NCBI RefSeq assembly: GCF_947503045.1
Contig: NZ_CANNCF010000002.1
Coordinates: 62,001-126,000, forward strand
DNA length: 64,000 nucleotides
DNA from: an uncultured Tateyamaria sp.
Lineage (GTDB): Bacteria > Pseudomonadota > Alphaproteobacteria > Rhodobacterales > Rhodobacteraceae
Reading direction: 5' to 3'
Shown here: one piece after another, positions 1 through 64,000 of the stretch
How positions within the stretch are numbered: the stretch's first letter is position 1
Layout: each line of letters opens with the position of its first letter
The notes under the pieces: generated by a model
Database searches by the model: none
What the model was told of the DNA's origin: nothing
The model's input: only the letters and a program-made list of their open reading frames with translations
Translations under genes and position numbers: made by a program

Positions 1-1461
1 CATATCGCGCGCGATGTCGTCCTGCTGTTCGTCGGTCAGCCCATAGCTGGCGAGCGTCTCCAGCTTGGTGATGACGCGGCGCAGGCGCAACTGGTCGACT
101 TCCTTGCGAAAGACTTCCTCGGGGCGGTGGGCGACCGCGCGCAGGATCTGGCCGATCCGGGTGGCGTTGTCGCGCGACCACATGAGGTCACGCCGTTGTT
201 CGATGATCGCTGCCGCGAGCGGGTCAAAAAAGCGACGTCCCGGCAGCACGATCTGACGCGGTGCGGTTTCGGCCTGCTGTTCGGAGGCGTCCAGAACGCT
301 GAGCACCACCGTGACCGGCAGGTTGGCCCATGCATGTTCGGAAAAATCCTCGATCAGGGATTCTTCGAACTGGGTGCGGTCCCCTGCGATGGGCATCGGC
401 AGGGACACGGTGAGTTCGGGGCGCGGATCGGGGTCGATGGCAAGGCCATGGCGGCGATCCACCGCGTTGAGATCAAGGGCAAAGCGCGCCTCGCCCGCCT
501 CGACCCCGTAATCGTCAGAGGCCTGATAGGGCAGTGACATCTCGCCAAGTGCATCCGAGTCCGGCGCGTTCAGGATCGACACGCGCGGGGCGGCGTCGGG
601 GATCACGGCCACCGACCATGTCCGTCCGCCGGGGCCGTTGATCGCAATCTCGCCTGAGGTCACGACGGTGAAATCCTGTTCTGATGCCGAGGCCGGGGGC
701 ACCTCGCCTACGCGGCCCGATACGGTCTCCGACACGGTGAGCGCGCCGACTTCGCCATAAAGGCGCAGGGTGATCAGGCTGCCTGCGGGCACTTCCAGCG
801 GCCCTTCGGCGATGTCGTTGAGGTAGATGGTGGGCCGGCCCGTGTAACGCGGGCTTTCCGCCCAGCCTTCCCAAACCGGGCCGGTCGCAAGCCCTTCGCC
901 GGCGCCGGGGGTCATGGTGGTGACCGACCCCACGCGCCAGATCGAGCCAAAGATCAGTGCCACGGCAAATATCACAACGGCCACATAGCGCAGGGCATAA
1001 GGGTCGCGGCGCGCGATGCGCAGATTGGCGGGCACGGGTTTGGCCTCAGCCGCGCGCTTTGCCATGCGCGCCTGATGCGCGCGCCAGACGGCCATCGAGG
1101 CTGCGTCAGCGTCGCCCACCGCTTGGGTGTCCATCAGCGCCTGAATGGGTCGCCCGGGCAGGGTTTCGTCGAGCCGCACAAGGGCCGCGCCCTGTGTCGG
1201 AAGGCGGAAGCGCGCGATCGCATAGATCAGCGCCGCAAGCCCAGCGAGGGCCGAGATGACGGCAGCGGCCCAGACCGCTTCGACCATGAAGCTGTCCTGC
1301 AGGCCCAGCATCAACACGGCCAGAACTGCCAGTACAACCGTGGCAAGCGGCCACGTCGCACGCCAGAAGTTTTCCGCAAACATGCCCGCGCGGGTCCAGA
1401 ACAGCGGCCAGCGCAACGCGCTCAGCCCGCGGCGCACATCATGTTTCGAAAAACTGGCCAT
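1..1461 (-). CDS. TIGR02302/DUF4175 family membrane protein, N-terminal part (runs off window)
   Basis: Reading back from the ATG at 1461, an open frame continues to base 1 without a stop, so 487 codons of a longer gene are present. The N-terminus (MASFSKHDVRRGLSALRW) is followed by two hydrophobic segments at about residues 37-54 and 63-82, and a third near residue 170 (YVAVVIFAVALIFGSIW). A long soluble region follows, with beta-rich segments and a charged DEQQDDIARD stretch. This matches the layout of the large TIGR02302/DUF4175 proteins that sit beside lysA in Rhodobacteraceae; their function is unknown. An AAGGGA ribosome site lies just upstream of the start. The C-terminal half, which in this family is often low-complexity and Gln/Met-rich, lies outside the window. 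Confidence 0.75.
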   Translation of the reverse strand, partial: MASFSKHDVRRGLSALRWPLFWTRAGMFAENFWRATWPLATVVLAVLAVLMLGLQDSFMVEAVWAAAVISALAGLAALIYAIARFRLPTQGAALVRLDETLPGRPIQALMDTQAVGDADAASMAVWRAHQARMAKRAAEAKPVPANLRIARRDPYALRYVAVVIFAVALIFGSIWRVGSVTTMTPGAGEGLATGPVWEGWAESPRYTGRPTIYLNDIAEGPLEVPAGSLITLRLYGEVGALTVSETVSGRVGEVPPASASEQDFTVVTSGEIAINGPGGRTWSVAVIPDAAPRVSILNAPDSDALGEMSLPYQASDDYGVEAGEARFALDLNAVDRRHGLAIDPDPRPELTVSLPMPIAGDRTQFEESLIEDFSEHAWANLPVTVVLSVLDASEQQAETAPRQIVLPGRRFFDPLAAAIIEQRRDLMWSRDNATRIGQILRAVAHRPEEVFRKEVDQLRLRRVITKLETLASYGLTDEQQDDIARDM

Positions 1462-1582
1462 ATCTCGCGTCCCTTACCGGTGGCGCGGCGCATAACAGCG
1501 CCTGAACCTTCAATATAGGCTTTGAGCGTATCAAAGCCACTCGACTTTACGCGCAGCTAAAGCCAAGCGACCTTAAGCGCGG

Positions 1583-2848
1583 CTAAAGCCACTCGGGGAT
1601 GCTATCGCGATTTATCATTTCGTCAAAGGTCGGGCGACGGCGGATCACCGCGTATTGATCACCTTTCACCAAAACCTCCGGAATCAGGGGCCTTGTGTTG
1701 TATTCGCTGCTCATTACCGCGCCATATGCGCCCGCCGAGCGGAAGGCGACGAGGTCACCGGCGGTCAACGGCGGCATCATCCGCTGCTTGGCAAAGGTGT
1801 CACCGGATTCGCAGACCGGCCCGACGATGTCGTAAGGCACCTGTTCGACGCCCGGTTCCGGTTCGATCACGGGCACGATGTCGTGGTGTGCCTCGTACAT
1901 GGCGGGGCGGATCAGGTCGTTCATGGCGCCGTCCAGAATCAGGAAATCGCGCCCCTCGCCGGATTTCACATAGATGACCTCGCTGATCATGCAGCCCGCA
2001 TTGCCCGCGATCAGACGGCCCGGTTCGATCTCGATCTCGCAGCCCAGATGGCCGACCGTGCGCTGCACCATCGCGCCGTATTCCACCGGCAGCGGCGGCG
2101 CCTCATTGCTGCGTGCGTATGGTATGCCGAGGCCCCCGCCCAGATCGAGGCGGCGGATGTTGTGCCCGTCAGCGCGCAATATCCCGGTCAGTTCGGCGAC
2201 CTTTTGATAGGCCAGTTCGAACGGTGCCAGATCGGTCAGTTGCGAGCCGATGTGGACGTCGATGCCGATCACTTCGAGGTGCTCCATCGCAGCGGCCATG
2301 GCATAGACCTCGCGGGCACGGGCGATGGGAATGCCGAACTTGTTTTCTGACTTGCCGGTGGCGATCTTGGCGTGCGTTTTGGCGTCCACATCCGGGTTCA
2401 CCCGGATGGTGATGGGGGCGGTCACGCCAACCTCGCCCGCGACGCGGTTCAGCACCTCCATCTCGGGTTCGGATTCGACGTTGAACTGGCGGATGCCGCC
2501 GGTCAGGGCCATGCGGATTTCGTCTGCCGTCTTGCCGATACCGGAAAAGACGATGCGCTCGCCGGGCACACCTGCAGCCTTGGCGCGCAGATATTCACCG
2601 CCCGACACCACGTCCATGCCCGCGCCAGCCTGCGCCAGCGTCTTGAGGATGGCCTGATTGCTGGCCGCCTTCATCGCATAGCAGACCAGGTGGTCGGTGC
2701 CTGCCAGTGCCTCATCCAGAACGGTATAGTGGCGCAAAAGCGTTGCGGTTGAATAGACATAGAAGGGCGTGCCAACCGCTGCCGCAATCTCGGACAGGGG
2801 GACGTCTTCGGCGAAAAGCGCGCCATCGCGGTAGAGAAAATGGTCCAT
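1583..2848 (-). CDS. lysA: Diaminopimelate decarboxylase
   Basis: A 421-residue PLP enzyme of fold type III that decarboxylates meso-diaminopimelate to L-lysine, the last step of lysine synthesis. The PLP lysine is visible in CYAMKAAS (about K60). Also present are HIGSQ, the glycine-rich phosphate loop LDLGGGLGIPY, an EPGR segment and the C-terminal CESGDTF motif that supplies the catalytic cysteine across the dimer. The ATG at 2848 (MDHFLYRDG) is chosen because family members begin there. A TTG at 2884, directly abutting the upstream stop codon, would add 12 residues and cannot be excluded, since a hairpin occupies the region just before the ATG. Length is normal for the family. It follows the ATP-grasp pair on the same strand. 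Confidence 0.95.
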   Translation of the reverse strand: MDHFLYRDGALFAEDVPLSEIAAAVGTPFYVYSTATLLRHYTVLDEALAGTDHLVCYAMKAASNQAILKTLAQAGAGMDVVSGGEYLRAKAAGVPGERIVFSGIGKTADEIRMALTGGIRQFNVESEPEMEVLNRVAGEVGVTAPITIRVNPDVDAKTHAKIATGKSENKFGIPIARAREVYAMAAAMEHLEVIGIDVHIGSQLTDLAPFELAYQKVAELTGILRADGHNIRRLDLGGGLGIPYARSNEAPPLPVEYGAMVQRTVGHLGCEIEIEPGRLIAGNAGCMISEVIYVKSGEGRDFLILDGAMNDLIRPAMYEAHHDIVPVIEPEPGVEQVPYDIVGPVCESGDTFAKQRMMPPLTAGDLVAFRSAGAYGAVMSSEYNTRPLIPEVLVKGDQYAVIRRRPTFDEMINRDSIPEWL

Positions 2849-2872
2849 GCACCGGCCAATAGCGACCGGTGC
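2849..2872 (-). other. Hairpin directly upstream of the lysA ATG
   Basis: A perfect 7-bp inverted repeat (GCACCGG / CCGGTGC) with a 10-nt loop fills the space immediately before the lysA ATG and starts 13 nt after the upstream stop codon. It lacks a T-tract, so it is unlikely to be an efficient terminator. It could hide the ribosome site of the ATG at 2848 or simply be coding if the TTG at 2884 is the true start. Confidence 0.4.
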
Positions 2873-2884
2873 AGGCTTGTTCAA

Positions 2885-4075
2885 TCAGCTCTTGGCGGAT
2901 TTCGCGCTTTGGCGGGCGCGGAAGGTCGACACTTTCGATTGCAGGATGGCGTTCGACCGTGCGGTGGCCGCCTCAAACCGGGGCAGGAAACGGTTGTTGC
3001 GAATGCCTTCGCGCGCGGCAAGTTGCCAAAGCACGTGATAGGGGTTGTCGTTGCATTCGATGATCACCGGCCCGTCCTCGCCCATGGCGATGTCCCATCC
3101 GACAACGCCGAATTCGGGAAAGAGACCGTGCCCTGTGCAGGCGGTTTCGATCAGTTTGTCCCAGTGCGGGATCTGATAGCCTTCGAAGACGAGACCCGAG
3201 ACGGGGTGTTTGTCGATCCACTCTGCTGCCGGACCCGATCCGATATTGCACTGCTTCACTTGCCCGCTGTGATCATCAATCAGCGCGACCATGCTGCCCG
3301 CCTGCCAGAAATTGTCCGACATGGCCGTGGGCGAAGGGACTTTCCACACCGTATAGAGCGGCGAAATACCGTTTTCATCGCGCAACGTGACCACGCGCAG
3401 GGTACCGACGGATGCGCCTGTCATATCTGTCATGGCGCTGTGCTGCTTGATCGCGGATTGCAGGATGAAGCCTTCGGGATAGTCGGCAACCACTTCGCGC
3501 GCGAACTGCGCAACCGGGACGACGCGCCCGTTGCCCAGATGCAGACTGTCTGCCTCGCGCCTTTCGATCAGGGCCGAACCAACACTGGCCGCACCCTCGC
3601 AAGGCTTTGCAAACAGGGGATAAACGGCGGATGTGCGCAGGAAATCCTCGACCTGTTCAGGGGTGCGCAGCGTGGTGATATTGCCGAACACGCGATCGCC
3701 GTGCACCACGGCCTGGGTGTGCGTTGTGGCGAGGCCAAGTTGGGTCAGAAGGGCGGTATACATCACCTTGTCGCGCAGAAAGGCGCGCGTGCCCGTCAGT
3801 TTCATCGGGGATGCGGCGACGTTCAGCTCGTAGCTGCCGATCTTGCCCACGTATTCGCGCTTTTGCGCCTTGGACAGCGCCGGATCATAGGCGCCGGTCG
3901 AGAAGTATTCGTGGCTGGCCAGCTTGCCCGGCCCCCAGCGCAGCGCCATCATTTCGCGCATCTGCCCAAGCGGGCCAACGCCAAAGCGGCGGGCGACGGC
4001 GACCATGGTTTCAGCGGCGGCCGGGCGTGGGTCTTTTGGGGCGGCCAGAAGGATTTTGTCTGCGGTCGTGATCAT
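2885..4075 (-). CDS. ATP-grasp domain protein, second of a tandem pair
   Basis: A 396-residue protein with an ATP-grasp fold resembling the sugar-transfer-associated ATP-grasp group (PF14397-like). Visible features are a nucleotide-binding strand and lysine in YPLFAKPCEGAASVGS, the MSDNFWQAGS segment shared with its neighbour, and the metal-binding end FGVVGWDIAM...VIIECNDNP. Proteins of this fold join a carboxylate to an amine or thiol using ATP; the substrate is unknown. It is clearly paralogous to the upstream gene across its whole length. The ATG at 4075 overlaps the upstream stop in an ATGA arrangement, so the two are translationally coupled. An in-frame extension to 4222 has no support because it lies inside the upstream gene. 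Confidence 0.8.
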   Translation of the reverse strand: MITTADKILLAAPKDPRPAAAETMVAVARRFGVGPLGQMREMMALRWGPGKLASHEYFSTGAYDPALSKAQKREYVGKIGSYELNVAASPMKLTGTRAFLRDKVMYTALLTQLGLATTHTQAVVHGDRVFGNITTLRTPEQVEDFLRTSAVYPLFAKPCEGAASVGSALIERREADSLHLGNGRVVPVAQFAREVVADYPEGFILQSAIKQHSAMTDMTGASVGTLRVVTLRDENGISPLYTVWKVPSPTAMSDNFWQAGSMVALIDDHSGQVKQCNIGSGPAAEWIDKHPVSGLVFEGYQIPHWDKLIETACTGHGLFPEFGVVGWDIAMGEDGPVIIECNDNPYHVLWQLAAREGIRNNRFLPRFEAATARSNAILQSKVSTFRARQSAKSAKS

Positions 4076-5253
4076 TTTTTTGCCCTCCCGGCGGTCTGGA
4101 TTCTGGCGACCTGCTTGATCTGGCGCGCGGCCACGGCGTCCCAGATGGGGGTGAGATCGGCATTTGCGACACCGCGCCCGGCGGCGATCTGGTAAAGCAT
4201 ATGCGAGGGGTTGTCGTTGCATTCCACGATCGCTGGCCCGTCGCCGGTCACCGCGATGTCAAAGCCGCAGACACCGAATTCGGGGAAAACAGCATGGGCA
4301 TCCACGGCGATTTTCAGCGTCTCTTTCCAATGGGGCAAGGTCACGCCCACAATCGGCTGGCCAGAAGTCGGATGATCAATAATCTCTTCGGACTTGAGAC
4401 CCGTGCCCCGAACACAGGACAGCACCTCGCCGCTGTCGAGTTCAAGATGGGCCAGCAGGCTGCCTGCCTGCCAGAAGTTGTCCGACATCGCATCCGGTGC
4501 GGGCAGCTTCCAGACCGCATAGGCCGGTTTCGCGCCGCTGCCATCATTGGCCGTGACAATGCGCACGCAACCGATGGCGGCCCCCACGATGCGGGCCATC
4601 GCCGGGTCCGGGCGGAGCGCGTCCTGAAACAGGAAGCCGCCGGGATAGCGGTCCAGCACCTCGCGTGCAAAGGCGTCGACGTTCAGGACCTTGCCATTGC
4701 CCAAGCGCAATGTGTCACCTTCCCGCGCCTCGATCCGCACTGATCCTTCGGAGAGAGAGCCGTGATGCGGTTTGCCGAAAAGCGGATAGGTTGCGTCTGT
4801 GCGCAGGAAGGTGGCCACGGCGGCGGCATCGCGCAGCACAGGCAATTGCCCTGCATCGCGAAATCCGCTGACCAGCGCTTGGGTTTTGGGGGTCGGGATG
4901 CCGAGTTGGGTCAAAAGCTTCGTATAAAGCAGCTTGTTGCCGACAAAGGCGCGCGTCGGCACGGCCATTGGCGGGTTCATCGACGTATTGAGCGCGTTGA
5001 CCCCGGCTTGCCCCAGAAACGCACGCTTGTCCGTGGGCGATTTTGCCGGATCGAACAGGCGCAGGGAATAGTATTCCGGCCCACTCAGTTTTTGCGCGCC
5101 CCGGCGCATCGAAAAGATGTCGCGCATCTGGCGAAACGGGCTGACCCCGTATGCCTTTGCCACCTGTGCGATCATCGGGGCCTCGGCCTTTTTCGCCGTG
5201 CCCGGCGCGTCCAGAAGTGCGCCTTGTGGTGCCTGTAAATTTGTATCCGTCAT
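4072..5253 (-). CDS. ATP-grasp domain protein, first of a tandem pair
   Basis: A 393-residue paralogue of the next gene. It shares the pattern VSPFRQMRDIFSMRRG near the N-terminus, YPLFGKPHHGSLSEGS around the ATP-binding lysine, MSDNFWQAGSLLA, and the C-terminal metal/phosphate motif FGVCGFDIAVTGDGPAIVECNDNPSH (shortened here to its conserved ends FGVCGFDIA and IVECNDNP). No signal peptide or membrane segment is seen, so it is probably cytoplasmic. The reaction and substrate are unknown. The ATGA overlap with the downstream paralogue and the following lysA suggest an operon, but a link to lysine metabolism is only positional. It probably arose by tandem duplication followed by divergence. Confidence 0.8.
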   Translation of the reverse strand: MTDTNLQAPQGALLDAPGTAKKAEAPMIAQVAKAYGVSPFRQMRDIFSMRRGAQKLSGPEYYSLRLFDPAKSPTDKRAFLGQAGVNALNTSMNPPMAVPTRAFVGNKLLYTKLLTQLGIPTPKTQALVSGFRDAGQLPVLRDAAAVATFLRTDATYPLFGKPHHGSLSEGSVRIEAREGDTLRLGNGKVLNVDAFAREVLDRYPGGFLFQDALRPDPAMARIVGAAIGCVRIVTANDGSGAKPAYAVWKLPAPDAMSDNFWQAGSLLAHLELDSGEVLSCVRGTGLKSEEIIDHPTSGQPIVGVTLPHWKETLKIAVDAHAVFPEFGVCGFDIAVTGDGPAIVECNDNPSHMLYQIAAGRGVANADLTPIWDAVAARQIKQVARIQTAGRAKK

Positions 5254-5560
5254 GAGTCTGTGCCCCGTTTTTTGATACCCAGTTCTGCCTCAATCGCAGG
5301 GATAAATTGCGAAAATGGCAACAATGGGGCGTTATTGTTTCCAAATTGGTGAAAGTTTTACGGAGCTCGGAGTCGGCCGAGTTCATTCGCGCCCGTAGTC
5401 AAGGCCGCGTATACGGCCGCCGGGCTGCGCCAGCCCTCCCGCGGGCTGGTGCAATGGTGAAAGCTGCACGGACCGGAGAACGAAGATGTCTTTGGCATAC
5501 ATAAAGCGCACAGGCGGAACACTTGGATGCACCACCCCAGAGCTGGCGCAGCCCAGCGTG
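5254..5560. other. Intergenic region between the DUF2834 gene and the ATP-grasp pair
   Basis: About 307 bases with no convincing gene. It must hold the promoter of the ATP-grasp pair. It contains a hairpin at 5427-5452 (CCAGCCC / GGGCTGG with a 6-nt loop, extended to about 10 pairs by flanking bases including one G-T). The hairpin could end transcription from the argH/lipoprotein/DUF2834 operon, although no T-tract follows it on the minus strand. Confidence 0.5.
5427..5452 (-). terminator. Possible hairpin terminator after the DUF2834 gene
   Basis: A GC-rich stem of 7 perfect pairs, extended to 10 with one wobble, has a 6-nt loop and lies about 110 bases after the DUF2834 stop codon. There is no T-run, so it is at best a weak intrinsic terminator. 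Confidence 0.3.
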
Positions 5561-5878
5561 TTAGCTCACAGGCCGCGAGCGTAAAAACAGGTAAAGCGGC
5601 AGCCCGCAGCTTACCCCGATGCAAAAGGTCGCCGGGATGGCGATCAGCGCCACCCAGTTCCGGCGCACCGCAACTTCGGAAATTATGAAAACCGTCAATG
5701 CCACCGCCGCGATGGTCAGATCCCAGACCAGCCCGCTGGTGGCGGCATTCACATGCCACGCATCCACCATCGCCATCAGGTCATAGCCGTTCGCGTTGAA
5801 CCAGCTGACAAAGTAATACATCGGATGAATCGCCCCCCAGATCGCGAGGGCCAGATAGATCATGCGGATCGGGGCCAT
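5561..5878 (-). CDS. DUF2834 domain integral membrane protein
   Basis: A 105-residue hydrophobic protein with three predicted membrane segments: IYLALAIWGAIHPMYYFVSWF at the N-terminus, a central segment around LTIAAVALTVFIISEVAV, and a C-terminal segment around LIAIPATFCIGVSCGLPLYLFL. The N-terminal FVSWF and WDLTIAA patterns fit DUF2834, a family of unknown function. The ATG at 5878 is chosen because it lies only 4 bases after the lipoprotein stop codon. A TTG further upstream would place the start within that gene. Position indicates cotranscription with argH and the small lipoprotein. Confidence 0.75.
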   Translation of the reverse strand: MAPIRMIYLALAIWGAIHPMYYFVSWFNANGYDLMAMVDAWHVNAATSGLVWDLTIAAVALTVFIISEVAVRRNWVALIAIPATFCIGVSCGLPLYLFLRSRPVS

Positions 5879-5882
5879 CAGA

Positions 5883-6059
5883 TCAGAAGATGCCCACACC
5901 AACGGTCAATGGCCCGCGGGAAACACCGATCGAACCCCCGACATGCCCGCCGGAGCCGACGGAAATGCCGACATTGGTCGAAACGGGGCGCTCGGGTTCG
6001 CCGTCCACTCCGCAGGCGGCAAGGCCCAACAGGGCGATCAGGCAAAGGGCGCGTTTCAT
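5883..6059 (-). CDS. Small lipoprotein downstream of argH
   Basis: A 58-residue peptide beginning [17 protein letters not shown], a lipoprotein signal with the lipobox LAAC and the acylated cysteine at residue 16. The mature part is short, glycine-rich ([17 protein letters not shown]) and ends GVGIF. The ATG overlaps the argH stop codon as ATGA, and its own stop is 4 bases before the DUF2834 start, so it is a genuine operon member despite its size. Short lipoproteins in this position next to argH are common in roseobacters. No function is known. Confidence 0.8.
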
Positions 6060-7447
6060 GACAACATCTCCTTCCAGCGGGCGACCTGCGCGAGGACCTG
6101 TGTGGGCGCGGTGCCTCCGTAAGATGTACGCGATGCGACGGAATTTTCCACGCCCAAAACGTCAAAGACGTCAGATGTGATGCCGGAATGGGCGGATTTC
6201 ATCTGCTCCAGCGTCAGATCGGGCAGGTCACAGCCTTGGGTTTCCGCCATGGCCACAAGGGCGCCGGTGATGTGATGTGCGTCGCGAAACGGCAGGCCGA
6301 GCACCCGCACCAGCCAGTCGGCAAGATCGGTTGCCGTGGAAAATCCGGAGCCTGCCGCCGCCGCAAGACTTTCGCGATTAGCAGTCATGTCGCGCACCAT
6401 CCCGTCCATCGCGGCCAGCGCCAGCATCCAGTTGTCGGCTGCGTCAAAGACCTGTTCCTTGTCTTCCTGCATGTCCTTGGAATAGGCGAGCGGAAGCCCC
6501 TTCATCACCATCATCAGCGCCGTATTGGCCCCAAAGATGCGGCCCACCTTGGCGCGGATGAGTTCTGCCGCATCAGGGTTCTTTTTCTGCGGCATAATGC
6601 TGGACCCGGTCGAGAACCGATCCGACAGGGTGACAAAGCGAAACTGGGCCGAGGACCAGATCACCAGTTCCTCGGCAAAGCGCGACAGGTGCATCGCGCA
6701 GATGCTGGCCGTGCTCAGAAATTCCAGAGCAAAGTCACGGTCACTCACCGCATCAAGGCTGTTGGCGGCGGGCCGCTCAAAGCCCAGCGCCTGAGCGGTC
6801 ATGTCCCGGTCGATGGGAAATGAGGTGCCCGCCAGCGCCGCCGCCCCCAAGGGGCTTTCATTCATACGCACGCGCGCATCGCGCACGCGGGACAGATCGC
6901 GGCCAAACATCTCGACATAGGCCATCATGTGATGGCCCCATGTGACGGGCTGCGCGGTTTGCAGGTGGGTAAAGCCGGGCATGACCCAATCCGCCCCCGC
7001 CTCGGCCTGATCGAGCAGGGCAGCGATCAGCGACAGCAGCGCCCCTTCGGCGGCATCGAACTGATCCCGCACCCAGAGTTTGAAATCCGTCGCCACCTGA
7101 TCGTTGCGCGACCGGCCTGTGTGCAGGCGGCCCGCAGGTTCACCGATGATCTCTTTCAGGCGCGCCTCCACATTCATGTGGATGTCTTCCAGGGCGGTCG
7201 AAAACGCGAACGTGCCGCCCTCAATCTCTGACAAGACCGTGAGCAGGCCTTCCCGTATCGCCTCGACATCCTTATTGCCTAAGATGCCCGTGGCGCCCAA
7301 CATGGCGGCATGGGCGCGCGAGCCTGCAATATCCTGGGACGCCATGCGCTGGTCAAACCCGATCGAGGCATTGATGGCCTCCATGATCGCGTCCGGCCCG
7401 GCGGCAAAGCGTCCGCCCCACATGGTGTTTGCAGATTTATCGGTCAT
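6056..7447 (-). CDS. argH: Argininosuccinate lyase
   Basis: A 463-residue enzyme of the fumarase/aspartase superfamily that splits argininosuccinate into arginine and fumarate, the last step of arginine synthesis. The superfamily signature [12 protein letters not shown] is present with the catalytic serine, along with the N-terminal [11 protein letters not shown], the region around [14 protein letters not shown] and the TxQPAQP-type stretch [14 protein letters not shown]. Length is typical. The start at 7447 ([14 protein letters not shown]) fits homologues; an ATG four codons upstream is also possible. Only about 25 bases separate it from the divergent thioredoxin gene, so their promoters must overlap coding sequence or each other. 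The stop overlaps the next start (ATGA). Confidence 0.96.
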
Positions 7448-7472
7448 GGATTGGCCCATCAGAGGTGAGAAG

Positions 7473-8039
7473 ATGAAAAGACTAGTTGCTGCAGCCCTCT
7501 ACATGGCCCTTGCGATCAGCGCAATTCCCGGCCACGCCGACACCTCCGCCGCCGCCGCCCTGCGGGACGGCGATATGCGCAAGCTGATCTTTCATGACAC
7601 CCCCGCCGCCGTATCAAACGCCGCCTTTGATCTTGCGGACGACGCCGGCACCGCCACACTCGAGGACTATCGCGGCAAATACGTGCTGCTGAATTTCTGG
7701 GCCACGTGGTGTGCGCCGTGCCGTCACGAAATGCCGATGCTGTCGGAACTCCAAAGCCTCTATGGCGGGGACGGTTTCGAAGTGCTGACCATCGCGACGG
7801 GGCGCAATTCACCTGCCGGGATCATCAAATTCTTTGATGACACTGGCATCGACAACCTGCCGCGCCATCAGGACCCCAAGCAGAAGCTGGCGGCACAAAT
7901 GGGTATCTTCGGCCTGCCGATCACCGTGATCATCGACCCCGAGGGGCGTGAAATCGCGCGGTTGCGCGGGGACGCGGATTGGTCCAGCGAAAGCGCCAAA
8001 GCGATCATCGCGGAGCTGATCGGGGCTGAGGGTAGCTGA
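7473..8039 (+). CDS. TlpA-like thioredoxin-fold protein, exported
   Basis: A 188-residue protein with a signal peptide ([22 protein letters not shown]) and a thioredoxin fold carrying the redox motif WCAPC in [17 protein letters not shown] at about residues 72-88. The cis-proline loop follows in [12 protein letters not shown]. TlpA/ResA-like periplasmic proteins reduce disulfides, often for cytochrome c or copper site assembly. The ATG at 7473 is preceded by AGAGGTGAG at good spacing. A longer in-frame reading from 7104 runs through argH on the opposite strand and is rejected. It is divergent from argH, the usual roseobacter arrangement. Confidence 0.88.
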
Positions 8040-8240
8040 CAACCCAACGTCCAACGCATTGGTCTGCGTGAAACGTCTACCCAACGCATCTTCTCTGATT
8101 AAAAAAATCCTGGGGAGCTGCGCAGCAGCGGGGCAAAGCCCCATATACCGCTCGACATCCAACCCAGACCTCACCCCCCAAGCGCACCGTTTTCCGATCT
8201 CGGATAACGATCCGGAATTTTTCTCAAAATTCCGCCCGGC
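8040..8240. other. Intergenic region with dispersed-repeat copy and hairpins
   Basis: Between convergent genes. Bases 8090-8111 (CTTCTCTGATT, an A-run, then ATCCT) match the arms of the inverted repeat at 22248-22442. Bases 8130-8142 form a small GGGGC/GCCCC hairpin. Bases 8213-8234 form a perfect 9-bp stem (CGGAATTTT / AAAATTCCG) with a TCTC loop just after the Hint gene stop, which may end transcription from both sides. Confidence 0.5.
8213..8234 (-). terminator. Possible terminator hairpin after the Hint-domain gene
   Basis: A perfect 9-bp inverted repeat with a 4-nt loop lies 7 bases beyond the stop codon of the Hint gene. The T-rich inner half of the stem could serve in place of a T-tract. 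The position between convergent genes supports a bidirectional terminator role, but the stem is AT-rich and no strong T-run follows. Confidence 0.4.
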
Positions 8241-9305
8241 TCATGCCGCGTGACGCAAGATCGCGGCCTCTGAACTGCTAAGGTTGCGACGCGCATAGGT
8301 GCCATAGGTGTGTGGATCGAACTCGAGGTCCGGCAAGCGGGTCAGCAAACGGTCGCGATCATTCTCGCCCAAGGTCGACAGTGCCGTGTTGGCGGGATGA
8401 AAGCTCTCTGTTTCGACGCCATTTGCTCGCAAGACCTCGTGGCGCGGCAACAGCAAGTGGACGTACGTCACCTCTGGCACCGTGAGATCAACCGAGATGG
8501 TCAGGCCGTTGATCAGGTCCTTGGCTGCGACCAGCACCTCGTCGGTGTTGAACAGATCACGCGCAACGGGCCCCTCGATCAGCATCCGGTGTTCGGGCGA
8601 GACCAGCAGTTCCTGATCCGGGCGCTCGATCCCCAACGCGCCCGTGGAAATCCGCACCGGGCGCAGGCGCGGCATGGCGAACAGACGTGCGCCAGTCATG
8701 CGACGCGCACCGATCCACTGCACCTCTTGATCGCCATTGTCCTTGGTCGAGACGCGATCGCCCTCGCGCAACTCTTCGATCAGGCGGGGGCCATCCGGCG
8801 TGTCGATCCATGTGCCCGGCGTAAAACAGATCACGCCACCCGCACCCGCCCCCATCCCGTCGCCGGGCGAGGTGTTCAGCGTATGGTGCACAACCCAAAG
8901 GTCCGTGTCGCGGGGCGGGATGTCATCGACAAACATCAACAGCGGCGGTTTGCCCGGTCCCACATCGATCAGCGTCACGGTGTAACTTTTGCCGCCATCG
9001 GTGACGACAAAACTGTTGTCGCTCAAGATCGGTGCCGACTCCGGCGCAGGTGGGGTCAACGGAGCCGTGTCCAGTGCCGCACCGACAAGGCGATGCACCA
9101 TGCGCGCCGCGCGTCTGCGCAGCGCTTCACTTCCGTCCGCCTTGTCCAGACGCAACACATCATGGGGTCCATCCACGCGCACGACGTCTCCGCGCCATGC
9201 CCATGCCGCCCCCACTGCCAATGCTGGCAGCGGCGCGGCCTCAAGACCATCTACTTCTGTTTGCGACCAGGAGATGACAAACGTGCCACGAAAGCCCGTC
9301 TTCAT
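8241..9305 (-). CDS. Hint (hedgehog/intein) domain protein
   Basis: A 354-residue protein with a Hint_2-type domain. The domain starts at GVICFTPGTWIDTPDG, with the candidate nucleophile cysteine at about residue 160. It continues through LIEELREGDRVST, the VQWIGARRM strand, VSPEHRML and the closing HEVLRANGVETESFHP segment. These domains can cut and rearrange the peptide bond before the cysteine, and the unusually glycine-rich stretch GDGMGAGAGG just before it would be the cut site. The N-terminal 155 residues resemble no family I recognise. No signal peptide is visible. Roseobacters often carry several such genes, usually in large exported proteins. An AGGG element precedes the ATG at 9305. 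Confidence 0.75.
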   Translation of the reverse strand: MKTGFRGTFVISWSQTEVDGLEAAPLPALAVGAAWAWRGDVVRVDGPHDVLRLDKADGSEALRRRAARMVHRLVGAALDTAPLTPPAPESAPILSDNSFVVTDGGKSYTVTLIDVGPGKPPLLMFVDDIPPRDTDLWVVHHTLNTSPGDGMGAGAGGVICFTPGTWIDTPDGPRLIEELREGDRVSTKDNGDQEVQWIGARRMTGARLFAMPRLRPVRISTGALGIERPDQELLVSPEHRMLIEGPVARDLFNTDEVLVAAKDLINGLTISVDLTVPEVTYVHLLLPRHEVLRANGVETESFHPANTALSTLGENDRDRLLTRLPDLEFDPHTYGTYARRNLSSSEAAILRHAA

Positions 9306-9471
9306 TGCCCTATGTGCCTGCCTTGTCTTTTTTTATTGTCTTGACGCTATCAAAGCGTGCGGTTTGAGAGAAGTCAAAATTTGTGTCAGATTCCAGCGGC
9401 TTGCGACGGGTTATTCACGCACTTTCTGGGCAGGTGTGGCATTTGTGTAATATCTTGCACCCGAAACCCGC

Positions 9472-10389
9472 CTAGAATGGCACACGCAGGCGTATTGATC
9501 CAACCAGCTGCCCTTCGGTCTGGCCTTCGAATTCCTCGCCCAGATAGGTCAGGCCGTAAAACGCGGTGATGCCGGTTTCGCTGCGCCAGGTCAGACCTGC
9601 GCGCAGACGCTCGCGGGTGTCGCGCAGTGTCACGCTGCCGCCTTCCGGCAGGAATTCACTGTCGCTGACCGCCGCGACATCCGCGCCCAGAACAAAGCTG
9701 TACCCGCTCCACTCGGCCTCGACCGCGCGATATCGGTGGCCGGTCACGGCGTCCCGCACCAGCAATTCGCCCCGCCCCAGCTGGCCGAACGTCAGATCGA
9801 ACCCGACCCGCCCCAGCGTCTCGTTGCCCAAGCGCCCTTCGACAAAGGGGCGCAGTACGGTGCTGTCACTCAGGGTAAAGTTCCGTCCAATCTCGACCAC
9901 CGCAGTGGGGGTGATCGCATTGCCGATCTGTGCGGCGCGCACCGCTTCGGACGGGCGTACGACGTTCAGGAGGTCGTGAAAGGCATCCTGAAAATCATCC
10001 AGCCCGGTCTGCGGGCCGACAAATACCAGATCACCGCCAACGGCGATTTCAACCTGCCCCCGCTGGACATGGCTGTGCAGCCCAATCGACAGCGCCCCAG
10101 CATAAGCCCGATCACTGGCCGAGACATTGCGGATGTCGTCCGGTGCCAGGATTTCCGCACCCAGCCGCAATTCGAGCAACTGACCGAACCCCGCAGGTGC
10201 GGTGCCCGTCCACGCCGGGCCCCAGATGCGCGAGGACTGGATGCTGCCTGTGCGCCAACGGTCTTCGCCATCGCCGATAAAGTCATTGGTGATCAGCCGA
10301 CCATAGCCCAGGCGCGTCCGGTCCTGCGCCTCTGCCAACGAGGAAAAGCAAACACATGCGACAAGCGCCGCCGCAATCAATCGAAACAT
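9472..10389 (-). CDS. Lipid A deacylase LpxR family outer membrane protein
   Basis: A 305-residue protein with a signal peptide (MFRLIAAALVACVCFSSLAEAQ) and the LpxR/DUF2219 start of the mature chain, GRLITNDFIGDGEDRWRTGS, which contains the conserved Asn-Asp pair. A histidine/glutamate region (IGLHSHV...VEIAVGG) fits the remaining active-site positions. The chain ends in phenylalanine (RLRVPF), as outer membrane beta barrels do. LpxR removes the 3'-acyloxyacyl chain from lipid A in the outer membrane. The ATG at 10389 is chosen because it opens the signal peptide; an upstream in-frame ATG adds 19 residues without one. It stands alone, divergent from the flavoprotein gene. Confidence 0.8.
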   Translation of the reverse strand: MFRLIAAALVACVCFSSLAEAQDRTRLGYGRLITNDFIGDGEDRWRTGSIQSSRIWGPAWTGTAPAGFGQLLELRLGAEILAPDDIRNVSASDRAYAGALSIGLHSHVQRGQVEIAVGGDLVFVGPQTGLDDFQDAFHDLLNVVRPSEAVRAAQIGNAITPTAVVEIGRNFTLSDSTVLRPFVEGRLGNETLGRVGFDLTFGQLGRGELLVRDAVTGHRYRAVEAEWSGYSFVLGADVAAVSDSEFLPEGGSVTLRDTRERLRAGLTWRSETGITAFYGLTYLGEEFEGQTEGQLVGSIRLRVPF

Positions 10390-10667
10390 CAGGCCATCCT
10401 GAACAAAGGTGCCCCCCCGAGCCTTGATCTGGATAGAGGCCATCACGCAGGTTGCCTAGTGCGCAAAGGGCACAGTGGGGCAAGTTTACACGTCAAGCGC
10501 GCCGTGCCTGCCGTCGACAGAGTCCCTTGGGCGTCGGTTTCTCATCAAACGACACATCGTGGCCTCGGCCTTTACCGCGCCCCCTAGGGCGGCAGGACCA
10601 AGTTGCCAGAGTTGACTCGTCCCCGCTGCGGGGCAAAGATTTGATCTTATCCTTGCGCGAGACGCCG

Positions 10668-12089
10668 ATGGCTGAGCATTCAAACCCCAGGTCCCATATC
10701 ATCGTCGGTGATGGGATAACGGCCCTCGCATTCCTTGAGAATTGCCGGGGACAAGACCTCCGCGAGATTACCTTGATTGGCCAGTCAGCGTCCGAATTCG
10801 GGCGCGGGGTCGCCTATGCCAAGGGGGAGGTCGATACGCCGTGGCGATTTGCCTACCTGCTGAATTCGCCCGCGGACGATATTGACCCGCGCTTTGCGCA
10901 ATGGCTTGGGGATCGCTGGCCGCGCCTGCGCGACACCATGACCGGCCGCAGCCCGAATTGGCTGGCCGCCGCTGCCCCCCTGATCGAGGCCGGTGACCTT
11001 TATGGCGTTAATGCGCCGCGCGAATTCTATGGCGATTTCATGCAGGAACAAGCGGACGCCCTTATTGCGCAGCTTGAAGCGGATGGCACCCGCGTGATCC
11101 GCGTCGAAGACGACGCCGTCTCGATCCGCGTCGCACCGAATGAGGTGACCGTGCGCAGCGCAAGTGGCAAGACCCTGTCCGCGCAGTCCGTGGATGTCGC
11201 GCCCGGCGGGCCCTCAACCATGCGGATTGACGGGGACGATGGCGCGCACAGCGTCCCGACCGTCTTTGGGAACGAACATCGCATCGCCGAGCATATCAAA
11301 CGCGGGGCCGAGATCTTTTGTATCGGCGGCAACGCCGCGATGCTGGATGTGCTGCGCCTGTGTCAAAGCCTGCGCGCCGATCACGAAATCCGGTTTGTCG
11401 CCTGCGCGCCTGATGGCGAGGTTCCGGCCGCCTTGGTCCCGCGCCTGCCGCGCAAACTCACGGTTCCGAATCTGACCAAAGGGCACGAAACGGCACAGAC
11501 CTTCCTTGCCGAAATCGAGCGCGAGATTTCATCGGCAAAAGCGGCTTGCGACGACATGCGCGAAATTCGGGCGGGGTTCAGAGCGCATTTTCTGGACACC
11601 CCTCTGCATCACTACGTGTCGGACCCGACCGAGGCGCTCAAGATTGCGGGCAGGTTGCGTTTCTGGTTGCGCGGTGGAACACGCGACACGATCCTCGATA
11701 TGCACCGCCTCCTGGATGCGGGACAGGTCAGGATCGTCAAGGGTCTGGTCAAATCGGTGGAGTCTGAGGCAGACGCTGCGGTGGTCACCGTCGTCGATGA
11801 GGACGGGCGCGAAGCGCGCATACCCACAGGCTTTGTCATCAACTGTGCCGGGGCCGGTCCAAATTCGCGCTTTGATACCCTGACCGAGGATATGCTGTCG
11901 CAAGGCCTGATCTCTCGTTGCGAGACGAGCCTTGGGCTGAAGGTCGCGGCGGGCTGCAAAACACGCACGCCCGCCATTCGTTATTTGTCCCCCGCAGTGT
12001 CCCAGATCGGGGAAGAGGTGGTCGCGATGCCGCTTTACGATGCGCACATGCTGCGAACCTACGTGGGGCGCTCTAGCCTGGAACGGTGA
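10668..12089 (+). CDS. FAD/NAD(P)-binding protein
   Basis: A 473-residue protein of the FAD-NAD(P)-binding type (PF13454-like). The first dinucleotide fold is IIVGDGITALAFLENC, close to the N-terminus, with a Gly-x-Gly loop. A second nucleotide fold appears around IFCIGGNAAMLDVLRLC, and a late motif GFVINCAGAGPNSRFD binds the flavin end. Members are poorly characterised oxidoreductases; the substrate is unknown. The ATG at 10668 is chosen because it immediately precedes the first fold. The longer reading from 10452 has no support. The last 17 bases overlap the convergent gene on the other strand. Confidence 0.75.
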   Translation: MAEHSNPRSHIIVGDGITALAFLENCRGQDLREITLIGQSASEFGRGVAYAKGEVDTPWRFAYLLNSPADDIDPRFAQWLGDRWPRLRDTMTGRSPNWLAAAAPLIEAGDLYGVNAPREFYGDFMQEQADALIAQLEADGTRVIRVEDDAVSIRVAPNEVTVRSASGKTLSAQSVDVAPGGPSTMRIDGDDGAHSVPTVFGNEHRIAEHIKRGAEIFCIGGNAAMLDVLRLCQSLRADHEIRFVACAPDGEVPAALVPRLPRKLTVPNLTKGHETAQTFLAEIEREISSAKAACDDMREIRAGFRAHFLDTPLHHYVSDPTEALKIAGRLRFWLRGGTRDTILDMHRLLDAGQVRIVKGLVKSVESEADAAVVTVVDEDGREARIPTGFVINCAGAGPNSRFDTLTEDMLSQGLISRCETSLGLKVAAGCKTRTPAIRYLSPAVSQIGEEVVAMPLYDAHMLRTYVGRSSLER

Positions 12090-12525
12090 TATGAAGCTGG
12101 CCTTGCACCAACCCGTCGCGTGCGATGATGGGACGGTGGTCCTGCCCGCGCAATACGACATCGATCACATGCGTTCCGGGCTCTGACAGCTCGATCTCGA
12201 CAATTGGTGTGTAGGCCGAGGCCACCTTTTCCCCGTTCACATGAACATGGGCGTGCCCGACGGGAATGGCCTCCGCATCTGCGACGCAAAGGTCGGTGAA
12301 CATGAAATCAGAGGCCTGCAGCTTGATCAGATACCGACCACCCCCAAGCGCGCTGGCCTGCACATCAACGCGGGGCGGGGTCTGCGTCTCGGGCAGGATC
12401 AGAAAGACCGCGCGGGGCGGCCTTCCCTTGGCGTTTACGATGGGCGCTGCGATCACGAGTGTCACCAAAAGTGCAGCAATGAGGCAGGGGCAGACGCTCA
12501 GTCGGGAGAAGATGGATGTCAGCAT
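12073..12525 (-). CDS. Small exported protein with a GHxHxxxxGxK domain
   Basis: A 150-residue protein with an N-terminal hydrophobic export signal (IAALLVTLVIAAPIVNA) and one domain. The domain holds DFMFTDLCVAD, PVGHAHVHVNGEKVASAY, EPGTHVIDVVLRGQDHRP and a terminal LHITV. The domain is plainly related to the C-terminal part of the protein at 60174-60932, which has GTGHGHIYLGGMK, SGQHVLRVSL and NDHR in the same order. The repeated histidines suggest metal binding, but that is inference and I do not recognise the family. Its ATG overlaps the stop of the upstream membrane protein (TGATG), so they are coupled. Its 3' end overlaps the convergent flavoprotein gene by 17 bases. Confidence 0.7.
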   Translation of the reverse strand: MLTSIFSRLSVCPCLIAALLVTLVIAAPIVNAKGRPPRAVFLILPETQTPPRVDVQASALGGGRYLIKLQASDFMFTDLCVADAEAIPVGHAHVHVNGEKVASAYTPIVEIELSEPGTHVIDVVLRGQDHRPIIARDGLVQGQLHITVPG

Positions 12526-13580
12526 CAGACCGCCCCCACTCTGCTGAACCGCGCGGGTCTGTGTGCAACGGGCACGTTGCGCCCGGCCAGCAGGATGACA
12601 AACAGCGCACCGTAAAGGTTGGCGTGGAACAGCGGCGTTTCACCCAGAACGATCGCAAGGAACGTCACCGCCCCAAGGATTGCCAGCGCCACAGGCCGCA
12701 CGAGCCGCCCGGTGACCAGCAATGCACCGCAGAGCACTTCGACCCCGGTCATCACCAATGCGATGATGGGCATCGGCAGACCAAATGTGGGCATGTTCCC
12801 GTGTTCGAGGATCGCGATCAAAAGCGTGGGCTGCATCAGCTTGTATGCAAGGCCCAGATACACGAACCCGGCACCAATCAGGATATGCGACATCCGCCAC
12901 AACACCTGCCGGTGGGGTGCCACAAGCGCCTCAACAGCATCGAGGTTCCAGATGTGATCGCAGGAAAAGCGACCGCCGCCCAATGCGATGAGGATGAAGC
13001 CGGGGGCGGCAAAATGCGGGGTGTAGTTCCAGAATCCGGGACCGAAAATGGCCACCCCGGCAAGCGACAGGCCGATCACGGCGACACCGCAGATGCGCGT
13101 TGCAAGCCCGGCGATCAAGAGCATCGCAATCGCGATCTGCACAATGATCAGCGCCTGTGCACCTGCAACCGTGGTCAGCTGCATGTCCGGCACAAGGAAT
13201 GTGGGCGTGGTCCAGATTTCAGTGCCGTGCCGTGGCAAACCACCGAAGGCGGCCAGCAGCATCATGACAGCCAGACCAAAGCGCAGCGCCAGTGGGCCAA
13301 TGTCGCCGTAGCGTTTCCAGATCGGTGTGATCACGCGGTACTCAACCGCGGCAATCACCGGCTCAAGCCGCAGGGCCACAAGTGTCAGCGCAAATCCGAC
13401 GGCTGCGGCAACACCAAGCCAAAGCTGGCTGCGGAACAAGTCCGGGATCGGCGCGCGAGACAGGTCCTCGATTTCGGCGGGTGTCAGCAGCCACGCTTCG
13501 TGGGCAAAGAGGGGGGTGGAAGACGATATAAGGATGGGCAGCGCGGTCAATAACCGCGCCAGACTGTAACTCTGTTTCAT
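12525..13580 (-). CDS. DoxX-like polytopic membrane protein
   Basis: A 351-residue protein with a signal-like start (YSLARLLTALPILISSSTPLFAHEAWLL) and about eight hydrophobic segments, among them LWLGVAAAVGFALTLVAL, LIIVQIAIAMLLIAGLAT, ILIGAGFVYLGLAYK and LVMTGVEVLCGALLVTG. The C-terminal part has the GxxFxxxGxxKL-type pattern and length of DoxX-like quinone-linked membrane proteins. The exported N-terminus ending AHEAWLL suggests a periplasmic histidine. Function is unknown. A clean AGGAGA lies before the ATG at 13580. It heads a two-gene operon with the small exported protein (1-base TGATG overlap), so the two probably act together at the membrane. Confidence 0.7.
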   Translation of the reverse strand: MKQSYSLARLLTALPILISSSTPLFAHEAWLLTPAEIEDLSRAPIPDLFRSQLWLGVAAAVGFALTLVALRLEPVIAAVEYRVITPIWKRYGDIGPLALRFGLAVMMLLAAFGGLPRHGTEIWTTPTFLVPDMQLTTVAGAQALIIVQIAIAMLLIAGLATRICGVAVIGLSLAGVAIFGPGFWNYTPHFAAPGFILIALGGGRFSCDHIWNLDAVEALVAPHRQVLWRMSHILIGAGFVYLGLAYKLMQPTLLIAILEHGNMPTFGLPMPIIALVMTGVEVLCGALLVTGRLVRPVALAILGAVTFLAIVLGETPLFHANLYGALFVILLAGRNVPVAHRPARFSRVGAV

Positions 13581-14117
13581 TTGAATCTCCTGCGAGAAAT
13601 CTAAAATTGATGTTTAAAAATTTGGGCGTCGGAGCCTGGAAATGCGGCCCCTCGGGTCTTGAAATGGGTCGTTCAAATTAGGGAACGCGGGGAAGATCGC
13701 GTTGTCTTGCCTTGGTGTCTTCAATTTAGGTGGCGCCGACACGGGCACCAAGTAAGGAAGTCCCTACCTGCGGTAGTAGCAGGCGGAATGACGCCACCTC
13801 GGGCGCGCCACGGGTTGAACGTGCCGGGCATGCGCCATGCTCAGCAGGTGCGAGCGAAGCTGATGACCGCAGCAAAAATGGACGGGCGATGAGGTCGGAA
13901 CAGCGGATCCATTTCGGGCGTCAATAAGATCAACAGGGATGACCTAAGCGCGAGTGGAACTGAAGTTGGAAGATCTGGGCAAACATTTGGTTTTGCGAGA
14001 AAACATCTCGTAATGAGGTTCACAACCGGTGGAGCGATCGGCCTTCAAATCAGAGGCCGTTGCGCGGCCTGAAATCAGAGCCGGATCACCCGCTCCACAC
14101 TCCCACTTCGCCCCACG
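13581..14117. other. 537-base intergenic region, no gene seen
   Basis: No coding frame with convincing protein features was found. It must hold the promoter for the DoxX-like operon. Near its right end is a hairpin at 14054-14070 (AGGCCG / CGGCCT with a 5-nt loop) flanked by the direct repeat AAATCAGAG at 14047-14055 and 14072-14080. The hairpin lies about 50 bases after the nrdJ stop codon and may be its terminator. Confidence 0.5.
14054..14070 (-). terminator. Possible terminator after nrdJ
   Basis: A 6-bp GC-rich stem with a 5-nt loop, followed on the minus strand by CTGATTTG, a weak T-rich tail. It lies about 50 bases beyond the nrdJ stop. Confidence 0.35.
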
Positions 14118-16622
14118 TCACCCGCACTTGGAAAAGCCGCAAGAGGCGCAGGTCATGCACCCTTCGATCATCCGCAACTCGTAAGAGCCGCAGCTGGAAC
14201 ACGCCTTGCCGCGCGGCGCACCCAGTTCGGCGACCTCTGCGCGCGGGTCGGTTTTCAAACCCATCCCCTCGCCTGCGATGAACCCGGTGGCGATCATGTG
14301 CTGTTCGATCACCCCCCCGATGGCGGCAAGGATGGAGGGAATGTACTTGCCCCCCATCCACGCACCACCGCGCGGATCGAACACGGCCTTGAGCTCTTCG
14401 ACGACAAAGCTCACATCCCCGCCCCGCCGGAACACGGCCGAGATCATGCGGGTCAGCGCAACGGTCCAGGCGAAATGCTCCATATTCTTGGAGTTGATGA
14501 AAACCTCGAACGGGCGGCGATGCCCACCCAGCACGATGTCGTTGATGGTGATGTAAAGCGCGTGCTCGCTGTCCGGCCACTTGACTTTGTAGGTGTTGCC
14601 TTCGAGTTCGCTGGGCCGGTCGAGGGGCTCGGACATGTAGATGACGTCGCCGTGGGGAGTTTGGGGTTCCGCGTCACTCATTGACAGCACCTCTGGCCTC
14701 TCATTTTCACCAAACAGCAGCCAGCCAGCAGGAACATCCAGATGTGTTGCGAATTGTTCGGCGAAGTCCTTAGAAAGTTTACGCGAACCATTCAGAAAGC
14801 GGCTCACATACGTGCGTTCGATGCCCATTGCATCGGCTAGTTGTGATGGTTTCGCGTATCCCTTTTGCTCTGAAGCCCAAGCCAATCGTTCAAAAGCGGT
14901 GTCCAACTCAGGCAGCGTCGGCTTCTCCTCCGCCACACTCAGCACAGACCCGGTCACGGCATTGGGCCGATACGTCGTGCAGCCTTTGCACCCGGTATCC
15001 CACGCCTGCATGTAGACATCCTTGAACGCGTCAAAGCTGATGTCTTCGGGGCAATTGATCGTCTTGGAGATGCTCGAGTCCACCCACTTTTGAGCTGCGG
15101 CCTGCATCTTGACGTGATCGCTGGGGGCTAGCGTTTGGGCGTTCACGAAGTAGTCGGGCAACTCGGTGTCACCCTTCAATTCGCGCCACATCTGCACGGC
15201 GTAGTCCACGACTTCTTCTTCGGTGCGCGAGCCGTCTTTTTGCAGCACCTTGCGGGTGTAGGCATAGGCAAAGACCGGCTCGATCCCCGAACTGACATTG
15301 CCTGCATACAGGCTGATGGTGCCCGTGGGTGCGATGGAAGTCAGCAGCGCATTTCGGATGCCGTGTTCGGCCACGGCGGTGCGCACGTCATCGTCCATCG
15401 CCTGCATGGTGCCAGAGGCCAGGTAGCCATCCGCGTCGAACAGTGGAAATGCGCCCTTCTCCTTTGCCAATTGCACGGAGCCCAGGTACGCGGCGCGGGC
15501 GATTGCTTTCAACCAGCGTTCGGTCTGACGCGCCGCCTCGTCAGATCCATAGCGCAGGCCGACCATCAAAAGCGCGTCCGCCAGCCCCGTGACCCCAAGG
15601 CCGATGCGGCGTTTGTTAGCGGCCTCACGGGCCTGCGCCTCAAGCGGGAAGCGCGAGGCATCGACCACGTTGTCCATCATCCGCACAGCGGTGCCGACCA
15701 GTTCGACCAGTTGATCCTCGTCCAGCGCTGCAGCGTCGCCGAACGGGTCACTGACCAGCCGCGCGAGATTGATCGAGCCGAGCAGGCACGCCCCATAGGG
15801 CGGCAAAGGCTGTTCGCCGCAGGGGTTCGTGGCCGCGATGGTCTCGCAATAATTCAGGTTGTTGGCCGTGTTGATCCGGTCGATGAAGATCACGCCCGGC
15901 TCGGCATAATCATAGGTCGCCCGCATGATACCGTTCCACAGATCACGCGCCTGCACGGTCTTGTAGACGCGGCCCTCGAACTGCAAATCCCATGGGCCGT
16001 CGGCCTTCACCGCCTCCATGAACGCATCCGTCACAAGAACCGAGACATTGAACATGCGTAGGCGGGCAGCATCGGATTTGGCGGTGATGAAATCCTCGAT
16101 ATCCGGGTGGTCACAACGCATCGTCGCCATCATCGCGCCGCGCCGCGACCCTGCGGACATGATCGTGCGGCACATCGCGTCCCACACATCCATGAAGGAC
16201 AGGGGACCGGAGGCATCCGCCGCCACCCCTTTGACGTCCGCGCCCTTGGGCCGGATGGTCGAGAAATCATAGCCGATCCCGCCGCCCTGTTGCATGGTCA
16301 GGGCCGCCTCTTTCAGCATCTCGAAAATGCCGCCCATGCTGTCGGGGATCGTGCCCATGACAAAACAGTTGAACAGAGTGACCGAACGGGCTGTTCCGGC
16401 ACCAGCGGTGATGCGCCCTGCGGGCAGAAATTTGAAATCTTCAAGGGCGGCGTAAAACGTGTCTTCCCAAGCGCTTGGGTCATCCTCGACCTTGGCCAGA
16501 TCACGCGCGATCCGGCGCCAACTGTCTTCGACCGTGACGTCGATGGGCGTGCCATCGGCCTCCTTGAAGCGATACTTCATGTCCCAGATCTGTTCGGCAA
16601 TCGGCGCAGCAAAGCGTGTCAT
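14118..16622 (-). CDS. nrdJ: B12-dependent (class II) ribonucleotide reductase with internal HTH insert
   Basis: An 834-residue adenosylcobalamin-dependent ribonucleotide reductase making deoxyribonucleotides without oxygen dependence. Family motifs are LFNCFVMGTIPDS, QQGGGIGYDFS, NPCGEQPLPPYGACLLGS, SIAPTGTISLYAGN and a C-terminal zinc/redox tail CSSCGSYELR...CMTCASCGFSKCG. Between NAVTGSVLSVAEEKP and GDVIYMSEPLDRP, in the linker before the C-terminal domain (about residues 572-640), there is an in-frame Cro/C1-type HTH: KPSQLADAMGIERTYVSRFL, then NGSRKLSKDFAEQF and VPAGWLLFGENE. This is not part of the usual enzyme. Its DNA is about 49% G+C (89 of 180 bases at 14701-14880) against 65% in a sample of the flanking gene (15541-15600). 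The ATG at 16622 (MTRFAAPIAEQIWD) fits the family. Confidence 0.93.
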   Translation of the reverse strand: MTRFAAPIAEQIWDMKYRFKEADGTPIDVTVEDSWRRIARDLAKVEDDPSAWEDTFYAALEDFKFLPAGRITAGAGTARSVTLFNCFVMGTIPDSMGGIFEMLKEAALTMQQGGGIGYDFSTIRPKGADVKGVAADASGPLSFMDVWDAMCRTIMSAGSRRGAMMATMRCDHPDIEDFITAKSDAARLRMFNVSVLVTDAFMEAVKADGPWDLQFEGRVYKTVQARDLWNGIMRATYDYAEPGVIFIDRINTANNLNYCETIAATNPCGEQPLPPYGACLLGSINLARLVSDPFGDAAALDEDQLVELVGTAVRMMDNVVDASRFPLEAQAREAANKRRIGLGVTGLADALLMVGLRYGSDEAARQTERWLKAIARAAYLGSVQLAKEKGAFPLFDADGYLASGTMQAMDDDVRTAVAEHGIRNALLTSIAPTGTISLYAGNVSSGIEPVFAYAYTRKVLQKDGSRTEEEVVDYAVQMWRELKGDTELPDYFVNAQTLAPSDHVKMQAAAQKWVDSSISKTINCPEDISFDAFKDVYMQAWDTGCKGCTTYRPNAVTGSVLSVAEEKPTLPELDTAFERLAWASEQKGYAKPSQLADAMGIERTYVSRFLNGSRKLSKDFAEQFATHLDVPAGWLLFGENERPEVLSMSDAEPQTPHGDVIYMSEPLDRPSELEGNTYKVKWPDSEHALYITINDIVLGGHRRPFEVFINSKNMEHFAWTVALTRMISAVFRRGGDVSFVVEELKAVFDPRGGAWMGGKYIPSILAAIGGVIEQHMIATGFIAGEGMGLKTDPRAEVAELGAPRGKACSSCGSYELRMIEGCMTCASCGFSKCG

Positions 16623-16695
16623 CAAGGCATCCCCGTGGTGGCGATCGAATCTTTCGGCATCTTGAAAGACCAACAAGGTATCACACCCCCACAGA

Positions 16696-16732
16696 TTGCA
16701 GAAGTAAAGATAAGTGCTACAATATAGAGTGT
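16696..16732 (+). promoter_or_regulatory. Promoter of the DUF1489 gene overlapping a NrdR-box-like site
   Basis: TTGCAG at 16696-16701 and an extended -10 TGC-TACAAT at 16715-16723 with a 16-base spacer fit a sigma-70 promoter for the rightward gene. Bases 16717-16732 (CTACAATATAGAGTGT) match 13 of 16 positions of the NrdR box consensus acaCwAtATaTwgtgt and lie about 95 bases upstream of the divergent nrdJ start. Only one box was found; NrdR usually uses two. Confidence 0.4.
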
Positions 16733-16749
16733 GGCTTGGGGACGACTCT

Positions 16750-17181
16750 GTGGATAACTACGTCAATCTGATCAAACTGTCGGTGGGCACGGAAACCGTC
16801 GACGACCTTGCCGATTGGCAAGCCACCAAACGTGCGCAGACCCCGGACGGCCTGCCGCGACACGTCACCCGCATGTGGCCCAAGCGCGAGGCAGAGATCC
16901 TGAACGGCGGGTCGATCTATTGGGTAATCAAGGGCGTTCTGACCTGTCGGCAACGTATCCTGCGGCTGGACGAGTACTTTGGGTCCGATGGAATTCGGCG
17001 CTGTTCCATCGTATCCGACCCCGAGTTGGTGCGGGTGCAAAGCGCGCTGAAACGTCCGTTTCAGGGCTGGCGCTATCTCAAACCACAAGACGCCCCACCC
17101 GACCTGCCCAAGGGCCGCGAAAGCGAAGAGCCCCTGCCGGTTGAGCTGAACCGGGCACTTGCCGAAATCGGCGTGCTCTGA
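16750..17181 (+). CDS. DUF1489 family protein
   Basis: A 143-residue conserved alphaproteobacterial protein. It has the usual N-terminus (VNLIKLSVGTETVDDLADWQ), the PRHVTRMWPKR segment, a GGSIYWVIKG strand and CRQRILRLDE, all typical of DUF1489. The length is normal and no signal or membrane segment is visible; the function is unknown. The GTG at 16750 is chosen because homologues begin at the VNLIKL region, a GGGGA element lies 8 bases upstream of it, and the likely promoter -10 would otherwise overlap the more upstream ATG at 16714. It is divergent from nrdJ, a shared control region. Confidence 0.8.
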   Translation: MDNYVNLIKLSVGTETVDDLADWQATKRAQTPDGLPRHVTRMWPKREAEILNGGSIYWVIKGVLTCRQRILRLDEYFGSDGIRRCSIVSDPELVRVQSALKRPFQGWRYLKPQDAPPDLPKGRESEEPLPVELNRALAEIGVL

Positions 17182-17567
17182 GCGGGCGTTTATCTGCTCA
17201 CGCGCGTCAAACGCTTTGCCGATTCTATCCGACCTTGAGGCCTCTCCCTTACGTCAATTGCATGCCCTCAGAGATATCCACAGCTGAAATTCATTCAATT
17301 TCAATCGGATAGACCATTCACCCCAGAATGTTCGGTTTTTGGCTTTGACCGGCAAAGAACCGCCCGTCTATATTTGGATTCCAACACTAGATGTTGCGAA
17401 CCTTGCCTGGTTAACCATCAAAATATTGAGCGTTTGAGACCATATTCAGAAAGCGCATTTCACGTACCGGCACAGCACGCGACAGGACAAAAACACATTC
17501 AGACCCATCACATGCGGGTCCACACTCACGGACCCGTTCGGGCAGACAGACAGAGGGATAAGCAACA
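17182..17567. other. 386-base region before the LysM gene
   Basis: No gene is seen. Its right part forms an AT-rich leader to the LysM gene with a hairpin at 17515-17536 (CGGGTCC / GGACCCG, 8-nt loop) and the ribosome site GAGGGA. The long leader suggests post-transcriptional control, but no riboswitch class is recognised. Confidence 0.4.
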
Positions 17568-18581
17568 ATGCAACCGAAGGACACTCAATACTACGTGCAA
17601 CCGCGCCGCTCCGGGGTTCTGCTGCCGCTGGTGATCGGTTGCGGAGCTTTTTTCGTCGGGATCGGGGCAACGGTCGGATACGGGCAGTGGCAGGCACAAC
17701 AGGCCAAGATCGCAGAAATGTCGCAACTGCTGCAAGAGATGCAGCAGGGCGGTGTGGTGTCGCGCGCCGAGCAGGTTGACCTGTTGTCCCCTGCCCCGGT
17801 CCTGTCCCAGCCCGTGGTGCAGCAGGTCGAACAGGTGGCCGTCGCACCTGAGGTTGTCGCGCCAGACCCTGCGCCGGTCCCTGCCGTGGTTGCTCCAGCC
17901 GCACCAACTCCGAAGGTCGAAGCCGCCGCTGTCGAGGAAGACGAGAAAACCACAGCCGAACGGATCGAGGCATTGATGTCGCGCGCTGACGATCCGCTGG
18001 TGTCCGCAGCGCTCGCTCAGGACGAGGCCCGTCGGGAAACCATGTCCGTGGCGATCCAGGGCGTTAACGAACTGGCAGCCGCCGCCGTCGCTGGCAACTA
18101 TGTGCTGACCACCGAGACCGAAGACGAAAAGGAAGTTCTGCGCATCTGGTTCCCGCAAAAGCTGATTGATCAGGTGCAGTTGGAAACCCTGCTGTCCTCG
18201 GCGGCAGAGGCCGGGATGATCGCCGTCAGCGACGCGGTCAAGACCAGCGATGGCGTCTATGACGGGCGCGTCATCCTGTTCGATCTGGTCGAGCGCGCAC
18301 TGACCAACGGATCGCCCATAGAACGTGCGGTTGGCGCTAAGATCGAAGAAGAGGCCGTGGCCATCCTTGCCAAGATCAACCCGGCCGCCGCGCAGGTGAC
18401 CGAAGTCGAAAACGGGCAGCGCTACTACACAGTCGAGGCTGGCGACAGCCTTGCCTATATCGCCCTGCAATTCTACGGCAACACCAACAATTACCTGACG
18501 ATTTTCCAGGCCAACCGCGACAAGCTCTCGTCGCCAGAGCGCATCCAGATTGGACAGCGTCTGGTGATCCCGCAAACCTGA
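17568..18581 (+). CDS. Membrane-anchored LysM domain protein
   Basis: A 337-residue protein with a short cytoplasmic N-terminus and one membrane segment (VLLPLVIGCGAFFVGIGATVGYG). A coiled-coil start (QQAKIAEMSQLLQEMQQ) comes next, then a proline/alanine/valine-rich stretch at about residues 80-120. A helical region follows and a C-terminal LysM motif spans about residues 284-336 (RYYTVEAGDSLAYIALQFYG...NPxxIQIGQRLVIP-type end). LysM binds N-acetylglucosamine-containing polymers, so it probably links the inner membrane to peptidoglycan in the periplasm. It is a single gene with a strong ribosome site and its own downstream terminator. Confidence 0.85.
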   Translation: MQPKDTQYYVQPRRSGVLLPLVIGCGAFFVGIGATVGYGQWQAQQAKIAEMSQLLQEMQQGGVVSRAEQVDLLSPAPVLSQPVVQQVEQVAVAPEVVAPDPAPVPAVVAPAAPTPKVEAAAVEEDEKTTAERIEALMSRADDPLVSAALAQDEARRETMSVAIQGVNELAAAAVAGNYVLTTETEDEKEVLRIWFPQKLIDQVQLETLLSSAAEAGMIAVSDAVKTSDGVYDGRVILFDLVERALTNGSPIERAVGAKIEEEAVAILAKINPAAAQVTEVENGQRYYTVEAGDSLAYIALQFYGNTNNYLTIFQANRDKLSSPERIQIGQRLVIPQT

Positions 18582-18601
18582 CTGGTTGTGGATGCGGTTT
18601 G

Positions 18602-18632
18602 ACGGGCTCGGCTTTGGCCGGGTCCGTTTTTT
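18602..18632 (+). terminator. Rho-independent terminator after the LysM gene
   Basis: An 11-pair stem with two G-T wobbles and a TTTG loop is followed directly by six T bases, about 20 bases after the stop codon. This is the best intrinsic terminator in the window. Confidence 0.88.
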
Positions 18633-18679
18633 GTGTCGGGTTGGTGCATCGCGGCAAGCCGCAGCATAAGTGAGTTGGA

Positions 18680-19369
18680 TTAGCCCAGTCGTTTGAGCAG
18701 TGTGTTCAGCGCCGCGCGATCCGCATCCTCAACCTGCGCCGTGCGGCTGCGCCACAACGTCGCCTGACTGGCCAGGATCAACCCATCGCTGACGATCTTG
18801 AGATGATTGGCGCGCAGGGTCTCTCCGCTGGAAGTGATGTCGGCAATCGCTTCGGCGGTTTCATTGGCCACAGTGCCTTCGGTCGCACCCTGACTGTCGA
18901 CCAGCTGGTAGTCGGCCACACCCGCCTCGCGCAGAAAATCACGCACAAGCCTATGATATTTCGTCGCAATTCGTAGACGAAAGCCGTGGTGGTCGCGAAA
19001 CATCGCTGCAACCGCATCCAGATCCTCGGTCAGGTCCACATCGACCCAACCTGCAGGCACGGCCAGCACCAGATCGGCATGGCCAAACCCCATCTCGGCA
19101 ATCGGTTTGACCTGCTGTTCCCAAAGCGGCAGCTTTTCGTGGATCAGATCGGTGCCTGTCACCCCCAGATGGATGCGCCCAGCGGCCAGTTCGCGCGGGA
19201 TTTCCCCCGCGGACAACAGCACCAGCGCCACGCCGTCGATGCCCGCGACTTCGCCCGAATATTCGCGCTCTGACCCGGTGCGGGTCAGGGTCACATCGCG
19301 ACGCGCGAACCATTCGAACGTCTTTTCCATCAGCCGTCCCTTGGACGGTACACCCAGCTTGATGCTCAT
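18680..19369 (-). CDS. hisG: ATP phosphoribosyltransferase, short form
   Basis: A 229-residue catalytic subunit that joins ATP to phosphoribosyl pyrophosphate, the first step of histidine synthesis. It is the short HisG lacking the C-terminal regulatory domain: LGVPSKGRLMEKT at the start, GVTGTDLIHE and the phosphate-binding DGLILASQATLWRSR-type end. The short form needs HisZ as regulatory partner, which is encoded immediately upstream. The ATG overlaps the hisZ stop codon as ATGA, so synthesis of the two subunits is coupled. Confidence 0.94.
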   Translation of the reverse strand: MSIKLGVPSKGRLMEKTFEWFARRDVTLTRTGSEREYSGEVAGIDGVALVLLSAGEIPRELAAGRIHLGVTGTDLIHEKLPLWEQQVKPIAEMGFGHADLVLAVPAGWVDVDLTEDLDAVAAMFRDHHGFRLRIATKYHRLVRDFLREAGVADYQLVDSQGATEGTVANETAEAIADITSSGETLRANHLKIVSDGLILASQATLWRSRTAQVEDADRAALNTLLKRLG

Positions 19370-20436
19370 GACGCACCCTCCAGCAGGGTCATCAGGTCAG
19401 GGCGCAGGACCGCCCCCACCGCAGGGATTTCCACGCCCTTGCCAAGGCGCCGGGTCAGGGCATCATAGCGCCCGCCAGTGGCGACGGGGGGCAGGTCGGG
19501 ACGGGATTCGGCGTAGAAACCAAAGACAAAGCCGTCGTAGTACTCCATCAGCGTGCGCCCGTAACTCGCCTCGAATTCCAGCCGATCTATGTCGACACCG
19601 CGCGCGGATAACGCCTCAGCCCGGGCATCGACGCGACCCACCGCCACTTTTATGGCAGGCAGATCGATGGACAAATCGTGCAGATGCGACAAGGCAAAGG
19701 GCAGCGTTTCGCGCACCGCCAGCAGCGCATCAAGGCACTCCATCTCCGCCCCGCTGATCGGGGGTTGCGCGGCGTCTTCGACCAGCGCGGCAAGGCGGGC
19801 GTCGATCTCGGACTGGCTGCGCAGGCCGGTCAGGGGGGCATCGGTGCCGACCTCCCCTGCCAGCAGCTTTGCGCGGCTTTCGGGGATGGCGGTGCGACCC
19901 CCGAACCGGTCCAGCAGCGCACGGAACCGACGCGGGCGCCAGATGTGACGGCGCAGCGCGGCTTTGCGGCGTTCGGTTGTCTTGAGGCCTTCGACGGCCG
20001 CCATCAGAATCCCGATATCCCCGGTCGCGGCGCGCAGGCCAAGCGGGGCAACCGTCTGAAAGATCAGCGAAAATACCTCGGCATCAGCCGCCGCCGGGTC
20101 GCTGCCGTCAAAGACCTCGTAACCCACCTGCAGATATTCGCTGGCGCGGTCGGGGTCGTCTTCCTGCCGGCGAAAGACTTCGCCAGCGTATGTGTACCGC
20201 GCCGGATCGGCCCCGTGCGCCATGTGCATGCGCACCACGGGCACGGTGAAGTCCGGGCGCAACATCTGTTCGCCCCGCATCGCGTCGCTGGTGACATAGG
20301 CGCGCGCGCGAATATCCTCGCCATACAAGTCCAGCAGCAAGTCGGCCGACTGCAGCACCGGCGGGTCCACCACCTGCGCGCCCGCGTCGACAAAGCTGTC
20401 GCGCAAGGCAAAGGCCCGGGTGCGTGCTTCACTCAT
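19366..20436 (-). CDS. hisZ: ATP phosphoribosyltransferase regulatory subunit
   Basis: A 356-residue paralogue of histidyl-tRNA synthetase without aminoacylation activity, which binds short HisG to form the allosteric enzyme. Class II synthetase core features are seen: [13 protein letters not shown] (motif 2 region), [20 protein letters not shown] and the late [16 protein letters not shown]...GGRYDAL segment. The ATG at 20436 ([12 protein letters not shown]) is chosen because it overlaps the hisS stop codon (ATGA); the longer reading to 20511 enters hisS. It lies in the order hisS-hisZ-hisG. Confidence 0.92.
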
Positions 20437-21908
20437 CCCGCGAGGATCTCGCGCACCTTGGCCAGCATCTCGGCGCGGGGCACTTCGAACTGGCTGGGGC
20501 GGTCTTTCCATTCCTCATGGGTGGCTGTTTCCGCAATCTTGGCGCCGAGGATCAGGTCCTTGATCTGCACGACGCCACGCTCTTTTTCATCGCCGCCTTC
20601 GATGATGGCGATGGGCGAATTGCGCTTGTCCGCGTACTTGAGTTGATTGCCAAAGTTCTTGGGGTTGCCGAGATAAACCTCAGCACGGATACCCGCCTGA
20701 CGGAGTTCGGCGACCATCGCCTGATAATCGGCCATGCGCTCGCGATCCATGACGGTCACGACAACGGGGCCATGGGTTTGCGCCTCGATCCGGCCGGTCG
20801 CGCGCAGAGCAGCCAACAGCCTGTCAACGCCGATGGAGACGCCAGTTGCAGGCACTTCCTGACCGGTAAAGCGCTTGACCAGATCGTCATAACGCCCGCC
20901 GCCTGCGACAGAACCGAAATTGCGTGGACGACCCTTTTCGTCCTTGATTTCAAAGGTAAGTTCGGCCTCGTAGACGGGGCCGGTGTAGTAGCCGAGGCCG
21001 CGCACGACCGAAGGATCGATGACGATGCGGTCGGGGCCGTAACCGGCGGCGTCGAGGAGGGCGGCGATCTCTTCGAGTTCGCCGACACCAGCCTCACCCA
21101 CGTCCGACCCGCTGACCAGTTCGCGCAAACGCGCCACGGTCTGGGCACCTGTGTCCCGCTTGGCGTCCATGAACCCCATCACGACATCGGCCTGCGCTTC
21201 GCCCAGACCCGCACCGTCGGTGAAGTCCCCACTCTCGTCTTTGCGCCCTGCGCCAAGCAGCGCGCGCACCCCGTCCGAACCCAGCCGATCCAGCTTGTCG
21301 ATGGCACGCAGGACGATGCCGCGCTCGGCCCCCTTGTCCTCACCGGCCAGCCCCGCAACCTCCATTACGCCGTTCAACACCTTGCGGTTGTTGATCCGGA
21401 TCACATAGTCGCCGCGTGCGATTCCGACGGCCTCAAGCGTGTCGGCGAGCATCGCGCAAATCTCGGCATCCGCCGCCATGCTGGCCGTACCCACTGTGTC
21501 CGCATCGCATTGATAGAATTGACGAAACCGACCCGGCCCAGGCTTTTCATTGCGCCAGACGGGACCCATCGTGTAGCGGCGATAGGGGCTTGGCAGGTCA
21601 TTGCGGTGCTGGGCGTAGACGCGCGCCAACGGGGCCGTCATGTCATAGCGCAGCGCCAGCCAGTCGCCGTCTTCCTCCTGCCATGCAAACACACCCTCGT
21701 TCGGGCGATCCACATCCGGCAGGAATTTTCCGAGCGCCTCGACCGTCTCCACCGCACTGCTTTCCAACGCGTCGAACCCGTAGCGATGATAGACCTCGGC
21801 GATGCGTGCCAGCATCGCGGCACGTTCAGTTACATCGCTGCCGAAATAGTCGGCAAAGCCCTTGGGCGTCTGGGCCTTGGGGCGCGGGGTCTTTTTCGTC
21901 TTTGCCAT
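20433..21908 (-). CDS. hisS: Histidyl-tRNA synthetase
   Basis: A 491-residue class II aminoacyl-tRNA synthetase charging tRNA-His. Motif 1 lies near [11 protein letters not shown]-type sequence, motif 2 is [24 protein letters not shown], and the histidine-specific stretches are [10 protein letters not shown] and [11 protein letters not shown]. Motif 3 is [14 protein letters not shown]. The C-terminal anticodon-binding domain ends with the usual [18 protein letters not shown] region. The ATG at 21908 ([17 protein letters not shown]) has a GGAG site upstream; the reading to 22247 has no homologous residues. It heads the operon leading to the HisZ/HisG enzyme. Confidence 0.95.
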
Positions 21909-22004
21909 GATCGCACTCCGCATGGGGTTCGGGCGCGTCACTAGCCCATGGTCCCCAGCGGGGCAAGGTGCGCGCCGCTTGCACAGAGGCCTCTTTTGCC
22001 CCAC

Positions 22005-22220
22005 ATGGACCTCATGAACAGCCGCATCGATACTCTTGAGGAACAAATCGCCCATCTGACCCGCACAGTCGAGGACCTGTCGGACATCGTGGCCCGTCAG
22101 GAACGCGAGCTTGCGCTGGTGACGCGACGTGCTCAGATGCTGATGGCGCGCGAGGCCGAGCGCGAGGCGCAAGGTGGCGGTGGCGTCGTGGTCGGTGACG
22201 AACGGCCGCCGCATTACTGA
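22005..22220 (+). CDS. slyX: SlyX family protein
   Basis: A 71-residue protein that is almost wholly coiled coil ([22 protein letters not shown], then [17 protein letters not shown]) and ends ERPPHY, the usual SlyX tail. The family is widespread and of unknown role. The ATG at 22005 is used; one three codons later (22014) is equally plausible. It is divergent from hisS. Confidence 0.82.
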
Positions 22221-22247
22221 ACACCCGCGCGACGGCCTTTGGCACAC

Positions 22248-22442
22248 CGGCCCTTCGGGGAGGATTTTATTTAATCAGAGAAGGGCCGGGTCCAGCCCTT
22301 GATCCCAAGGACCAAGGGCCTTCTCCGATTACACCGGTTCGCATCCCTGCTCCCGGTGCACGTCAATCAAAGGGAATTAACCTTAATATCCGATGAACGG
22401 GTTGGTCTTCTCTGATTTGGAAAAATCCTCCCCGAAGGGCCG
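22248..22442. repeat. Inverted repeat element with 36-bp arms
   Basis: Arms at 22248-22283 and 22407-22442 are reverse complements at 32 of 36 positions. There is a 21-bp outer block containing CCCTTCGGGGAGGATTTT and an 11-bp inner block AATCAGAGAAG, separated by a 4-base mismatch. The 123-base centre has a further small hairpin (CACCGG / CCGGTG near 22331-22358). It lies between convergent slyX and the lipoprotein gene and encodes nothing visible. A third partial copy of the arm lies at 8090-8111. Confidence 0.8.
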
Positions 22443-22464
22443 CCCCGCAAATCACGCCCAACGC

Positions 22465-23568
22465 TCAGGGCGTCTTGACGGACGTTGCCAGAAGCGCCCC
22501 GTCATGCAGCAGCATGTCTGCCCAGCGCGCATTTTCGCCGAAATGTTCGTAGACGCTGACAAAGGCCGTTGTTTTTTCCAGCCGTGACACACGCACGCCG
22601 CAAGGTTGATTGCGTCGAACATTACAGATCTTGGCCTTCACCTTCTCATAGGCGCGGTCAGTGGTGGAATAGGGGTATTCCTCGGCAGGCAGACCATAGC
22701 GCAGTTGTTCGTGAAATTCGGGGGAGCCAAATATAGCGAGCGCTGCGGTGAACTGACGCGCGCAGTTGTCGCTGAAACCGGTCACATAGAATGCGCGCGG
22801 GAAGGCGCTGTCCGGGGCGCTGTCATACAGCTTGTAACCGCGCCCCTTGCGCGCGGCCTGTTCGACGAGTTTGCCCAGGTCGCCTGCGCGCGCGCCACAA
22901 ACGCGCGCCACTTCGCCAAATGGCAGGGCCGCGCCCGGGGCGGTGTCTTGCAAGGCCATACCTGCAGTTTGTACTGGTGCAGACGACCCGAACAGACCGC
23001 GGCGTTTTCGGGGCTCTACCAGCTCGGTTGGTGGTGTTTCTATCGCGATGTCGGGGTCGAGCGATGCGATGTCCACCGGTTCGGGTTCAACGTCGCCGTC
23101 GGTGATGCTTGCATCAATGGGGCCGATGTTTTCGCCCACCTCTATATCTTCAGAAACCACCAGATCCTCAGCCTCTGCCACAGCACCACGGCGTAACCAG
23201 CCCAGAACGCCTCTGCGTCTTGGTTCCGGCGTTGCAATGGGTGTTTCGGGTGTGAGACCGGCGGCAGCCTCGGGCGCTGGACCGCTGTCTTGCACCAATA
23301 TCGCAGGGTCAGTGGCCGTCTCTTCTGTCCCATCGGTGACGATCAGCGGGGCATCCTCGACCGGCGGGGGGACCTCGTCAGCGCTCTTGCGAAACAGCCC
23401 GGAAAGGATGCTTTCCTCGCGCTCCATTTCCGCCTGTGTTGGCAGGGCGGTCGACACGACCTCGTCGGGCAAATCCACGCCATCAGACACGCGCTCAATA
23501 CCCGCAAGTGGGTCCCCACATGCGCCAAGTATCAGCAAAGATGGCATAAACATCCACGCAATGCGCAT
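22465..23568 (-). CDS. Large acidic lipoprotein, conserved hypothetical
   Basis: A 367-residue protein with a lipoprotein signal (MRIAWMFMPSLLILGAC, acylated Cys 17). A long low-complexity acidic/proline region follows at about residues 40-190 with two similar basic tags (RRRGVLGWLRRG and RKRRGLFGSS). The folded C-terminal domain, about residues 215-367, holds four cysteines (VCGAR, DNCARQF, ICNVRRNQPCGVRV). The C-terminal domain resembles conserved Rhodobacteraceae proteins of unknown function. The layout suggests an outer-membrane-anchored spacer with a disulfide-bonded head. It is a separate unit just downstream of dnaE. Confidence 0.7.
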   Translation of the reverse strand: MRIAWMFMPSLLILGACGDPLAGIERVSDGVDLPDEVVSTALPTQAEMEREESILSGLFRKSADEVPPPVEDAPLIVTDGTEETATDPAILVQDSGPAPEAAAGLTPETPIATPEPRRRGVLGWLRRGAVAEAEDLVVSEDIEVGENIGPIDASITDGDVEPEPVDIASLDPDIAIETPPTELVEPRKRRGLFGSSAPVQTAGMALQDTAPGAALPFGEVARVCGARAGDLGKLVEQAARKGRGYKLYDSAPDSAFPRAFYVTGFSDNCARQFTAALAIFGSPEFHEQLRYGLPAEEYPYSTTDRAYEKVKAKICNVRRNQPCGVRVSRLEKTTAFVSVYEHFGENARWADMLLHDGALLATSVKTP

Positions 23569-23643
23569 TGTCTTGTGTCTCCCCCCGAATGGTAGATTTA
23601 GCGTGAGATCGCATCTGCGTCCAGTCAGGGGGGCGATTCCCGC

Positions 23644-26600
23644 CTACATCTCCTGCACTTCGACGACGCCAGAGAGCGACTTGATCGCGCCTTTGATCTG
23701 CGGGGTGACGGGGAATTCGGCGCCCAGGTCCATCTCGACCTCGCCCGGCAGGCTGTCATCCATCAGGCACACCGTGATGGGTCCGCGCCCTGCCCCCTTG
23801 GCCGCCTGCGCGGCCCCGTCGAGCACCGAAGCAACCGAGGTGAGGGCGGCCGGAGCGTCGACAAAAATGCGCAAACCCATACCACCCACATCGGCCACAA
23901 CCGTGTCGATGGGCGCTACTGATCGACCCAACAGTTTGAGCTGGTCCGCTTCCATCGTCGCCTCGGCTGTCACGATAACTTTTTCGCCGGTGATCAGGTA
24001 ATCCTGCGCCTTTTCAAGGCTGTCCGAGAATAGCGTGACCTCGAACGCGCCGGTCGTGTCCGACATCTGGCAAAAGGCAAAGCGGTTGCCACGTGCCGAT
24101 TTGCGCACCTGCAGACCCGCGACGACGCCTGCCAGTTTGGCCACCAGCGGCTGGCTTTCGGCCTTGGCGGTGACCTCGTCCAGCGTGATCACGCCCTTGC
24201 GTTTCAGCGCGCCCATATAATCGTCAAGCGGATGGCCCGAGAGATAAAATCCGACCGCTTTGAATTCCTCGCCCAGCCGTTCGGCAGGCAGCCAGTCGTC
24301 GACCGGCATCAGGCGCGGTTCGGGCAAGTCATCGCCCGCCTCGCCAAACAAGGACACCTGATTGGAATTCTTCTGGTCATGCACCGCCGCCGAATAGGCC
24401 GACAGCGCATCCAGTGCGTCAAACACCCGCCGCCGATTTGGATCGAGTTGATCAAAGGCCCCGGCCCGTGCCAGCATTTCCAGCGGGCGCTTGCCCACCT
24501 TTTTCAGATCGACCCGCCGCGCCAGATCAAACAGCGTGGCAAATGGCTTGTCCCCGCGCCCCTCGACCACCAGCCGCATTGCCTCGACCCCGACGTTTTT
24601 CAGCGCGCCCAGCGCATAGACCAGCGCGCCATCCACCACCTTGAACGTCGCATCCGAGCGGTTCACGCAAGGCGGCACCCAAGGCAGATCAAGCGATTTG
24701 CGCACTTCCTCGAAATAGACCGCCAGCTTGTCTGTGAGGTGAATATCGCAGTTCATGACCCCGGCCATGAATTCAACCGGGTGGTTCGCCTTGAGCCATG
24801 CGGTCTGGTAGCTGACCACCGCATAGGCCGCTGCGTGGGATTTGTTGAAGCCGTAATTGGCGAACTTGTCGAGCAGGTTCCAGACCTCGATCGCCTTGGC
24901 CTCGTCCACCCCGTTTTCACCCGCCCCTTTCAGGAACTTGGGCCGTTCGGCATCCATCGCCTCTTGAATTTTCTTGCCCATCGCGCGGCGCAGCAGGTCA
25001 GCGCCACCAAGGCTGTATCCGGCCATTTCCTGCGCGATCTGCATCACCTGTTCCTGGTAGACAATGATGCCCTGGGTTTCGTCCAAAATGTGGTCGATGG
25101 TCGGGTGCAGCGTCTCGCGCTCGGACAGCTTGTTCTTGACTTCACAGAACTTCGGGATGTTCTCCATCGGGCCCGGTCGATAGAGGGCGACAAGGGCGAT
25201 GATATCCTCGATGCAGTCCGGCTTCATTCGTTTCAGGGCATCCATCATGCCCGAGCTTTCCACCTGGAACACCGCCACTGTCTTGGCCGAAGCGTAAAGT
25301 TTGTACGACGCCTCGTCGTCCAGCGGGATGCCCCCGATGTCGTTCTCCATCCCCGGCGCAGGTGTGTAGAGTTCGGTGCCATCGGCTGCCACATGCAATG
25401 GGCGACCCGCTGCAAGGATTTGTTCCACGGCGTTCTGGATCACGGTCAGTGTTTTCAGGCCCAGAAAGTCGAATTTGACAAGCCCCGCCTGTTCCACCCA
25501 TTTCATGTTGAACTGGGTTGCAGGCATGTCGGAGCGCGGATCCTGATACAGCGGCACCAGCGCATCGAGCGGCCGGTCGCCGATCACCACCCCAGCGGCG
25601 TGGGTGGAGGCATTCCTGAGCAGCCCTTCGACCTGCTGGCCATATTCGAGCAGGCGCGCGACCACCTCTTCGTTGCGCGCCTCTTCGCGCAGGCGCGGCT
25701 CATCCGCCAGCGCCTTTTCGATGCTGACGGGTTTGACCCCCTCGACCGGGATCAGCTTGGACAGGCGATCCACCTGCCCGTAAGGCATCTGCAAAACCCG
25801 CCCAATATCGCGCACTGCTGCCTTGGACAGCAGCGCGCCAAAGGTAATGATCTGCCCCACCTTGTCGCGCCCGTATTTGCCTTGCACATAGCGGATCACT
25901 TCCTCGCGCCGGTCCATGCAAAAGTCGATGTCGAAGTCTGGCATGCTGACCCGCTCGGGGTTGAGGAACCGCTCGAACAGCAGCGCGTAGCGCAAAGGGT
26001 CAAGGTCGGTGACCGTCAGCGCATAGGCCACAAGGCTGCCAGCCCCCGAGCCACGGCCCGGGCCTACCGGAATGTTCTCGTCCTTGGCCCATTTGATGAA
26101 ATCGGCAACGATCAGAAAGTAGCCGGGAAAGCCCATGCCCTCGATGATGTCCAGCTCGAAATCGAGCCGTTTCTGGTATTCTTCGACCGATGCCGCGTGG
26201 GGAATGACCTTGAGCCGCTCAACAAGCCCGGCATTGGCCTGCTTGCGCAACTCCTCAACTTCGTCATCGGCGAACTTGGGCAGGATCGGGTCACGCCGAT
26301 AGGCCATGAACGCACAGCGGCGCGCGATTTCCACGGTGTTTTCAATGGCCTCGGGCAGATCGGCAAACAACGTCACCATCTCGGCCTGAGATTTGAAATA
26401 GTGCTGCGGCGTCAGGCGGCGGCGCGGTTCTTGTTGGTCCACATAAGCGCCATCAGCGATGCAGATCAGCGCATCGTGGCTTTCATACATGTCCGCCTTG
26501 GGGAAATAGACGTCATTGGTCGCCACCAAAGGCAGGTCCATCGCATAGGCCATCTCGACAAAGCCGCGCTCCGTCAGCCGTTCGGCCTCGGGCGCACCGC

Positions 26601-27144
26601 CCTCGCCCGGATGGCGCTGTAATTCGACATAAAGGCGGTCACCAAAAGCATCCGCCAACCGCCCCATCAGCGCCTCTGCCGCCGGGCGCTGGCTGGTCTG
26701 CAGCAGCATACCCACAGGGCCCTCCGGTCCGCCGGTCAGACAGATCACGTCCCTAGAATGCCCGGCCAGTTCCTCGACCGTGACAAAGGGCAGTTCCGAC
26801 CCTTCGCGCAGGTAAAGGCACGAATTCAGCTTCATCAGGTTTTCGTAGCCCGCCTCGCTCTGGGCCAGCAGAACGACGGGCGCAGGCGGGCGCGGGCGCT
26901 CGCCGGGTCGCGGTGTGATGTATTGCAGATCGACCTGGCAGCCGATGATCGGCTGAACCCCCGCCCCGGCCATTCCGACCGAGAATTCCAGCGCCGCAAA
27001 CATGTTGTTGGTATCCGTCAGCGCAATGGCCGGCATGTCCGCACCGCGCACCAGATCAGGCAGCTTTTTGAGGCGCATCGCCCCTTCCAGCAACGAATAT
27101 TCGGAATGGGTGCGCAGGTGAATGAATCGGGGGGCATCTGTCAT
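23644..27144 (-). CDS. dnaE: DNA polymerase III alpha subunit
   Basis: An 1166-residue replicative polymerase of DnaE1 type. The N-terminal PHP domain begins HLRTHSEYSLLEGAMRL and continues with ALTDTNNMFAALEF. The polymerase active-site aspartates are in MPDFDIDFCMDRR (about residues 396-408). VGPGRGSGAGSLVAYAL, the helix-hairpin-helix region KSHAAAYAVVSYQTAWLKANHP and a C-terminal OB fold (FAFCQMSDTTGAFEVTLFSD) are all present. The length is standard. It lacks nothing obvious for activity. The ATG at 27144 gives the expected start; no strong ribosome site is visible. Confidence 0.96.
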   Translation of the reverse strand: MTDAPRFIHLRTHSEYSLLEGAMRLKKLPDLVRGADMPAIALTDTNNMFAALEFSVGMAGAGVQPIIGCQVDLQYITPRPGERPRPPAPVVLLAQSEAGYENLMKLNSCLYLREGSELPFVTVEELAGHSRDVICLTGGPEGPVGMLLQTSQRPAAEALMGRLADAFGDRLYVELQRHPGEGGAPEAERLTERGFVEMAYAMDLPLVATNDVYFPKADMYESHDALICIADGAYVDQQEPRRRLTPQHYFKSQAEMVTLFADLPEAIENTVEIARRCAFMAYRRDPILPKFADDEVEELRKQANAGLVERLKVIPHAASVEEYQKRLDFELDIIEGMGFPGYFLIVADFIKWAKDENIPVGPGRGSGAGSLVAYALTVTDLDPLRYALLFERFLNPERVSMPDFDIDFCMDRREEVIRYVQGKYGRDKVGQIITFGALLSKAAVRDIGRVLQMPYGQVDRLSKLIPVEGVKPVSIEKALADEPRLREEARNEEVVARLLEYGQQVEGLLRNASTHAAGVVIGDRPLDALVPLYQDPRSDMPATQFNMKWVEQAGLVKFDFLGLKTLTVIQNAVEQILAAGRPLHVAADGTELYTPAPGMENDIGGIPLDDEASYKLYASAKTVAVFQVESSGMMDALKRMKPDCIEDIIALVALYRPGPMENIPKFCEVKNKLSERETLHPTIDHILDETQGIIVYQEQVMQIAQEMAGYSLGGADLLRRAMGKKIQEAMDAERPKFLKGAGENGVDEAKAIEVWNLLDKFANYGFNKSHAAAYAVVSYQTAWLKANHPVEFMAGVMNCDIHLTDKLAVYFEEVRKSLDLPWVPPCVNRSDATFKVVDGALVYALGALKNVGVEAMRLVVEGRGDKPFATLFDLARRVDLKKVGKRPLEMLARAGAFDQLDPNRRRVFDALDALSAYSAAVHDQKNSNQVSLFGEAGDDLPEPRLMPVDDWLPAERLGEEFKAVGFYLSGHPLDDYMGALKRKGVITLDEVTAKAESQPLVAKLAGVVAGLQVRKSARGNRFAFCQMSDTTGAFEVTLFSDSLEKAQDYLITGEKVIVTAEATMEADQLKLLGRSVAPIDTVVADVGGMGLRIFVDAPAALTSVASVLDGAAQAAKGAGRGPITVCLMDDSLPGEVEMDLGAEFPVTPQIKGAIKSLSGVVEVQEM

Positions 27145-27359
27145 GGAATGCAGACTAGGGCCAGCCTGCCGCTATATCCAGTGGTGGCGCAAAGTTATGC
27201 ACACCAAATCGGCACCACGGCGCAACGCGCAATCACACTTGCCAAGACAAGGTCGCCCCGCATAGCCTCTGTGCTGATACGCCCCGTGTCCCCGCCTCTA
27301 CGCCGCATCGAGGCTGCGCCACATTTTCAGGGCTCATGGTACCGCGGCAGGCTACAGAC

Positions 27360-28745
27360 ATGCACACGACATTTCTTCTGAACGGAAGACAGGTCACTGC
27401 GGACACGTCCCCCACCACCACCCTTCTTGACTGGCTGCGCGAGGATCAGCACCTCACCGGCACCAAGGAAGGCTGCAACGAAGGCGATTGCGGCGCCTGT
27501 TCTGTCATCGTGACGGATGACAGCGGGGCGCGCGCGCTCAATGCCTGCATCCTGTTCCTGCCCCAGATCGAGGGCAAGGCGATCCGCACCGTTGAAGGCA
27601 TCGCCGCCGCTGACGGCACCCTGCATCCGATCCAGAAGGCGATGGTGAAACACCATGGCAGCCAATGCGGATTTTGCACGCCGGGTTTCATCACCACCAT
27701 GGCTTGCGCGCATCTGAACGGGGCCACAGATCACGACACGCAACTGGCGGGCAACCTTTGTCGCTGCACCGGCTACGCCCCGATCATCCGCGCCGCGAAA
27801 GAGGCCGAGACTGCGCCGATCCCGGATCACATGCATGACGCCCGGTTTCTTCTGACCAAAAATACCACGGGGCACGCTCCGCAGGAGCGTGGGGCAGAGC
27901 CCCCGACCACGCCCGACGCCCTGGCAACATGGCTGGACCAGAACCCCGACGGCACCCTGATCGCAGGGGCCACGGATGTGGGTCTTTGGGTCACCAAACA
28001 ATTCCGCGAGCTGGGCCCTGTCGCTTTCCTCAACCGCATTCCCGACCTTGCGGGCGTCACCATCACCGATACCGAAATCCGCATTGGCGCGACCACAACA
28101 CTCAGCGCGTTGCACAGCGCCATTGCCACGCACTATCCGGCATTTGCGGAGCTGATCCGCCGCTATGGTTCGGTGCAGGTGCGCAACGCCGCCACCATCG
28201 GAGGTAACATCGCCAACGGCTCGCCCATCGGGGATGGCTCGCCCGCCCTGATTGCGCTTGGGGCGAGTTTGCATCTGCGCAGCGTTGACGGCGCGCGCAG
28301 CCTGCCGCTCGAAGACTTCTTCGTCGATTACGGCAAACAGGACCGCGCCAAAAACGAATTTGTCGAGGCGATCACGATCCCGCGCGCGGGCGATCATTTG
28401 CGCTGCTACAAACTGTCCAAACGCTTTGATCAGGACATCTCGGCCGTCTGCGGTTGTTTCTGGATCGAAGTGGCGGATGGTGTGGTCACCGCCGCACGGC
28501 TCGCCTTTGGCGGCATGGCTGGCACGCCGAAACGGGCCGCGGGGGCCGAGGCTGCGCTGGTCGGCAACCCTTGGAGCGAAACCACGGTGGCCGCCGCCAT
28601 GACTGCGCTTTCGCAGGACTTCACTCCGCTTTCCGATATGCGCGCCTCTGCCTCGTACCGGATGGAGGCCGCGCAAAACATGCTGTTGCGGGCATGGCTT
28701 GAGGATCAGGGACAGATGATCGACGTGTTGCAGGTGACCGCATGA
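27360..28745 (+). CDS. xdhA: Xanthine dehydrogenase small subunit (2Fe-2S and FAD)
   Basis: A 461-residue subunit with two 2Fe-2S domains: a plant-ferredoxin-like cluster in [15 protein letters not shown] (about residues 37-51) and the helical cluster in [10 protein letters not shown] with LCRCTGY. An FAD domain follows, with [14 protein letters not shown] and [17 protein letters not shown]. It passes electrons from molybdenum through iron-sulfur to FAD/NAD+ in oxidising hypoxanthine/xanthine to urate. The ATG at 27360 ([12 protein letters not shown]) suits homologues. The stop overlaps the xdhB start (ATGA). It is the first gene of a long operon that also encodes a purine-type importer. Confidence 0.94.
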
Positions 28746-31042
28746 GCGTCGCCAAGCCCCTGCCCCACGATGCCGCCCATCTGCATGTGACGGGTGCGGC
28801 GCGCTATGTCGATGACATGCCGACGCCCACCGGCACGCTGCATCTTGCCTTTGGGCTCAGCACTTCGGCTAGCGGAAGCATTACCGCGCTGGATCTCAAC
28901 GCTGTCCGCGACGCCCCGGGTGTGGTGGCTGTGCTGACGGCCAGCGATCTGCCCTTTGCCAATGACGTCTCACCTTCGGCCCATGACGAACCGCTGCTGG
29001 CCACCGAGGCTGTGCACTACATGGGGCAACCTGTATTTGCAGTGATCGCCGAAACGCATTTGCAGGCCCGCTTTGCTGCCCGTCAGGCGCGGATCGAATT
29101 TGTCGAAACCACACCGATCTTCTCGATAGAGGAGGCGCTGGCCGCCGACTCCCGTTTCGAGGACGGCCCGCGCATCTATGAACGTGGCGACGCGGCGGGC
29201 GCGCTGGATGCTGCCGAAAACACGTTGAGCGGCAGCCTGCATATCGGCGGGCAGGAGCATTTCTATCTCGAAGGTCAGGCCGCCCTCGCACTGCCCGGCG
29301 AGGATGGGGACATGCATGTTATCTCCTCGACCCAGCATCCCACCGAAATCCAGCACAAGGTGGCGGATGCCATCGGTCTGCCCATGCACGCTGTCCGGGT
29401 GGAAACCCGCCGAATGGGCGGCGGCTTTGGCGGTAAGGAAAGCCAGGGCAATGCGTTGGCCGTTGCCTGCGCGGTGGCCGCGCGTCTAACTGGGCGTCCG
29501 TGCAAGATGCGTTACGACCGCGATGACGACATGATTGTCACCGGCAAACGGCACGATTTCCGGATCGACTACGACGTCGGCTTTGATGATGAAGGGCACA
29601 TTACGGCACTGGATGTGCGCCACTTTACCCGCTGCGGCTGGGCACTGGATCTGTCCCTGCCGGTCGCGGATCGGGCCATGCTGCATGCGGACAATGGCTA
29701 TTGGCTGCCTGATGTGCGCATCGAAAGCCACCGCTTGCGCACCAATACCCAGAGCGCCACGGCCTTCCGCGGTTTTGGCGGCCCGCAAGGTATGCTGGGG
29801 ATGGAGCGGATCGTGGATCACGTCGCTGCGGAACTCGGGCATGATCCGCTGGTGGTGCGCCAGAAGAATTTCTATGCCTCTGGCGGGCATATTTCCGGAA
29901 CAATGAAGGCGCAGACAACGCCTTATGGTCAGCCTGTGACCGATTTCATTCTGGACGGGTTGGTCGAGCAATTGCGCGCCCGTTCGGATTACGACGCGCG
30001 CCGCACCGCGATTGCGGAGTGGAACGCTGCCAATCCGGTGCTCAAGAAGGGCATCGCGCTGACGCCGGTGAAATTCGGGATTTCCTTCACCCTCACCCAT
30101 CTCAATCAGGCGGGCGCGCTGGTGCATGTCTATGCGGATGGGTCGATCCACCTCAATCACGGCGGCACTGAAATGGGTCAGGGTCTGTTCCAGAAGGTGG
30201 CGCAGGTGGCGGCGAGTCGATTTGGTGTGCCGCTGAAAGCCATCAAGATCACTGCGACGGATACGGCCAAGGTGCCCAACACCTCGGCGACGGCGGCCTC
30301 TTCTGGCAGCGATCTCAATGGGATGGCCGTGAAGGCCGCCTGCGATACCATTCGCGACCGGATGGCTGAATATCTGGCACAATTGCACCAATGCAGGCCT
30401 GATGCGGTGAAGTTTGAAGAGGGTCGTGTGCAGGCAGGCAAGGCCGATTACAGCTTTGCCGAGGTCGCAGCGCTGATCCATCAGGCCCGCATCAGCCTGT
30501 CGGCCACGGGGTTTTACAAAACCCCCGACATCGAATGGGACCGGATCAAGGGTCAGGGTCGCCCGTTCTTCTACTTTGCCTATGGCGCGGCGGTGAGCGA
30601 GGTGGTTGTCGACACGCTGACAGGCGAAAACCGCATCCTGCGCGCTGATATCCTGCATGATGCCGGGGCCTCTCTGAACCCGGCCCTCGACATTGGGCAG
30701 GTCGAGGGGGGCTATGTGCAGGGTGCGGGCTGGCTCACGACCGAGGAGTTGGTTTGGGACGATCAGGGACGCCTGCGTACGCATGCGCCGTCAACCTACA
30801 AGATTCCGGCCTGTGCGGACCGCCCGCCCGTGTTCAACGTGGCCCTGTGGGAGGGTGAAAACCGCGCCGACACGATCTACAAGTCCAAAGCTGTAGGCGA
30901 GCCGCCACTGATGCTGGGCATTTCGGCGTTTCTGGCGCTGAGCGACGCAGTTTCGGCCTGCGGCCCTACCTTTCCGGACCTGCACGCCCCCGCCACGGCC
31001 GAGGCCGTGTTGGCCGCCATCCACCGGGCCCGCGATGTTTGA
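28742..31042 (+). CDS. xdhB: Xanthine dehydrogenase large subunit (molybdenum)
   Basis: A 766-residue molybdopterin subunit. Conserved stretches are [12 protein letters not shown] at the N-terminus, [45 protein letters not shown] and the C-terminal active-site region [11 protein letters not shown] with the catalytic glutamate. It carries the molybdenum cofactor where purine hydroxylation takes place. It is coupled to xdhA by ATGA and its end overlaps the start of xdhC by 8 bases. Confidence 0.95.
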
Positions 31043-31958
31043 CCGGGACGCTCTGATCGCGGCCTGCGAAGCCCATGGCCGTGTTGTGCGCGTCGTGATT
31101 GCGGCTGTTCACGGATCGGCCCCACGCGAGGTTGGGGCGGCGATGTGTGTCTGGGATCGCGGGCAGTCGGGCACCATTGGCGGCGGCGCGTTGGAATACC
31201 AACTGGCGCAGGCCGCGCGCGGCTTGGAGCAGGACCGGGTCAGCCGCCATGCGCTGGGACCTGACTTGGGTCAATGCTGTGGTGGGGCCGTTGAGGTGCT
31301 GAGCGAAGTCTATGATCTGTCCCGCGCCATTGCCCTGCCGACGGATGTCATCGCGCGCGGGTCGGGGGCGATGCCGTTGGCGGTCAAGCGCATCCTCAGG
31401 GAAGCACGCAATCAGGGGCAAATTCCTGAGCCGCAGCGGATTGAGGGCTGGATCGTGGAAGGGGTGCGTGCCCCGGATCGCCCATTGTGGATCTGGGGGG
31501 CCGGCCATGTCGGCCGTGCACTGGTCGATGTCTTGCACCCGGTGCCGTGCATTGCGATCACATGGGTCGATACCGGCGCGGAGCGGTTTCCGGATGTTGT
31601 GCCTGACGGGATCACCGTTGTGCCTGCGCGCGATCCAGCCCGGCTGGTGTCCCGCACGCCTGCGCATGCGGATCATCTGATCCTGACCTATTCTCATGAC
31701 CTCGACCTGTCTCTTTGCCACGCCTTGCTGACCCATGGGTTCGGCAGCGCAGGGCTGATCGGGTCGGCGACCAAATGGGCGCGCTTTCGCAAGCGGCTCG
31801 ACGCACTCGGGCATCGTGCGGATCAAATTGCGCGCATCACCTGCCCCATCGGCGATCCGGCCTTGGGCAAACAGCCACATATGATTGCGATTGGCGTCGC
31901 CCATCGGCTACTGATGGAGCGCAGGCAGGCCCGACCCCGGACGGAGGTACACGCATGA
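31035..31958 (+). CDS. xdhC: Xanthine dehydrogenase accessory protein
   Basis: A 307-residue chaperone that binds molybdenum cofactor, promotes its sulfuration and inserts it into XdhB. The N-terminal segment GSAPREVGAAMCV with GTIGGGALEY and a cysteine pair (GQCCGG) fit the family. A Rossmann domain follows with WIWGAGHVGRALVDV, and the late LIGSATKWARFRKRL motif is conserved. It overlaps xdhB by 8 bases, and its own stop overlaps the start of the ABC ATPase gene (ATGA), joining the enzyme and transporter genes in one transcript. Confidence 0.93.
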   Translation: MFDRDALIAACEAHGRVVRVVIAAVHGSAPREVGAAMCVWDRGQSGTIGGGALEYQLAQAARGLEQDRVSRHALGPDLGQCCGGAVEVLSEVYDLSRAIALPTDVIARGSGAMPLAVKRILREARNQGQIPEPQRIEGWIVEGVRAPDRPLWIWGAGHVGRALVDVLHPVPCIAITWVDTGAERFPDVVPDGITVVPARDPARLVSRTPAHADHLILTYSHDLDLSLCHALLTHGFGSAGLIGSATKWARFRKRLDALGHRADQIARITCPIGDPALGKQPHMIAIGVAHRLLMERRQARPRTEVHA

Positions 31959-33472
31959 CGACCCCCCTTTTGGCGCTTTCGGGGCTGACTAAGGCCTATC
32001 CCGGCGTGATCGCCAACGATGACGTGACGCTGGACATCGGCGTCGGTGAAATCCACGCGCTGCTGGGCGAGAACGGGGCGGGGAAATCCACTCTGGTGAA
32101 GATAATATACGGACTAGTCAAGCCCGACAGCGGCGTGATGCAGATGCATGGTACGGCCTTTGCTCCCGTTGATCCGCGGGCTGCTCGGGGTGCCGGTGTC
32201 GGCATGGTGTTCCAGCACTTTTCCCTTTTTGATGCGCTGAGCGTAGCCGAAAACATCGCTCTTGGGATGGAGGCCCCTCCGCCCATGGCGACGCTGGCCA
32301 CCCGCATCCGCGAGGTGTCTGAAACCTACGGCCTGCCGTTGTCGCCGGACCGCACGGTCGGGGATCTCTCTGCAGGCGAACGGCAGCGGGTCGAGATCAT
32401 CCGCTGCCTTCTGCAGGACCCGAAACTGCTGATCATGGACGAGCCGACATCGGTGCTGACCCCGCAAGAGGTCGACATTCTGTTCGAGACCCTGCGCAAG
32501 CTGAAAGAAGAAGGCACGGCGATCCTTTACATCTCGCACAAGCTCGAGGAAATCCGCGCGCTTTGCGATGCGGCGACCATTCTGCGGGGTGGCAAGAACG
32601 TTGGCACCTGCGTGCCGCGCGACACCTCGGCGCGCGAGATGGCGGAAATGATGGTGGGCAGCACGCTGGCCACGCCCAAGGCCGCTGCCCATGACGCAGG
32701 CGAAGTGATGCTGTCGGTTACCGGGCTGTCTGCGGCCTCGCCCTCGGCCTTTGGCATGGCACTCAAGGACATTTCGTTCGAAGTGCGGGCGGGCGAAGTG
32801 CTGGGCATCGGCGGAGTTGCGGGCAACGGACAGGACGAATTGCTGGGCGTGTTGTCGGGCGAATTGCCCTGCGGAAACGGCATGGTCAGCTTCAAAGGGG
32901 GCGATCTGTCCACCATCGGCCCCGAGGCGCGGCGCGGATTGGGCGTGCTGGCTGCCCCCGAAGAACGGCTGGGGCACGCCGCAGCACCCGACATGTCCCT
33001 GACGGAAAACGCGATGCTGACCGGTATGACCCGCGAAGGTCTGGCGCGCAGTGGAATGCTGAACTGGACCAAGGCGCGCGGCTTTGCCGAGAGGATTATC
33101 ACTGAATTCGATGTGCGCACGCCGGGGCCGCACAATGCCGCGCGGTCGCTGTCGGGCGGGAACCTGCAGAAATTCGTGATCGGGCGCGAGGTGTTGCAGC
33201 GCCCCGAAGTGCTGGTGGTCAATCAACCCACGTGGGGCGTGGATGCCGCTGCAGCCGCTGACATCCGGCAGGCCCTGCTTGATCTGGCCGCTGGCGGCGC
33301 GGCGCTGGTGATCATCAGCCAGGATCTGGACGAGTTGATGGAAATCTCGGATCGCTTTGCTGCGCTGAACGAGGGGCGGTTGAGCGCGCCCAAACCAACC
33401 TCTGGTCTCAATGTGGAACAGATCGGCCTGATGCTCGGCGGCGCGCACGGAATGGAGGTTGCACATGTGTGA
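31955..33472 (+). CDS. BMP-type ABC importer ATP-binding protein (two nucleotide-binding domains)
   Basis: A 505-residue ATPase of the sugar/nucleoside type with two nucleotide-binding domains. The first has Walker A LLGENGAGKSTLVK, signature DLSAGERQRVEI and Walker B LLIMDEPTSVLT. The second is degenerate, with GVAGNGQDELLG in the Walker A position and signature SLSGGNLQKFVIGRE, as in NupO/YufO and RbsA-like proteins. It energises uptake by the two permeases encoded next. The ATG at 31955 overlaps the xdhC stop; the longer reading from 31715 lies in xdhC. The coupling to xdhABC suggests purine or purine nucleoside import. Confidence 0.9.
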   Translation: MTTPLLALSGLTKAYPGVIANDDVTLDIGVGEIHALLGENGAGKSTLVKIIYGLVKPDSGVMQMHGTAFAPVDPRAARGAGVGMVFQHFSLFDALSVAENIALGMEAPPPMATLATRIREVSETYGLPLSPDRTVGDLSAGERQRVEIIRCLLQDPKLLIMDEPTSVLTPQEVDILFETLRKLKEEGTAILYISHKLEEIRALCDAATILRGGKNVGTCVPRDTSAREMAEMMVGSTLATPKAAAHDAGEVMLSVTGLSAASPSAFGMALKDISFEVRAGEVLGIGGVAGNGQDELLGVLSGELPCGNGMVSFKGGDLSTIGPEARRGLGVLAAPEERLGHAAAPDMSLTENAMLTGMTREGLARSGMLNWTKARGFAERIITEFDVRTPGPHNAARSLSGGNLQKFVIGREVLQRPEVLVVNQPTWGVDAAAAADIRQALLDLAAGGAALVIISQDLDELMEISDRFAALNEGRLSAPKPTSGLNVEQIGLMLGGAHGMEVAHV

Positions 33473-33517
33473 TCCGTCGATCCGTGCATATTTTTGGAAC
33501 AATGAAGGGCAGGCACA

Positions 33518-34603
33518 ATGATCCGCCTTGAGAAACGGCCGCAGCCGTCGAAGGCCATGTCCTGGGCCACGCCCTTGCTCGCCGTTGTTGCCACGATGAT
33601 CTTTGGCGGCGTGTTGTTTGCCGCCCTCGGCAAGGACCCGATCCAATCCATTCTCACGATTTTCTGGGAGCCGCTGTTTGGCGAGTTTTCGTTCTTTTAC
33701 CGCCCGCAACTGTTGATCAAGGGCGCGCCACTGGTGCTGATTGCCATAGGTCTGGCGCTTGGGTTCAAAGCTGGCATCTGGAACATCGGCGCCGAGGGGC
33801 AGTACATTGTTGGCGCCATCTGCGGCGCGGCAGCGGGGCTGGCCTTTTATCCAATCGAGTCTGTGCTGATCTTTCCGCTGATGGTGTTGTCAGGGGCTTT
33901 GGGCGGATGTTTGTGGGCGCTCATTCCGGGCTTTCTCAAGGTGAAATTTGGCACCAACGAGATCCTTGTCAGCCTCATGCTGGTTTATGTGGCCGAACAG
34001 CTTTTGGCGTCCATGTCGCTGGGATTGCTCAAGAATCCTGAAGGATTCGGCTTTCCCGGCTCGCGCAACCTGCAGCAATATCCGTCGGCCCATAATGCCG
34101 AGTTGATCGCGGGCACCGGCATGCACTGGGGGGTGGTTGCGGCGCTGATCGCGGTGATCTTTGCCTATATCATGCTGACCCGGCACAAACTGGGCTTTGC
34201 CATCCGGGTGACGGGCGAAGCGCCACGCGCCGCCAAATTTGGTGGTGTCAATCCGGCGCGGCTGATCCTGTTTTGTCTTGGCGCTTCGGGGTTGCTCGCA
34301 GGGCTTGCGGGCATGTTTGAAGTGGCGGGGCCCGCGGGGCAGATCAGCATTGATTTCAACGTAGGGTACGGGTTCACGGCGATCATCGTGGCCTTTCTGG
34401 GTCGTCTCAATCCGCTGGGGATCGTGGCCGCAGGCTTGCTGATGGCGCTGACCTATATCGGCGGAGACATCGCGCAAAGCCAGCTGGGTCTGCCTGCGGC
34501 GGCGATACAGGTTTTTCAGGGGATGCTCTTGTTCTTCCTGCTCGCGCTGGATGTGCTGACGAACTACCGCGTGCGGTTTGGAACGGGGGAAGTTGCAACA
34601 TGA
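33518..34603 (+). CDS. BMP-type ABC importer permease 1
   Basis: A 361-residue permease of the branched-chain/nucleoside type with about ten hydrophobic segments and the family EAA-like region GLALGFKAGIWNIGAEGQYIVGAI near residue 80. FGGVNPARLILFCLGASGLLAGLAG lies in the second half. This corresponds to the NupP/YufP permease. The start at 33518 follows GAAGGGCAGGCACA. The stop overlaps the start of a small membrane protein gene (ATGA). Confidence 0.88.
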   Translation: MIRLEKRPQPSKAMSWATPLLAVVATMIFGGVLFAALGKDPIQSILTIFWEPLFGEFSFFYRPQLLIKGAPLVLIAIGLALGFKAGIWNIGAEGQYIVGAICGAAAGLAFYPIESVLIFPLMVLSGALGGCLWALIPGFLKVKFGTNEILVSLMLVYVAEQLLASMSLGLLKNPEGFGFPGSRNLQQYPSAHNAELIAGTGMHWGVVAALIAVIFAYIMLTRHKLGFAIRVTGEAPRAAKFGGVNPARLILFCLGASGLLAGLAGMFEVAGPAGQISIDFNVGYGFTAIIVAFLGRLNPLGIVAAGLLMALTYIGGDIAQSQLGLPAAAIQVFQGMLLFFLLALDVLTNYRVRFGTGEVAT

Positions 34604-34905
34604 TACGCAAAATACTTTTGCCAGCGTTCATGGGGGCCGCAATGGGCCTGATGATGCTTTGGATGCTTCATATGCAACTTTTGGAGAGCAGTGCGCTCGG
34701 CCTCGGCGCTTTGGCCGCTTTTGTCGGGGTACATATCGTGGTGATTGCCATTATCGCCATTCTGCCCCCGATCGCGTCACCCCGATTGCGGCACTTTCTG
34801 ATGCGGCTACATCGTCCAAATGTGCGACATATGGCCGTGATGCTGGCGAGCGCGACCCTCGCCATAGGGTCAACCCACATATTGCTGCATTCGGGGGTGT
34901 TCTGA
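34600..34905 (+). CDS. Small two/three-span membrane protein inside the importer operon
   Basis: A 101-residue hydrophobic protein with probable membrane segments at LLPAFMGAAMGLMMLWMLHM, LAAFVGVHIVVIAIIAILPP and MLASATLAIGSTHILL, and a basic loop LRHFLMRLHRPNVRH between the last two. Its ATG overlaps the first permease stop (ATGA) and its stop is 1 base from the second permease start, so it is firmly inserted between the two permease genes. I recognise no family. It may be an accessory subunit of the importer or a coupled passenger. Confidence 0.75.
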   Translation: MIRKILLPAFMGAAMGLMMLWMLHMQLLESSALGLGALAAFVGVHIVVIAIIAILPPIASPRLRHFLMRLHRPNVRHMAVMLASATLAIGSTHILLHSGVF

Positions 34906-34906
34906 C

Positions 34907-35827
34907 ATGGACCTCTCTGCCATCAACCCCATCCTTCTGATCGCCGCCATGATCGCGGCGGCCACGCCGATCCTGCTGGCCGCCATCGGAGAATTGGTCG
35001 TCGAGCGCGCAGGCGTTTTGAACCTCGGTGTCGAGGGGATGATGATCACGGGCGCGGTTTGCGGCTTCATCATTGCCGTCAATACAGGCTCGCCCACCGT
35101 TGGGTTCATCGCTGCGGCCATCGGGGGCGCGGTGCTGTCCCTGCTTTTTGCGTTTCTGACGCAAGTTGCGCTGGCCAATCAGGTCGCCTCGGGTCTTGCG
35201 CTCACACTCTTTGGGCTCGGCTTGTCGGCGTTGATGGGCCAAAGCTATGTCGGGATCAAACCGCCACGGACCGAGGCGACCCCGCTGGGGCCACTGGCGG
35301 ACATCCCGGTGATCGGGCCGATATTCTTTGGCCATGATCTGGTTGTCTATATCGGCCTCGTCATCGTCGCAGGTACTTGGGCGACGCTGAAATTCAGCCG
35401 CGCCGGGCTGATCCTGCGCGCGGTGGGCGAAAACCACGACGCGGCACATGCGCTGGGATACAAGGTCAAGCGTATCCGCACCGCGGCGATCATGTTCGGC
35501 GGGGCCTGCGCGGGGCTGGGCGGGGCCTATATCAGCCTCATTCGGGTGCCCCAATGGACCGAAGGCATGACGGCAGGCGTGGGCTGGATCGCCCTCGCTC
35601 TGGTTGTATTTGCCTCGTGGAAGCCATGGCGAGTGCTGCTGGGTGCCTATCTTTTTGGCGGAATCACCCAGTTACAGTTGAACCTGCAAGGCGCGGGCGT
35701 TGCCATTCCGGTCGAGTATTTGGCAATGTCCCCGTATATCGTGACGATCATCGTTCTGGTGATTCTGTCCAGCGACAAATCACGCGCTCCCGGCTCACTG
35801 GGGCGCACATTCCACGTCTCAGGATAA
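34907..35827 (+). CDS. BMP-type ABC importer permease 2
   Basis: A 306-residue permease with about eight membrane segments and the diagnostic early motif LAAIGELVVERAGVLNLGVEGMMI (conserved ERxGVxNLGxEG), then VGENHDAAHALGYKVKRIR and AGLGGAYISL in the coupling region. It corresponds to NupQ/YufQ and forms a heterodimer with permease 1. It begins 1 base after the small membrane protein gene and precedes the binding-protein gene by 29 bases. Confidence 0.9.
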   Translation: MDLSAINPILLIAAMIAAATPILLAAIGELVVERAGVLNLGVEGMMITGAVCGFIIAVNTGSPTVGFIAAAIGGAVLSLLFAFLTQVALANQVASGLALTLFGLGLSALMGQSYVGIKPPRTEATPLGPLADIPVIGPIFFGHDLVVYIGLVIVAGTWATLKFSRAGLILRAVGENHDAAHALGYKVKRIRTAAIMFGGACAGLGGAYISLIRVPQWTEGMTAGVGWIALALVVFASWKPWRVLLGAYLFGGITQLQLNLQGAGVAIPVEYLAMSPYIVTIIVLVILSSDKSRAPGSLGRTFHVSG

Positions 35828-35856
35828 GAGGCGCTCAACTAGGGGGAATCCTACTC

Positions 35857-36939
35857 ATGAAACTCACCACACTGATGGCCAGTGCGGCGCTCGCGCTTGG
35901 CTTTGCCGGGGGCGCGATCGCCGACGGGCATGAAAAAACCAAGGTCGGCTTTGTCTATGTCGGCCCCGTCGGCGACGGCGGCTGGACCTACGAACACGAC
36001 AAGGGTCGCCAAGCAGTCGAAGCGGAATTCGGCGACAAGGTCGAAACCGTCTTTGTCGAAAACGTGGCCGAGGGCCCGGACAGCGAACGCGTGATGACGC
36101 AGATGGCGCTGGACGGAGCGGACCTGATCTTTACCACCTCCTTTGGCTATATGGACCCGACCAACAATGTCGCGGCCAAGTTCCCGGATGTGAAATTCGA
36201 GCACGCCACAGGCTACAAGCGCCTGCACCCGAACGTGTCGACCTACTCGGCCCGCTTTTACGAAGGGCGCGCCATTCAGGGCCACATTGCGGGCAACATG
36301 ACCAAGTCCAACATCATCGGCTACATCGGGTCCTTCCCGATCCCTGAGGTGATCCGGGGCATCAACTCGGCCTATATCCACGCCTCCAAGGTCAACCCGG
36401 ACGTCGAATTCAAGGTGATCTGGGTCTACACATGGTTCGATCCCGCCAAGGAGGCGGACGCTGCCAAGGTTCTGATCGAACAGGGTGCGGATGTTGTGTT
36501 GCAACACACAGACTCGACTGCCCCGCAGGCCGCCGCCCAAGAAGCTGGCAATGTCGTGACCTTCGGGCAAGCCTCGGACATGGGCCAATACGCGCCATTC
36601 CCACGGGTTTCGTCGATCATTGACGACTGGGCACCCTACTACATCGCGCGCACACGTGCTGTGATGGACGGCACATGGGAGCAGAAGGACACATGGGACG
36701 GTATCGGCCCTGGCATGGTCGGCATCGGTGAAATCTCTGACGCGGTGCCTGCGGATGTCAAAGCCGAAGCGCTCGCGCTGAAAGACGCGCTGGCGGACGG
36801 GTCCTACCACGCCTTCACCGGCCCGCTGAACAAGCAAGACGGGTCCCCATGGTTGGCCGATGGCGAGACGGCAGATGACGGAACGCTCGCGGGCATGAAC
36901 TTCTATGTCGAAGGCATCGAAGGCGAAATCCCGCAATAA
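35857..36939 (+). CDS. BMP family ABC transporter substrate-binding protein
   Basis: A 360-residue exported binding protein of the basic membrane protein (Med/PnrA) family. Signal peptide MKLTTLMASAALALGFAGGAIAD, then FVYVGPVGDGGWTYEHDKGR, which holds the aromatic/aspartate ligand-binding start. ADLIFTTSFGYMDPTNNVA, NIIGYIGSFPIPEVIRGIN and VVLQHTDSTAPQAAA are also conserved in the family. PnrA-type members bind purine nucleosides; xanthine or hypoxanthine is plausible here because the operon begins with xdhABC. The ATG at 35857 has AGGGGGAAT upstream and is the only start giving a signal peptide. It is the last gene, followed by a terminator. Confidence 0.9.
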   Translation: MKLTTLMASAALALGFAGGAIADGHEKTKVGFVYVGPVGDGGWTYEHDKGRQAVEAEFGDKVETVFVENVAEGPDSERVMTQMALDGADLIFTTSFGYMDPTNNVAAKFPDVKFEHATGYKRLHPNVSTYSARFYEGRAIQGHIAGNMTKSNIIGYIGSFPIPEVIRGINSAYIHASKVNPDVEFKVIWVYTWFDPAKEADAAKVLIEQGADVVLQHTDSTAPQAAAQEAGNVVTFGQASDMGQYAPFPRVSSIIDDWAPYYIARTRAVMDGTWEQKDTWDGIGPGMVGIGEISDAVPADVKAEALALKDALADGSYHAFTGPLNKQDGSPWLADGETADDGTLAGMNFYVEGIEGEIPQ

Positions 36940-37261
36940 GCGGCGTCACTTGAGAAACCTTAGGCCCTGCACTGCGCGGGGCCTTTTTTCGTTGTGAGGC
37001 CTGGCATCTGTCAGCGGCACCGAAATGCGCTTTCCAGTGACCGTGGGGTGCGCGCCGATCCAAACGCCGCCAAGACGCTTGCCGCGTCGTGGGCGGATCG
37101 GTGCGTGTGAATGAACTGCGATACAACGCTTGGAAGTGGTGGTCTGACGTGGATCGGCTTTCGTAGCGGGTTGACATATCTGATCCCGAAATCAGTACCG
37201 ATGATCCCCTAATCCACTCGTCGAATGCGATCTTTTTTGGACCGACGTGGCTTCACGCGCA
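36940..37261. other. 322-base region after the importer operon
   Basis: Holds a strong terminator at 36962-36989 and then about 270 bases without a recognisable gene, between convergent genes. Confidence 0.5.
36962..36989 (+). terminator. Rho-independent terminator of the xdh-importer operon
   Basis: AGGCCC and GGGCCT form a GC-rich stem with an 11-nt loop, followed at once by a run of six T bases, about 22 bases after the stop codon. Confidence 0.85.
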
Positions 37262-38164
37262 TCAATCTTCGGAGCCCCGGAGAAAACCAAGCATGGTCTC
37301 GACAACCCAATCCGGGTTCGTCAGCGTGATGTAGTGATCGGTGTTCGGGGCGACTTTCGCGACGACAGCGGGCGCGACTTGATGCAGACGACTCACGGTA
37401 CGCGCAGGGGAATAGGTCTTGTCGTTCTCACCGACCAGAAACAGCGTCGGTGCGGCCAGATTTGCCCACTCGGCATCGCTCAATCGCGTCGGGAATACGA
37501 ATTTGCGCTTTTTGAAACATCGCCGTGCAAGGAGGTCCTCTTCGACCATCTCGTCGATACGCGAACGGGTCTGGTCGTCCTTCACGGCATCTGGTCCGTA
37601 CCAATGGAAGTAGATTCTGGCGACAAAACGGAACGGCAGGAAATGATAAAGGATCGCTCTTGCCAGCATGATGGGGCCAGGTGAAAGCACTGTGGACGAC
37701 GGCGCCAGCAAAACCAGCTTTTTGACGCGACCGGGATGTGCCAGCGCATAAAGAGCAGTCTGCCAGCCGCCATAGGAATATCCAACGAGGTTGATCCGCT
37801 CCAAACCCAGCGCATTAAAAACCTCATCAAGCCAGACGACAAAATCCGCCGGGCGCGTCATTGCCTTGGAATAGACGCTGCGCCCGTTGTCGTAGATGTG
37901 GTCGATCGCATAGGTCCTGAAACCTTTGGAAAGTGGCTTGATAATTGGCAACCATGACAGCGAGGTTTCCGTGTCGCCGGGCAGAAGCACCAGTGGCGCA
38001 CCATTGGCAGGACCTTGCACGCGGATGAATGTCTGACCAAACGAGGTGTCAACGATCCGCGACTCCGATGGGAGTGGCCATTGTTCAGCCTGATGGTCGT
38101 ACGCTTTCAGATATTCCAGCTTCGCTTCTGGTGAGCGAAAGGGATGAAAAGGGGTCTTGTCCAA
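37262..38164 (-). CDS. Alpha/beta hydrolase
   Basis: A 300-residue alpha/beta hydrolase. The nucleophile elbow is VGYSYGGWQ (about residues 127-135), the oxyanion region is VLLPGDTETSLSW, the acid is probably in FLVGENDKTYSP and the histidine in PNTDHYITL. Substrate unknown; esters or similar small molecules are likely. It has no signal peptide. The start is a TTG at 38164 without a clear ribosome site, so a few residues at the N-terminus are uncertain. It is convergent with the purine operon and divergent from the small 2TM protein gene. Confidence 0.82.
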   Translation of the reverse strand: MDKTPFHPFRSPEAKLEYLKAYDHQAEQWPLPSESRIVDTSFGQTFIRVQGPANGAPLVLLPGDTETSLSWLPIIKPLSKGFRTYAIDHIYDNGRSVYSKAMTRPADFVVWLDEVFNALGLERINLVGYSYGGWQTALYALAHPGRVKKLVLLAPSSTVLSPGPIMLARAILYHFLPFRFVARIYFHWYGPDAVKDDQTRSRIDEMVEEDLLARRCFKKRKFVFPTRLSDAEWANLAAPTLFLVGENDKTYSPARTVSRLHQVAPAVVAKVAPNTDHYITLTNPDWVVETMLGFLRGSED

Positions 38165-38344
38165 GATCGTCTTTTTGTTTGCGCAGCGGCACTCCCGCGT
38201 GAGTGAAGGCTCGATTTCCTTGGCGAAAATCGACTGACAAGGCTGGGATACAATCGACTGAGCAATGTAGATTGATATTGCTCAATACCGCGCGTCGGCG
38301 GCTCGGTACGTTGCCACCGAAAGCCCCATTGAAAGTGATCGGCC

Positions 38345-38620
38345 ATGGAGCAGTCCCAAGCATATCAAGCCGCAAAAGACCGCATCGAGGCGCGGATCGG
38401 GTTTTACACCCATCTGGCCGTCTACATCGCGGTCATCCTGTTTCTTGCGGTCATCAACTTTGTCACGTCTTCCGGCACAATCTGGGTTCACTGGCCCGCA
38501 TTGGGTTGGGGGGTCGCCGTCGCGCTGCACGGCATTTTTGCCGTCGTCTTGCCTGGCCGCTTCGCGGTTACAGATGCGATGATCGCAAAAGAGATGGGCA
38601 AACCCCACTCTCGCTTTTGA
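38345..38620 (+). CDS. 2TM domain protein
   Basis: A 91-residue protein with an amphipathic start (QAYQAAKDRIEARIGFYTHLAVYI) and two membrane helices, YIAVILFLAVINFV and WPALGWGVAVALHGIFAVVL. This matches the short 2TM domain family found fused to or near histidine kinases and regulators; function unknown. It is followed 90 bases later by the GyrI-like gene on the same strand. Confidence 0.72.
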   Translation: MEQSQAYQAAKDRIEARIGFYTHLAVYIAVILFLAVINFVTSSGTIWVHWPALGWGVAVALHGIFAVVLPGRFAVTDAMIAKEMGKPHSRF

Positions 38621-38710
38621 GGTGCGCTGTGGGGCGGCACCTAATGCGCGGCCAGCATCGATCCGACAGTTTTCAAACAACTCCGCGGTTAACTCAGGAA
38701 AGGTCACATC

Positions 38711-39187
38711 ATGACAGATTACAAACTGGTTGAGGTCGACGCGCAGCCCTACCTCTATTGCGAACGGAGCTGCTCGATGGACCCTGGCGACATCAGCCAG
38801 AATATGGGGATGGCCTTTCAGGCGGTCGGCGACCTGATCGCAGAAAAAGGGATCACCAGTGCGGGCAAAGCGCTGTCCGCCTACTACACCTACGATCCGC
38901 AGGTCATGACCTTTCGCGCCGGGTTCTTCGTTTCGGCTGAAGACGCCAAGAAGGCCGAAGGTGACGTAAAGGGCGATGTGCTGCCTGCGGGCAAGGTCCT
39001 GAACTACATCCATCGCGGACCCTATTCCATGTTGCGCATCAGCTACGGCGACATGATGGAATACCTGGCCAAGAACGGCATGACGGCCGGCGCACCGACC
39101 TGGGAGATCTACCTCAACGAACCAGACGAGGTGTCCTCGGAGGATGAACTTGAAACCGAGATATTCGTGACGGTTGAGCAAACCTGA
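38711..39187 (+). CDS. GyrI-like / AraC effector-binding domain protein
   Basis: A 158-residue stand-alone SOUL/GyrI-like small-molecule-binding domain. It contains YLYCERSCSMDPGDIS at the N-terminus, a central GKALSAYYTYDPQ strand, DVLPAGKVLNYIHRGPYSML (the typical Gly-Pro-Tyr turn) and the closing APTWEIYLNEP. Such domains bind hydrophobic ligands and serve as sensors or hydrolases. A good AGGAAAGG lies upstream of the ATG. Role here is unknown. Confidence 0.8.
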   Translation: MTDYKLVEVDAQPYLYCERSCSMDPGDISQNMGMAFQAVGDLIAEKGITSAGKALSAYYTYDPQVMTFRAGFFVSAEDAKKAEGDVKGDVLPAGKVLNYIHRGPYSMLRISYGDMMEYLAKNGMTAGAPTWEIYLNEPDEVSSEDELETEIFVTVEQT

Positions 39188-39307
39188 AGTCGGGCGTCGG
39201 AGGGGAAATGGGATATCGTGGTGTTTTTCGCCGACGTGGTCGTGCCGGACGCTGCAGCACTGATCAGACTGCGACCAATGTGACCTGAAAGAGGAATGGA
39301 GACCGAC

Positions 39308-40396
39308 ATGCTTTCGCGTCGAACCTTGATCACCTCAGCCGCATCTGCCGCTGCCCTTGCAGGTGTTGGATATGCCCTGTGGCCAGGCCTTGACGGGTAT
39401 GACGATGCGATTGCGCGGCAGCGGCACCTCCTGTCCGGCGATCCAACGCGGCAAGACCTCTTGCGCATGGCCACATTGGCTGCGAATGGACACAATACCC
39501 AGCCGTGGACCTTCCGGCTGACCAACAAAGGCGTCCAGATACTGCCCGATTTCACACGCAGGACCGAGGTCGTCGATCCGGATGATCACCACCTTTACGT
39601 CAGCCTGGGCTGTGCGGCAGAAAACCTTGTCATCGCGGCGCGTGCCCATGGCCAGAATTGTGACGTATCGCTTGATGTCGCCCAAGGCTTCCCCGTGATC
39701 GATATTCGCCTCAGCGCAGGACAGCCAGATGACCCGACCCTGTACAAGGCCATACCACTGCGCCAGTCGACGCGGTCGGCCTATGACGGACAGCCGGTCT
39801 CGACCGAAGACCTCAGCCTTTTGCAAGCCGCCGCAAAACGAGAGGGGGTAGATGTCCTGTTCTTCACCGAAGCCGCGCAGCTTGAAACGGTCGCTGAGTT
39901 TGTCGTTGCAGGGAACAGCGCCCAGATGGACGATCCCGCTTTTATCGCAGAACTGCGCGATTGGCTAAGGTTCAGCCCCGATAAGGCGGTGCAGATGGGA
40001 GACGGCCTATTCAGCATATGTTCAGGAAATCCTGCGCTGCCGGAATGGCTCGGTGGCCGCCTGTTCGACGCGGTTTTCACCAAGGACAACGAGAACGCGA
40101 AGTATCGCGATCATGTGCGATCCTCTGCCGGGGTTGCGGTGTTCGTCGCGGACAAGGCCAACCCGGCCCATTGGATCAATGTCGGGCGCAGCTTTGAGCG
40201 TTTTGCACTTCAGGCGACGGCCCTGGGCATCAGAAACGCCCATATCAACCAGCCAATCGAAGTCCCAGAACTGCGCCAAGAGTTTGCGCGTTGGCTCGAT
40301 CTGCCTGACCGGCGCCCCGATCTTGTCATCCGCTTTGGCCGGGCGCCCGCGTTGCCGATGTCGTTGCGTCGGCCTGTTGACTCGTTGCTGGTCTGA
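39308..40396 (+). CDS. Acg-type nitroreductase-family protein, exported
   Basis: A 362-residue protein of the nitroreductase superfamily like the Acg group. It starts with a twin-arginine-like signal (MLSRRTLITSAASAAALAGVGYA). LATLAANGHNTQPWTFRL follows, the FMN-binding start of the fold, with PLRQSTRSAYDGQPV as the second-half counterpart. The C-terminal VGRSFERFALQATALGI segment is typical. It may bind FMN; the natural substrate is unknown. The start at 39308 has GGAG upstream; an ATG four codons earlier is possible. Confidence 0.78.
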   Translation: MLSRRTLITSAASAAALAGVGYALWPGLDGYDDAIARQRHLLSGDPTRQDLLRMATLAANGHNTQPWTFRLTNKGVQILPDFTRRTEVVDPDDHHLYVSLGCAAENLVIAARAHGQNCDVSLDVAQGFPVIDIRLSAGQPDDPTLYKAIPLRQSTRSAYDGQPVSTEDLSLLQAAAKREGVDVLFFTEAAQLETVAEFVVAGNSAQMDDPAFIAELRDWLRFSPDKAVQMGDGLFSICSGNPALPEWLGGRLFDAVFTKDNENAKYRDHVRSSAGVAVFVADKANPAHWINVGRSFERFALQATALGIRNAHINQPIEVPELRQEFARWLDLPDRRPDLVIRFGRAPALPMSLRRPVDSLLV

Positions 40397-40495
40397 AACT
40401 CCGACCTCTGTGTGCATACCCGCCAAACGTGGTCCTATCGACAAATCGCGTGCGGTTTCCTCGTCGACCGGGTGGGACGGTCAAACCGGCCCCGA

Positions 40496-40897
40496 TCATT
40501 TGTCTTGGGCGTTGTCCAAGAACGTGGCGGTGTTGATCGCCGGAATATCCCATGCCTCAGTGATCAGACCATCAACGATGCGCCATACAACCACCGCGTC
40601 AATCGCCATTGACTGTCCGTCCAGCACCAGCCGGTCGCGAACATGGGTCACGACAAGCTCGTCTCCGAAGGCCGCGATGGACAGAGGGTCAATCCGGAAT
40701 GTGCCATCCGTGTCTGCCGTCAGCTTCGTGAAAAACCGACCGAGTCCCGCAGCGCCCTGATAATCGCCATGCAAATCCGGCAGGGCGATATTGAAGTAAT
40801 GCCAAACAAAACCCGCAGTGAATTGCTCCGCCGACCCGCTCAAGTCCGCCAGATCGAGCCGCTTCAGAACCGCGAGGTTAGGATGATCATCGGTCAT
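40496..40897 (-). CDS. SnoaL/NTF2-like protein
   Basis: A 133-residue cone-shaped NTF2-like fold protein. Conserved patterns are WHYFNIALPDLHGDYQGAAGL and FFTKLTADTDGTFRIDPLS, then GDELVVTHVRDRLVLDGQ and VVWRIVDGLITEAWDIP at the end. Members are small ligand-binding proteins or isomerases; the role is unknown. The ATG at 40897 with AAGGCAGGG upstream is preferred to a longer reading from 41020. Confidence 0.8.
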   Translation of the reverse strand: MTDDHPNLAVLKRLDLADLSGSAEQFTAGFVWHYFNIALPDLHGDYQGAAGLGRFFTKLTADTDGTFRIDPLSIAAFGDELVVTHVRDRLVLDGQSMAIDAVVVWRIVDGLITEAWDIPAINTATFLDNAQDK

Positions 40898-41028
40898 GGC
40901 CCTGCCTTTCCGGATATGGCACCGATTGGCGCAACTCAGTCTTAAGCGACGCGGCAGCCTTGGTTCACGCATTCCAGTTCGCAGCATAGCGAGAGCTGGG
41001 ATGTCAAAAACGGGTGGCACGCGGACAG

Positions 41029-41610
41029 CTAGCGCAGTTTCTTCACCATCAGCACCGCTTCCGTTGGTTGTTCGCCAAAAGCAGACAGGTCGAACGGGCG
41101 CCGCGCGCGTTCAGCGTATCCGGCCTTTTGGTAGACCCGTATGGCATTCTCATTTGACGCGGCAACGATCAACGCGAGGCCCGGGCAAGAGCAACCTCGT
41201 GCCTGCTTTTCAGCCTCGTTCAGCAGGGCAGTGCCCACGCCTTGGCGTCGAAAATCGGGCAGTGCGGCCATGAAATTGATGTACCAATGGCCCGGCACGA
41301 GCTGTGCCAGGGCTTCAACACCGACAAATACCTCGGGAACGTCAGTACTGATGGGCTGCGGAGTGGGTGGGAGGACGTTACCGATCAATCCACCCAATTC
41401 CGTGCCGTCGCGTTCGGCGATAAACCCGTTCGTGTAGCTGAAGTCCCCATCCTCGGCCATAATAAGCCCGAGCCCGGCGCGGGATCCATCCAAGCCCGGC
41501 GGGGCCATCTCAGCCCAGAGCGTCGGTACAACACTACCACTGGCCGTATCGACAACGCGCACAAGCAGGGGCGCATCGTCTGGCGTCGCCTTTCGGATCG
41601 TTACTGGCAT
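41029..41610 (-). CDS. GNAT family N-acetyltransferase
   Basis: A 193-residue acetyltransferase. The N-terminus PVTIRKATPDDAPLLVRVV is typical, the acetyl-CoA pyrophosphate loop is FRRQGVGTALLNEAEKQA, and the late NENAIRVYQKAGYAER motif closes the fold. The acceptor is unknown. The start at 41610 (MPVTIRKAT) has GGAG upstream; the longer frame is rejected. Confidence 0.88.
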   Translation of the reverse strand: MPVTIRKATPDDAPLLVRVVDTASGSVVPTLWAEMAPPGLDGSRAGLGLIMAEDGDFSYTNGFIAERDGTELGGLIGNVLPPTPQPISTDVPEVFVGVEALAQLVPGHWYINFMAALPDFRRQGVGTALLNEAEKQARGCSCPGLALIVAASNENAIRVYQKAGYAERARRPFDLSAFGEQPTEAVLMVKKLR

Positions 41611-41954
41611 AGGAAGCTCCGTTTCTTTGCCTTGATACCTTGGAGTGGTTCCTAGTGGCTTGATGATTATCAATGCAGGGAATGGGTGCGCGTTGCAGTT
41701 CATGGCTGGCAGCATTGCCCCCAAAAGGAGCCCATCGCGCATCCGATGTTCACCCACGGAAACACCAAGCCTACACGGCCACCACGTCCTGCATCCCACT
41801 CGGAACACGTGTGTGTTTCAGGAAAGCCAAAGACCGCAGGTTTTCCGATTTGTCAGGCCAGTACTCGGCGAAGCGTGGCGCCGATCTGAGCCACTCCGGG
41901 CGACCTCAAATCAAACCTATTGACATCTCAACTGTAATATCCGATATTTCTGTC
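41611..41954. other. Divergent intergenic region between the acetyltransferase and regulator genes
   Basis: 344 bases without a gene. Its right end holds a strong promoter and two palindromes for the GbsR/MarR-like gene; the rest shows nothing I can name. Confidence 0.5.
41920..41948 (+). promoter_or_regulatory. Promoter of the GbsR/MarR-like gene, probably leaderless
   Basis: TTGACA at 41920-41925 and GATATT at 41943-41948 with a 17-base spacer. Transcription would start at about 41954-41955, right at the ATG (41955). No ribosome site precedes the ATG, which supports a leaderless message. A 13-base palindrome AATATCCGATATT (41936-41948) covers the -10. Confidence 0.65.
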
Positions 41955-41965
41955 ATGACAGAAAT
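41946..41965. promoter_or_regulatory. 20-bp perfect palindrome over the start codon (candidate operator)
   Basis: ATTTCTGTCATGACAGAAAT is a perfect 20-base palindrome centred on the start codon of the regulator gene and touching its -10 element. It is the expected size and symmetry for a winged-helix dimer site, so autoregulation by the encoded protein is likely. Confidence 0.6.
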
Positions 41966-42515
41966 TAAAGTAAAAACCGAATCCGCCGCACAAGCCCAGT
42001 TCATCCTGTATTGGGGGGACATGGGCAGCCAATGGGGCGTGAACCGATCCGTGGCGCAAATCCAGGCGCTCTTGTTTCTCAGCGACTCGCCGCTGAACGC
42101 CGAACAAATTTCCGACCGGCTTGGGATTGCGCGCTCGAACGTTTCGAATTCGCTCAAGGAATTGGTCGGGTGGAAACTGATCCGCCGCGTTCCCATTCTT
42201 GGCGACCGACGCGAGCATTTCGAGGCCGAATGCGATGTCTGGGAAATCGCGACCCGCGTCGCGCAAGGGCGCAAGGAACGGGAAATCGACCCGGCGATGC
42301 GGGTACTGTCTGATTGCGTGGCCGCCGCAGAAGCCGAGGACAATCCGGACCCAATCGCATTGGCACGTATGAAGGAAATGCAGGAATTCCTGCACGTTGT
42401 GGACGGCTGGTACGATCAGATGCTGGGCGTTCCGAAATCCAAGCTGAAAATGCTGATGAAGATGGGCAACAAGGTGATTTCCCTGCTCTCCATCACCGGA
42501 AAGAAGTCGGAGTAA
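41955..42515 (+). CDS. GbsR/MarR-family transcriptional regulator
   Basis: A 186-residue winged-helix regulator. The start MTEIKVKTESAAQAQFILYWGDM is followed by WGVNRSVAQIQALLFLSDSPL and the recognition region SDRLGIARSNVSNSLKELVGW, a wing RRVPILGDRREHFEAE and a helical C-terminus. This is the GbsR-type subgroup of the MarR fold, associated with membrane or osmolyte genes. It heads a run of same-strand genes (DUF4166, DCC, dehydrogenase fusion, SRPBCC). The ATG at 41955 is chosen because the promoter and palindrome exclude a longer reading. Confidence 0.85.
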   Translation: MTEIKVKTESAAQAQFILYWGDMGSQWGVNRSVAQIQALLFLSDSPLNAEQISDRLGIARSNVSNSLKELVGWKLIRRVPILGDRREHFEAECDVWEIATRVAQGRKEREIDPAMRVLSDCVAAAEAEDNPDPIALARMKEMQEFLHVVDGWYDQMLGVPKSKLKMLMKMGNKVISLLSITGKKSE

Positions 42516-42563
42516 CGCGCGCACCCCGCCCGTTACGCTCAACTCTTTTCGAAAGTTACGATT

Positions 42564-43211
42564 ATGCAAGTACGCCCTGTTCCCCACCCCGACCTGCCGA
42601 TGGACGATCACCGTTTCAGCGATCTGCTGGGACATGACAGCTGGATGAGGCTGCCCTCGGCCGTCCGGCGCCGTTTTGGCAAACGCGTACGCGGCGGTGT
42701 CAGCGTCGCCTACCAAGGCGTTGTGACCCACATTGAGATGAACTGGGCCGGATGGGCCTTGGCCCAGGTGACCCGCCTTATCGGAGCACCTTTGCCTTAT
42801 GACATGAGCTGCGCGGGCAAACCCGCCGTTGTGATCGTCACCGAAGATATCGCCGGCAACGGCCAGTTCTGGATCCGCCAATACGGGCGTGCTGCTGGTT
42901 TTCCGCAGATGATCCACAGCTCGAAACGGTTCGCGGGTGTCACCGGGATCGAGGAATACATCGGATACGGGATCGGCATGGCCTTGCGTGTTGTCGAGGA
43001 AAACGGTGCGCTCTTGTTCAAGAGCGATCACTACTTCCTGTCTCTCTTTGGCAAGCGCATCAAAATTCCAAAGCCAATTGCACCGGGCGCCTTGGTGATC
43101 GGCCATCATGATCTGGGCTCGGGGCGGTTTCGGTTTTCCATGCGTCTGCGGCATGCGATTTTCGGCAATGTCATCAGCCAGGACGCCGAGTTCCAAGATG
43201 CAAAGGAATGA
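42564..43211 (+). CDS. DUF4166 domain protein
   Basis: A 215-residue protein containing DUF4166 over most of its length: LPSAVRRRFGKRV, VYQGVV-type strand, VIVTEDIAGNGQFWIRQYGR and the closing PKPIAPGALVIGHHDLGSGRFRF (only its core, PGALVIGHHDLG, is quoted by others). It ends in IFGNVISQDAEF. The same domain is at the C-terminus of the dehydrogenase two genes downstream. The function is unknown. Its stop overlaps the DCC gene start (ATGA). Confidence 0.82.
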   Translation: MQVRPVPHPDLPMDDHRFSDLLGHDSWMRLPSAVRRRFGKRVRGGVSVAYQGVVTHIEMNWAGWALAQVTRLIGAPLPYDMSCAGKPAVVIVTEDIAGNGQFWIRQYGRAAGFPQMIHSSKRFAGVTGIEEYIGYGIGMALRVVEENGALLFKSDHYFLSLFGKRIKIPKPIAPGALVIGHHDLGSGRFRFSMRLRHAIFGNVISQDAEFQDAKE

Positions 43212-43618
43212 TCACCATGCAAAACGACGCAATCTGGCTTTTTGACAGCCAATGCGTGCTGTGCAGTTGGGGTGTCCAGTTTACGCTGCGCCACGAAAAG
43301 GCGGCGACCATTCGATTTGTTGCAATCCAGTCTGACGAAGGTCGCGCGCTGGCCCGGCAACATGACGTTGATCCGGACGATCCGGCCACATTCCTGTTCA
43401 TCGAAGATGGTCGTGCGTTAGAGGCCTCCGATGCGGTGATTGCCTTGGCACAGCATTTGAAGGGTCTGGCATGGGTGGCCAGACTGTGCCGCTTGATCCC
43501 GAGGTCGTGGCGCGATGCGGCCTACCGATGTGTCGCGCGCAATCGCTACATACTTTTTGGCCAGACCACCCATTGCATTGTGCCCGCGGCAGACCAGCGC
43601 CACAGGTTTGTGTTGTGA
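43208..43618 (+). CDS. Thiol-disulfide oxidoreductase of the DCC family (DUF393)
   Basis: A 136-residue protein with the DCC family N-terminal motif: LFDSQCVLCSWGVQF, with the two cysteines of D-x-x-C-x-x-C. It also has TIRFVAIQSDEGRAL and the usual C-terminal DAAYRCVARNRYILFG. The fold is thioredoxin-like; the role is unproven. It is coupled on both sides: its ATG overlaps the DUF4166 stop and its stop overlaps the next gene's GTG (GTGA). Confidence 0.85.
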   Translation: MITMQNDAIWLFDSQCVLCSWGVQFTLRHEKAATIRFVAIQSDEGRALARQHDVDPDDPATFLFIEDGRALEASDAVIALAQHLKGLAWVARLCRLIPRSWRDAAYRCVARNRYILFGQTTHCIVPAADQRHRFVL

Positions 43619-45291
43619 CCGCTCCAAACGTCCTGATCATTGGTGGCACCGGCGTCTTCGGAAAGCGGCTCGTGCGTCATTTGTCCAGCCAGCGGGGCCT
43701 TGTGCTGAACGTGTCATCGCGAAGTGCCGTAAAGGCCACGGCCTTCATCAAGACGCTGACCAGTCCGCAAGCCACGCTGCACCCCATCGCGCTCGACAGT
43801 CAGGTGAACCTGCAAGAGCAACTTGACCAAATTCGGCCTTCCATCGTCGTGGACTGTTCCGGCCCGTTTCAAGGTGCGGGATATGAGACGGCGCAGGCAG
43901 TTCTGAAAGCAGGGGCGCATTTCATCGACCTCGCCGACGCGCGCGACTACCTTGCCGGATTTGGCGCCGCGCTGGATGTGACGGCGCGCCAGAACGGTGT
44001 CTGCGCGCTGAGTGGTGCCAGCTCAACGCCGACCTTGTCGACATCTGTGGCCAGGCATCTCACCCTTGGATGGCAGCGGGTCGATACCATTGACATGGCC
44101 ATTACGCCGGGTGGCAAAAGTGAGGTCGGCAGGTCGGTGATCGAAGCCATCTTGAGCTATGCGGGCAAGGATGTGCCGCTTTGGTCAAACGGGCGATTGA
44201 CGCAAACGACCGGCTGGCGGAATGCCAAACGGATCAATCTGCCCGGCCTCGGGCGGCGGCGTGTGGCTGCGGTTGAGACCTTTGACGCGGAATACGTTGG
44301 CCCGCTTCTGGATGTGCAGTCGCGTGTGTCATTCTCTGCGGGGCTGGAATCCGGGGTCGAGCAGCGCGGGATCGAAGCGATTGCAATGCTGTGCAAACAC
44401 AAGCTTATCGGCTCACCAATCGCGCTGATCCCAGTGCTGCTGAAAGCGCGCCAAATCACCCGGATTCCAACGTCGTCTTCGGGTGGCATGTTGGTCGACA
44501 TCTGCGGGCTCAATGCAGACGGCGTGATGACGCAAGCGACATGGTCGCTCGTCGCGCGGCAAGACCATGGGCCATATATTCCGATCCTGCCCGCGGCTGC
44601 CGCCATCCGAAAACTCTTGTCGTGCACTGTGGGCGCAGGCGCCGGTTTCGCGCATTCCGCACTGTCGCTTGAAGACATCCTGCAAGAAATGCAGGCCTAT
44701 GACATCAAGACCGCCACGTCCGTGGTTCAAACGGATCAGAGTATCTTTGAAAAGGCCCTTGGGGCGCGGGCGATCAAGGCTCTGCCTGAGTGCTTGCAGC
44801 AGTTTCATGCCCCGTCCGGACCTGTGCTTTGGTCGGGAGAGGCCGATGTCGAAAGGGGGGCCGGGATACTACCGCAAGTGATCGCACGACTTTTTGGGTT
44901 TCCGCAGACAGGTCAGGCCGTGCCGGTAACCGTCAGCATAGACCGGAAACAATCGTCGCATGGCATGCCGATTGAGGTTTGGACACGGACCTTTGCAAAC
45001 AAATCAATGACGTCCGTCCTCAGCCATTCGGGCAACGGCATGATTGTCGAACGGTTTGCGCCGTTTTCATTTGCGCTCAGGCTCGCGCAGGACGCCGACG
45101 GCCTTCGAATGCCTCTTGCAAAATGGTGGCTTGGAAAGCTGCCATTGCCCAGAGTCCTTGCCCCTCGCTCTGACACGCGCGAATACGTGGATGAAATGGG
45201 CCGCTTTCACTTCGACGTAAAGCTCTCGGTACCGATCTTCGGACAGCTCATTCACTATCGCGGCTGGTTGGCGCCCGATCGCAAGGGATAA
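43615..45291 (+). CDS. Saccharopine dehydrogenase-like / DUF4166 fusion protein
   Basis: A 558-residue two-domain protein. The N-terminal Rossmann domain starts VLIIGGTGVFGKRLVRHLSSQ and continues with VDCSGPFQGAGYETAQAVLKAGAHFIDLADAR (core VDCSGPFQGAGYETA), as in saccharopine dehydrogenase-like proteins that act on lipid-like or amino-acid substrates. About residues 390-555 are a DUF4166 domain, including SGNGMIVERFAPF, PLPRVLAPRSDTREYVDE and FGQLIHYRGWL. The start is GTG 43615, overlapping the DCC stop. The longer reading from 43471 is rejected. The fusion links the neighbouring stand-alone DUF4166 protein to an NAD(P)-dependent reaction. Confidence 0.82.
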   Translation: MTAPNVLIIGGTGVFGKRLVRHLSSQRGLVLNVSSRSAVKATAFIKTLTSPQATLHPIALDSQVNLQEQLDQIRPSIVVDCSGPFQGAGYETAQAVLKAGAHFIDLADARDYLAGFGAALDVTARQNGVCALSGASSTPTLSTSVARHLTLGWQRVDTIDMAITPGGKSEVGRSVIEAILSYAGKDVPLWSNGRLTQTTGWRNAKRINLPGLGRRRVAAVETFDAEYVGPLLDVQSRVSFSAGLESGVEQRGIEAIAMLCKHKLIGSPIALIPVLLKARQITRIPTSSSGGMLVDICGLNADGVMTQATWSLVARQDHGPYIPILPAAAAIRKLLSCTVGAGAGFAHSALSLEDILQEMQAYDIKTATSVVQTDQSIFEKALGARAIKALPECLQQFHAPSGPVLWSGEADVERGAGILPQVIARLFGFPQTGQAVPVTVSIDRKQSSHGMPIEVWTRTFANKSMTSVLSHSGNGMIVERFAPFSFALRLAQDADGLRMPLAKWWLGKLPLPRVLAPRSDTREYVDEMGRFHFDVKLSVPIFGQLIHYRGWLAPDRKG

Positions 45292-45447
45292 ACCAACTCC
45301 CGTCGCATCGCGAGCAGGTCGCGGCGTTTCAATCCGCAAATCGAACAGAGCGGATTCGGCACGCATTCCCTTACCTGAGACGTAATTGAGACCAAACGGT
45401 TTGAGTGCGAGTCTGATCCGCGAACTCAGAACCACAAAGGACTCATC

Positions 45448-46338
45448 ATGACACACTCACGCGCTGCCCGTCGTTTCCTTGGAATGAACGCGGCATTCTC
45501 TGGTTTGAACGGCCTGATGGCGCTTGTTGCCGCGGGCATGCTGGCCCCGATCCTTATTGAATTTCCTGAAAACTGGATGCCGCTTGCACTGCGCTTGATG
45601 GGTCTTGGCCTCATTGGGTTTTCCGCGCTGCTGGTGTTTTTGGCCCGCAACCGCTTTGTGACTAGGGCGGCCGTGAACGAGATCGTTTTGCTGGATACCA
45701 TTTGGGTGGTTGGCAGCGTCGTGTTGATTGCGTTCTTTGGTGATTTGCTCACCACGCCGGGCCTCTTGATCGTCACGGCGGTCGCCATTGTTGTCGCATT
45801 CTTCGCCATCGCGCAGTTCGCATCGGCCGCCAAGATTACCAAGCCCGTCCCGATTGCGGAGGTCACCATGCGCGACGGGAAGCTTTATGCATCAGTCAAA
45901 CGCACGGTGAAGGCACCGACCGAGACCGTTTGGGACGTGATGACCGATCATCCCGCCTATGCGGATGTTGCCAGCAACATCGCCAAGGTCGAGGTGATGT
46001 CAGGCGACGGGTTGGGTATGAAACGGCGGTGTTACGGCCCGAAAGGCGAAAACTGGGAGGAAACCTGCGACGTGTTTGAGCCTGGCAAATCCTTCGGCTT
46101 TCGCATCCACACCGAGGCAGAAGACTATCCCTACCCGATTGCCGAATTGTCCGGCCGCTGGACGGTCGAGCAACATCCGCTGGGTTCTGAATTCGACATC
46201 CAGATTATTGCAGAACCCAAGGGGAATCCGGTTGCCAGATGGTTGTTCAGTGCCATTGCCAAACAGCAATTCAAAGGCGTCCTCATTGATCTCGCAGATG
46301 GCTGGGCCACGCGGATGGAGAGTGAAGCCAAGGCATAA
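45448..46338 (+). CDS. Four-span membrane protein with SRPBCC domain
   Basis: A 296-residue protein. Residues 1-130 hold about four membrane segments (GLMALVAAGMLAPIL, LMGLGLIGFSALLVFLA, TIWVVGSVVLIAFFG, LIVTAVAIVVAFFAIAQFA). The rest is an SRPBCC/polyketide cyclase-like lipid-binding domain with SVKRTVKAPTETVWDVMTDH, GMKRRCYGPKGENWEETC and a long C-terminal helix. A ligand pocket on the membrane suggests work on a lipid or hydrophobic substrate. It lies 156 bases after the DUF4166 fusion and may belong to the same regulon. Confidence 0.75.
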   Translation: MTHSRAARRFLGMNAAFSGLNGLMALVAAGMLAPILIEFPENWMPLALRLMGLGLIGFSALLVFLARNRFVTRAAVNEIVLLDTIWVVGSVVLIAFFGDLLTTPGLLIVTAVAIVVAFFAIAQFASAAKITKPVPIAEVTMRDGKLYASVKRTVKAPTETVWDVMTDHPAYADVASNIAKVEVMSGDGLGMKRRCYGPKGENWEETCDVFEPGKSFGFRIHTEAEDYPYPIAELSGRWTVEQHPLGSEFDIQIIAEPKGNPVARWLFSAIAKQQFKGVLIDLADGWATRMESEAKA

Positions 46339-46518
46339 GTTGGTGCCTTGATGTCCGGTGAGGCATAGGAAGGCCCGCTTGCTCATGCTGTCTGGGCGGC
46401 TTCCTCGGGACAAATGGGACGAAATCGCTTTGGGTACTGCAATTGCAGGCCCTTAGGGATATGCACGATCGACAAGGTGGAATACCTATTCACGACGCAA
46501 ACCCTCGAAAGAACAAAC

Positions 46519-47151
46519 ATGCCCTCCGTCGAGACGTTCCTCGCATTCCTCATCGCAACCAGCGTCTTTGCCTACATGCCGGGGCCGTCAACGCTCTATG
46601 CTGCCGCGCAGACAATCGCGCGTGGACGTCGCGCAGGCTGGTACGCTGCACTGGGGATACATCTGGGCGGTTACGTACACGTGCTCGCCGCTGCAATTGG
46701 CCTCGCGGTTCTGTTCGAGGCGATCCCCACTCTGTATCTCGGTCTTAAGCTGGCAGGCGCGGGATATCTGATCTGGCTGGGGATCAAGATGTTCCTGGGC
46801 GACCAACCTGCCGGTTCGGATAGCATTTCCGTAGCGCCCAAGACCCCGGCCAGAGCGTTCTGGGAAAGTGTAACAGTCGAAGTGCTGAACCCGAAAACAG
46901 CGCTCTTCTTTGTTGCCTTTCTCCCACAATTTGCGGATCCAAGCGCTTCATTGCCCATTTGGGCGCAGCTTTTGATCCTTGGCACGATTGTTAATCTGAT
47001 GTTCTCGACGGCTGACGCGTTTTGCGTTGTTCTGGCGGACAAGGTCGCAACGACCCTTAAGAAATCGGGCGCGGCCAACCGAATTGCTCAACGCGTTGGA
47101 GGCAGCGTTCTTGTCATGCTCGGAACCAGCCTGGCACTGAATCGGCAATAG
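46519..47151 (+). CDS. LysE/RhtB family exporter
   Basis: A 210-residue transporter with about six membrane segments. It has FAYMPGPSTLYAAAQTIARGRRAG at the N-terminus, the family G-P-[NS] motif in a variant form. GLKLAGAGYLIWLGIKMF and VEVLNPKTALFFVAFLPQF follow, both strongly conserved in LysE/RhtB exporters of amino acids. The ATG at 46519 (MPSVETFLAFL) is preferred to the extension from 46414. It stands alone, and the substrate cannot be told. Confidence 0.87.
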   Translation: MPSVETFLAFLIATSVFAYMPGPSTLYAAAQTIARGRRAGWYAALGIHLGGYVHVLAAAIGLAVLFEAIPTLYLGLKLAGAGYLIWLGIKMFLGDQPAGSDSISVAPKTPARAFWESVTVEVLNPKTALFFVAFLPQFADPSASLPIWAQLLILGTIVNLMFSTADAFCVVLADKVATTLKKSGAANRIAQRVGGSVLVMLGTSLALNRQ

Positions 47152-47696
47152 CGGTTGGGCAAGCGTTGGCTGGTTTCTGACGGATGGCCGCATACATCGT
47201 GATGCAATCGCGGAAACCATAGTTTTTGGCGACTAATTCGAGCGATTTGGCGTGCTCAATTGGCGAACCTTTATTTGCAGGCGCCGCGCTTGGCCCTTTG
47301 CCTGCGTTGCGGAGGGACGTCGCGTGTCCGCGATGTGGCTCCTTTTTCGGCCTGACAGAGCGCAGACATCAGGTGTGCTGGGCGTTTGTCGGGTTTGGAA
47401 ATCGCTGAACCAACGGCGTATGGGGCCCTCAACGGGCCTTGGGTTCAGCACCATCAATACCGCGTACATGCACAGAGTTGCAAAAAAACCGGCTGTCATG
47501 AAATCCGCGCACCAGATAGAGTTTGGCCAGATCAGGATGGAGCCGTCCTTCGGCTATACCCTTTGACGCGTGTTTTTCAAAATTGGGATAAGGGTTTGTG
47601 AACGCATCGGCCCAATCCGCCTCCAAAGGCCTGTTTCATAGCATTGGGTCCCGGTGCTACACGTGGCCGGAAGCGCAAAGCGAAGGACGTATCGAG
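47152..47696. other. 545-base region, no intact gene seen
   Basis: No convincing complete gene. On the minus strand, fragments in two frames look faintly protein-like (HPDLAKLYLVRGFHDSRFF at about 47490-47545 and a hydrophobic MTAGFFATLCMYAVLMVL at 47446-47499). They adjoin each other and may be remains of a decayed gene, but no family is recognised. Confidence 0.35.
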
Positions 47697-48083
47697 ATGC
47701 CAAAAGCGATTGTTCCACCCACTTTGGATACATACGTCACCGACTGGAAAATGTCGCCCGGGTTGCAGCATGACGGTTTTGTCTTCATGACCGGCTTCAC
47801 AGGCGCCTCTGCGGATGGGAAATACTCTGATGACCCAGCAGAACAAATCGAAACGGTCTTCGCCAAAATACAGGCGGTGTTAGAGGAAGCCGGACTAGGT
47901 TTTGAGCACCTCGTGGAGATGACAAGCTACCATGTCGGACTGCGCGATCACCTCGAGCAATTCCGGAGCATTCGCGAACAATACGTGCAGGAACCCTATC
48001 CGGCATGGACGGCCATCGAGGTCACCGGGTTTGTGCGAGACGGTGCCGTCGTGGAGATCAAATGCATTGCCCGCAAGACTTGA
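47697..48083 (+). CDS. RidA family protein
   Basis: A 128-residue RidA/YjgF-fold protein. It contains GFVFMTGFTGASADGKYSDDPAEQIETVFAKIQAVLEEAG (core DPAEQIETVFAKIQ), HLVEMTSYHVGLRDHLE and the closing PAWTAIEVTGFVRDGAVVEI with the usual near-C-terminal charged residues. RidA proteins hydrolyse reactive enamine/imine intermediates; not all members do. The ATG at 47697 suits the fold; the longer reading has no support. No partner gene is adjacent. Confidence 0.87.
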   Translation: MPKAIVPPTLDTYVTDWKMSPGLQHDGFVFMTGFTGASADGKYSDDPAEQIETVFAKIQAVLEEAGLGFEHLVEMTSYHVGLRDHLEQFRSIREQYVQEPYPAWTAIEVTGFVRDGAVVEIKCIARKT

Positions 48084-48243
48084 CCGGCATCTGCGAGACA
48101 AGGCGCCACTTTGCGATGCTCCCCTCAAAGTTTGGACAAACAGCATACATCTCAAGCTTGAATTTGCTGAGTCGCCTGACCCAATTTGGATGCCCCTTTA
48201 CGAAGAAAAATCTGTGCTGCGACTCAGGACGGAAGAACTCCAA

Positions 48244-48519
48244 CTAGGAGTTGCAGCGGCAGGTATCCGAGAGGAGCGCGGACACTGAGGCGGCTCTTTC
48301 ATCCATTGCGCAAAACTCATCAGAGACGCCATTCAACCAAGCCAAGAATTTAAACCAGGCGTCCTGCACATATTGAAAAATATACATAACTCCCAGATCG
48401 CGGCTGTATTTCATCGTCTTAAAGTGAGACCAAAAAACCCGGGCGGACAATTTCCGGATCAGACCACGCCTCTGAATCAGTGCAACCGTTTGGCGAACCT
48501 CGCACGTGATGCTGCCCAC
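48244..48519 (-). CDS. Small ORF divergent from the RiPP precursor, unknown
   Basis: A 91-residue reading frame with a GTG start at 48519 preceded at 6 bases by AAGGAAG, an excellent ribosome site. The product has a basic/hydrophobic middle (LIRKLSARVFWSHFKTMKYS, then VMYIFQYVQDAWFKFLAWLNG) and ends with two cysteines (TCRCNS). No family is recognised. The frame starts 155 bases from the precursor start in the opposite direction, so it could be a regulator or self-protection peptide for the cluster, or a chance frame. Confidence 0.45.
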   Translation of the reverse strand: MGSITCEVRQTVALIQRRGLIRKLSARVFWSHFKTMKYSRDLGVMYIFQYVQDAWFKFLAWLNGVSDEFCAMDERAASVSALLSDTCRCNS

Positions 48520-48575
48520 TGTGATCTTCCTTCAATGACAAAAATGTGATACGTTAACCTTCGTTACGGCGCGGG

Positions 48576-48606
48576 TTTTACCAGCTGAAACGACAGCTGA
48601 AAAACC
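48576..48606 (+). promoter_or_regulatory. Hairpin/inverted repeat in the precursor leader
   Basis: CAGCTG at 48583-48588 pairs with CAGCTG at 48595-48600, and GTTTT at 48576-48580 pairs with AAAAC at 48602-48606, giving an interrupted stem around a 6-nt loop. It also reads as a direct repeat of CAGCTGAAA. It lies 70 bases upstream of the precursor ATG and may be an operator or a structured leader. Confidence 0.45.
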
Positions 48607-48674
48607 TTGTGCCGCACCCCGATAACAGGGTGCCGAACGTTCAGAATTTATTCTTTAGAGCGGAGGAAATTTTT

Positions 48675-49097
48675 ATGGCTGAATCCAAAAAAGACAGAAC
48701 CCTCGAAATGCGTGTGGCGGAACTTGAGGACAAGATGTCCGCGATGAACGTCACCGAAGAAGAGATGGCGGCGTTCAACAAAGTGGCCTCTCTAATGGGG
48801 GGACCAGCCGCGGCTGCAACTGCGACCGCCGCACCTGCTGCCGGTGGAAACCCGGCCGGACTGACCCCGGTGCCGGGGAACTGCATTGTCGCAAACTGCA
48901 TCATCAACCAGTGTACCATTCGCCAGTGTACGGTCATCAGTGCCTGCACGATCATCTCCCAGTGCACGATCCGACCTTGCACCGTTGTCAATCCGTGCAC
49001 GATCGTCAGCCAGTGCATCAACCAATGCATTAACGAATGCGGCGGCGGCCTGCCGGGTCCAATCGCAGGCGGCGGCTTCGGTTCGCTGGGTAGCTGA
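48675..49097 (+). CDS. RiPP precursor peptide with Cys-repeat core (TOMM type)
   Basis: A 140-residue peptide. Residues 1-43 form a charged helical leader (KKDRTLEMRVAELEDKMS, then VTEEEMAAFNKVASLMGG). Residues 44-68 are an Ala/Pro/Gly/Thr linker. Residues 69-122 are the core with cysteines at 70, 75, 80, 85, 91, 97, 102, 108, 114, 118 and 122. Six of them (80, 85, 91, 97, 102, 108) are followed by Thr then Ile or Val. The tail is Gly-rich (ECGGGLPGPIAGGGFGSLGS). Cys-Thr pairs are substrates for YcaO enzymes, and the YcaO, E1-like, SagB and radical SAM genes follow at once. The ATG at 48675 has CGGAGGAAAT upstream, the strongest ribosome site nearby, as expected for an abundant precursor. No match to a named peptide is recognised. 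Confidence 0.85.
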   Translation: MAESKKDRTLEMRVAELEDKMSAMNVTEEEMAAFNKVASLMGGPAAAATATAAPAAGGNPAGLTPVPGNCIVANCIINQCTIRQCTVISACTIISQCTIRPCTVVNPCTIVSQCINQCINECGGGLPGPIAGGGFGSLGS

Positions 49098-49156
49098 TCC
49101 TTGGTGCCTGAACCCACCTAGGGGTCTTAGGGCACGTCTGTCGAAAGGACGGCTGC

Positions 49157-51052
49157 ATGCGTATTGTTTTTGCCGTGATGCCTTTCGCCGATGCGGGAAG
49201 GCCGTGTATCGGCGTCAGTCTGTTATCATCCGCGGCGCAAGAGGCGGGGCACGAGGCGCGGGTGGATTATTGCAATCTCGCGCTTGCCTCCACTTTGGGC
49301 CTGCCGCTTTATCAACGGATCGCCAGCGCCTGGCCGCCTGAAATGCTGGTGGGCGAATGGTTCTTTGCGGACGACGTTTTCGGCGGTGACATCCCCGACT
49401 CCCAAGACTATCTGAACGACGTCTTCCTGCCCAAACTCGGCGCGGACCCCGAGACTGTGTCCGATCTGCTTGAGGCGCGCACCCATCGCGATGCGTTCCT
49501 TGAGGCCTGCGTGGACAGGATCATGGCCGATGATCCTGATGTCGTGGGCTTCACATCCACCTTCCACCAGACCTGTCCCAGCCTTGCCGTCGCCAAGCGT
49601 CTCAAGGCCCTGCCCGACCCGCCGCTCGTGATCTTCGGCGGGGCGAACTGCGAGGGCGAGATGGGGCTGGCACTGATCCGGGCCATGCCGTGGATCGACT
49701 ATATTTGTTCCGGTGAAAGTGACGTCAGCCTGCCACGCCTGCTGACCGCCATCGAGACTGGCGATGACAGCCCCGTGCCCGGGGTGCTGTCGCGCAGTCG
49801 GATGGACCGCGCCGTTCGCTCGGCCCCCGTGATGGACATGAACGCGCTGCCCCTGCCCGATTTTGCAGGGTATTTCGAAGGCATCAAAACATCCGAACTG
49901 AACCACCCGGAATTCGAACCACATCTGGTGATCGAGACGTCGCGCGGCTGCTGGTGGGGCGCAAAACACCATTGCACCTTTTGCGGCCTGAACGGCGACA
50001 CCATGGCCTTTCGTTCCAAAACGGCCAAGCGCGCCTACGACGAGATCACGACGCTCGCGCGCACCTATGACGTGCCGCGGTTCGGCTGCGTCGACAACAT
50101 TCTGGACATGACCTACGTGCGCGAATTGTTCCCTCTGCTCGCCGCGTCCGACATCACGTTCGACATTTTCTACGAGGTAAAGGCCAACCTGCGTTACGCC
50201 CAGCTTTCGGAAATGAAAGCGGGTGGGTTGACCCAGATTCAGCCGGGGATCGAGAGCTTTTCCGACAGTGTCCTGAAGCTGATGGAAAAAGGGTGCACCG
50301 GCTTTCAGAACATCCAGCTTTTGCGTTGGTGCGAAGAGATTGGCATCGACGCGGCGTGGAACCTTCTTGCCGGTTTTCCGGGCGAGGACCAGAAGGAATA
50401 CGCGCGCATGGCGACCCTTTTGCCCAGCCTGTCACATCTGAAACCACCCTATTCCTGCGCGCGGCTGAGGCTGGACCGGTTCAGCCCGTTCCACAGCCGC
50501 GCCGATGATTTTGGCTTTGCCCGGATGCGCCCTGCGCAGGCCTATTTTTACGTCTTCCCGCTGGGCCGAAAGGACCTGTCCGAACTCGCCTATTATTTTG
50601 ACTTCGACTACGAGGATGGGCGCAATCCCGACCTTTACGTCCGACCGGTTCAATCCGCGGTGACGGCGTGGTGGGCAGAATTCAATGGCGAAGACCGCGC
50701 GAGGCTGGACGCGCATTGCCTGTCCGACGGCAGCATCAAGATCGAGGACACCCGCGCCTGCACAACAAAGCCTGAACGCAGCCTATCCGGCCTCGCCGCA
50801 CAGCTACTTGTGGCCTGCGACATCGCGGCAAAACCTGCGGCCCTTGCCAGCACCCTCGGCGAGACAGAAGCGGCTATTCAAGACGCGCTCGATACGCTCG
50901 TCGCCGACAAACTGATGGCCGAGGACGATGGCCGCTACCTCTCCTTGCCTGTTTTCCGCAAGCGCCCGCCCGACCTGACTGACGACGAAAGGACTGCCCA
51001 TGCCGAGCTTTCAGCGACCAAGGATACTGGGGCACTACTCGATCTGGTCTGA
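49157..51052 (+). CDS. Cobalamin-binding radical SAM RiPP maturation enzyme
   Basis: A 631-residue enzyme. The N-terminal third resembles a B12-binding domain (PDVVGFTSTFHQTCPSLAVAKRL, with FGGANCEGEMG) and lacks the usual DxHxxG, so B12 may bind base-off differently. The radical SAM cluster motif is RGCWWGAKHHCTFCGLNG, cysteines at 265, 273 and 276 (C-x7-C-x2-C). This is the distinctive pattern of RiPP maturation radical SAM protein 1 (TIGR03975), found with varied peptide precursors. Its C-terminal 100 residues look like a winged-helix or RRE-like domain. Likely reaction: C-methylation or another radical change on the precursor core. It starts 59 bases after the precursor and overlaps the next gene by 53 bases. 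Confidence 0.88.
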   Translation: MRIVFAVMPFADAGRPCIGVSLLSSAAQEAGHEARVDYCNLALASTLGLPLYQRIASAWPPEMLVGEWFFADDVFGGDIPDSQDYLNDVFLPKLGADPETVSDLLEARTHRDAFLEACVDRIMADDPDVVGFTSTFHQTCPSLAVAKRLKALPDPPLVIFGGANCEGEMGLALIRAMPWIDYICSGESDVSLPRLLTAIETGDDSPVPGVLSRSRMDRAVRSAPVMDMNALPLPDFAGYFEGIKTSELNHPEFEPHLVIETSRGCWWGAKHHCTFCGLNGDTMAFRSKTAKRAYDEITTLARTYDVPRFGCVDNILDMTYVRELFPLLAASDITFDIFYEVKANLRYAQLSEMKAGGLTQIQPGIESFSDSVLKLMEKGCTGFQNIQLLRWCEEIGIDAAWNLLAGFPGEDQKEYARMATLLPSLSHLKPPYSCARLRLDRFSPFHSRADDFGFARMRPAQAYFYVFPLGRKDLSELAYYFDFDYEDGRNPDLYVRPVQSAVTAWWAEFNGEDRARLDAHCLSDGSIKIEDTRACTTKPERSLSGLAAQLLVACDIAAKPAALASTLGETEAAIQDALDTLVADKLMAEDDGRYLSLPVFRKRPPDLTDDERTAHAELSATKDTGALLDLV

Positions 51053-52115
51053 GCCCCCGGACGCCTCGGGCGACGAGGTACTGCGCATCGCCTCGCCACA
51101 GCGTAAGATCAAGCTGAAGGGGCATTCCTTTCGCGAGTTCCAGCGACATGTGGTCCCTCTGCTTGACGGAAACCACCCGATCATCGAAATCCGTGAACGT
51201 ACCTCCGATATTTTTGATGCCGACGATCTCGACGCGGCGCTAGCGACCCTCGGGCAGCAGGGCGTGCTGGTCGAGGGTGGAGACGTCAATGACGACCCCC
51301 GCGCGCCCCAAACCAACCTGTTCCATGACCTGCCAGGCGGTGCCGAGCTGTTGCAAAAGCGGCTCGAACAATCGACCGTCGCCATATTGGGACTTGGCGG
51401 TGCGGGCGCGACGACGGCCATGGGGCTGGCCTCTGCCGGCATTGGTCGGATGATCGCGATTGACCCGGGTGAGGTCACTCAATCGGACATCTACCTCAGC
51501 GCCGCGTACAGCCTGACAGATATCGGTCGCCCTCGAGCCGAGGCACTCGCCGACGCCCTCGCGGCCAAGGCACCGCAACTGGCCGTCGCACCGCTGACCA
51601 AACCGCTGGAAACCGAGGACGATATCCGCGCCGCAATTGACGGGGCCACATATGTGGTGTCCTGCCTTGATCCGGGACTGGTGAACCTCAGCTACAAGCT
51701 CAACAAGGTGTGCCTCGCCGACAAGCGCAGCTGGATATCGACGCAACAGGAAGGCGTCGAGACAATCGTGGGCCCCGGAGTGGTCCCGGACCACACCGCC
51801 TGCTTCATGTGCTACCGGATGCGCGCGATTGCCACGGCGGGCAATCCCGAGGCGGCCTTTGCCCACGAAAAGTATATGGACAAGGCGCAACAAGATGTGG
51901 GCGCTCAGCGCCAGTCGACCGTCTTTTCCGCAGGTCTTGCCGCGCATTACCTCGGGCTGGAGGTCCTTGCCACGCTTGCGGGATATACCGAACCTGCCCT
52001 CACTGGTCGGGTTCTCACAATCAATCTGGCGACACTGGAAACCCAGCGGCACATGGTTCTCAAAAAACCGTGGTGTCCGGCCTGTCACGGCACAGGTGGC
52101 AGTCATGAATCTTGA
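51000..52115 (+). CDS. E1-like TOMM partner protein (leader-binding)
   Basis: A 371-residue protein. Residues 1-95 look like a RiPP leader-recognition winged helix (LKGHSFREFQRHVVPLLDGNHPIIEI). The remainder is a ThiF/E1-like fold with nucleotide loop AILGLGGAGATTAMGLASAGIG near residue 129. Zinc cysteine pairs are at 268/271 (CFMC) and 359/362 (CPAC). In TOMM systems this protein binds the leader peptide and presents the core to the YcaO enzyme; its own ATP site is often unused. The ATG at 51000 lies inside the end of the radical SAM gene in another frame (53-base overlap) but is needed to include the leader-binding domain. It overlaps the YcaO start by 11 bases. Confidence 0.88.
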   Translation: MPSFQRPRILGHYSIWSEPPDASGDEVLRIASPQRKIKLKGHSFREFQRHVVPLLDGNHPIIEIRERTSDIFDADDLDAALATLGQQGVLVEGGDVNDDPRAPQTNLFHDLPGGAELLQKRLEQSTVAILGLGGAGATTAMGLASAGIGRMIAIDPGEVTQSDIYLSAAYSLTDIGRPRAEALADALAAKAPQLAVAPLTKPLETEDDIRAAIDGATYVVSCLDPGLVNLSYKLNKVCLADKRSWISTQQEGVETIVGPGVVPDHTACFMCYRMRAIATAGNPEAAFAHEKYMDKAQQDVGAQRQSTVFSAGLAAHYLGLEVLATLAGYTEPALTGRVLTINLATLETQRHMVLKKPWCPACHGTGGSHES

Positions 52116-53409
52116 GCCATGGGACATTCTCGTCAGTCCGCATACCGGGCTGGTGACCAATCTCAGCCCGCAGCAACGCGGGCCAGAGGAACCCGCGCCG
52201 CCCTTTCTGTATACGGCGATGCTGGCACATTACGATTTCCGCAACGCCCACGCGGCGGACCGCATCAATGCCGGTAAGGGCCGAACGCGACGCGATGCCA
52301 AGCTGTCCGCTTTGGGCGAAGCGGTGGAGCGGTACTGCGCCTATCACTGGGATCATGATCGGGTCTTTGCCGCCCGGCTAAGCGATCTGTCGGGCCCCGT
52401 GATCACGCCTGATGAATTGGTGCTTTATGGCGAGGACCGGATGAATGCGCCCGGCTTTCCCTATAACCGTTGGGACCCTGATGCACCGATACATTGGGTG
52501 AGTGGCAAGCTGCTGCCTGATGGGCAACTGGTCACCCTGCCTGCAAGCATGGTTTACCTCACCCAACCGATCGCAGGTGCCGGGGATTTCTTTACACCCG
52601 CAACCTCCAACGGGCTGGCGGCGGGCGCGACCTTGGATGCCGCGATCCTCGGTGGGCTTAACGAGTTGATCGAACGCGACGCGCTGATCATCACCTGGGC
52701 AAACCGACTGCCCTGCACGCGGATCGACGTGCCCGAAGACGCAGGCGTGTCCGGTGACATCCTGCTGCGCTATCGGCTTATGAAATTGCAGGTGGAGCTG
52801 TTCCTGTTGCCCACCGACCAACCTCAAAGCGTTGTCCTTGCCATGGCCACGGATGAGAACCCGGCGCATCCGCACAAGGTGGTCGGCATGGGATGTCGGC
52901 TGGATCCATCAGCGGCTGTCGAACAGGCGCTGTTTGAACTGTGTCAGGCCCGCCCTTCGGAGATACAACGCTTCGCCGACCGGGATCAGACTCGTAGCTA
53001 CGCCCGATATGAGGACATCGAAACGCTGGAAGATCATCCCGCATTCCACGCCTTGCCCGAACATGCCCATGAAACCGGATTTCTCAGGGCGGGCGGCAAA
53101 ACCACCGCCCTGTTAGACATTCCGAGCGCGTCCACCGGTTCGGTCGAGGGTGATCTGGAGCGGACAATCGAGGGTCTGATCGCAGCCGGGTCGCGGGTCG
53201 CCGCCATCGATCTGACACTGCCCGATGTGGCGCAAGCGGGCTACCGCGTGGCCCGCACGCTCGCCACAGGGTTACAGCCAATACATTTCGGCTATCGCGA
53301 GGAACGCCTGGGCGGGCGCAGGCTGTTTGATTTGCCGGTGACATTGGGGCTGCGGGAGCAACCAGCGACGCCCGAAGAACTCAACCTCTGTCCACATCCG
53401 ATGGCGTGA
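52105..53409 (+). CDS. YcaO cyclodehydratase
   Basis: A 434-residue YcaO-domain enzyme that uses ATP to cyclise Cys, Ser or Thr side chains onto the preceding peptide carbonyl, giving thiazolines or oxazolines. ATP/Mg motifs: KLSALGEAVERYCAY (E72, E75), a second ELIERDALIITW (about residues 187-197) and FELCQARPSEIQR. The C-terminus ends in NLCPHPMA, a short Pro-rich tail close to the PxPxP end important for YcaO function. The ATG at 52105 overlaps the E1-like gene's stop; the longer reading from 51829 lies within that gene. It is followed at 4 bases by the SagB gene. Confidence 0.92.
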   Translation: MNLEPWDILVSPHTGLVTNLSPQQRGPEEPAPPFLYTAMLAHYDFRNAHAADRINAGKGRTRRDAKLSALGEAVERYCAYHWDHDRVFAARLSDLSGPVITPDELVLYGEDRMNAPGFPYNRWDPDAPIHWVSGKLLPDGQLVTLPASMVYLTQPIAGAGDFFTPATSNGLAAGATLDAAILGGLNELIERDALIITWANRLPCTRIDVPEDAGVSGDILLRYRLMKLQVELFLLPTDQPQSVVLAMATDENPAHPHKVVGMGCRLDPSAAVEQALFELCQARPSEIQRFADRDQTRSYARYEDIETLEDHPAFHALPEHAHETGFLRAGGKTTALLDIPSASTGSVEGDLERTIEGLIAAGSRVAAIDLTLPDVAQAGYRVARTLATGLQPIHFGYREERLGGRRLFDLPVTLGLREQPATPEELNLCPHPMA

Positions 53410-53413
53410 TGCG

Positions 53414-54166
53414 ATGATGATTCCCGCCAACGACCAGTCCAGCCTGTCCCTGCTCTACCATCTCAATTCCGAGCCGTGGCGAAATGATCAGGCCTATACG
53501 GCCGAACCCTATGTGCAGGAATTTCCTCTGCCCGACCCTTCTGGTCCACCGATCAATCTGCCCAAACCCAAGACAACCGCATTGTCACAGCTGATCGCCG
53601 GGCGACGCTCGGTGCGTGCGTTTTCTGGTGAGCCTTTGTCCTTGGATGCATTGTCCAGCGTTTTGCATGCTGCCTACGGGTTGGTTTCGGCTGACCCGCA
53701 AGACACCAACCTGTTGCCCTTGCGGCGGTCAGTGCCATCCGCAGGCGGGTCTTACGCGCTGGACGTCTATGTCTTTACCCAGTCGGTCAGCGGCATGGAG
53801 GACGGGCTTTATTTCTATGATGGACTGCGCGGTCGGATGCTGTTGCGAGAAACGCGCGATGGGTTCGAGGGGCTGGACCAGGTATTCTACACGCACGGCT
53901 TCGTCGCCAAGGCCAATGCCTTGGTTTGCCTCGCCGCGCGGTTCGAGCATTGCCAGAGCAAATACGGCCCGCGCGGCTATCGCTACATGCTGCTCGAAGC
54001 GGGTCACGCCGCGCAAAACATATGCCTGACCAGCGTCGATCTCGCGCTCGGCTCACTGGTCATGGGCGGCTATGTCGACAGCGCGCTGCTGCGTGAACTG
54101 AAGCTCGATCCACTCAAGGCCGGGGTCCTCTACTCGGTGGCGATTGGCCATCCTCAAGACCGATAG
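53414..54166 (+). CDS. SagB-type FMN dehydrogenase
   Basis: A 250-residue nitroreductase-fold oxidase of the SagB type, which oxidises azolines to azoles. FMN-binding patterns: IAGRRSVRAFSGEPLSL (about residues 62-78), VPSAGGSYALDVYVF and the catalytic-region GPRGYRYMLLEAGHAAQNICL. The late GYVDSALLRELKLDPLK...YSVAIGHP is typical. With YcaO and the E1-like protein it completes a TOMM synthetase. A second ATG one codon later is possible. It is the last gene of the cluster; a convergent gene begins 32 bases further. Confidence 0.9.
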   Translation: MMIPANDQSSLSLLYHLNSEPWRNDQAYTAEPYVQEFPLPDPSGPPINLPKPKTTALSQLIAGRRSVRAFSGEPLSLDALSSVLHAAYGLVSADPQDTNLLPLRRSVPSAGGSYALDVYVFTQSVSGMEDGLYFYDGLRGRMLLRETRDGFEGLDQVFYTHGFVAKANALVCLAARFEHCQSKYGPRGYRYMLLEAGHAAQNICLTSVDLALGSLVMGGYVDSALLRELKLDPLKAGVLYSVAIGHPQDR

Positions 54167-54198
54167 CTGCATTTGGGCGTGGCCCCTTGGCCTTTACG

Positions 54199-54606
54199 TC
54201 AGTCGTCAACGGCCTCATCACGCGTCATTACGATCTCACGTGCGATCTGCCACCGTCCGTCTTCAAAGACAAAGTCGATGCTGAGCGAGATAAGCTGATA
54301 GCGCCCCGTCGCGTCGTTCTTGCGGCTGATCACAATATGACCGTGCGTGTCATCAGCCTCGACAAGGTGATATTTGACCCACGGGCTATCGTCTTTGAGT
54401 GCGCCCATGTTGCCCCTGATGAACTCCATGAATCCGGTTTTATCGTTGCGTATCAGGGTGTTGTCATTCAACAGAACATAGGTCTGCATGTCTTGATGAT
54501 AGAGGGCGTCCAGCACCTCGAACGAGTGGCCAGAGACCCCGTGGATCAAGCCATCCAGCGCCTCTTTTACCGCCGCTGCATTCGGGTGGGATTCAGTCAT
54601 TGCCAT
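54199..54606 (-). CDS. SnoaL/NTF2-like protein
   Basis: A 135-residue NTF2-like protein. Patterns: AAAVKEALDGLIHGVSGHSFEVLDALYHQDM at the N-terminal helices (core DALYHQDM), TGFMEFIRGNMGAL, ISLSIDFVFEDGRWQIARE at the end. Function unknown; likely a small-molecule-binding or regulatory protein. The ATG at 54606 is chosen because AGGAG lies 7 bases upstream. It shares strand and likely transcript with the related exported protein upstream, so the two look like relatives. Confidence 0.78.
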   Translation of the reverse strand: MAMTESHPNAAAVKEALDGLIHGVSGHSFEVLDALYHQDMQTYVLLNDNTLIRNDKTGFMEFIRGNMGALKDDSPWVKYHLVEADDTHGHIVISRKNDATGRYQLISLSIDFVFEDGRWQIAREIVMTRDEAVDD

Positions 54607-54656
54607 TGCATTTCTCCTTTCAGGAGCGATTGGTATTTGGGGGGGAAGGTCGAAAA

Positions 54657-55124
54657 TCATTCGACGGCGTAGTTGCTGAACATGTCCAACACGATCCGCC
54701 ACGGCGCGTTCTCGTTTTCGCGCTCAAGAACGTAGATATACGTCCCCTCGAGTTGAAATCCCTGGCTTTCGACCGCAGCCCTGGTCACGCCCTTCATGAC
54801 GGCCTGCGTGCCATCGTCAGAAATGAACAGATCCTCAATAGTGTGCGAAAGTTCGCCCTTGTTCTCGGCCATGAACGTGATCGTCTGACGCGGCACACCA
54901 TCGCGCCCCTGCGCCGGTCGCGTTGCGGGCGCGATCCAATATGCTTCCTCGTGGTAGAGGTCGATCAGACCTGCAGCGTCATGTGTTGCGGCGAGTTCAT
55001 TGAAACGTTCATTGAACGCTGTCAGGCTCTCACGCGTTTTGGCTTGCGCCTCTGTTTCTGCATAGATTGGCAATGCCATCGAAACAGTTACGGCACAGCT
55101 AGAGAGAGCGGATATCAAGCGCAT
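54657..55124 (-). CDS. Exported SnoaL-like protein
   Basis: A 155-residue NTF2-like protein with a signal peptide (MRLISALSSCAVTVSMALPIYAE). The mature fold contains FNERFNELAATHDAAGLIDLYHEEAYWIAP, RDGVPRQTITFMAENKG and a final APWRIVLDMFSNYAVE. The fold is like the neighbouring cytoplasmic protein but exported. The tyrosine/histidine pair (LYHEEAYW) lines the pocket in such proteins. Ligand unknown. Confidence 0.8.
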   Translation of the reverse strand: MRLISALSSCAVTVSMALPIYAETEAQAKTRESLTAFNERFNELAATHDAAGLIDLYHEEAYWIAPATRPAQGRDGVPRQTITFMAENKGELSHTIEDLFISDDGTQAVMKGVTRAAVESQGFQLEGTYIYVLERENENAPWRIVLDMFSNYAVE

Positions 55125-55175
55125 GAGCTTGTCCTTTCGAGGTAGGTCATTGATTTTGAACGAGGGTTCTCGGCG

Positions 55176-55712
55176 CTATGCGGCCCGGGTCCCCCGAATT
55201 GGATAGTTGTTCTCGGGATTGCGGATAAAGCCAAGGCCACCCAGCAAGCTCTTTAGATCGGGTCGCGCAAATGGTGCGTTGGAAATGTCGGTGACTTGAA
55301 CCTGCCCATCCGCATTCACGACAAAAAGGCCTGGTTCGGCAAATGGCCGGTCCGTTTCCTGCGCGGATCGGGGATCAGAGACGTAGAGCCCAAGCGCGTG
55401 CATTTGCGCGAGGCTCAAATCATACCCAACTGGATAGCTGGGCTCAACCAGTGCGATCTGATCACGCGCCTTGTCTTCCGGATCTGCCGAGACGGCCACG
55501 ACATCCACGCCAAGCGCATGAAACTCGGGCAAGAGTGTTTCCAACTCCTTGAGATATCGCGTGCACAGCGGGCAATGCTTTCCCCGGTACACAACGACCA
55601 TCTGCCAGTCACACCCGTTTTGGGGCGCGCCCAGTGTCAGGTGTCCGCCCCCAAGCCTAGCGACGTTTATCGCCGGGAACGTGGCCCCGGCCGGTATTTT
55701 TTGCGATTGCAT
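55176..55712 (-). CDS. AhpC/TSA-like thiol peroxidase
   Basis: A 178-residue peroxiredoxin-like protein with the redox motif VVVYRGKHCPLCTRYLKELETLLPEF (cysteines in H-C-P-L-C at about residues 47-50). It ends the fold with GLYVSDPR, FVVNADGQVQV. The C-P-L-C pair is typical of the AhpC/TSA subgroup with adjacent cysteines. It reduces peroxides or disulfides in the cytoplasm. It is divergent from a TetR regulator across a 71-base gap with repeats, so the regulator probably controls it. Confidence 0.85.
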   Translation of the reverse strand: MQSQKIPAGATFPAINVARLGGGHLTLGAPQNGCDWQMVVVYRGKHCPLCTRYLKELETLLPEFHALGVDVVAVSADPEDKARDQIALVEPSYPVGYDLSLAQMHALGLYVSDPRSAQETDRPFAEPGLFVVNADGQVQVTDISNAPFARPDLKSLLGGLGFIRNPENNYPIRGTRAA

Positions 55713-55728
55713 TTTTGCCGTCCTTGTT

Positions 55729-55790
55729 TTTTGTAATGAACGTTATAGAATGAACATGCAGCTAATCGTCAAGGGCTTTTGTAATGAACG
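55729..55790. promoter_or_regulatory. Repeats in the peroxiredoxin/TetR intergenic region (candidate operators)
   Basis: TTTTGTAATGAACG occurs perfectly at 55729-55742 and again at 55777-55790, the second copy spanning the TetR gene's ATG. A third, partial AATGAAC lies at 55749-55755. They occupy the only space between the divergent genes, so they are good candidates for the regulator's binding sites. Confidence 0.5.
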
Positions 55791-56389
55791 ACACAAAAAA
55801 AGTTGGACGCCCCAAAGCGTTCGACCGGGACGAGGCGCTGGCCAAAGCCGTCGGCGTATTCTGGAAACAGGGCTACGAAGGCGCGTCGATGAAATTCCTG
55901 ACGGGCGCGATGGGCATCAACAGCCCCAGCCTTTATGCGGAGTTCGGCGACAAACACGGGCTCTATCTTGAAGCGATCGACAGCTATGCCTCGAATGACG
56001 CCTGCGCCCCGCTGGTTGCATTGGAAAGCGAGCCGGACATTCGCAAGGCCGTCTATGCGTTCTTCTTGGCAGCGATTGACTATTCAACGCGCCACGACAG
56101 CGGCGCGACGGGCTGTTTTCTTGCGTCATGCGTGGCGACAAGCGCAGGTCACGTTGAGGGCACAGCAGAGCTGTTGCGCGATGCAATTGAGACAACCGAC
56201 CAACGCATCGCAGCGCGCTTTGCCCATGAAATCGACAAAGGGTCGCTGCCACCCGACTTTCCATGCGCGGATCGTGCCAAGCTGCTCTTTGATCTTCGGC
56301 AAGGCATGGTGTTCCGTGCGCGTGCAGGTTTTTTGGACACTGAATTGTCCAAGGATGTTGAAAAATATGTCAGCGCCGTACTGGCATAG
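55784..56389 (+). CDS. TetR/AcrR family transcriptional regulator
   Basis: A 201-residue repressor-type regulator. The N-terminal DNA-binding helix-turn-helix holds FDRDEALAKAVGVFWKQGYEGASM, LTGAMGINSPSLYAEFGDKHGLY (about residues 14-60), where the recognition helix ends in YAEFGDK. The ligand-binding region is the rest, with TGCFLASCVATSAG typical of the subgroup next to redox or efflux genes. Oxidant or electrophile sensing is plausible because of the peroxiredoxin neighbour and the two cysteines, but this is inference. Confidence 0.86.
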   Translation: MNDTKKVGRPKAFDRDEALAKAVGVFWKQGYEGASMKFLTGAMGINSPSLYAEFGDKHGLYLEAIDSYASNDACAPLVALESEPDIRKAVYAFFLAAIDYSTRHDSGATGCFLASCVATSAGHVEGTAELLRDAIETTDQRIAARFAHEIDKGSLPPDFPCADRAKLLFDLRQGMVFRARAGFLDTELSKDVEKYVSAVLA

Positions 56390-56428
56390 GCTGGTGCGTG
56401 TCGCCGCTCTGACCATTGACTTACACCC

Positions 56429-58075
56429 TCAGGCCCGTCCCAATCGCTTGTCCCGTGCAATCATCTGAGCGTCTCTCTTGACCGGATCGCCATATCCTCC
56501 GCCGCCGGGCGTTCTGACGCACACTCTGTCTCCGGGCGCGAGGGCGATGTCCTGTTCTTTGGACAGATGCTCAGGCGTGTAACTCTGATCGCCGCGTTTG
56601 ATTTCGACCTCATTCACCGCCCCGTCCGAGCCACCCAATGCGCCTTGCGGGCCAAACCGCCCGTGATCCATCACGAAACTCGCCGTTGCCGCCCCACGAC
56701 GCAGCTCGACCTCGTATTCCAGACCCAGACCACCCCGATACATACCAGCACCTCCGGACCCTTCGCGCATGGCATAGCGGTGATAGAGAACCGGGAAATT
56801 CTGCTCCATGATCTCAATCGGCGGTGCCTTTGAAATCCCGATGGTGGAGCACCCGTTTGTCATCCCGTCATGATCGGCATTGCCGCCATAACCCCCGCCA
56901 GAGAGCTGGTACATGACATAGTCGCGACCCGTCTCAGGGTCATATCCGCCCAAAGCGAAGTTTCCGCTCGTGCCCGCCGGCGCGGCTGTCACACGGTCGG
57001 GCAAAGGGGCCACCAGCGCGGCAAACACGGCCTCGGCAATCCGCTGCGAGACTTCGGCGGCACATCCCGAGACCGGGCGCGGATATTGCGCATCAAGGAA
57101 CGTGGCTTCGGGCCGCAACACCTCCAGCGGGGCAAAGGCGCCTGCGCTGATCGGCACTTCGGGAAAGATATGGCGCATCGCCAGATAGACAGAAGACAGG
57201 GTTGTCGCCAGAACCGAATTCATCGGCCCCTTGCACGGCGGGCTGCTTTCGGAAAAGTCAAATTGCAGGTGCCCCGGCGTTTTGCGGATCAAAAGCCGGA
57301 TGGCGAGCGGTTCGTTCACCACGCCATCGCTGTCGATCCACGCAGTCGAAGTGTAGGTGCCGTCAGGAATTCCGTCGATCAGCGTGCGCATCTGCGTCTC
57401 CGCCCGGCTGCGCAGTTCTGCAATCGCCTCCTGCACCACATCATCGCCGTAGCGGTCCAGCAGGGCATTCAACCGCTCCTCACCAACCGTCAAGGCCGCC
57501 GCCTGCGCTTTGACATCACCAATCCGCTGATCTGCGACCCGGATGTTCGAACAAATGATGCTGTAGATCTCCGGGTCGAGCACCCCCTCCTTGAACAGAC
57601 GCACGGGCGGCAATCGCAGCCCCTCCTGCTCGACCGAAGTGGCAGAGGCGGAGAAGCCACCCGGAACGGCTCCGCCCGTGTCCGGCCAGTGACCGGTGTT
57701 GGACAGCCAGCAAAATATTTCGCCCTCGCGATAAAACGGCTTGGCAAAGCGTACATCCATCAGATGCGTACCGCCCAGATAGGGGTCGTTCACGATGTAA
57801 ATGTCGTCCGGCTTCGGTGCTGCAACGGTACCTGCGGCGATCATTTCGATCAGCACGCGAGTCGAATACTGCATCGTGCCGACAAACACCGGCAACCCCC
57901 CGGCCCCTTGTGCAATCAGCGCGCCGTCAACGGCACTGTAGATGCCGTCCGACCGATCATTTGCCTCGGCTATGACCGGCGAAAAGGCGGCGCGGGAAAA
58001 GCTGAGGTCCATCTCATCGCAGACCTGTTGCAATCCGGCCTGAATGACCGACAGCGTGATGGGATCAATACTCAT
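56429..58075 (-). CDS. Hydantoinase B-type subunit
   Basis: A 548-residue hydantoinase B / 5-oxoprolinase C-terminal family protein. Typical motifs: VIQAGLQQVCDEMDLSFSRAAFSPVIAEANDRSDGIY (core SFSRAAFSPVI), VNDPYLGGTHLMDV with metal-binding Asp and His, and VCVRTPGGGGYGDP at the C-terminus. With HyuA it opens cyclic imides, lactams or hydantoins in an ATP-dependent way. The ATG at 58075 overlaps the hyuA stop codon (ATGA). The substrate cannot be told from the sequence. Confidence 0.87.
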   Translation of the reverse strand: MSIDPITLSVIQAGLQQVCDEMDLSFSRAAFSPVIAEANDRSDGIYSAVDGALIAQGAGGLPVFVGTMQYSTRVLIEMIAAGTVAAPKPDDIYIVNDPYLGGTHLMDVRFAKPFYREGEIFCWLSNTGHWPDTGGAVPGGFSASATSVEQEGLRLPPVRLFKEGVLDPEIYSIICSNIRVADQRIGDVKAQAAALTVGEERLNALLDRYGDDVVQEAIAELRSRAETQMRTLIDGIPDGTYTSTAWIDSDGVVNEPLAIRLLIRKTPGHLQFDFSESSPPCKGPMNSVLATTLSSVYLAMRHIFPEVPISAGAFAPLEVLRPEATFLDAQYPRPVSGCAAEVSQRIAEAVFAALVAPLPDRVTAAPAGTSGNFALGGYDPETGRDYVMYQLSGGGYGGNADHDGMTNGCSTIGISKAPPIEIMEQNFPVLYHRYAMREGSGGAGMYRGGLGLEYEVELRRGAATASFVMDHGRFGPQGALGGSDGAVNEVEIKRGDQSYTPEHLSKEQDIALAPGDRVCVRTPGGGGYGDPVKRDAQMIARDKRLGRA

Positions 58076-60141
58076 GCCGCGCCCCCGATGTGGATGATCA
58101 GATTGCCGTCCGCCCCGGACGTGACCGTATCGCCCGGAGGGATCAGCACGGTGCAATCGAGTTGTTCGACAATGGCAGGCCCGGCAAAGGATGTGTCTGC
58201 AGGCAGATGATCACGCCAGTAAACAGCCGTGTCATGCGCCGCGCCGTCAAAGACCACGGAACGACGGCCCGCCGGAGTGGCCGCGTCATGCCGACCGTCG
58301 GGGTCGATCAGACGCGACAGGTCCACCGGATCACGCACACCAATGACCGAGGTATTCACATTCACGATGCGCGCACGGATTTCCGGCAATTCAACCTTGA
58401 AGCGCTTCCAATAAACCTCCTCGAACCCTGCGCGCAGTTCGGACGCAGAAGGTGTCGCATGTCCAAGCGGCACGCGAACCACATGGCTTTGGCCCAGGAA
58501 TTGCATATCAACGCTAAAGTCCTTGCGAATGTCTTGGATTGTGATGCTCTCCTTGGCCAATGCGGCTTCGCCTGCCGCAATCTGCTGGGCAAAGACATCA
58601 TGGATGACGCTGACATCGTCCGATCCAAGCGGCTGATTGACGGTCTGGACGTAGTCATGGCGCAGATCAGCGACGACGCAGCCCAGCGCATTGGTCATGC
58701 CCGGTCGCGCCGGGATCAGCACACGGGGCACACCCAGTTCGCGCGCAAGGTCCGCCGCGTGCAATGGCCCCGCCCCACCAAAGGCAAACAGCGCGAAATC
58801 GCGCGGATCGGCCCCGAGCGAGAGAGAGACCATGCGGATGGCCCCAGCCATCTTGGCGTTGGCCACACGGATCACAGCCTCGGCGGCTTGCACCGCGTCA
58901 ACGCCGAGTGGCGCGCCCAGCCTATCTGCAAAAATTTGCGCAATCTGATCTTGGCCAACACCGCCCGCGACCGCGTTCAGCTTGTCAGGATTCAGTCGCC
59001 CCAGCAGCATGTTGGCATCCGATATGGTGGGGTCCGTCCCGCCCTTGCCATAACAGATGGGGCCGGGATCAGCGCCTGCGCTTGCCGGTCCGACCTCTAG
59101 CAGGCCTGCCGCATTAACCGATGCAATGGATCCGCCGCCTGCCCCCACCGTGCGCACGTCGACCATGGGCACATGGATGGGCATGGCATATTCGATCTCG
59201 ATCTCGTTTGAGATCGGCGGCGTACCATTGCGGATCAGCGCCACGTCCGTGGAGGTGCCCCCCATGTCATAGGTGAGCAGATTGTTTTCGCCCGCCCGCA
59301 CACCGGTATAGGCCGCCGCCATGACGCCGGATGCGGGCCCGGACATCACCGTCTTGGCCGCCTCGCGCGCCACAAGCCGGGATGACACCATCCCTCCGTT
59401 GCCGTTCATCACCAGAACGTCGCCCTTGTATCCCCTACTGGCCAATTCGTCGCGCAACCGGGCTACATACCGTTCCAACAAGGGTTGGACCGAGGCGTTG
59501 ACAGCCGCCGTCACCCCACGTTCGAACTCGCGGGTTTCCGACAGCAGGCTATGACCTGTGGTGATGTAACTGTTGGGCCAGATGTCCGACGCGATCTTTG
59601 CCGCGCGCAGCTCATGGGCGGGGTTGGCATAGGCATGCAGAAAGTGGATCACCAACGCTTCGCAACCCGCATCAAGCAGTGCCTGCAGGGCGTCGCGCAA
59701 TGCGGCTTCATCCAGCGGCGTCAGAACGTTGCCACCGGCATCCATGCGCTCGGCCACTTCCAGGCGCAGATCACGCGGAATGATCGGAAAGAACTGTCCC
59801 TTCATCCCGTAAGGCTGCGGGCGGGTCCGCCGCCCAAGCTCCAGCACATCGCGGAAACCGGCTGTCGTGATCAGCCCGGTCTTTGACAGTTTGCGCTCAA
59901 GCACGGCGTTGGTGGTCGTGGTCGTGCCATGCACGATCAGATCGACGTCTGCCAAATCGATCTCGGCGATGGACAGCGCATTGATCACGCCAAAGGCCTG
60001 ATTATCCAGTGTTGTAGGAGTCTTGGCGATGCGAATGCCACCGGACTCGCCATCAATCGTCACCAGATCGGTAAAGGTGCCGCCAACGTCCACGCCGATT
60101 ATTCTGTCTCTGGCCACGCGGGGTGCCTCATGCAAACTCAC
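58072..60141 (-). CDS. Hydantoinase A-type subunit
   Basis: A 689-residue hydantoinase A / 5-oxoprolinase N-terminal family ATPase. The first nucleotide segment is RIIGVDVGGTFTDLVTID (residues 13-30), followed by HGTTTTTNAVLERK, GLITTAGFRDVLELGRRTRP, TYDMGGTSTDVALI and FGGAGPLHAADLARELGV. These mark the actin-like ATPase fold. It forms a complex with the coupled HyuB subunit. No regulator is adjacent, and the next gene upstream is unrelated. Confidence 0.9.
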   Translation of the reverse strand: MSLHEAPRVARDRIIGVDVGGTFTDLVTIDGESGGIRIAKTPTTLDNQAFGVINALSIAEIDLADVDLIVHGTTTTTNAVLERKLSKTGLITTAGFRDVLELGRRTRPQPYGMKGQFFPIIPRDLRLEVAERMDAGGNVLTPLDEAALRDALQALLDAGCEALVIHFLHAYANPAHELRAAKIASDIWPNSYITTGHSLLSETREFERGVTAAVNASVQPLLERYVARLRDELASRGYKGDVLVMNGNGGMVSSRLVAREAAKTVMSGPASGVMAAAYTGVRAGENNLLTYDMGGTSTDVALIRNGTPPISNEIEIEYAMPIHVPMVDVRTVGAGGGSIASVNAAGLLEVGPASAGADPGPICYGKGGTDPTISDANMLLGRLNPDKLNAVAGGVGQDQIAQIFADRLGAPLGVDAVQAAEAVIRVANAKMAGAIRMVSLSLGADPRDFALFAFGGAGPLHAADLARELGVPRVLIPARPGMTNALGCVVADLRHDYVQTVNQPLGSDDVSVIHDVFAQQIAAGEAALAKESITIQDIRKDFSVDMQFLGQSHVVRVPLGHATPSASELRAGFEEVYWKRFKVELPEIRARIVNVNTSVIGVRDPVDLSRLIDPDGRHDAATPAGRRSVVFDGAAHDTAVYWRDHLPADTSFAGPAIVEQLDCTVLIPPGDTVTSGADGNLIIHIGGAA

Positions 60142-60173
60142 TTGTATACCAATAAAGTCGCACAGAAACGAAG

Positions 60174-60932
60174 CTAGTCAACTGTAATGATGGTTTCAGC
60201 CGCAACCGGATTGCCGTCCACCACATAGGCGCGGTGATCATTGGTGTTCAGCGAAACGCGCAAGACGTGTTGGCCGGATGGCAAAGCACCAATGCTATAG
60301 CTGTCTCCAAAGACCCGGCCCAGCTTCATTCCGCCCAGGTAAATATGGCCATGCCCGGTGCCCGCGATATGATCGCCGTCCTGCATTGTTTCGGAAAAGG
60401 TAAAGTTGGCTGTCTCGATCCGTGCAGTCCAGCCGTTGTCAACTTGCTCGACGCTCAGGCTGAGGCTCGGATGTGGTGCATCGCTCACATCGTGCTGCAT
60501 CGCGCCATGGCCCTTCGGCATATGCGCTTCCTTGCTGCCGGGTTCAAGCGCGGTGTAGCGGACTTTGATGTTGGTATTGCCCGCCTCGGCGAAGGTTAGC
60601 GTGATCGGGATCAAGGTGCCGTCCTCAAAGGCTGAGGATGCGTTGATCATGATATGCGCCGCGTCCGTCGCCAGGGAAGATGTGCCGGTCTGAATGGGCA
60701 AGCCACCTTCAGCGTTTTGCAATGTGACCGCGTACGAGGGACTGCTGACTGAGACCAGTTGATCCGGCGCGCCCTGATTGTCGATGGTCAGCACAGCCGC
60801 TGCACCATCGCCCATCGGGAACGCTCTGGACTGGGTGATCAGGAGATTTTGTGCAGGCGCGGTGAGCAACCCGCTGAACCAAAGTGCACACACGATCGCC
60901 GCAATCGCCACAAACAGAAAAGCCGCTTTCAT
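60174..60932 (-). CDS. Exported fusion of PCu(A)C-like domain and GHxH domain
   Basis: A 252-residue protein with an N-terminal membrane/signal segment (AAFLFVAIAAIVCALWFSGLL). Residues about 35-135 look like a PCu(A)C (DUF461)-type copper chaperone fold (AFPMGDGAAAVLTIDNQGAPDQLVSV and SSAFEDGTLIPITLTFAEAGN). It lacks the usual paired Met-His copper ligands at clear positions. The C-terminal 90 residues repeat the domain of the protein at 12073-12525 (TGHGHIYLGGMK, QHVLRVSL, NDHR). MPKGHGAMQHD between the domains is His/Met-rich and may bind metal. It is divergent from a polytopic membrane protein gene. Confidence 0.65.
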   Translation of the reverse strand: MKAAFLFVAIAAIVCALWFSGLLTAPAQNLLITQSRAFPMGDGAAAVLTIDNQGAPDQLVSVSSPSYAVTLQNAEGGLPIQTGTSSLATDAAHIMINASSAFEDGTLIPITLTFAEAGNTNIKVRYTALEPGSKEAHMPKGHGAMQHDVSDAPHPSLSLSVEQVDNGWTARIETANFTFSETMQDGDHIAGTGHGHIYLGGMKLGRVFGDSYSIGALPSGQHVLRVSLNTNDHRAYVVDGNPVAAETIITVD

Positions 60933-60961
60933 CTATGGCACTCCCCACGCATCATGCCCGC

Positions 60962-62338
60962 GTGAGACTGAGGAACATCATCATAGTCGTCAAGCCAGCG
61001 TTGCTGTGGGGCGGTCCCGCAATGGCGCATGTCTCAGAGCAAGGCTTTGTCCTGCTTCTGCCTACCGGGGCCTATATCACCGCCGGGGTGGCCGTTGTCG
61101 CAATGACTGTGATCGCGTTGTTTGCGATGCCGCAAGCCGTGGTGACCGGACTGTTTTCAGCACGCGCACTAACGCCCCGCGACTTTGGCAAGTGGCCGGT
61201 CATCACCAGTCTGCTGTCCTTTTGCGTGATGTTCTTCGGCATCTATATCGGCATCTACGGGTCGCGCGATCCGCTGTCGAACCTGATGCCGTTGGGGTTT
61301 TGGACAATCGGCTGGATCGCGTTGGTCAGCCTCTCGGCCGTTTTTGGCAATCTCTGGACATGGATCAACCCGTGGACCGGCCTTTACCGCCTGTTGAACC
61401 TCAAGGAACCACCCATGCGGTTACCCGACCGCATCGGGCTTTGGCCTGCCACCGCAACCTTGGTTTGTTTTGCCGCATTCCTGTTGGCAGACCCGGCCCC
61501 GGACGATCCGACCCGATTGGCGCAACTGGTGGCGGGGTATTGGGGCGTCACCTTTGTCGGGCTGATCCTGTTTGGTCCCAGATGGTGCCACAGCGCCGAG
61601 TTGGGCCACGCCCTGTTTGCATCCTTTGCCAGCCTGACTGCGATCCGATTGCAGCACCCTGCCGGGATCGGCGGACCCGGCTGGCAGATTGCCCAAGCCC
61701 CGCCTCGGCCCGCTGCGGGCCTGTTCGCATTGACCCTGCTGGGTGTCGGCAGTTTTGACGGATTGAACGAGACATTCTGGTGGCTGGGCCAGATTGGGGT
61801 CAACCCGCTTGAGTTCCCCGGCCGCTCGGCGATCATCGGCGTGACGTTGATGGGGTTGATCACATCCATTCTGGGATTGATGGCAATATTTGCCCTGACA
61901 ATCTGGGTGGGAATGGCGCTGGCCGGGGCGAAGACGCCGTTCGCGCAGGCCTATGGGTGGCTGGCGCTTTGTGTCCTTCCCATTGCGCTTGTCTATCACG
62001 TCGCACATTATCTGACCGCCTTCATGGTTGGCATCCAGTACACTATTGCAGCCCTCAGCGACCCATTTGCCACGGGCGCGGACTTTCTAGGGATACAGCC
62101 CTTTCGCGTGACGACCGGATTCTTCAACCGTATCGACACCGTGCGCCTGATCTGGATCACGCAGGCCGGGCTGGTTGTTGTGGGCCATGTGTGGTCGGTT
62201 CTGCTGGCACACCGGGTCGCCATCACGCTGTTTGGCGACCACCGTCGGGCGGTTATCGCCACCCTGCCCTTGTCGGTTTTCATGATCGGCTACACGTTTC
62301 TAGGCCTGTGGCTTTTGGCGGCTCCGAAAGGGGCATAA
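60962..62338 (+). CDS. Polytopic membrane protein, unknown
   Basis: A 458-residue protein with a signal-like N-terminus (RNIIIVVKPALLWGGPAMAH) and about ten to twelve hydrophobic segments. The first is GAYITAGVAVVAMTVIALFAMP, with SFCVMFFGIYIGIYGS and VIGVTLMGLITSILGLMAIFALTIWVGMAL later. Histidines occur in membrane-side stretches (LVYHVAHYLTAFMV, WCHSAELGHAL). The family is not firmly recognised. The GTG at 60962 is chosen because it opens the signal segment; an ATG at 60935 would leave just 2 bases to the divergent gene. Sharing a control region with a PCu(A)C-like protein hints at copper transport or assembly. Confidence 0.6.
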   Translation: MRLRNIIIVVKPALLWGGPAMAHVSEQGFVLLLPTGAYITAGVAVVAMTVIALFAMPQAVVTGLFSARALTPRDFGKWPVITSLLSFCVMFFGIYIGIYGSRDPLSNLMPLGFWTIGWIALVSLSAVFGNLWTWINPWTGLYRLLNLKEPPMRLPDRIGLWPATATLVCFAAFLLADPAPDDPTRLAQLVAGYWGVTFVGLILFGPRWCHSAELGHALFASFASLTAIRLQHPAGIGGPGWQIAQAPPRPAAGLFALTLLGVGSFDGLNETFWWLGQIGVNPLEFPGRSAIIGVTLMGLITSILGLMAIFALTIWVGMALAGAKTPFAQAYGWLALCVLPIALVYHVAHYLTAFMVGIQYTIAALSDPFATGADFLGIQPFRVTTGFFNRIDTVRLIWITQAGLVVVGHVWSVLLAHRVAITLFGDHRRAVIATLPLSVFMIGYTFLGLWLLAAPKGA

Positions 62339-62449
62339 GCCGCCAGCTTCACGCCCATCGCCAGAATTTTCTGGACAAACTGCATGTATGCAAACAACAT
62401 TTAACCAATTGCACAAAGGCCAAAGGGCCCATCCACAGGGAGAATTCAG

Positions 62450-63730
62450 ATGACCAAGGCATTAAAAACAACCCGCCGGACCTTGCTAAAAGGGGCGGGC
62501 GCTGGTGGCCTCCTGGCGGCATCGCCATTGCTCGGGCGCTTTGCCAGCGCGCAGTCCGCAGCCCCGATCAAGATCGGTTTCCAGCAGCACTCGACCGGAA
62601 TTGGCGCAGCCTACGGGCGCTGGTACGGGCGCACGACCGAAGCTGCACTGAAAATGATCAACGATGCAGGCGGCATCAACGGACGCCCGGTCGAGATCAT
62701 CGCCGAAGATGACGGGACCGACCCCAAGCGCGGTGCCGAGGTTGTCGAAAAATTCTCAAACCAGCACGGTTGTGACGTCGCATATGGCACACTCTTCAGC
62801 CATGTCGTGATTGGCTCTGCCCCGGCGGCCGGGGAACAGAAAATCCCATATTTTGTGGTCTCCGAGGGGCATCACGTCGCATCAGGCGCGCTGAACCGCT
62901 ACACGTTGCAGCCCGGCATTACGGATGTGAAAAGTCAGGTGCAGGCAATGGCGCCCTATGTGTCGGAGAATCTCGGCAAGAAGGTCACGATGATCTTCCC
63001 CGATTTCGCCTTTGGCCACGACCACCGCGATTTCTTTACCGCCGCGATCGAGGCGCAGGGCGGCGAGGTGCTGGAACATATCGCCGTGCCCCCATCCGAG
63101 ACGTCGTTCACCAAATATTTCCCCAAGATCCCGCGCGAGACGGAGGTGCTATACCACGTCATGGTCGGCCCCGCCGTGCTGACCTTTGTCAAGGAGCTGG
63201 GTGAATTCTTTGGCCCATCCAGCCCTGCGATCTTTGGCTTTATCGACTCGCTTGAGGCGGTCGATCTGGCCTCGCCCGGTCTGGAATTCCTCGAAGGCAC
63301 CTATTTCTGGGAAGGTAACCCGCGCTACGCACAGGCCGACCAGACCGAATACGACAAAGCCTATCGCGCCGCTGTTGGCGTCGATGAAAACGGGGCGTCG
63401 GTCTCAGACCCGAGCGATGTGTCGACCTACGCCCACATGTTTGGCTGCTGGGAGACATTGCACATCATCAAGGCGGGCATGGAAGCGGCAGATTACCAAG
63501 GCCCAGATGACCGTCAAAAGCTGATCGAAGCGGTCGAGGCGATGACCGACATGCCCGAAAGCATGGAACACCCGCAGGGGCCTAAACTGTTCAATGGCAA
63601 GACGCACCAGGTATTTGGCGTGCAATACATCTCGCGCGTCGAAAACGGGCGTCTGGTCAAGGTGCACACGACATCCATCGACGACACACTCTATCCAGAT
63701 GAGGTCGACTATACGACGCAATCGTTCTGA
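62450..63730 (+). CDS. ABC transporter substrate-binding protein (branched-chain amino acid type)
   Basis: A 426-residue periplasmic-binding protein with a twin-arginine-like signal (TTRRTLLKGAGAGGLLAASPLLGRFASAQ). Conserved segments: IKIGFQQHSTGIGAAYGRW, GGINGRPVEIIAEDDGTDP and VTMIFPDFAFGHDHRDFF. This is the urea/amide/branched-chain type (Peripla_BP_6). The ligand is unknown. AGGGAGAA precedes the ATG. The LivH-type permease gene follows 53 bases later, so this starts an importer operon continuing beyond the window. The hydantoinase genes nearby may feed on what it brings in, but that is position only. Confidence 0.9.
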   Translation: MTKALKTTRRTLLKGAGAGGLLAASPLLGRFASAQSAAPIKIGFQQHSTGIGAAYGRWYGRTTEAALKMINDAGGINGRPVEIIAEDDGTDPKRGAEVVEKFSNQHGCDVAYGTLFSHVVIGSAPAAGEQKIPYFVVSEGHHVASGALNRYTLQPGITDVKSQVQAMAPYVSENLGKKVTMIFPDFAFGHDHRDFFTAAIEAQGGEVLEHIAVPPSETSFTKYFPKIPRETEVLYHVMVGPAVLTFVKELGEFFGPSSPAIFGFIDSLEAVDLASPGLEFLEGTYFWEGNPRYAQADQTEYDKAYRAAVGVDENGASVSDPSDVSTYAHMFGCWETLHIIKAGMEAADYQGPDDRQKLIEAVEAMTDMPESMEHPQGPKLFNGKTHQVFGVQYISRVENGRLVKVHTTSIDDTLYPDEVDYTTQSF

Positions 63731-63783
63731 GACCATGACATCACGGCCGGGGCACCGGTCCCGGCCTGACGAGTAAGGACTGA

Positions 63784-64000
63784 ATGGAGTTCGGACCCCA
63801 CCTCATGCTCGCCATCCTTGAGGGCGCTGTCGGCGCGTCGGTTCTGGCGCTGACGGCGCTTGGCCTGTCGCTGGTGTTTGGTGTGATGCGGGTGGTGAAT
63901 GTCGCGCATGGCGAATTCTTTATGCTGGGTGCCGTGGTGGCGTGGTTTGTGGCCAATTCCATCGCAGGCCACCCGGCCATCGGCTTTTTGGCAGCCCTTG
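63784..64000 (+). CDS. Branched-chain amino acid ABC transporter permease (LivH-type), partial
   Basis: The first 72 codons of a permease. They read MEFGPHLMLAILEGAVGAS and contain LTALGLSLVFGVMRVVNVAHGEF, the hallmark N-terminal motif of LivH permeases (VxNxAHGE). TAAGGA precedes the ATG at 63784. The frame stays open to the window end. It would pair with a LivM-type permease, two ATPases and the binding protein just upstream. Confidence 0.88.
   Translation, partial: MEFGPHLMLAILEGAVGASVLALTALGLSLVFGVMRVVNVAHGEFFMLGAVVAWFVANSIAGHPAIGFLAAL

Follow-up and report, generated by a model that had tools for sequence, protein, structure and literature searches.

Known TOMM/LAP systems, including the orphan mobilisins and faecalisins, pair C, D and B proteins with a Cys/Thr-rich precursor that has a leader and a core. 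In the atlas by Cox et al. (2015), as far as available, mobilisin clusters are described with B, C and D proteins only, and a faecalisin core with a Gly linker and a Cys repeat region; its main text, within the same limits, uses none of the terms radical SAM, Paracoccus, Rhodobacter and Solirubrobacter (PMC4603692). The words cobalamin, B12 and TIGR03975 are likewise absent from the available text of PMC12710340. Here we describe a five-gene cassette in a window of 64,000 nucleotides, the whole stretch of DNA analysed, which also encodes C, D and B proteins and a Cys/Thr-rich precursor. The cassette differs from the known systems in an extra TIGR03975 B12-radical SAM enzyme, in a leader family of its own and in a conserved Gly-rich tail, which lies after the Cys repeats and not before them as in the compared TOMMs.

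The core of bottromycin is short and macrocyclic, and polytheonamide is, to our knowledge, made without azole machinery. Polytheonamide also departs from the cassette in its proteusin leader and in epimerisation. Its enzymes PoyB and PoyC are, like the cassette enzyme, B12-radical SAM proteins with a Cx7Cx2C motif, an unusual spacing that the available sections report for PoyC (PMC5682303), and Val and Ile are methylated there, reportedly by PoyC at C-beta (PMC5682303, PMC11285071). Bottromycin resembles the cassette in joining YcaO to radical SAM C-methyltransferases and in the C-terminal follower on its precursor (PMC11285071, PMC4603692, both as available), whereas its YcaO proteins stand without a recognisable C protein in the accessible part of the atlas (PMC4603692). 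In nostatin A, as described in the accessible portion of PMC11583998, azole machinery shares one cluster with a class B radical SAM C-methyltransferase (PoyB/C-like), as is also the case here for an enzyme of that class; unlike the cassette, nostatin A has a nitrile-hydratase-like leader, a LanM-like enzyme, an epimerase and a Ser/Thr-rich core. None of nostatin A's additional genes is present among our five.

In our reading the locus is a TOMM/LAP cassette, self-contained and with a distinct leader family, whose product would undergo azole formation and C-methylation (probability about 0.73).

Gene content and precursor of the cassette

The cassette and its features, all on the + strand, are as follows.

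48662..48666, +, GGAGG, Shine-Dalgarno-like, before the precursor ATG (sequence reading)
48675..49097, +, precursor gene, 140 aa (alignment to 14 homologues whose loci carry the same enzyme genes)
48675..48788, +, leader, residues 1-38, conserved TLEMRVAELEDK..VTEEEM..F.KVA (alignment)
48879..49034, +, Cys-repeat core, residues 69-120, ten Cys (alignment, Cys counts)
49035..49097, +, ECG and Gly-rich C-terminal tail, residues 121-140, with stop (alignment)
49157..51052, +, B12-binding radical SAM RiPP C-methyltransferase by family, 631 aa (TIGR03975, 688 bits, curated cut-off 282; predicted fold)
49949..49984, +, [4Fe-4S] motif C265-x7-C273-x2-C276 (invariant in 13 sequences)
50705..50962, +, C-terminal winged-helix-like domain, residues 517-602 (AlphaFold model)
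51000..52115, +, E1-like TOMM C protein, MccB-like, 371 aa (TIGR03882, 69.5 bits, cut-off 36.9)
51039..51275, +, N-terminal RRE-like domain, predicted to bind the leader, residues 14-92 (secondary structure; likeness to MccB and PaaA)
51801..52085, +, CxxC...CxxC pair C268, C271, C359, C362 (invariant in a 13-sequence alignment)
52105..53409, +, YcaO cyclodehydratase (D protein), 434 aa (TIGR03604, 304.6 bits, cut-off 219)
53414..54166, +, SagB FMN dehydrogenase (B protein), 250 aa (TIGR03605, 102 bits, cut-off 78)
53960..53965, +, Lys-Tyr pair K183, Y184 of SagB (invariant KYGPRGYRY block, 12 sequences)

The five reading frames span 5.5 kb and were all found at the place and on the strand that the preliminary description had given. 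The overlaps it reported, 53 bases between the radical SAM and E1 genes and 11 between the E1 and YcaO genes, are exact, as is the 4-base gap before SagB; a further 59 bases separate the precursor from the radical SAM gene. It had also named the four family models, and in our search every enzyme scored above the curated cut-off of its model; each gene identity passed its test. A/G-rich stretches were also seen upstream of 14 homologous precursor starts. An attenuating hairpin in the precursor-radical SAM interval was considered and rejected, as only L014 of seven folded intervals gave a z below -2.

The precursor is an adjacent peptide with a leader and a Cys/Ser/Thr-rich core, as is usual for a TOMM. 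Unlike the four enzymes it passes no curated family cut-off, and the window precursor (P0001) matched 0 NCBIfam families at E 0.01. Neither an NHLP-type (proteusin) nor a Nif11-like leader was found by NCBIfam in P0001 (E 0.01) or in the 15 precursors (E 0.1). Among the homologous precursors the mean pairwise identity is 0.68 for the leader, 0.38 for the core and 0.74 for the tail, the last owed in part to abundant Gly. A profile of the leader matched loci of this precursor family only (13,523 ORFs, 93 loci, E up to 1); the rhizobial TIGR03975 loci L007 and L008, which differ in gene content, gave no match.

In the core of the window precursor each Cys is followed by Thr or Ile (10/10) and the Cys residues are spaced 4-6 apart (9/9), and 0 of 2000 shuffled cores matched either rule. 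The six Rhodobacterales precursors have Thr, Ile or Val after every core Cys (63/63) with the same spacing of 4-6 (57/57), while in the eight remaining precursors the Cys rule is looser. The Rhodobacterales pattern suits thiazole formation together with beta-methylation of the following residue.

Several matches to the precursors were set aside. The likeness of the cores to left-handed beta-helices (GlgC/RmlA models, E 0.009-0.04) was judged compositional, as were the ACBP4_C and MTR4 stalk matches (two of 15 precursors each, best E 0.0003 and 0.001) and those to LsrB, F0F1 subunit C and VirB10 models (one precursor each). A procathepsin construct weakly matched the precursor profile in the PDB at E 0.022, over the core, and an alphaproteobacterial genome (G560) gave a weak precursor match at E 3.6e-4, in the core region only; both were judged chance, and the locus of the latter (L093) has no match to the leader profile.

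Distribution, flanks and fate of the product

A genome scan for related radical SAM genes retained 79 loci. The same precursor family is present in 14, of which 12 have the complete set of five in unchanged order and 2 are cut by contig ends; the 65 others include several short contigs, where the absence of partner genes is only partly informative. In L028 and L079 we found a YcaO-like match alone (29-30 %). Synteny in relatives had been set beforehand as part of the test of the cluster, and the homologous loci keep the gene order. In all 13 family loci with both genes the radical SAM and E1 frames overlap, by 23-59 bases with starts picked by alignment to the window proteins. Because the order and the precursor family recur in 12 complete loci, and the overlap recurs with them, the arrangement is not a chance one.

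The preliminary description called this a roseobacter cluster. By family search and radical SAM tree the window host does fall among the Rhodobacterales, but the cassette is not restricted to roseobacters: it occurs in three phyla, in Paracoccus and other Rhodobacterales, in Acidobacteriota and in Actinomycetota, with Paracoccus denitrificans DSM 413, P. siganidrum M26 and Solirubrobacter phytolaccae KCTC 29190 as named carriers. In the radical SAM tree a single branch (SH-aLRT 92) sets the 13 rows of the cassette family apart from the rest. Pairwise, the four enzyme trees have 5-7 of 9 splits in common; for the one pair tested with relabelled trees the mean was 0.3 and the maximum 3. The cut locus L055 was left out of the trees, and L017, a near copy of L006, out of trees, core counts and flank comparison; L020, which lacks SagB at a contig end, does not figure in the SagB alignment or where the four trees are compared; L009 and L018 are on the same contig.

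Within the searched samples, to which the abundance figures apply, 5 of 295 genomes of the host family have a radical SAM match at 1e-30, and 2 of these 5, including the window's own, have the cassette. Among 385 genomes of the class the precursor was found in the window's own, with the weak G560 match as the only other. Precursor and radical SAM alignment searches of viral contigs gave no relatives, and a search for the empty site in congeners gave short, scattered flank matches with no clean boundary.

We found no dedicated protease or exporter: no flanking family is common to more than 3 of 15 contexts (E 1e-10 and 1e-8), these being the window and 14 loci, with genes picked heuristically and several flanks short or, downstream in L020 and L055, missing at contig ends. 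Since no widely conserved protease or exporter adjoins the cassette, it is most likely that the leader would be trimmed by a housekeeping protease such as TldD/E, which is a guess, or that the product stays intracellular or cell-associated. Three loci (L006, L015, L027) are linked by generic ABC-ATPase similarity (29-34 %). An ABC exporter gene does lie upstream of the P. denitrificans copy; we rejected it as a part of the cassette, as Paracoccus sp. MKU1, a close relative, lacks it; there the gene that in P. denitrificans lies beyond the exporter stops 438 bases short of the precursor.

That three phyla lack a widely linked exporter or protease prompts one to ask what such a peptide does, perhaps within the cell. 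The product could be a modified peptide kept in or on the cell, as metal binder, redox or structural element, and hence no protease or exporter would travel with the genes, a reading also favoured by a Gly-rich tail that is conserved, by mean pairwise identity, at least as well as the leader. We give this a substantial but less than even chance, as flank coverage is uneven, the P. denitrificans copy does adjoin an exporter gene, most genomes contain unlinked exporters, and the mobilisins show that minimal TOMM clusters occur (PMC4603692, as available).

The radical SAM enzyme and a proposed pathway

The radical SAM protein belongs to class B, matching TIGR03975 and, above its gathering score, PF04055; the B12-binding model PF02310 gave 23.4 bits, under its gathering score of 32.1. 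Its Cx7Cx2C motif is of the PoyC type. The order of its C-terminal domain in the AlphaFold model (block pLDDT at least 92, residues 501-600) is strand-strand-strand-helix-helix-helix, which we take to be that of leader-binding RRE domains; by sequence this domain is weakly linked to the N-terminal domain of E1. The folds nearest to the predicted structure are OxsB, which ranks first and is presumably no methylase of its main substrate, and TokK, TsrM and CysS, the last of which we take to be a methyltransferase.

We infer the reactions, their sites and their order as follows. The acidic helical leader would bind to the N-terminal RRE-like domain of the E1-like C protein. It may also bind, separately, to a C-terminal RRE-like domain in the radical SAM enzyme. 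YcaO, with ATP, would convert core Cys, and perhaps the following Thr, into azolines by cyclodehydration, and SagB, with FMN, would oxidise these to azoles. The B12-radical SAM enzyme would C-methylate the beta-branched Ile, Val or Thr after Cys. The product would be a long chain in which azoles alternate with bulky beta-branched residues and which ends in the Gly-rich tail.

The methylation step has a competitor. The azoles may be made while the radical SAM enzyme catalyses a reaction different from C-beta methylation, such as C-methylation of the azole ring or of Gln, Arg or Pro, epimerisation or C-S bond formation. In nostatin A, according to the accessible text (PMC11583998), gamma-isobutyl proline is ascribed to a PoyB/C-like enzyme, so that other residues are targets of related enzymes, and in the cassette family the enzyme is kept with some cores poor in beta-branched residues (L023). 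We consider this unlikely, although well worth keeping in mind: the closest curated model is named for a C-methyltransferase, the near fold neighbours are mostly methyltransferases despite the rank of OxsB, and Ile and Val make up 19 % of the pooled cores.

A larger claim would be that of a distinct RiPP subclass, a mobile five-gene unit that would make long rods, with ten or eleven azoles in the window peptide. A beta-branched residue carrying a beta-methyl group would come after each of ten of these azoles, two separate leader-binding domains (E1 and radical SAM) and a conserved C-terminal follower would guide the process, and the product would be kept in or on the producer cell. Taken as a whole this is rather doubtful. 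That no named product has this precursor, as first suggested, stands as far as our searches of open-access literature reach, in which we found no description of the cassette product or of such a subclass. If the main reading is true, the cassette would be a compact natural route of 5.5 kb in which azole formation and radical C-methylation meet on one repetitive, variable core, whose sequence rules would allow sites to be predicted. With copies in named strains, it can be tested directly whether azoles or methyl groups come first and how two enzymes share one leader.

The azole machinery and the E1-like protein

The YcaO protein is of the SagD family (TIGR03604), has LynD and TruD as PDB relatives, and keeps the GEAxE, ExxERD and ExxQ residues and the P-H-P end as invariants. 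SagB, the optional azoline dehydrogenase of TOMM systems (TIGR03605), has the putative nitroreductase 3eo7 as best PDB match, with McbC and CyaGox among the others; its Lys-Tyr pair is presumably catalytic.

The cluster could be decayed or silent in the window genome, the only one of 20 in the genus sample with the cassette, and the window radical SAM and YcaO proteins deviate in places from otherwise near-invariant positions. All five frames are intact, the invariant metal and active-site residues are in place, and the window precursor keeps the full Cys grammar, which makes this very improbable.

The E1-like protein matches TIGR03882 and has the MccB-like fold with N-terminal domain of a leader-binding-type E1/ocin-ThiF partner. 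Its solved relatives are MccB, PaaA, LynD and TruD, and MoeB stands level with MccB in the fold list. The full-length fold, including the N-terminal domain, is shared with MccB (microcin C7) and PaaA (pantocin), but the adenylation-site residues of MccB are replaced: the family has D-x-Y in place of N-L-T, no adjoining Arg, and Arg for Lys, with D163, Y165 and R179 invariant in 13 sequences. That the protein adenylates the precursor, as in microcin C7, and does not merely present it, is hardly credible, since the N-L-T-R-Q block and the Lys, which we take to be important for adenylation in MccB, are replaced in 13 of 13 sequences, and we know of no YcaO partner gene for MccB. These changes are consistent, at the level of sequence, with a non-adenylating, leader-presenting role. 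The invariant CxxC...CxxC pair is a probable zinc site.

The five-gene cassette

The cassette is a real and conserved gene set. A preliminary description had placed five ORFs here on the same strand, and all five are present at exactly its positions. It had also proposed four HMM checks, which we ran with hmmscan against NCBIfam. All of the enzymes exceeded the curated cut-offs: the radical SAM (rSAM) protein with TIGR03975 (688 bits), the E1-like protein with TIGR03882 (69.5 bits), the YcaO protein with TIGR03604 (305 bits) and the SagB protein with TIGR03605 (102 bits). The precursor matched no NCBIfam family at E 0.01. Pfam was consistent with these assignments, as Radical_SAM, ThiF, YcaO and Nitroreductase all scored above gathering. 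The B12-binding domain of the rSAM protein reached 23.4 bits, below its gathering score of 32.1, and the sole Pfam match of the precursor, cwf21, reached 16.7 bits, below 23.2. The precursor start is best placed at ATG 48675 rather than at the in-frame GTG 48609, because GGAGG precedes it and the resulting register agrees with the relatives. A PF02624 search found no YcaO gene in this genome besides that of the cassette.

A conserved leader and a rule-bound core

In an alignment of 15 precursors, with identity averaged over ungapped columns for 105 pairs, the leader (38 residues in the window) is conserved, with a mean pairwise identity of 0.68. So is the Gly-rich tail, at 0.74, a value inflated by glycine. 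The core is not conserved (0.38). A leader profile, run against 13,523 ORFs from 93 loci (duplicate loci included), matched cassette-family loci only.

The window core contains ten cysteines, each followed by Thr or Ile and always spaced 4-6 apart, and by itself beats all shuffles. Across six Rhodobacterales cores, Thr, Ile or Val follows 63 of 63 cysteines and all 57 spacings are 4-6. None of 2000 shuffles reached these counts, which are not independent since the six cores are kin. Eight other cores follow a looser rule (32/52 for the next residue, 25/45 for spacing), again above all 2000 shuffles. Few cysteines are left in the Solirubrobacter core and in that of locus L023. L027 contains a 33-base tandem unit, so repeats can expand at the DNA level; in the window there is only a short 12-base array. 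The core of an acidobacterial precursor (L022, 1015-1380) alternates as CxCxCxC (CVCVCPCNCVCNCFC), unlike the other cores. The window repeat (48831-49031) gave weak matches to left-handed beta-helices (GlgC, E 0.015; RmlA, E 0.028), and GlgC was matched by 3 of the 15 precursors (best E 0.009). This resemblance is probably compositional.

Distribution of the cassette

Using an alignment of three rSAM proteins as query, the genome_contigs scan confirmed 297 relatives, of which the best 80 were retained, representing 79 distinct loci. Among these, 14 hold the precursor, and their rSAM proteins are 47-58 % identical to that of the window. The other 65 loci reach at most 44 % and gave no precursor match. 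Twelve loci (L013-L019, L021-L024, L027) have the complete set with its gene order unchanged; L020 lacks SagB and L055 has only the precursor and a partial rSAM gene, in both cases because the contig ends. The rSAM and E1 genes overlap by 23-59 bases in the 13 cassette-family loci having both. Among the 65, L053 alone has matches to the E1, YcaO and SagB proteins together (31-33 %), and its genes are arranged differently, with 1.9 kb between rSAM and E1. This region (8917-17457, Acidobacteriota MAG) is a different TOMM-like cluster, with a TIGR03975-like rSAM gene, E1, YcaO and SagB, a pair of long, Gly-rich ORFs containing PPC repeats (11009-11851, 11972-12790) and, judged by eye, a subtilisin-like protease ORF.

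The hosts span Pseudomonadota, Acidobacteriota and Actinomycetota, and tblastn against plasmids located the cassette in Paracoccus denitrificans HAMBI_2443, on a plasmid record of 1.73 Mb. In an rSAM tree of 78 rows, the 13 cassette-family rows fall on one side of a single branch, whose support is good, though not strong (SH-aLRT 92). Single-enzyme trees, one for each of the four and built from 12 loci, share 5-7 of 9 splits pairwise, against a mean of 0.3 and a maximum of 3 in a relabelled control of one pair. Their topologies differ locally; the window row, for instance, joins the SagB tree at a different position. The cassette genes therefore mostly travel as a unit across the three phyla. 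The cassette is rare in the samples searched: at family level two genomes out of 295 carry it, one of them the window's own, and at genus level (20 genomes) and, counting convincing matches, at class level (385 genomes) the window's own is the only one.

Proposed pathway and relation to known systems

In the most likely mechanism the E1 protein would hold the leader, YcaO would cyclodehydrate core cysteines, SagB would then oxidise the azolines, and the rSAM enzyme would methylate the beta-branched neighbours of Cys. The genome contains two PF02514 chelatase genes (contigs C1 and C9, frames of 1224 and 1096 aa), and at least one may be CobN for B12 synthesis. PF02514 also includes the bacteriochlorophyll chelatase; the shorter gene (1096 aa) may be BchH, for bacteriochlorophyll synthesis. 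Two TldD/PmbA-type genes are present, and that their products trim the leader is a guess. The cassette flanks share no broadly conserved gene for a protease, an exporter or immunity.

On gene content the cassette qualifies as a TOMM/LAP cluster, and its rSAM protein as a RiPP enzyme of the class B radical SAM type. In the NCBIfam searches its precursors showed neither a proteusin nor a Nif11 leader. Pairing azole machinery with a C-methyltransferase is not new in principle, because nostatin A is reported to have azoles and a PoyB/C-like enzyme within one cluster (PMC11583998). Minimal TOMM clusters are likewise on record, as the mobilisin clusters are reported to have little besides B, C and D proteins (PMC4603692). 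Searches of an open-access library yielded no description of the leader family, the repeat grammar and tail or the five-gene set, in agreement with the earlier claim of no named product. As far as could be searched the cassette is thus unnamed; its enzyme kinds are ordinary and the family as such is new. The strict precursor rule, unity across phyla and ease of testing lift it above the routine, tempered by the number of orphan RiPP clusters and by its predictable chemistry.

Two rhizobial plasmids (L007, 5532-15866; L008, 3202-8929) carry genes for a radical SAM epimerase and a TIGR03975 methyltransferase, close to nifA/nifB in L007 and behind four annotated Nif11-like precursors in L008. The P. 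denitrificans cassette is followed by a BTAD-domain regulator gene (L006, 13106-15058), possibly encoding a local regulator, and a 92 % identical counterpart also follows the cassette in Paracoccus sp. MKU1.
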